The notes under the pieces are model-generated. The model was not told where the DNA came from. It saw only the letters and a list, made by a program, of their open reading frames with translations, and ran no database searches. A stretch of 24,895 nt of DNA, from the NCBI GenBank assembly GCA_943704525.1, contig CALSCQ010001498.1, positions 20,001 through 44,895 on the forward strand, read 5' to 3'. Positions 1-24,895 of the stretch are shown piece after piece (the stretch's first letter is position 1; each line of letters begins with the position of its first letter). Origin of the DNA: Pigoraptor vietnamica (lineage: Eukaryota > Opisthokonta > Filasterea). The translations under genes were made by a program, and so were the position numbers.

Positions 1-3000
1 CAATTTCCACTCGCCGGCCTTCTCTCATGCGCAGCAGAGGCACTACTGCCCCTGCCCTCAGCCGTTCATACACGGGGAAAGCCCACCGAGCTGTCCGCGA
101 GAGCAAAGTTCCGCTTGCGCGCACCCCCTCGCACGCTGAGTGTTCCGCAATCGCCTCGACCGACACGTGGAACTCACACAAGTCCATAGACGCGAACCCC
201 ACCGTCGCCGTCGCCGCCATGGCGCAGAGGGTCGCGGGCGCCACAGCGTCGCGATTTGGCCGGCACTTCGCAAAAAGCAACAGAGACGCCGCGCATGCAA
301 TGTCACCGAGGCACGACCGATGGTCGGGATCCCACAAACGCTCCTGCCCAAGGCACGCGACGCAGTTCTCCAGCGCCATGTCGACTGCGTCAGCGTGCCC
401 TCCGTCCTCACCGGTGCAAACGAGCGAGTAAAGGCCCTTCGCAAGTTCACAGACGTGCTTGTGTTCAAGCGTCGCGTTTTCCCTGTCGCACACGTGGAAG
501 AATGTTGCCCTCGTAACCGCCGAGAGAAATGCAAAGCCGCCGCCCGCACAGCCAATCGAAATGGCACTCCCTCCCCCTCCAAGTAACATTTGCGCTCTGA
601 AAAACTCTGGATGAGGGCTGCGCGCGACGTATGCGGACAGCGTCGCGAAAACGGTCGGCAGGTTGCTGCGAACCCGGCAATTATAGGCGAGCGCTGAAGC
701 CACTTCCAGATCGTAATCGAAGCGGTGGCGATGTATGGCGCGCACAATGAGATCATCGTCTGGCGACCGCACGTCATCCACGTAGCTGCCTACGCGCCCT
801 CGCGACGGGAACTGGACTCTCCCGCGAAAAGCAGTTCCAACAATTCGGTATAGCCAGTATAAGGGATCATGGGCCGCCGTGACAGTCGCCGCGCCACGTC
901 AAGCATCGCATCGGCCGACACGAGCGCGGGCGCGTGGGTGTCCGCGTCGTCGCACGCGTACTGCGCGAGTCTGCCGAGAGGGCGAAACCGCGAGTTATCC
1001 GCAAGTTCGAAAGGGCTGTCCAGCTGAGCGGCGGCGCGCTCCAGCAACATGTCAAGCACACCGGCTTCCATAAGTTCACGCGCGCAACTGTGGTCGATAT
1101 CGGCCACAGCGGCAAGGAGGTTCATCGGGAGCTCCACTGAAGGCACGCGACGATCGCGGGGACAGCGCTGCGCGAGTGCCAACGCAACGCTGACGGCGGT
1201 CGACACCCGCGACGATCGCGGGGACAGCGCTGCGCGAGTGCCAACGCAACGCTGACGGCGGTCGACACCCACGAGCGATCCTGGCGCAGATACGCAGCAA
1301 CTTCGGGAAACATAGTGTCGACGTCCGATGGGAGCGCCCACGAGGGAAGATATCGATCGTCCATGGACGCCCTCATCCGTCCGGCGAGACGCGGCATTGA
1401 TGCGCAGAATTCGAACACTTGTGCCGCAGCCTCCAGGACGGCCACGTGATCCGGCCACACGCGCGCAGCACGAACGGCCGCGCGAGCCATTTCGTCAAGG
1501 GGAAGGGCGTCGCGCACTTCTCGCGCACCACCATTCTCCGCACTACAGTACGCGCTTACAGCCGCATTAAACTGCAGTAAAAGCGCGGCCGCAGCGCACG
1601 CCGGCGACAACATGTCCCTCCCGAGGCACGCGCGGGCGACCGTCACCCACTCTGGGTTGCACTGGTGACTTCGCCTTCGGACGTTCTGTCCAATCATTTT
1701 CGCCAGCGACCCCAGGCCGCAGTGCACGACCACTTCGTCCGTCGGAAATGACGCGATGGCGCTGAGGACAGCGCTCGCGTAACTCTCGTCGCGGAAGCGG
1801 TCACCCTCCCAACCGATGGACCACCGGCGGCCGGCGAGTGCGCCACAGCAGTGCCGCTGCACACGCACGTTGGTGGGCGCCTCTCGCATTACACTGGCGA
1901 CGGCGGCGAGCAGTCCGTACACCGACTCGCTATACCCACGCACAGCGACATACCGCACGTTAGCCAGCGGCGCCAGCGACAGCTCGTGCGACTGGACGAT
2001 TTCGATAACCACCTTGGACAGGCGGCATGCCCACGAGAGATCAATGTGCTCGCGTGTGTTGACAACGAGGCGAACCGACGTCATAGTCGCCGCAAGGACG
2101 TCAAAGCCGTGTCGCGGAGCGTAACGGTCGGCGTAATATGACCCATAACCAGTCGTTCTAGCGTACGTACCCGTGCACAGGGACAGGGACGTGAGCGAAA
2201 GGCGCGCAAGGTCCACGAGCTCATAAGGGTCGTCACCCGTCAGCCGCGACGAAATGAAAGGATGCATTTCTCGAGGCAGTTGTAGCACGCGGACCCACGA
2301 CAACGTGAGGGAATGAACACGCGCACCCTCCGGCAGAGGCGTGATCAGCACATCGTGCAGCACCAGCGAGTGCACGCGGCCCAAAAACAGCGCCGACACG
2401 TCCGTAGGACCACTGCGGCCTTCGATCGTGACGGCGTATACACCGGCGAGTGGGCTCACATCGCGCACGCCCTCGCGACCGACGTCAGCGCACTGCAGTG
2501 GCGAATCTTTGCTCGCTGAAGGGAGGAAATGTGTGGGAGCGCCGTTATGTTATCGCACTGCGACATCACGATCTTCCGGAGCGTCTCACTTTGCCCCAGG
2601 CACGCAATGTCCGACACGCCGCATCCACTAAGCACGAGGGTGTTCACGGAAGCAAGTTGCGACAGATTTTCCAAAGACTGCACGTCCATCACTTCGACAC
2701 GATGGAATCCCGCGACGCATGCCATATCGCGCGTTGCGGGGGAACGACGGGAAGGAGGCTTGCGGGCACCGCAGACGTGACACTCCTCCTCGACCACAAA
2801 CCCTTCCGCCGCCGAAGCGATTGTGTCGAAAGTGCGCCTTCCGCAGCAGTCCTCAATCTCCACATGAATGGGGAGCGGTGCAAGAGGACCGAGGAGGAGG
2901 GCGTTGCGCACGTGCGCGCAGAAGTCGGGATCCAGGCCCATGGCACGCAATATGCGCCGCCTGAGACTGACGGCGACATCGTCCGGCCACAGAGACACGC

Positions 3001-3101
3001 AGGCCACGTGACACGCGCGAGAGGGTGTGGCGCTCGGCGCTGCAAAGAAACGCGCCAATGTCGCCGAGTGTGTCCACGGGGAGGTCGAGAAAGGACGCCA
3101 T
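1..3101 (-). pseudogene. F-box / leucine-rich repeat / armadillo-like protein gene, frame-disrupted, 3' end off the left edge
   Basis: The first ATG (3101) opens an F-box: MASFLDLPVDTLGDIGAF, then LSRVSRGLR. F-box proteins are substrate receptors of SCF ubiquitin ligases. Further along the strand the coding signal continues in other frames. About 3010-2456 carries leucine-rich repeats (LRKIVMSQCDNITALPHIS). About 2468-1210 carries more repeats (VRDVSPLAGVYAVTIEG), then alanine-rich helices that look armadillo-like. The continuation lies at about 1145-820 in one frame and 815-1 in another; the last stretch is open to the window edge (for example HKHVCELAKGLYSLVCTGED). A 62-bp tandem duplication at 1146-1270 accounts for one frame change; at least three others occur near 3000, 2460 and 810, where I see no plausible introns. 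The other conserved genes here read cleanly, so decay is more likely than sequencing error. The F-box call is good; the armadillo call is inference from helix pattern. Confidence 0.6.
1146..1270. repeat. 62-bp tandem duplication, two copies
   Basis: Two essentially identical copies abut (about 1147-1208 and 1209-1270), each containing CGACGATCGCGGGGACAGCG and ending GTCGACACCC. The period of 62 is not a multiple of three, so the duplication shifts the reading frame of the F-box/LRR gene on the minus strand. Each copy's flank matches one side of the ORF: the left-hand reading continues into VPSVELPMNLLAAVADIDHS, the right-hand one comes from VAAYLRQDRSWVSTAVSVAL. Near identity of the copies suggests a recent event. 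Confidence 0.9.
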
Positions 3102-3421
3102 CGCGCGCCATTACACAACACACGCGCACGATGCTGTTTTGTTTTGTTTGTGTTCGGCGTGAATGTCGTGGGTGTTACAGCACGTGATATATCACGTGAC
3201 TATGATGTTTCGTCATAGTGACGCCATTCGCACTGTCCAGTCATTTTCCATTGCACGTGCGGCTGTAAGCACACACACACACAGGCTCGTCCCATCGTCC
3301 GCCATCCGCATCCATCCACTCTCACGGCACCGTCCGAGAGTGTTCATCTGCGCGCGCGCATCCTTTTGCAACGTGCACGCACGGTTGGCTTTGCTTTGGC
3401 GCTGAGAACCGTTCCGCAAAA
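3102..3421. promoter_or_regulatory. Divergent promoter region between the F-box gene and EF1B-gamma
   Basis: These 320 bp separate two head-to-head start codons (3101 on minus, 3422 on plus). At 3181-3198 lies a perfect 18-bp palindrome, CACGTGATATATCACGTG, which is two E-boxes around an AT core. It abuts a second inverted repeat, ACTATGA (3199-3205) and TCATAGT (3213-3219). A short CA run lies near 3270-3284. E-boxes of this form are bound by bHLH-type factors in many eukaryotes; their use here is inference. No clear TATA box is placed relative to a start site. Confidence 0.6.
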
Positions 3422-5446
3422 ATGGCTCCCATCGGGGTAAGCAGCAGATTGCGATGACGTTGCAACTCTCAATAGGGAGGGTATTAACATTGCATCTCTG
3501 GCCGTGTGCGCAGAAAATCTACACGTACCCCAACAACCCGCGGGTGAACAAGGCGCTGATTGCGGCCCAGTACGCCGGCGTGGAGGTCCAGGTCGTGTCT
3601 TCTGGCGCAGAGTTTACGTATGGCGTGACGAACAAGAGCGAGGCTTTCCTCAAGAAGTTCCCCGTCGGCAAGGTGCGCTGCTGCTGAAGTGCTTGGGCAT
3701 GTGGAAGAAGCGGGCACTGGCGTGCGATCGAATTGACTTTTATCTGAGTGTGGATGCTCATTTTCAAGTCTGATTGGATGTGCGTTTGTGCAGGTGCCTG
3801 CGTTCGAGGGCACGGACGGCACGCTTCTGTTTGAGAGCAACGCGATTGCCTACTACAGTGAGTGTTTGCATCGCCGTCTGATTCGGCCTCCCATTGTGCG
3901 GTTTGGGACTTTGCTCGTGATGATACGAAAACATATCTACAGTTATCCCTGTCCGAGAAAATCGTGCGGAGAAACGTTACATCTGACCCCATCATGTCCC
4001 TACCTTCCGTACTTTTGTTTACGTGTTCGTCGTGCTCCTTTTACTTGCTTAATGTGCGCAACGCGTCATGCAGTTGCTTCGCTCAAGAAGGACGCGAACC
4101 TTCTCGGCAAGAGCGACGTGGAGGCCGCGCAGGTGCAGCAGTTTGTCAACTTTGCGGACCACGAGATCTACCCCGCGTCGTGCACGTGGGTGTACCCCAT
4201 CCTCGGGATCATCAACTTCAACAAGGTTTGTTGAGAGACTGAACTTGTCGCACCTGCGTTACTCGCGTCTATTTTCTGTTACACACTGCTGTGGCACTCT
4301 GACGCGTGGCGCTTGTGAATTGAGCAGCAGGCGAGCGACAAGGCGAAGCAGGACATTGAGCGCGCCCTCGCCGCCCTCAACGAGATTCTCCGCACGCGCA
4401 CCTTCCTCGTGGGCGAGCGCGTGAGCCTTGCTGACATTGTCGTCGCGTCGACCCTCGTTCCGCTGTACGAGAACGTGCTCGATGCCGCGACGCGCAAGCC
4501 CTTCGTGAATGTGAACCGGTGGTTCAACACGCTGATCCACCAGAAGGAGTTCAAGGCCGTGCTCGGCGACTTCAAGCTCGTGGAGACGGCCAAGCAGCCC
4601 CAGCAGCCGGCGAAGGACGAGAAGAAGCCTAAGGAGGAGAAGAAGAAGGAGGAGAAGCCTAAGGAGGAGAAGAAGAAGGAGGAGAAGCCTAAGGAGGAGA
4701 AGAAGCCCGCCAAGAAGGAGGAGGAGGATGACGACGTTGCCGACGAGGAGCGCGAGGCCCCCGCGAAGGACCCCCTCGCCGCCCTTCCCAAGTCGTCGTT
4801 TGACCTCGACGCCTTCAAGCGCGCCTACTCGAACGAGGACACGGTGACGGTCGCCATTCCCCACTTCTGGAAGAACCTGGACAAGGAGGGCTACTCGATC
4901 TGGCGCTGCGACTACAAGTACCCCGAGGAGCTGCAGAAGGTGCGCTCGCGTGCAGTGCGGTCGTTTGCACTGAAGGGCGGAGCGGGCGGTGTTGTTTTTT
5001 GTTATTCAAGCTTGTTTATTTGGTTTGGCTGACGGAAGAGTTTGCGCAGGTCTTCATGACGTGCAACCTCATCGCTGGCTTCTACCAGCGCGTGGAGAAG
5101 CTCCGCAAGTATGCGTTTGCCTCGATGTGCGTGTTTGGCGTTGACAACAACAACCAGATCTCTGGCATCTGGGTCACCAAGGGCAAGGACCTCGTTTTCC
5201 CGGTGCGTCTCCTCTCTGCTGTGGACTTGGAAAGCTCAATTACCTGTTGTATTAGGCGGCGTTCTCATCCCTTTTTATTTCTGCCGTCAGCTTAACGAGG
5301 ACTGGAACGTGGATGCGCCGTCGTACGACTGGAAGCTGCTCGACCCCAACGCCCCCGAGACGGTGACGATGGTCAACGAGTTCCTCGCGTGGGAGGGCAA
5401 GGAGTTTACGGAGCGCAAGTTCAACCAGGGCAAGATCTTCAAGTAA
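3422..5446 (+). CDS. EEF1G: Translation elongation factor 1B gamma subunit
   Basis: The gamma subunit scaffolds the eEF1B nucleotide-exchange complex that recharges eEF1A with GTP. Exons: 3422-3436, 3514-3672, 3794-3857, 4074-4225, 4328-4939, 5050-5202, 5291-5446; phases are consistent and give 436 aa, close to the roughly 437 aa of animal homologues. The start is the short exon MAPIG followed by donor GTAAGC. Residues 1-80 are a thioredoxin-like GST N domain (KIYTYPNNPRVNKAL); 85-205 a helical GST C domain (FLVGERVSLADIVVASTL). Residues 220-270 form a Lys/Glu/Pro linker. About 274-436 is the conserved EF1G C-terminal domain (WKNLDKEGYSIWRCDYKYPE, then ASMCVFGVDNNNQISGIW). It ends KFNQGKIFK before TAA. 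The upstream region is a compact divergent promoter with an E-box palindrome. Codon use is strongly G/C-ending, as expected of a highly expressed gene. Confidence 0.96.
4625..4705 (+). repeat. 30-bp coding minisatellite in the EF1B-gamma linker
   Basis: Two full copies and a partial third of a 30-bp unit (4625-4654, 4655-4684, 4685-4705) are identical at nucleotide level and encode the decapeptide KPKEEKKKEE. The identity, including synonymous positions, points to recent copy-number change rather than old selection on charge alone. Confidence 0.9.
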
Positions 5447-5504
5447 ATGGGACGACCCTCTTCTCGCACACACAACGGAACGCGCGTTTGCTGCGCTGCG
5501 TCGC

Positions 5505-5522
5505 ATTAAAACAGAAAAACAC

Positions 5523-5597
<75 letters not shown>
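5505..5597 (+). other. ATTAAA polyadenylation-type signal followed by a 73-nt genomic poly(A) tract
   Basis: ATTAAA sits at 5505-5510, 59 nt past the EF1B-gamma stop. An uninterrupted run of A occupies 5525-5597, starting 14 nt downstream of the signal, where transcript cleavage would be expected. The run is not expected as chance in GC-rich DNA. It could be an ordinary homopolymer, or the trace of a cDNA-templated event at the 3' end. Confidence 0.7.
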
Positions 5598-5600
<3 letters not shown>

Positions 5601-6331
5601 GAAACAGCCCTGTAACAGTATTGTTACTACATGGACACGTGACACGGTCTGATTTGTTTCCACGCGAACTCCCCCGCGTGTGGTTGGGCCTCAAATTGAA
5701 GAAGATGCGAAAAATGTGCGCGAAAATCGCACCAATTTGTCAATGCTCTGGGCGCAGGCCGTGGGAAAAAGTCGACCCAGTGGAGTGTGTTCGCGTGGCG
5801 CTCTCCACGTTCAAACGGAAGGAGAGGGTTCCATTCTCCTTGTCGCTTCTACTTCTCCACAGAGAGTGTGCTTCATTCGCACGCACACACACAACTCTTG
5901 AAGAAGGAGGCGGAAAAAAAAGCCGCTTTGCTCTGCCTGCCTCTGGGGGAGCAAGCGCCTGGTGCGTGTCTGTCTGTGCGGGCAGTCCTTTCGTGTGCGA
6001 AACGCTCCTTCTGTCCCCTTTCTTTGGACCTTGTCGTAATTTTTTGTTGTCTCTCCGTATTAATAGTTTGTCTTTTGCTTTGCCTTTGTTTATCTCTGCC
6101 TTTTTTTTGGTGTATTTTTGTGTTTTTGTGTTTTTGTGTTTTCGTACGTTTGTCGTTTTTTCGTTAGAAAACGATGAGACGCGACTCTTCTCTCTCCTCG
6201 CGGCATTCGCTGTCATATTCTTTCGGCCCACAAAACTCATCTTCGCGCCCACTTTTTCCTTTCCTTTCAGACGGGCGCGCTCATTTCGCTCAATTCCGGC
6301 CGTTTTGCGCGTGGGAAGAAACGCTGTGAAA
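5598..6331. other. Intergenic spacer with a strongly T-rich strand
   Basis: No gene is supported here. From about 6030 to 6170 the plus strand is T-rich and includes a (GTGTTTTT)-like repeat near 6112-6142, in contrast to the GC-rich surroundings. It lies upstream of the oxysterol-binding-protein gene and probably holds its promoter and 5' UTR. The frame of the downstream start codon happens to be open through this stretch, but the translation is low-complexity. Confidence 0.6.
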
Positions 6332-8574
6332 ATGAATCGGCGCCAGGATGCGCGCGTGGAACGCGGGTACTTTGAGGCGGACCACCTCTTCAACAGGTGC
6401 GGCTGCGCGCGTGTGCACTCGCCATGTCCTCTTTCTTGCGCCTGCCTTTGTCGCATTTCAAACACTCTGTTTGTGTGTGTCCTTTTTCCACTTGTGAAAG
6501 GGTTCGTTGTTGTTTGGGCTCTTGTCTAGTGGCACCTTCCGCTGTCCCTCGGCGTCCTTTCCGCCGTCCATTTGCGTGTGACATGCCTTCTTGTGTGGCA
6601 TACCCCTCCCCTCTGTGCTCTCTCTCTCTCTCTCCCCGATACACTTTCCTCGCAGCATACCGCTCCCCCTCTGCTATCCCCTTCTTAATATACAAATACA
6701 CATTACTCACCGCACAGTCCCTCCCCCGCAGCGTCTTTCAGTGCCACGAGCGGCAAAAGCACGGCGGCCTCAAGTTCACCGACAACGAGTACCTCCAGCT
6801 GCAGCGCAATGGCGCGTGGGACATTATTAGCACCCTCGGCAACTCGATTCTCGAGGGAAAGGACATTGCGAGCCTCTCGTTCCCCGTCGAGGTGGGCCTG
6901 CGCTTTGGCTTCTCAATGGGGTATCGAAGTCCGCGCCCCTGAATGTTGAACAGCAGTGGAGGACAGGCAACGCTCCCTTGTGGCGCTTGATCCTGCCGTG
7001 ATGTTAATAGTGCCGGGGCTGTTGCGTGCGTGCGTGTGTGTTGCGTTTCGATTGCGATGCTGTGCTGACCGACGTGCCGTGATTGCGTCTCTTCACCGCC
7101 CAGTTCTTTGAGCCTCGCTCCGCACTCGAACGCTTCATGGTCGGCCTGTGCTTTGGTCCGACGTTTCTTGCGGCCGCGTCGCACGAGTCGGACCCCCTTC
7201 GCCGCTTCCAGCTCACGATGTGCTTTGTCGTCGCGGGCCTCCACCTGCTGCCCACGCAGCGCGCCCCGTTCAACCCCATCCTTGGCGAGACGTCGCAGGC
7301 GTCGCTGTCGGACGGCACGAGCGTCTCCCTGGAGCAGATAAGCCACCACCCGCCCGTCTCGGCGGTGTGCGTCACGGCGGCCGACGGCAGCTACGAGATG
7401 CACGGGCAGTTCACGTGGACGGCGAACATCCGGGGCAACGCGATGCGCTCGCAGATGAAGGGGGAGATGCGCGTGGACTTCGCGGACGGCGGACGCATTT
7501 CGTTTGAGCTGCCGACGGTCGCCATCGGCGGCCTCCTGTGGGGCGAGCGCACGTACGACCTCTGCGGCACGGTCGCCTTCAGGTGTGTGGAGAGATGGTG
7601 ATTTGTCGATGTCCCCTCCGTTCGTGTTGCTTCGACCCTTCCCTTGCCGAAGCTTATGGTGTCTCTATCATAAATGTCATTGGTGTCGTCTCTGTGTGCG
7701 TTCGCTCACCCGCCCACGTTCTCCTTTGACGTCCGCAGGGACGAGCAAAACGGGATTGCGTGCGACCTCGTCTTCAACCCGGACTCGAAGCGGTCGTGGC
7801 TCAAGCGCATCTTTCGCATGCGCCGCACCCTCTCACGTGACGCCGTCGCCGGCACCATCTACTACCGCGCCGACCCCCTCAACGACCCGGACGCGATTGC
7901 CTCGTGCGAAGTGTCCGGCAGCTGGCTCTCGAACCTCGAATTTGAAGACTGCGGCGACCTGTGGCGTCTCGGCCGCGAGCGCCCGTCGTCGATCATCCCC
8001 GCCCCAGACCCCCTTCCGTCCGACAGCCGCTATCGCGAGGACATTCAGGCGCTGACGGAGGGCGAGGTCGAGCGCGCGGAGGAGCTCAAGCGGCTGCTCG
8101 AGGAGAGGCAGCGCTACATGGCGCGCCTGCGGAAAGCCGGCGAGCGCGAACGCCAAGTGCGCGCGAAGAAGTCGTCGTCGGGCGGATCGCGCGCCGCCAA
8201 GGCCGTGTCGTTCATCTCAGCTGCTCTGTCGCCGCAGTCGGGCACCGGGTCGCAGTCGCTTGCGGGCAGCGGGCAGCGAAGGTGCGTGTCGGGCGACGGC
8301 TTGTGTTTTTGTGTTTTTTCCAAACTGTCTCTAATTCGCTGCTGTATTTTCGTGTTCTTTTTCTATTTCGTACAGGGGCAAGGACGCCCTCCGCCGCGGC
8401 TCGCTCGATTCCGTGCGCTCTTTCTATAGCGCCCGTTCGCACTTTGGCGAGGGCTCGGTGGCGGACTCTGCGTCTGTCACGAGCCGTTCGCCCCGCAGCG
8501 CTTCGAACGCTTCGATGGGCAAGCCCTCGCGCGCACAGCGACCCACGTCGGGCTCGGTTGCGAGCGGCCGATAG
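6332..8574 (+). CDS. Oxysterol-binding protein-related lipid transfer protein (ORP/Osh family), short form
   Basis: ORP proteins carry sterols and phosphoinositides between membranes at contact sites. Exons: 6332-6396, 6732-6891, 7104-7582, 7739-8281, 8376-8574; 481 aa. The family signature EQISHHPP is at residues 152-159, preceded by PFNPILGE (130-137) and the lid/entry motif FFEPRSALERF (76-86). The ligand-binding barrel runs to about residue 300, followed by EVSGSWLSNLEFEDCGDLWR. A charged helix (about 325-370, ERAEELKRLLEERQRYM) and a Ser/Arg-rich tail close the protein. There is no PH domain, ankyrin repeat or transmembrane segment in this model, so it resembles compact Osh4-type members. 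The start ATG 6332 begins MNRRQDARVERGYFEAD; the first intron (335 nt) is the longest in the window and has a CT repeat near 6619-6636. The next gene is convergent. Confidence 0.93.
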
Positions 8575-8989
8575 CACGCACTGCAAGCGCTTGCGTGCGC
8601 TTGAGGCTCCGTCTTGTGTGCGACGCGTATGCGTGCACACGGCGGGGCTTTATGCTGTCGTTGCGTGCGTTTGCGCCAGTCGGTGGGGTTGGATCCCACT
8701 GGCAAACGTCTGCTATGTCTCCGTGTAATAATTCCATGCACTTTGGCTTATGCACCCACGCGCCTTCCACGTGTTGATAAATATCTTCCTTGAAACAAAC
8801 GGATCGGGGGAGCGCTGCATAGTGTTGATGTGCCAGTGCAATCGTGTCGGGTGCGTCGACGAAGAGATGGCTTGTGCGGGCTCTTTCCTTGCGTGAACGC
8901 ACTAACTAATTGTCGTCGGAAATTGTGTTGTGCCAATGTTAAAAATGCAATTTCACGCAAACGAACGCCCCCGCACACAACACCACCGC
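8575..8989. other. Convergent 3' spacer
   Basis: This 415-bp stretch separates the ends of the ORP gene (plus) and the STAND-TPR gene (minus). It contains AT-rich words such as TAATAATT (near 8727) and GATAAATATC (near 8777) that could serve 3' processing. I see no gene in it. Confidence 0.5.
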
Positions 8990-11900
8990 TCACGCGGCTC
9001 GCTTGGACCCGGCGGGGAACTTGCGACCGGAAACATACTTCCGCAGCGCCAGCGTGTCCTTGTGCTTGTCGCCCAGCAACCGCCGCCGCATCTCAAGCGC
9101 CCGCTCCAGGTTCACCCTCGCCTCCTCGTAGTCACGTGCCTGGTACTGGGACGAGCCCAGGAGGGACAGGAGCGTCGCAAGCTCGGGGCTCTCGTGCACC
9201 TTCGACCCGTCAGCGCGGTGCCCGTCGGCCAAGGCGCGCTCGGTCGCACGCACGCTTCTGGCAAAGTAATCCGCGGCTGCGTATGCATCGCCAAAGGCAA
9301 GGTACGCGCGCCCGAGGTTCGTCGACGCGCGTATGACTCGGTCGTCCGGAACGCCGTCAACCGCAAACGCGTTCCCCTTCGCCTCCAGCGCCCCGAGGAT
9401 GCGCTCGCGTGTCTCGAGCGTGCGCTTCAGCAGCCCAAGCGCCTCTTCCGCGACCGAGCTCGACACCCGAGACCCCTTCGGTGCCGTGCGCACGAGCAAG
9501 ACGCCGAGGCCACTGCACGCGTCCGCCACAGCGAGCGCCAGCGAATCGTCCGTCACTCGCCGCCCGCCGCCCTCCTTCCCCGCAAAGCGCGACGGCCCAG
9601 CGTCACGTGCCGCCTCGGCCGCGGACAGCGTGCGTCGCAATGTCTGGACGGCTTCGTCGAGGCGTCCTGCAATTTCCTGCGCCACGGCGAGGTTCGCAAG
9701 CGCCGTGACGGTCGCCGGGTGTCCCTTCCCAAGCACCTTCTCGCGCAGTTCGACGGCCTTCTGGTGAGCCGCAATCGCCTCGCCCGGCTTGCCCGCCATC
9801 ACGAGGCAGGCGCCAATGTCGTTCAGTGTCGTCGCGACCTCCGCGTGATCGCTGCCGAGCATGCCCTCTCGGCACTTGAGCGCACGCCGGTGGTAATCGA
9901 CCGCGGTGGCGTAGTCGCGCACGCGTCCAGACAGAACGGCGAGGTTGTCGCACGCGGCCGCGATGCCCGCGGGGTCGTCGAGCGCCTCGAACGACTTAAG
10001 CGCCGTTTTGATAAAGTTGAAAGCAATGTCGACGGGATTATCCGAGTGCTCGCTCTGCTTGCCCTCCTTGTCCACGGCGTTTCCCGTGAACACAACACTC
10101 ACGCGGCGCCCAAACACGACGATGGAACTCGCGACGCGCGCGACGGCACCACCTTTACCCTTCTTGTGCCCGTCGTGCTCGTCCTCGTGGCTGTCGCCGA
10201 CAGTGGACACGCGGGCAATGGCCACGCCGAGGTGAAGGTGGGCGACGGCGACCTCGCGGTGGGAAGGGCCAAGGCGCTGTTTGAGTAGTTCGAGACACCG
10301 CTCGAGAATGGGCACGGCCAGCGCAAATTGGTGGTGGCGCATGCGTGCGCCAGCAATGAGTCTGCAGAGTGCGTGGATGGAAAGATGAGCGACACATCAC
10401 TCTGAGGAACGCATATCGTTCGCGAGTGCTATGACGCATGCAAGGGCACAAAGGGTTAAGACAGCGGCGGACCTGCAAGACTCGACGACGGTCGGGTGGG
10501 TGCTGCCCAGGACGGCCTCGCGAATGCCCAGCGCGCGCTCGTAGAAGGTGATCGCGTCGTCGGTATGGCCCAAGTGGGACTGAAGGTGACCGATGGCCTG
10601 GAGTAACAGAGGCGGAATTTGGTCAGCAGCTATATGCAACGGCCACTGCCTGTCTGATCCGCGCGTGCATGTTACTGGCAGAACGAACAACGCACTCGCA
10701 CGCACACACACACACGCGCGCGCACTCACTCCACTCCCGCAACACAGGCGTCCATTATACGCGCGCCGCCATTAAGAGCCCCACACGCCCACACTCTACT
10801 CCCCCAACACAAGCGTCCCATACAACACCCCGTCAATCAACAGCAGCTCACCTCGCACGTGCACGCGACTTCCACGTGGTCCAGGCCCAGAAGGTGCTCT
10901 TGCACATCGAGCGCGCGCTCCGTCGTGTGCAGCGCATCCTCGTGCCGTCCCTGCGCCGCTTGCGCCGCGCCCAGCAATCGCAGCGTTGAAAAGAGCGCCG
11001 CGCGCGGGTTTCCGGCGGGCACCGTAGTCGAGGTAACACTCACTGCGCTCTTCGATTCTTCCCGCATTCCGCCGGGACTGTCCAGAATGTCCAGCGCCAC
11101 GCCGTGCCACTTGGACGCCTCGGCGTGCCGTCCTGACGCCCACTGCAGAAGTCCCAGTCGGTTGCACGCGTCCGCGTACGCCGGGTGCTTGCGCCCGACC
11201 TTGTCGTCAACAAGCTTGAGCGAGAGCTCTGCAAGCGGCAGCGCGCTGCCAGCAGAGCCCAAGTCGCTCACAAGAATGGCGGCGCGGCCGAGGAGGTCCG
11301 GACCAGCGCCCCCATCCTCCGAGAGGCCCTTCTTGAGCAGCGTCGCCATTTCGTCGCCGGACGCGCCCGTCACGCGCCACAATTGCCGCAGCGAGTGGCG
11401 GTCGGTGGCGAGAATGCGCTCGAGCACCAGCTTGCGCGCGAGCACCGTGCGAAGCTCACCGGTGCGCCCCAATCGGAGGAGCAGCCACGGCAGCTCGTCC
11501 GCAACCCGCCTCCTGTCCCGGTCGCTCCCAGTGCCCAGCAGACCGAGAAAGTACGCCGCGAGCTTCCCGAGGGGGGCCGACGCGCGATCACGGAGAGGCT
11601 TTCCAGCAAGCGCCGCCTTCAGGTCGTCGCCGTGCGTGCCCGCGAGCAAGTGCGCACCGGCGGCATCTTCGGCGCCGAGCCCAACCATCTCGAGCGCGAG
11701 GCTGCGATGTCGCGCGATGAGATGTCCCGAAGTGGTGCTCACGACGTGGCCGTCCGCAAGCAGCGCCGACAGAACAGCGCCCCATACGGTACGGTCGACC
11801 CCGAGCGCCGCGCGAACTTCCTCCGCAGCCAGTCCCATGCGACTGCCGGCCACCATCACGAGCGCGTCCGTGAGCGGGTCCTCGCCCGCGCCGACGCTGC

Positions 11901-13325
11901 TGTCGAGCCCGCGTCGGTGCTCCGCCGCGCTGCGATCGACGTTTGCCGCGTACAGCGCCACCTCGTCCATCGTCCCCACCGACTCGACGGACGACGGCCT
12001 CGCGGCCGACGCCTCCGCGCCCTTTGGCGGGAGCACGAGACGCACGGCCAGCTGCATCTTGCGGGGCAGACGCAGGCGACCGGCGAGGTAATTGAGCTGC
12101 GCCGTGGAGAGAGTGGCGTCTGAGGCGGCTTTTGCGGTCAAGAGAGCCATCGTTCCCGCGTCGCGGTCGGAGAGCGGCGAGATGAACATTTCGCGCGCCT
12201 TTGCGCGAAAACCGGCGCGCTCCATGACGTCCTTCCAAGAGCCGGGAGAGGCGGAGAAGACAAAGCGGCACGACGACAGCGCGCCTGCGTGCGGCACGGA
12301 GAGTCAGACACGTGCAGCACACATTGACGACACGGGAAATTCGCAGTACAGCCACTCCGCAATCCATCTTCCCCCCATGCACGCGACTCTGCAGCGCACA
12401 GCCTGCAACGCGGATTCAACCGTTCTCGAATAATGCACGCGCGTTGGCGCTTGAGGGCACACTCACCGGCAGGAAGCCACGAGTGGAACGGCGGACGGCA
12501 CTCGAGCCTGTCGAGACCGTCAATGACGCACGTGACATTGAGTCCCCTCTCGCGCGCTCGCAGCAGCAGCTCGGCGGCCTTGTCGCGAAGGCGATCGTGC
12601 TCCGACGGCGGATCGAATCGCGTCGAGATGCCCAGCGCGGCTGACAGGGCCTTGGACAGGCGTGCCAGCACGCTCGCGGGCGCGTGGCTGCGACCATTGC
12701 ACCCGACAAAGTGGTAGAAGAGCACGGCGTCCGACGCCATCGCCGCCTTTCGCCGTCGCACAAACTCGGCCAGAAGGCGCGACTTGCCCGCGCCCCTCTC
12801 GCCCGTCACAATCACGGGGCAAGGGGCCGCCATGGCCTCGTCAAGCACAGAGAGATGCGTGTCCATGCCGACGGGCCCCTGCTCGCTCGCCCCCGTCGCC
12901 AGCGCCTCCAAGAGTGCCTCGTGTGCCGCCCCTTCGACTTCGTAGTCGATGGCGGACGCGGGCCGCGACAGCGCTCGGTTCGAACCCACGGGCCGCGCGG
13001 TGAGCGACGCCCGCGAGAGCGACGCGCCCAACAAGTTCGGTTGCGACGGCGCACGCGCGGTTTCTTCCGCCTGCGGGGGCTCCTCGCTCTCTTCGACAGC
13101 CTGTTTCACTGCGCGATCGTAGTCGCGATCAATGTCCAGCGCCGCGAGTTCCGCCGACACGTCCAGCGACTGCTCCACCGCACTAATGCCCGGCACGTCC
13201 TCATGCGCGACGACGGGAAAGGCTGCGCCATGCGACGACGAGGCCGCAATGGCGCCATCGATTTCGTCCGACCCCTCCTCTTGGGGAGGGCTCGGCGGTG
13301 TCTGTGGGTCGGGTGTTTCCGACAT
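8990..13325 (-). CDS. STAND-type P-loop NTPase with C-terminal TPR array, nephrocystin-3-like
   Basis: Exons (minus): 13325-12467, 12284-10852, 10597-10473, 10361-8990; 1262 aa with consistent phases. The start MSETPDPQTPP is the ATG at 13325; an upstream in-frame GTG-initiated extension looks like UTR. Residues 1-130 are acidic and low-complexity. Walker A is GERGAGKS (175-182), Walker B VTCVIDGLD (264-272), followed across intron 1 by HSWLPAG and RFVFSASPG. This is the order seen in NACHT/STAND and nephrocystin-3 ATPases. A winged-helix-like segment occupies about 424-486 (GLAAEEVRAALGVDRTVW). From about 620 to 1245 lie roughly ten kinesin-light-chain-type TPRs (ALGIREAVLGSTHPTV, ALKCREGMLGSDHAEV, AVELREKVLGKGHPAT). 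STAND proteins are oligomerising switches in signalling or defence; nephrocystin-3 acts at cilia. Which role applies cannot be read from sequence. The tandem TPRs could also be read as a kinesin light chain, but the NTPase argues against that. Confidence 0.88.
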
Positions 13326-13671
13326 CCTCCGCACAATGTCACACGCACGCCCCGCGGGCGCACGCAGAAGCGCACAAATGCCCGAACAGCGAGAGCAAGT
13401 CCTCTCACACACACCGACAGCAACGGGCCTGTGGGGACACAAGAGCGCACCGTGAAAGGCCGCGTCGAGTCCTTTTGCAAATTCAAATACAGTCGGCGCC
13501 GTTCGCCGGCCGTGTGTGAAACTGTTCCGGTGCCCATGGCAACTCCACCACGCTACTTATGGTCCGATTTCGTTTGAATTTGGCGCCGTCACGTGATCAA
13601 CTCACAACGACGCGCACACACGCACACGTGAAACGCGGCTTCAGTTCGCTCTTTTGCACTTTTGCTCCGTC
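13326..13671. promoter_or_regulatory. Divergent promoter between the STAND-TPR gene and PIG-P
   Basis: The 346 bp separate head-to-head ATGs at 13325 (minus) and 13672 (plus). The palindromic E-box TCACGTGA lies at 13589-13596, 76 bp before the PIG-P start. The same octamer occurs upstream of the NT-C2 gene (20396-20403), and its core is in the EF1B-gamma promoter. Regulation by a shared factor is inference. Confidence 0.5.
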
Positions 13672-14545
13672 ATGGAGCGGCGCCGCAGACGCACGTCCGT
13701 GTTTGCGGTAGACCCTCGCTCGGCCGCGCGGAGTGTGTACGGATTCGTCCTCTACGTGGCCGCATCCCTTGGTCTAGGTGGTTGATTTCACCCACACTTG
13801 CGTGCGAAGCATGGTCGTTCGCCGTGGCACTCTCTGACAGTCGTGTGCGCGCTGGGCAATAATGTACGCAGGTGTCTATCTCGTGTGGGCGTTTGTTCCA
13901 GACCAGTGGTTGCATGCCGTCGGCATCACGTACTACCCGCAAAGGTATTGATTTTCAGCAGGATTTGGTTTCTATTTTCCTTCTGAGGTTGCAGTCCTCG
14001 GTACAGTTTCCGCGCGCGCATATGCATTGCACATAATCCGCATCAAGTCCACCGTCCCCACGGCCCATACAACGCTTTCCCCTCTTCCTGTTCCCAGGTA
14101 CTGGGCGGTCGCCATTCCGGCGTATCTCTGCGTGCTGTGGGTGGCGATATTCTGCGTGTTCTCGGCAGTGACCATGCTGGGGACGCCCCCATTTGACTCC
14201 ATCGACGCATTTCGTGGTGAGCGCATGTGGTTCGGTCGTTCTCGTTGGTGGCTCTTGGCGATGACAGAGCAGCGTCGCGAAAATGGGGGGGGGGGGGGCG
14301 GCTTTACATGGCCAGTTCGCAGGGTGCGGGGCATTACTCTCCTTTAACTTACAGCAGGCCTTTCGGTCCGCGCGTTCCTGTTGTTTACGCTTTTGTCGTC
14401 CCTTCCTACGTCAGATGTGCACTCGTACCCTGTGCATCCCGCTGCGCACCCCAACGGCATTCCTCCACTGGGCGACATGGACATATGCGAAGTCAACGCG
14501 CGTCTCTACGACTTTGACCGGCGACGTAAGCACACGGAGACTTGA
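13672..14545 (+). CDS. PIGP: PIG-P, subunit of the GPI N-acetylglucosaminyltransferase complex
   Basis: PIG-P belongs to the ER-membrane complex that adds GlcNAc to phosphatidylinositol, the first step of GPI-anchor synthesis. Exons: 13672-13777, 13872-13944, 14098-14216, 14415-14545; 142 aa, within the family's usual size. A basic N-terminus ([11 protein letters not shown]) precedes the hallmark [20 protein letters not shown] (membrane helix 1, about 23-46). Then come [20 protein letters not shown] and helix 2 (about 62-82, [20 protein letters not shown]). The conserved tail follows, with [20 protein letters not shown]. Intron 3 contains a run of 14 G (14285-14298). The last exon may instead use a further donor (GTAAGC near 14527) and an acceptor after CCTTTTCAG near 14577, which would replace the last few residues and extend the protein to a stop near 14699. 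I prefer the shorter form because the tail already matches the family end. Confidence 0.93.
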
Positions 14546-14611
14546 AGCGCGTTGTATTTCTGCGAATTCCTTTTCAGCGCAGCGACAAGGTTTGTGGCGT
14601 GTTGCCGAGCA

Positions 14612-14643
14612 TGACGTCATGGACTGGTTGCTGCATGACGTCA
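14612..14643. promoter_or_regulatory. Pair of CRE-like palindromes TGACGTCA upstream of tatD
   Basis: TGACGTCA occurs at 14612-14619 and 14636-14643, inside a direct repeat GCATGACGTCATGGA with a 24-bp step. It is 157-188 bp upstream of the TatD start codon and 67-98 bp past the PIG-P stop. CREs bind bZIP factors in many eukaryotes. If PIG-P uses its alternative last exon, this DNA would also be coding (HDVMDWLLHDVMEH). Confidence 0.5.
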
Positions 14644-14799
14644 TGGAACACACAGACACTCACACGCGCACTACCACACCGAACCTTACTGTGCTATAAT
14701 TCTCGCGATCGCCACGGCTGAAGTGCTAGAAAACTGCCGTAAGTGACAACGAGATCACACAACAATCACCCTCCAGGAGTACCCACGAGGCATTCGAAA

Positions 14800-15193
14800 A
14801 TGGACCTCATTGATATCGGCGCCAACCTGGCCCACCGCACCTTCTCGCACAACCTCGACGCGCTGCTGGCATCAGCACGTGCGGTTGGAGTGCGTCGCAT
14901 TGTCGCGACAGGCACATCGCTGCCAAATAGCAGGGCTGTTATCGCCCTTGCGCGTCGGTGCGTGTCAGTTATTGCAGCCCGGCCTCGTCCCACGCCAGCC
15001 ACATTGTAACACATGGTTTTCTTTCTTTGGCAGGTTTCCCGGGACAGTTTTTGCCACCTGCGGTGTGCATCCGCACGACGCAAAGTCCCTTAATGCCGCA
15101 CTATTGTCTGAGTTGGAACGGGTGGCGCAGTCGCCGGAAGTTGTTGCCGTTGGCGAATGTGGCCTCGATTTTGATAGGTTCGTACGAACTCTG

Positions 15194-15242
<49 letters not shown>

Positions 15243-16060
15243 CGTCTTCGCGCCTGTGCTTGCGTGCGCGTGAACTTTTTTGCGCTCCGATCGCTGACAG
15301 TTCTCTAACAACGATTCGTCGAATGTGCAGAGATTTCAGTCCCCGGGATGTGCAGGAGCGCGTGTTCGAGGAGCAGCTTCGGATTGCGAGTCGCGTGAGA
15401 AAGCCCGTGTTTCTGCACGAGCGCAAGGCCCACAGCAAGTTCTGCGAGGTCCTCTCGCGCTTCCCGCAGGGTGCCCTCCCCCCGTGCGTCGTCCACTGCT
15501 TCACGGGCACGGAGCAGGAGCTGGACAGGTGAGCCGAACCGCCGGCATTTTTCCTTGATTCTATCTCCGCGATTCCTGTGCTCGCGATGATAGCAACGCG
15601 GCAGTTTTTCCCGTCCTTTATTGTCCCGCGTCAATGTAGGCGCGTGTCTCAGTTCATGCACGCGCAGGTACCTCGCCATGGGCATGTACATTGGCATCAC
15701 GGGTTGGGTGTGCGACGAACGACGCGGGCGCGAACTGCAAGGCATCGTCAAAAAGATCCCCCTCGACCGCATCATGGTGCGTAACTGCGTAACGCGCTCT
15801 GTATGACAGACTCGAGCCACTGTTGTTCTTATTCGCGCGCCCGCACCGTCTTGTCGTCCCTTGCGCAGATTGAAACGGATGCGCCGTTTCTGGTACCGCG
15901 CACCATTCGCCCACGGCCCAACCATTGCGAGCCCCAGCACCTCCCCGCTGTCCTTCAAACGCTTGCGCAGTGTATGGGCGTCGAAGCTGCTGAGCTGGCC
16001 ACGCACACGACTCGCAACGCGGAGCGCTTTTTTGCACTTCCCGCACCAAGCGCACCGTGA
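14800..16060 (+). CDS. tatD: TatD-family metal-dependent DNase, bacterial TatD subtype
   Basis: TatD proteins are TIM-barrel 3'-5' exonucleases implicated in DNA repair and DNA degradation. Exons: 14800-14957, 15034-15177, 15331-15528, 15668-15776, 15869-16060; 266 aa, matching E. coli TatD (about 260). Metal and catalytic motifs are all present: MDLIDIGANL at the start, GVHPHDAK (63-70), GECGLDFDR (93-101, Glu94), PVFLHER (126-132, His130), VVHCFTG (154-160, His156) and IETDAPFL (204-211, Asp207). The segment YIGITGWVCDERRG is characteristic of bacterial TatD itself rather than animal TATDN1, as I recall those sequences. ATG 14800 is chosen because the family starts just before this motif; an upstream in-frame GTG (14743) is not a credible eukaryotic start. 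Intron 2 holds a long TG repeat. The gene converges on the NT-C2/PH gene. Confidence 0.95.
15195..15239 (+). repeat. (TG)n microsatellite in tatD intron 2
   Basis: An uninterrupted TG dinucleotide run of about 22 units begins 17 nt after the donor site (15178) of a 153-nt intron. Such UG-rich tracts near donors can bind splicing factors in other eukaryotes; here that is only a possibility. Confidence 0.95.
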
Positions 16061-16353
16061 ACGCGCCACAAATTTTTCTGTTAGCGAATTGGTCCGCCGA
16101 TGGCGTGACGAAGGCCGCAGAAGCGGTAAAAAGTGCTTGCACTCACAGCAAATGAACACGAAAGTGCCACAAAACGCGCCTTTCTGGCTGTTAGATTGCT
16201 GTTAAATTCATTACGCGCAAAGGATAAGACGACGTGCGAAATCAAGACAAAAGTGAAAGAAGAAGCGGAAGCATCCAGTGCGTCCTAGGTGGGGCGGTCG
16301 CCGTTACATTGGACCAAAAACCGAACGACAAAGGGCAATCAGCAGACTCGAAC
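16061..16353. other. Convergent 3' spacer
   Basis: The 293 bp separate the ends of tatD (plus) and the NT-C2/PH gene (minus). I see only short AT-rich words such as GTTAAATTCATTA near 16201 and no gene. Confidence 0.5.
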
Positions 16354-19300
16354 TCAGAGGTCGCTGATGCGCGCGATGCCGTCGTCACCGCTGCGCCGCC
16401 GCACAATCTCGGTGTGCCTCTGGGTCTCCGCGCGCATCTTGCGGACGAAATCGAGGCTGTCGATCCACTTCCTCATCGCCTCTGCATCGTGCGCCTGCAA
16501 GTAGTACTCGCTGCGAAGGAATTGCGGCATCGTCGGTGTGTGAGGGACAGACACGGACACACAACACTGGCACGGCAAGTCGCCTTAACCGCAAAACGAC
16601 GTGAAGGGAGACACGGAGATGCACGCACCACAACACAGCATTCATGGGGCGATCGTACAGCACAGCAATTGACCAACACACAGCGTCCTTGGAGCACAAC
16701 AGAACAGGCGGCGTGGATGGACACACACCGGCCAGGCACCGACACGATGAAAGTGGCGTGGTTCTTGTCCTGCTCTGCGTCGGGGACGACTACAATGCCC
16801 GTAATCTTGTCAATGTCGATGAACCTGCGCCGAAGGAACGGAAAGGCGCCGTCAGACGCATTCGGAAACATTGCACCTGCAACCGCACGCACACCAACTC
16901 TCACACGCTAAACAACATAGCATAACGTACACACACTGATCACAACGCATGTCGTGTCGGCACCCACCCGTACGGCTCCGATCCGCGGTGCGTGCCGTAG
17001 TAGTAGAGGCGGTTCCCGAGGTCCGTCGCAAACCACCGCCGCTTCCACAGCTTGATCGGCGGCCGATCGCCGCGCTTGTAGAGCCACCCCTTGAGCTGCG
17101 TGGGAGACACCGTTGAGCGATATGGGCGCAGGAGGGGGGAGGGGGGTCCACACATGCGACCATTGAGTCGCAACAAAGAATTACATTAAAAGAAAAGAAC
17201 AACCACAGCACAACGAAATGCCGTGCCACGTGACCCACATCCATGCGTGCGACGGCCTCGCGCCGCTCCATCTCGAGGTTGTGCTCCTCGCCCCTTGATC
17301 GCTCGAGCTCGGCCGTGAGCCCCGAGATGGTCGCATGGAGGCGCGCCACGGTCTGCCTCAGATCCTGCAACAAGTCATCGTGGAATGAACAACAGGAGTG
17401 CCTGCGAATTGTATGCGTGCCAATGTGTTGTGGGTGTGCGTGTCCGTGTGCGTGTCCGTGTGCGTGTCCGTGTGAATGTGTGAATGACGCGTGAGTGCGT
17501 GCGCGTGCATGTGTGTGTGTGTGTGCATGTGTGTGTGTGTGTGTGTGTGCGTGTGTGTTCAGCGCAAGAGAGCATACGACGCACCCGCACTTCCTCCTCC
17601 AGCTCCTCAATGCGCGCGTCCTTTCGATCATTCTCAGCATCAAGGTCCGATTTTGACTTCTTGTGCTTCTTGGCGGAAGTGCTGCGACAAACAACACAGC
17701 AAGCCATTAAGGGACGGAACTCACAACGCGCAGACTGAATAGTGGTGTGATTTGTTAGATGCACACAATGACACACACGACACACACAAGGGACTCACTC
17801 TTCGCGCGGCTGTGCGGGCTGCTTCGCCGGCGACATTCCGGGGCTCGTCGTCGCCGAGTTCGACGCAGACGTTGCCGCCGCTGCGGGCAAGTTCTCGTTG
17901 CTGTTTCGCCTGAAAAACTTGAGGTTCGAAAAGAACGACGTCGACTTCTTCTCCTCATGCACAACAGCCGTCGACGCTGTTGACGGCGCTGCAGGGGCAG
18001 GCGCAGGGGCTGCCGTCGCCGACACCGCACTCGAGGGCGCTGCAGATGACGCGACCGCAGACCCGACGTTGAGGCTGGACCCGGACGCGCGCCTCGTGAC
18101 AGCATGCTCCGTGTAGGGCACGGGCGGCGGAGGTGGCGGTGCGCGACCCGACCCCGTCGACGCAGACGAATCTGCGGCGCTTCCGACGGACGCGGCACTG
18201 GACGACGCCGACTGGCCGCCCCGCGCGCTCTCCGACCCGACGACGTCTGGAGCCCAGCGCACGTGGTGGGTGCCCGTGGGCGACGCCGTTGCCGACGAGC
18301 TTGTGGTCGTGGGCGTGACAGAGGGAAACGACACCGTCCCCGCCGTGGCCATGGCGGGCGGCGGTGCGGTCATGAGGCCGGGGCCAGTGAGGGACAGCCG
18401 CTTCGCAATCGCGGCCACTTGGCCCGGCGCGGCGCCGCTGGCTTCGGGAACCGGCGGCGCTGACACCGGGCGCGAAGGCGACGAGTTGCCCGATCCGCCC
18501 GCGGAGGACGGCTTGTCGCCCACGCGCGAGAAGGAGATCGATGACGCGATCGGCTGCTGCGACGGAGGGCCGAGGGATGCGGCAATGGCGGCGGACCGCG
18601 CAGACATGGGTGGCGCGCCGGTGCCCTGTACCGTGTCGCCCTTCACGGGGGCGAAGACGCCTGGGGCGCCGCGGGACAGTTCGCCCGTCTGCGTGGCGCG
18701 GTCAAAGTAAGAGGGGGAGTCGGAGCGCGAGCCCGGGGCCACAGGTGACGCGCCGGGAAACATTGCCTGGCTTCGCAGTGTTGCTGGTGTGTCGCCAATG
18801 CCGTACTCCTCGTCCACTTCTGCGATGACATCGTTCCTGAGGCGGGGGAGGAGCAAAAGCGTAAGGCCATAAAAGGGGAGCAAGGGTGGGAAAAAGGGAT
18901 AAATCGCGAAAACTGTCGCACGCACATTGGCAACAACTTTGTGCATGTGTGAGATGAGAGCCGCTCAGGAGAGGCCATCACACCCACTTCTCCCTTTCCT
19001 CTTCGTCGTCGCTGTCGTTTGCCTGGCTTGCGCGGCTGAACGTGCTCATCATGTCGTCGTCACTGCACGAACGAAGGATTGAGACGAGAAACAAGACGAT
19101 TCGGCCTTGTCTGGACTACATGGAACACGAGGGTGCGACTACACGCATGCACGCGCGCGCACACACACACACACACACGCACGCACGCACGCACGCACAC
19201 GCACACGCACACGCACACACGCACACAACACACAGCCACCCACGTCGCATTTCCCTGCTTCAAGAACTCGCACGCAATCGTCACTTCCATGTCGGCCGAG

Positions 19301-20253
19301 GTGACCGTCTTGCGGACGGGGCGCGCAGGCAGCCGCTCGCGCCGCGTGGACATCGAAAGCGACGCGTACGACGCCAAGTCCGTCGAGTGGAAGGCAAGCA
19401 CGGAGCCCTTCGACGACGCGCGCGTCTGTTTGCAGCACAAGGCGATTCAGACACCATAATACAGAGCGAACAAGGGACAGCGAATGGCACTGGCATGTTT
19501 CACATCGTAACAGGCGGTTATCACGGCACAAAACGCACACACGCACGCACAGGCGCATGTAAACAACCCACGTCCTCAATGGCGAACTTGTACTCCTTCT
19601 TCTCGAATGTGTTTGTCTTCGAATCCTGCGCGAACGAAAGTGCCGCGATAATATATAGAAGCCGTCAGGGACTGAGCACCAACAGCGCCCTTAACTGCAA
19701 CACATTTCAGACGCGACACAAAATAGAGTTCGGGCGCACCTTATAGAGGGTGACGACCATTTCGAGCACTTCGTCCCCAAAGCTGGCGATGGAGCGATAG
19801 GCGCCGTCGGCGGGCGTCGTTTCCCATTGTGATTTCTGCGGGACAATTGACAGCGCGCGTGAACGGGGGCGCGTTGAGCGTTGAAATCGCACAGAATGCT
19901 CGAGGCAAGACACACTCGATCAGACCGTACTCGGACCGGTTTGCTCACATTCTTCGTGTGGCAACTGCGCGCACCGCGGCTCATCGACACGCACGGCGGT
20001 CCGACAGCGAGATCCTTCCTGTTTTGCGGAACACAGACAACGCATGAGCAGTGTCGCAAGGGAATCAAGTCGCACGCACGCACCGGGACACTCCACGCGC
20101 ATGCTCGCGCACTATTCACGCGCTGCATGGCGTGCACAGCGAGAGGGAAAGGGCTACGCACTCGTCGTGTCGAATGGTGGCGGCGTGGATCGTCGCAAAG
20201 AATTTGAACTTGAAGGCGGCCTTGCCGAGGTGCATGTGCACGCCGAAACGCAT
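16354..20253 (-). CDS. NT-C2 (EHBP1/EEIG1-type) protein with coiled coil and C-terminal PH domain
   Basis: Exons (minus): 20253-20162, 20018-19949, 19835-19740, 19625-19572, 19425-19244, 19062-18988, 18836-17799, 17681-17585, 17364-17239, 17095-16968, 16824-16729, 16510-16354; 736 aa, all phases consistent. Residues 1-165 form an NT-C2 domain: KAAFKFKFFATIHAAT, EVLEMVVTLYK, FEKKEYKFAIED, then STDLASYAS and MEVTIACEFLKQGNATDDDM. The last part parallels EHBP1 closely. Residues 190-535 are Ser/Pro/Ala-rich and probably disordered. About 545-610 is coiled coil (KDARIEELEEEVR, HATISGLTAELERSRG). The PH domain (609-706) runs from LKGWLYKRGDRPPIKLWKRR to FIVSVPGREYYLQAHDAEAM and WIDSL. NT-C2 domains act at membranes in endocytic traffic and actin linkage, and PH domains bind phosphoinositides, so a membrane adaptor is likely. 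Unlike EHBP1 I see no CH or bMERB domain. Exon 2 (70 nt) and the exon 11 borders were decided by phase and domain fit. The start could also be the Met at 20235. Confidence 0.85.
17434..17558. repeat. GT-rich simple repeats in intron 8 of the NT-C2/PH gene
   Basis: Three perfect 12-bp units GTGTGCGTGTCC (17434-17469) are followed by TG runs around 17511-17525 and 17529-17549. On the sense (minus) strand of the gene they read as CA/GGACAC repeats. They fill most of the 220-nt intron (17365-17584). Confidence 0.9.
19151..19230. repeat. CA/CACG simple repeats in intron 5 of the NT-C2/PH gene
   Basis: GC, AC, ACGC and ACACGC repeats succeed each other on the plus strand inside the 181-nt intron 19063-19243. 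On the sense strand this is TG-rich. The mixed units suggest stepwise expansion. Confidence 0.9.
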
Positions 20254-20683
20254 CCTCGGACGATCGCAGCAGGCGACAACGTCGACCACACGAGGAGCCC
20301 CGCACTTTATGCGCCAGCGCGGGTTCCCGCGCCGCAAGTCCGGTGCTCTCAACACAACTGTGACACAGACATAAAGAGGCACCGGCCGCAAGCAGTCACG
20401 TGATCGATATGTTGCAAGCCAACGTGACGTCATGCTGACGTGTTCGGTATGAAACAGTTTTGCGCGCATGTCGGCGGGGAACACAGAAGTCGCGAGCGTA
20501 TCACCCCGGATGCAACCGAATACCGACACACACACTCATACACGCACACGCGTGCCGAGTCAGTCATTGGCTGAACTAGAACCTGGTTCATTGCCTTTAG
20601 CTACTTGAAGCGTATCCAATCGAATCTACTGCGTCGGTTCGGTGGGCGCGAGTGCGGTTGGGTCGGGCACAACCATGTCCGCA
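20254..20683. promoter_or_regulatory. Upstream region of the NT-C2/PH gene with E-box and CRE-like sites
   Basis: This spacer carries TCACGTGA at 20396-20403, a full CRE TGACGTCA at 20425-20432 and a half-site TGACGTG at 20436-20442, about 145-190 bp upstream of the start codon of the minus-strand gene. It also contains the left inverted repeat of the 20.5-21.6 kb unit (20502-20520). Confidence 0.5.
20502..20520 (+). repeat. Left copy of an imperfect 19-bp inverted repeat flanking the gene at 20684-21526
   Basis: CACCCCGGATGCA (20502-20514) is perfectly inverted at 21573-21585; with two mismatches the match extends to 19 bp (17 of 19). The two copies face each other across about 1.08 kb that contains a single intronless gene. 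No matching target-site duplication is visible outside them. Confidence 0.6.
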
Positions 20684-21526
20684 TCAGTTCAGCACGACCC
20701 AGCCCACCTTGTACCGGTCGCACATGTGCTTCACAAGGCACTCGTATTCGTGCGACAAGCCGAAGATCGGCACGGCCAACATCATGTCCGCCGTGTTTTT
20801 CGACCGCTCCACGACGTCCTGGTCGGAGACAGAGGCCAATATCAAGCCCATGCTCTCGTACCGCACCCGGTGCACGTCGGTCGAGAGGTGCGAGTGCAAG
20901 TCGCAGACGATACTCGCAATCGACTCGATAATTGCCTTGACGCGACCCATGTCGCCGTTACGCAGCGCAACGACGAGCTCATCGCTCTTGTTGAGGCACG
21001 CCGCAAACTGCTTGAGCATGCCGGCACCCCATTCCTCGTCGTGCAATTGGCCGCGCCCGTCCCTGTCGAGCAACTCCGTCCAAAGCTCCCTGCGGCCCAC
21101 AGTTTGCACGGGAGGGTAGCGAGCCCGCAGCAGGTGTTCAAGCTCCTCGATCACGCCGCGACAGTGCAACTTGTGGACGCTCTGGAGGTATTGCCCTTTC
21201 GCGCTCTTCAAAGATGATTCCAGCAGCGCGATTTTCGAGTCGCGCTCACTACGAAAGGCCGCGAGCGCGCCGTCCTTCGCCACGACCGCGGCGTTCGCAG
21301 CCGCGAGCGCCCTTTCAAGCGCGACCAAATGTGGATTCACGATGGACAGTACAGGGCCCAAAAGCGCCGGCTTGTTCTTGAGGACGACGCTGAGGGCGGG
21401 GGCGCAGTTCTTCGGCAACTCAGCGTCGGGGACGCTCGCGAACCGTCGGACGGGCGCGGCGGGCATCACGCGAGCTCGAGCATGGGCGGCGTAAGCAACG
21501 GCTCGCTTGCACGCGGTGCTGTACAT
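20684..21526 (-). CDS. Intronless gene of unknown function, possible mitochondrial presequence and coiled coil
   Basis: A 280-aa ORF starts at the ATG at 21526 (MYSTACKRAVAYAAHARARV) and is uninterrupted, in contrast to its intron-rich neighbours. I do not recognise the family. The first 30-35 residues are rich in Arg, Ala and Ser without acids and run into PVRRFASVPD, which resembles a mitochondrial targeting peptide with an RRFAS-type cleavage region. Residues about 75-115 (LERALAAANAAVVAKDGALA and ESSLKSAKGQYLQSVHKLH) have heptad spacing suggesting a coiled coil. Helical segments follow, such as RGVIEELEHLLRARYPP and ACLNKSDELVVALRNGDMGR, then a C-terminal part ending DRYKVGWVVLN. No catalytic motif, zinc site or membrane helix stands out. 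It lies between inverted repeats (20502-20520 and 21567-21585), so it may belong to a mobile or duplicated unit. Confidence 0.65.
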   Translation of the reverse strand: MYSTACKRAVAYAAHARARVMPAAPVRRFASVPDAELPKNCAPALSVVLKNKPALLGPVLSIVNPHLVALERALAAANAAVVAKDGALAAFRSERDSKIALLESSLKSAKGQYLQSVHKLHCRGVIEELEHLLRARYPPVQTVGRRELWTELLDRDGRGQLHDEEWGAGMLKQFAACLNKSDELVVALRNGDMGRVKAIIESIASIVCDLHSHLSTDVHRVRYESMGLILASVSDQDVVERSKNTADMMLAVPIFGLSHEYECLVKHMCDRYKVGWVVLN

Positions 21527-21566
21527 TTTCTGCGGGCTGCTGACAGTAACTGGCACCGTTTCTCAG

Positions 21567-21585
21567 TTCTGGTGCATCCGGGGTG
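21567..21585 (-). repeat. Right copy of the imperfect 19-bp inverted repeat
   Basis: TGCATCCGGGGTG (21573-21585) is the exact reverse complement of 20502-20514. It lies 47-59 bp upstream of the start codon of the enclosed minus-strand gene and overlaps a local hairpin. Confidence 0.6.
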
Positions 21586-21601
21586 TGGGGTACCCCGGAT
21601 G
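21575..21601. promoter_or_regulatory. 10-bp perfect inverted repeat (hairpin) upstream of the unknown gene
   Basis: CATCCGGGGT (21575-21584) and ACCCCGGATG (21592-21601) are perfect complements around a 7-nt spacer, with an inner GGGGTACCCC palindrome. It sits about 50-75 bp upstream of the ATG at 21526. It could be an operator-like dimer site, or part of the terminal structure of an inserted unit. Confidence 0.55.
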
Positions 21602-21688
21602 GATGACTTCAAGCCAAAGTATCCCAACCAATGATATTGCATCTCGACGTGACGCCGTTTTGCGACGACTCCCAAGCTGTGGCAGCTT

Positions 21689-22180
21689 ATGGTGCGGGAC
21701 CTCGCGCCCCTTGATACGGCCGCGCATCGTACACATGTGGTGTTGCCCGGACCCGTCGACATATTCTCCACTGGTGCGCGTACGGTGGGGGCCGTCACGC
21801 TAGATGACCTGCCTCGCGTCCTCGATTACTCGCCGTTGTGCTTGGTCGGGTGCACCATCTCGACTTCGCACGATTTTTGTGTCCATGGCCATGACCCGGC
21901 CGCCATGACCATAGAGTTGGCTGGCTCCGTTCCCGTGGGCGCTGTCGTTGCCATCGTCGCCGTTTTTGATTCCCGCATTCCAGCGCCCCTGCAGGTCGCC
22001 CCCGGGGATAGAGCGCGCAACGGACGGCCTCCTCCGCGAGAGCGATATGCGTCCGTTCGATATGGAGCGCAGTGGCGATCTGTCGTGTTTCCAGCGGAGC
22101 CGGTGCCCATGTCGAGCCGTGCAGCCAACCCACTCACGACGTCCTCTCGACTGATGAGCCGACGCCATGTCGGGCCGTGA
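21689..22180 (+). CDS. Unrecognised ORF, 163 aa
   Basis: The frame opens shortly before the ATG at 21689 and reads MVRDLAPLDTAAHRTHVVLP, then VGAVTLDDLPRVLDYSPLCL and VPVGAVVAIVAVFDSRIP. The first 100 residues have ordinary protein composition (rich in Val, Ala, Asp, Leu). The last 60 become Arg/Ser/Pro-rich like an out-of-frame tail, so the true gene may end or be broken near 22000. I recognise no family. It overlaps the start of the protease relic by 14 nt and lies in the same accessory stretch. Confidence 0.3.
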   Translation: MVRDLAPLDTAAHRTHVVLPGPVDIFSTGARTVGAVTLDDLPRVLDYSPLCLVGCTISTSHDFCVHGHDPAAMTIELAGSVPVGAVVAIVAVFDSRIPAPLQVAPGDRARNGRPPPRERYASVRYGAQWRSVVFPAEPVPMSSRAANPLTTSSRLMSRRHVGP

Positions 22181-23358
22181 AGCCCACCTCTCGGTCACAC
22201 TGCCGGACGACGTCGAGGCGGTGTTGAGGAGCGGAGTCATGCCGTCGTCCGCCGAGCACGAGGAACGCATGCTTCGTGCGGTCGATCCGTTTGCGACGGG
22301 CATCTTCGAGCGCCACAGCAACGTCGTCGGAATTCAACCGCGCGGGTGGGCGTGGCGCAACGGTCGATGGGAGCGCGAGGACGTGATTGCGATTTTTGTG
22401 GAACTGAAGGGGTTCCTGCCGCCCAGTGAGCCGCTCCTCCCGTCGGTTCTTAGAAGGAGCGTCGTATAGCGTCGCCTTTTTGGGCGCTTCACTTTGCAAC
22501 AGCACGGTGGTTCAGCGGTACGAGAAGCCGTTTTTCGTTGGGACGAAGGATGCACTCCCACACATCGGCAACGGCATTTCGCTCGAGGGTTTCTCGGGCT
22601 GCGGCACAATCGGCCCGTACGTCAATCGAACGCGGACGGAAACTGTCGACAAGCAAGCTAGACACGCTCACTTTGTCACGTGCGCGCATGTTCCCAGGAT
22701 TCGCCCGGGTCCAAGGTCATGGAAGCCGTCATGGCAACGGGGCGAGCGTATGGCGAGGTCGTCGGCCCGGTGCCTCTGTCGAACGTCCAAGGTGGGCCCC
22801 GCTGCCGGTGCCCGTCAGGTAGGTACGTCGACGCGGCCCTCGTTCGCTGACGACATGTTCGCGGGCGCCAATGACTCGCGGTTGATCAGTAGAGAGAGAT
22901 ACCTGGCCACGATCGATTTTCCTCAGGGCGCCTGCCTCCTTTGCACGGCACGGGGAGGCTGCGCGCAAACGAGGCGATGCCGCAATCGCAGACTGGCGAG
23001 CCGCGATCGCAGACTGGCGAACCGCGATCGCAAATTTGCGAGGCTCGGCTCGAACTTGTCCCAAATGCATGCGGAATCGCGTGCGACCATTCGCGGTTGC
23101 TCTCCGCGCAATTCCATGGTCGGTGCCGGGCTGCAAACTAAGGCCTCCGAACTGCAAAACGTGTGTGTGTTCGGTTTGAGTCTTCGCAGTGTTGCCGATG
23201 AAGGTGAGTCTGGCTCTGCTATTTTCCTACCGGACGGGCGTGTGGCCGCCCTGTTGTGCGGTGGTCTCCGTGTGTTTCGATGGAATGTCACCGCGCTGTT
23301 GGGACGTTCCGATGAGCGTCGTAGAAGACGTGCTCGGCGTGCGTTGTGCCTGGCCTAA
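22167..23358 (+). pseudogene. Trypsin-like serine protease relic
   Basis: The reading begins cleanly at ATG 22167 (MSGREAHLSVTLPDDVEAVL, then GWAWRNGRWEREDVIAIFVE). It changes frame near 22450, continuing as RYEKPFFVGTKDALPHIGNG and SGCGTIGPYVN. All three elements of a trypsin-like triad are recognisable: His in FVTCAHV (22687-22689), Asp in GRYVDAALV (22830-22832) and Ser in GESGSAIFLPDGRVAALLCG (23209-23211). His and Ser share one frame, while Asp lies in another. GESG replaces the usual GDSG. The reading is broken at least twice, no splice sites account for it, and the part between Asp and Ser is Arg-rich and repetitive. I take it as a decayed, originally intronless gene. Secreted or intracellular use of the parent protein cannot be judged; no signal peptide is visible. 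Confidence 0.6.
22980..23042 (+). repeat. Three tandem 21-bp units inside the protease relic
   Basis: Units begin CCGCAATCGCAGACTGGCGA, with second and third copies starting at 23001 and 23022. The third copy has diverged. Twenty-one is a multiple of three, and the encoded heptads are RNRRLAS, RDRRLAN and RDRKFAR, so the array may predate the loss of the gene. Confidence 0.85.
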
Positions 23359-23558
23359 TCCAAAGGCCAGGTCAGAGAGTCATTGCGACATGGCTCCAAG
23401 GTCGTGTGGGAGAACCAACAGCCGAGTGGCTGTGCACGTTTGATTAAAGGAGAACGCGCGATAGCACGTGCTCGGTTGTACAGATTTGTGCCGTTATGGG
23501 GACTGTGAGTATCCCTGCTTCTGACAGACTCGAGAACGGCGCCTTGGACGGTCGCATA

Positions 23559-23650
23559 TTAACGACTGCGCCACTGGTTACATAAACAGCCCTCTATAGA
23601 AGCTTTGTGTTCCGTCCGTGATATATTTAACGACAGCGCCACTGCTTACA
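23559..23650. repeat. Two 24-bp direct repeats 68 bp apart
   Basis: TTAACGACTGCGCCACTGG-type sequence at 23559-23582 recurs at 23627-23650 with two mismatches in 24. The second copy overlaps the stop codon of the kinase gene (23646-23648). The 44 bp between them are AT-richer than the surroundings. Confidence 0.75.
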
Positions 23651-24777
23651 CAGGTAGCGATGTCATGCTGCCGGGATCTTTCGTTCCGCCGACGGCAGCA
23701 AGCGCCGCCGACCCGGACGCTCCGCTCTCGCGCGCCTCGGCAATCGTTCGCGCTTCCACTTCCGCGGCCACTCCCCCCGCGTCGGCCCGCTCGGCGCCGT
23801 TCGTACCTCCGCCGACGGAGTGTGCTAGTGAGCGCGTTATCCCGTTCATCGATTGCGCCTGCGATCGCACCAGCTGCGTCTGAGTGCGGCCAAGAGACTG
23901 GGCCTGTGACCGCGCAAGGCCGTTGCTGGACGCCATGCTGCGCGGCTCGCTCGGCGGCGAGTCCACAGAGTCACGGTCGAGGCTGCGCAGGCGCATCGCG
24001 AGGTAGCTGCGGAGGGCAGCGCTTCCCGTCGACAACATCGCCAGCACGCGCGTGGGCTCGGCCACGATCTGCACGCTGTTCGACGCGCTCAGCGACCCCG
24101 ACGAACTGCTGATGTCCGACATGCTCCCGCGGGACCGCGGCGTGGCACCGCCCGTGGCGCTCTTCCGGCCCTTGTGCTTCTGCGCCGCGCGACGAATGGC
24201 CATGGGATCGGGCTGGTGCACGGCGTCCCCGGCAGTGTCCGCCTCGTCCCCTTCGCCGAGATCGAGCGGCGGCGGCTTGAAGAGGTGGTCGGGGATGGCG
24301 GCGAACTCGTCTTTGCGCGCGAGCAAGTCCTTGAGGGCGTCAATGACGGCAGGCAAGGCCATGCGGTCCTCGGGGCGCTGCTGCCAGCACGAAATGACGA
24401 GCGCGACAAACTCGTCGGGTGTGCACGGGCGGAAGTCGGGCCGAATGGCTGGATAAATAGGGTTCAGTTGAGCGAGTGTGTGCATTTTTCGGAGGCATCT
24501 GACGCAGAATGTCGTTGAATGCGAGCCATTGCCGCGAATGGTCGAACGTAACGCCGATTTACAGACACAAGTAGTTGCACAAACAGCGCCCTGAAATTCA
24601 CACACACACACTCACAAACATCAGCAGCAGTAACAGCATGCATTCCCGCCCCGCTCACCCTCGCGCGCCACCTGGACCGCCAGTCGTTCCAAAAAGTTGG
24701 GCTGCTCGTGGATGCGGAGGAGAATCTCCTCAAAGGGGTACGACCGAGCCGAGAGCTCGTAGAGTACCATCCCGAAG
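23646..24777 (-). CDS. Protein kinase, TKL-like: end of the C-lobe and C-terminal tail (5' part outside the window)
   Basis: Two exons are visible: 24777-24659 and 24448-23646, joined by a 210-nt intron with matching phase. DNA from 24778 to the edge looks like intron (acceptor TTCTTCGCAG). The first exon encodes FGMVLYELSARSYPFEEILL, the subdomain IX-X region of tyrosine-kinase-like Ser/Thr kinases. The second gives IRPDFRPCTPDEFVALVISC, then WQQRPEDRMALPAVIDALKD, with the invariant Arg of subdomain XI. A tail of about 235 residues follows, with KPPPLDLGEGDEADTAGD, Ser-rich stretches and repeated RSQAQS motifs, probably disordered. The lysine, HRD and DFG motifs lie beyond the right edge, so activity cannot be judged. 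Upstream domains (for example a receptor or repeat region) are unknown. Confidence 0.9.
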
Positions 24778-24895
24778 CTGCGAAGAATGAGAACAGCGTG
24801 AGCGACACGGCATATTCAGTAGTCCTGTTCGCTGAATGTGTGCGGCGGCACTCCTCGACAGGGAGGCGAGGAGGGGGGAAAGGGGGGAGAGGGGG

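Follow-up and report, generated by a model that had tools for sequence, protein, structure and literature searches.

The arms of a short inverted repeat around an uninterrupted reading frame in Pigoraptor vietnamica are probably two copies of a dispersed promoter-type motif

The window, a stretch of 24,895 nucleotides of Pigoraptor vietnamica DNA, carries an inverted repeat whose two arms enclose a single uninterrupted reading frame, which we call ORF280. The features of this region are the following.

16958-17113, minus strand: weak PH-domain exon (PF00169, E 1.4e-4, 22.7 bits, below the Pfam cut-off of 25.1), taken as part of the same gene as NT-C2
19244-20253, minus strand: first five predicted exons of the NT-C2 gene (PF10358, E 9.7e-15; exons joined and splice sites read by eye)
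20502-20520, plus strand: left arm, with motif copy 1, CACCCCGGATGCA, at 20502-20514, 249 bp upstream of the NT-C2 ATG at 20253
20684-21526, minus strand: ORF280, an uninterrupted frame of 280 amino acids, member of a gene family found at six places
21567-21585, minus strand: right arm, with motif copy 2 at 21573-21585, where the minus strand reads CACCCCGGATGCA; this 13-mer starts 47 bp upstream of the ORF280 ATG (21526)
21592-21601, plus strand: motif copy 3, the core ACCCCGGATG, outside the 1,084-bp block and forming a close inverted pair with copy 2

Given the distances of 249 and 47 bp, each arm lies upstream of a gene start, the two genes following one another on the minus strand, and the third copy is found just beyond the right arm. 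The left-hand neighbour has the domain of the NT-C2 (EEIG1/EHBP1) genes, whereas ORF280 itself has no Pfam family. The stretch that separates the left arm from the start of the NT-C2 gene contains further palindromic words, CACGTG at 20397 and TGACGTCA at 20425, and a CCAAT word is found at 21628, on the upstream side of ORF280. A nine-base match, CCCCGGATG, at 7427 falls within the coding part of an oxysterol-binding-protein gene and was left out of the motif copies. In another part of the window, coding segments on the minus strand at 8990-13325 have a NACHT/AAA-type ATPase part and tetratricopeptide repeats; they resemble nephrocystin-3 and are probably one gene.

The first-pass annotation had described a perfect 13-bp inverted repeat extending to 17 of 19 positions, and both coordinates and matches were confirmed: the arms at 20502-20520 and 21567-21585 are complementary at 17 of 19 nucleotides (89%); within them, 20502-20514 reads as the 13-mer CACCCCGGATGCA, and 21573-21585 is its perfect complement. 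The absence of a target-site duplication was confirmed as well, as the sequences immediately outside the two arms do not form an exact direct repeat of any length from 2 to 8 bp. We then asked how often such a repeat is expected. When low-complexity words are excluded, the window contains three pairs of perfect 13-bp inverted repeats whose members are no more than 2 kb apart. One hundred simulated windows, generated by a first-order Markov model from the dinucleotide frequencies of the window, had a mean of 2.06 such pairs and a maximum of 8, and at least three pairs were present in 33 of them. As a repeat alone, the 13-bp inverted repeat is not beyond chance in the window.

The enclosed frame had been described as a single uninterrupted ORF of unknown family, and this stands: the 280-codon frame is unbroken and profile searches gave no family. 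No Pfam match was found up to an E-value of 10 and no NCBIfam match up to 1, and the best hits were at E 0.087 against PHROGs and E 0.49 against PDB sequences. The predicted structure is a long helix followed by a small C-terminal domain, modelled with modest confidence (pLDDT 70.8, pTM 0.55); its best fold matches had E-values of 1.8 in the PDB and 2.2 among viral folds. A second model, restricted to the C-terminal 107 residues, reached a pLDDT of 66.8 and was judged too weak for a fold search. ORF280 is without a family or fold match among the curated profiles and solved structures searched. Its codon use is coding-like, and the overlapping plus-strand ORFs score lower for codon bias. The dN/dS ratios of the window copy, 0.56 and 0.61 for two pieces compared with the relative on contig C516 and 0.77 compared with that on C789, show that constraint is present but weak. 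ORF280 is probably an ordinary protein-coding gene. The first 33 residues of the protein contain six Arg or Lys and no acidic residue, and an RRF motif occupies the same N-terminal place in the relatives on C789 and C217; this N-terminus would resemble a mitochondrial targeting peptide. The product is probably a coiled-coil protein, with import into mitochondria suggested by the N-terminus. A viral or bacterial origin was considered and rejected, within the limited reach of the scans: no relative was found in viral contigs by single-protein and alignment scans, or in prokaryote genomes by an alignment scan.

The argument for a regulatory nature of the arms begins with the abundance of their word in the 32.5-Mb genome. 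CACCCCGGATGCA occurs in 47 exact copies, against none for the reversed control word; allowing one mismatch, the numbers are 323 and 19, and for the core ACCCCGGATG they are 649 and 11. A second-order Markov model predicts about 1.3 copies of the 13-mer and 36 of the core (the model was built from 184 kb of fetched, partly overlapping DNA, in which the 13-mers were masked together with the 30 bases flanking them on either side). The core was delimited from the variants. Of 276 one-mismatch copies, 53 were listed, and 35 of these 53 differ, by our own count, in the last two bases, so that the core is approximately ACCCCGGATG. The fuller form can be written (C)ACCCCGGATG(CA) and is found in either orientation. 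Among the 47 exact copies there is no common flank: over 40 bases before and 60 after the word, no column exceeds 50% agreement. The gain from 13 to 17 of 19 matching positions in the window therefore means little. The ends of transposons would have adjoining sequence in common, whereas binding sites need not. Some clustering is apparent, as the 46 loci that hold the 47 copies contain seven additional CCCCGGATG words no more than 150 bp from a copy and one at a greater distance, and the reversed control word does not occur in the same loci.

Other words accompany the motif. Within 150 bp of it, in the loci of 66 sites, TATAAA was found 10 times against 1.7 expected and ACCAAT 11 times against 2.4, an enrichment that is only a hint given that promoter composition differs from that of the rest. 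The companion words near the sites are mostly A+T-rich and simple. Runs of CT/GA are also enriched over the same distance (AGAGAG, 77 against 20). Literature searches for ACCCCGGAT as a whole word and for CACCCCGGATGCA anywhere returned no match; among the papers listed for CCCCGGATG none was about such a motif by its title, and the listings of broader searches did not show the motif as described. To our knowledge, the word does not correspond to any known binding site.

The position of the motif relative to genes was analysed in two sets of sites: 46 of the 47 13-mer sites (the two arms of the window counting once, without a separate entry for the left one) and 20 further core sites, drawn from among the first 100 in the list of places. 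Coding-like segments were called from codon bias only, with a score trained on the long frames of the fetched DNA. The coding-like share falls to 0.17 in the bin of the site, compared with 0.39-0.54 at 1-1.4 kb, in the 13-mer set, and to 0.18, compared with 0.26-0.45, in the second set; G+C content also dips at the sites. Twelve of the 66 sites lie inside coding-like segments (7/46 and 5/20). As a control we used 52 kb that had not been chosen by motif, made up of the window plus four loci with gene relatives and containing five ACCCCGGATG sites; here 1263 of 2497 positions (51%) are inside coding-like segments. The neighbouring segments point away from the site, which is thus upstream of them, on 76 of 95 flanks (54/69 and 22/26; p 3e-9 against an even split), compared with 1170 of 2304 control flanks (51%) in the same 52 kb. 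None of the 42 fully flanked sites is located between converging genes (control, 286 of 1127 positions), and 24 are located between diverging genes (control, 354 of 1127). Since the control was sampled every 20 bp and its positions are not independent, we put the weight on proportions. A first control, random positions within the motif-centred loci, differed much less from the sites (segments facing away in 1154 of 1681 cases), as expected for loci centred on promoters. Inside coding-like segments this control had 838 of 1840 positions for the first set and 318 of 800 for the second; avoidance of coding sequence is significant against it in the first set (p 3e-5) but not in the second (5/20 against 318/800, p 0.25).

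According to these results, the arms are very probably two copies of a dispersed promoter-type motif, each upstream of one of two successive genes. The first-pass annotation had named shared regulatory sites as a caveat, and this turned out to be the best fit to the excess of the motif, the lack of common flanks and the location of the sites upstream of genes. The motif (C)ACCCCGGATG(CA) would most likely be bound by a sequence-specific DNA-binding protein; the left-arm copy may serve the promoter of the NT-C2 gene, and the right-arm copy, together with the third copy, that of ORF280, with a presumed effect on transcription. The inverted repeat around ORF280 is then incidental: the motif is found in both orientations, and here two promoters in a row carry copies that face opposite ways. 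Like the dispersed promoter motifs of sequence-specific transcription factors, the motif is a short fixed word with hundreds of copies in both orientations; these cluster to some extent, and most of them avoid coding-like sequence and lie upstream of genes. The motif differs from those of such factors in that the literature listings gave no described motif to which the word could be matched.

What kind of factor would bind the motif can be considered from the genes that it adjoins. Of the 58 coding segments listed for motif-linked genes, 56 were scanned against Pfam; ORF280 was among them, whereas its relative on C516 and a plus-strand segment of the window were left out. Among the 25 of 46 Pfam families listed, no common function emerges: PH is found in 2 of the 56 segments and each other listed family in one. 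This functional mixture among the listed families, together with the share of sites between diverging genes noted above (24/42 against 354/1127), would fit a factor that organises chromatin or sets boundaries where promoters diverge, rather than a regulator of a specific pathway. Such a factor, which would act in the manner of the yeast general regulatory factors, is a particular case of the promoter-motif explanation and compatible with it; divergent spacing alone, however, cannot separate the two readings, and we regard this one as a tentative and less likely possibility.

Relatives of ORF280 are found at five other places, on contigs C516, C789, C217, C1289 and C787, with an additional 3' remnant on C1086. 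The frame is open throughout in two of the six copies, those of the window and of C789; in C516, C217, C1289 and C787 it is broken by shifts or stops, through decay or assembly error. The copies on C789, C787 and C217 are closer to one another and have about 90 bp upstream in common, and C789 and C787 share, on the 3' side, some 560 bp of homology past the coding part, without a core word. These homologies represent duplicated stretches, not units bounded by arms. The motif is near the start in only one of the five relatives (C516, where the 13-mer is about 155 bp upstream of the ATG) and is therefore not a conserved feature of the family. On C217, a 13-mer is located, by our own count, about 190 bp upstream of the first ATG of a frame with MORN repeats, and a second motif site is at L061:1803. 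The relative on C787 adjoins a 941-codon minus-strand frame (L063, 1-2823), repeat-rich and, by eye, parallel-helix-repeat-like. The family is small and fast-evolving, and no relative was found outside this genome among the viral contigs and prokaryote genomes scanned.

Spread of ORF280 by retroposition would explain its lack of introns. Indeed, no member has an intron-sized gap in the protein match, and downstream of the C789 copy there is a run of almost 80 A (L060, about 4054-4131). However, this run looks like a local expansion, or else is a feature of the assembly: the C787 duplicate has the same A-rich spot, short and without a long run, and the homology between the two copies continues beyond it. 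No intron-bearing parent gene with matching exon joints was seen. We consider retroposition unlikely, because C787 and C789 are homologous beyond the A run.

Even less probable is pure coincidence, in which the arms would be two unrelated occurrences of a 13-mer without regulatory meaning. Such pairs are expected about twice in the window, which fits this reading, but the word is about 36 times more frequent than the second-order Markov expectation and is located preferentially upstream of genes.

A small non-autonomous DNA transposon with terminal inverted repeats of 13-19 bp and ORF280 as a passenger, as the first-pass annotation had suggested, recalls a MITE or small TIR transposon in having a perfect 13-bp inverted repeat around a short block with a single frame, and in the scattering of the family over six contigs, but is highly improbable: the block 20502-21585 is present in one full copy in the genome searched, the four other matches covering the coding part only (query 187-1029), no core-word pair surrounds any of the five relatives in the DNA fetched, the C789/C787 homology runs past the coding part, no 2-8 bp target duplication abuts the arms, and the 47 arm-word copies have no common flank. 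An element ending at the arms was rejected on these grounds. The annotation had called for a genome search for several copies of the block ending at the repeats, and that search returned the single full copy. Its other suggestion, a dispersed gene family that moves as a unit, is retained in part: a dispersed family of unknown kind does exist, with five relatives, whereas a unit that ends at the repeats is not supported, as only the coding part matches.

Altogether, finding a perfect 13-bp inverted repeat within 25 kb of sequence says little in favour of a transposon, and a false mobile element is here replaced by a testable, genome-wide candidate cis-regulatory word. We speculate, with due reserve, that ACCCCGGATG may be the means by which an undescribed DNA-binding factor marks about 600 promoters, with many divergent ones among them, and that this factor might act as a genome-wide organiser of promoters like the yeast general regulatory factors. 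The candidate motif would be a new item and gives a handle on the control of transcription in this eukaryote.
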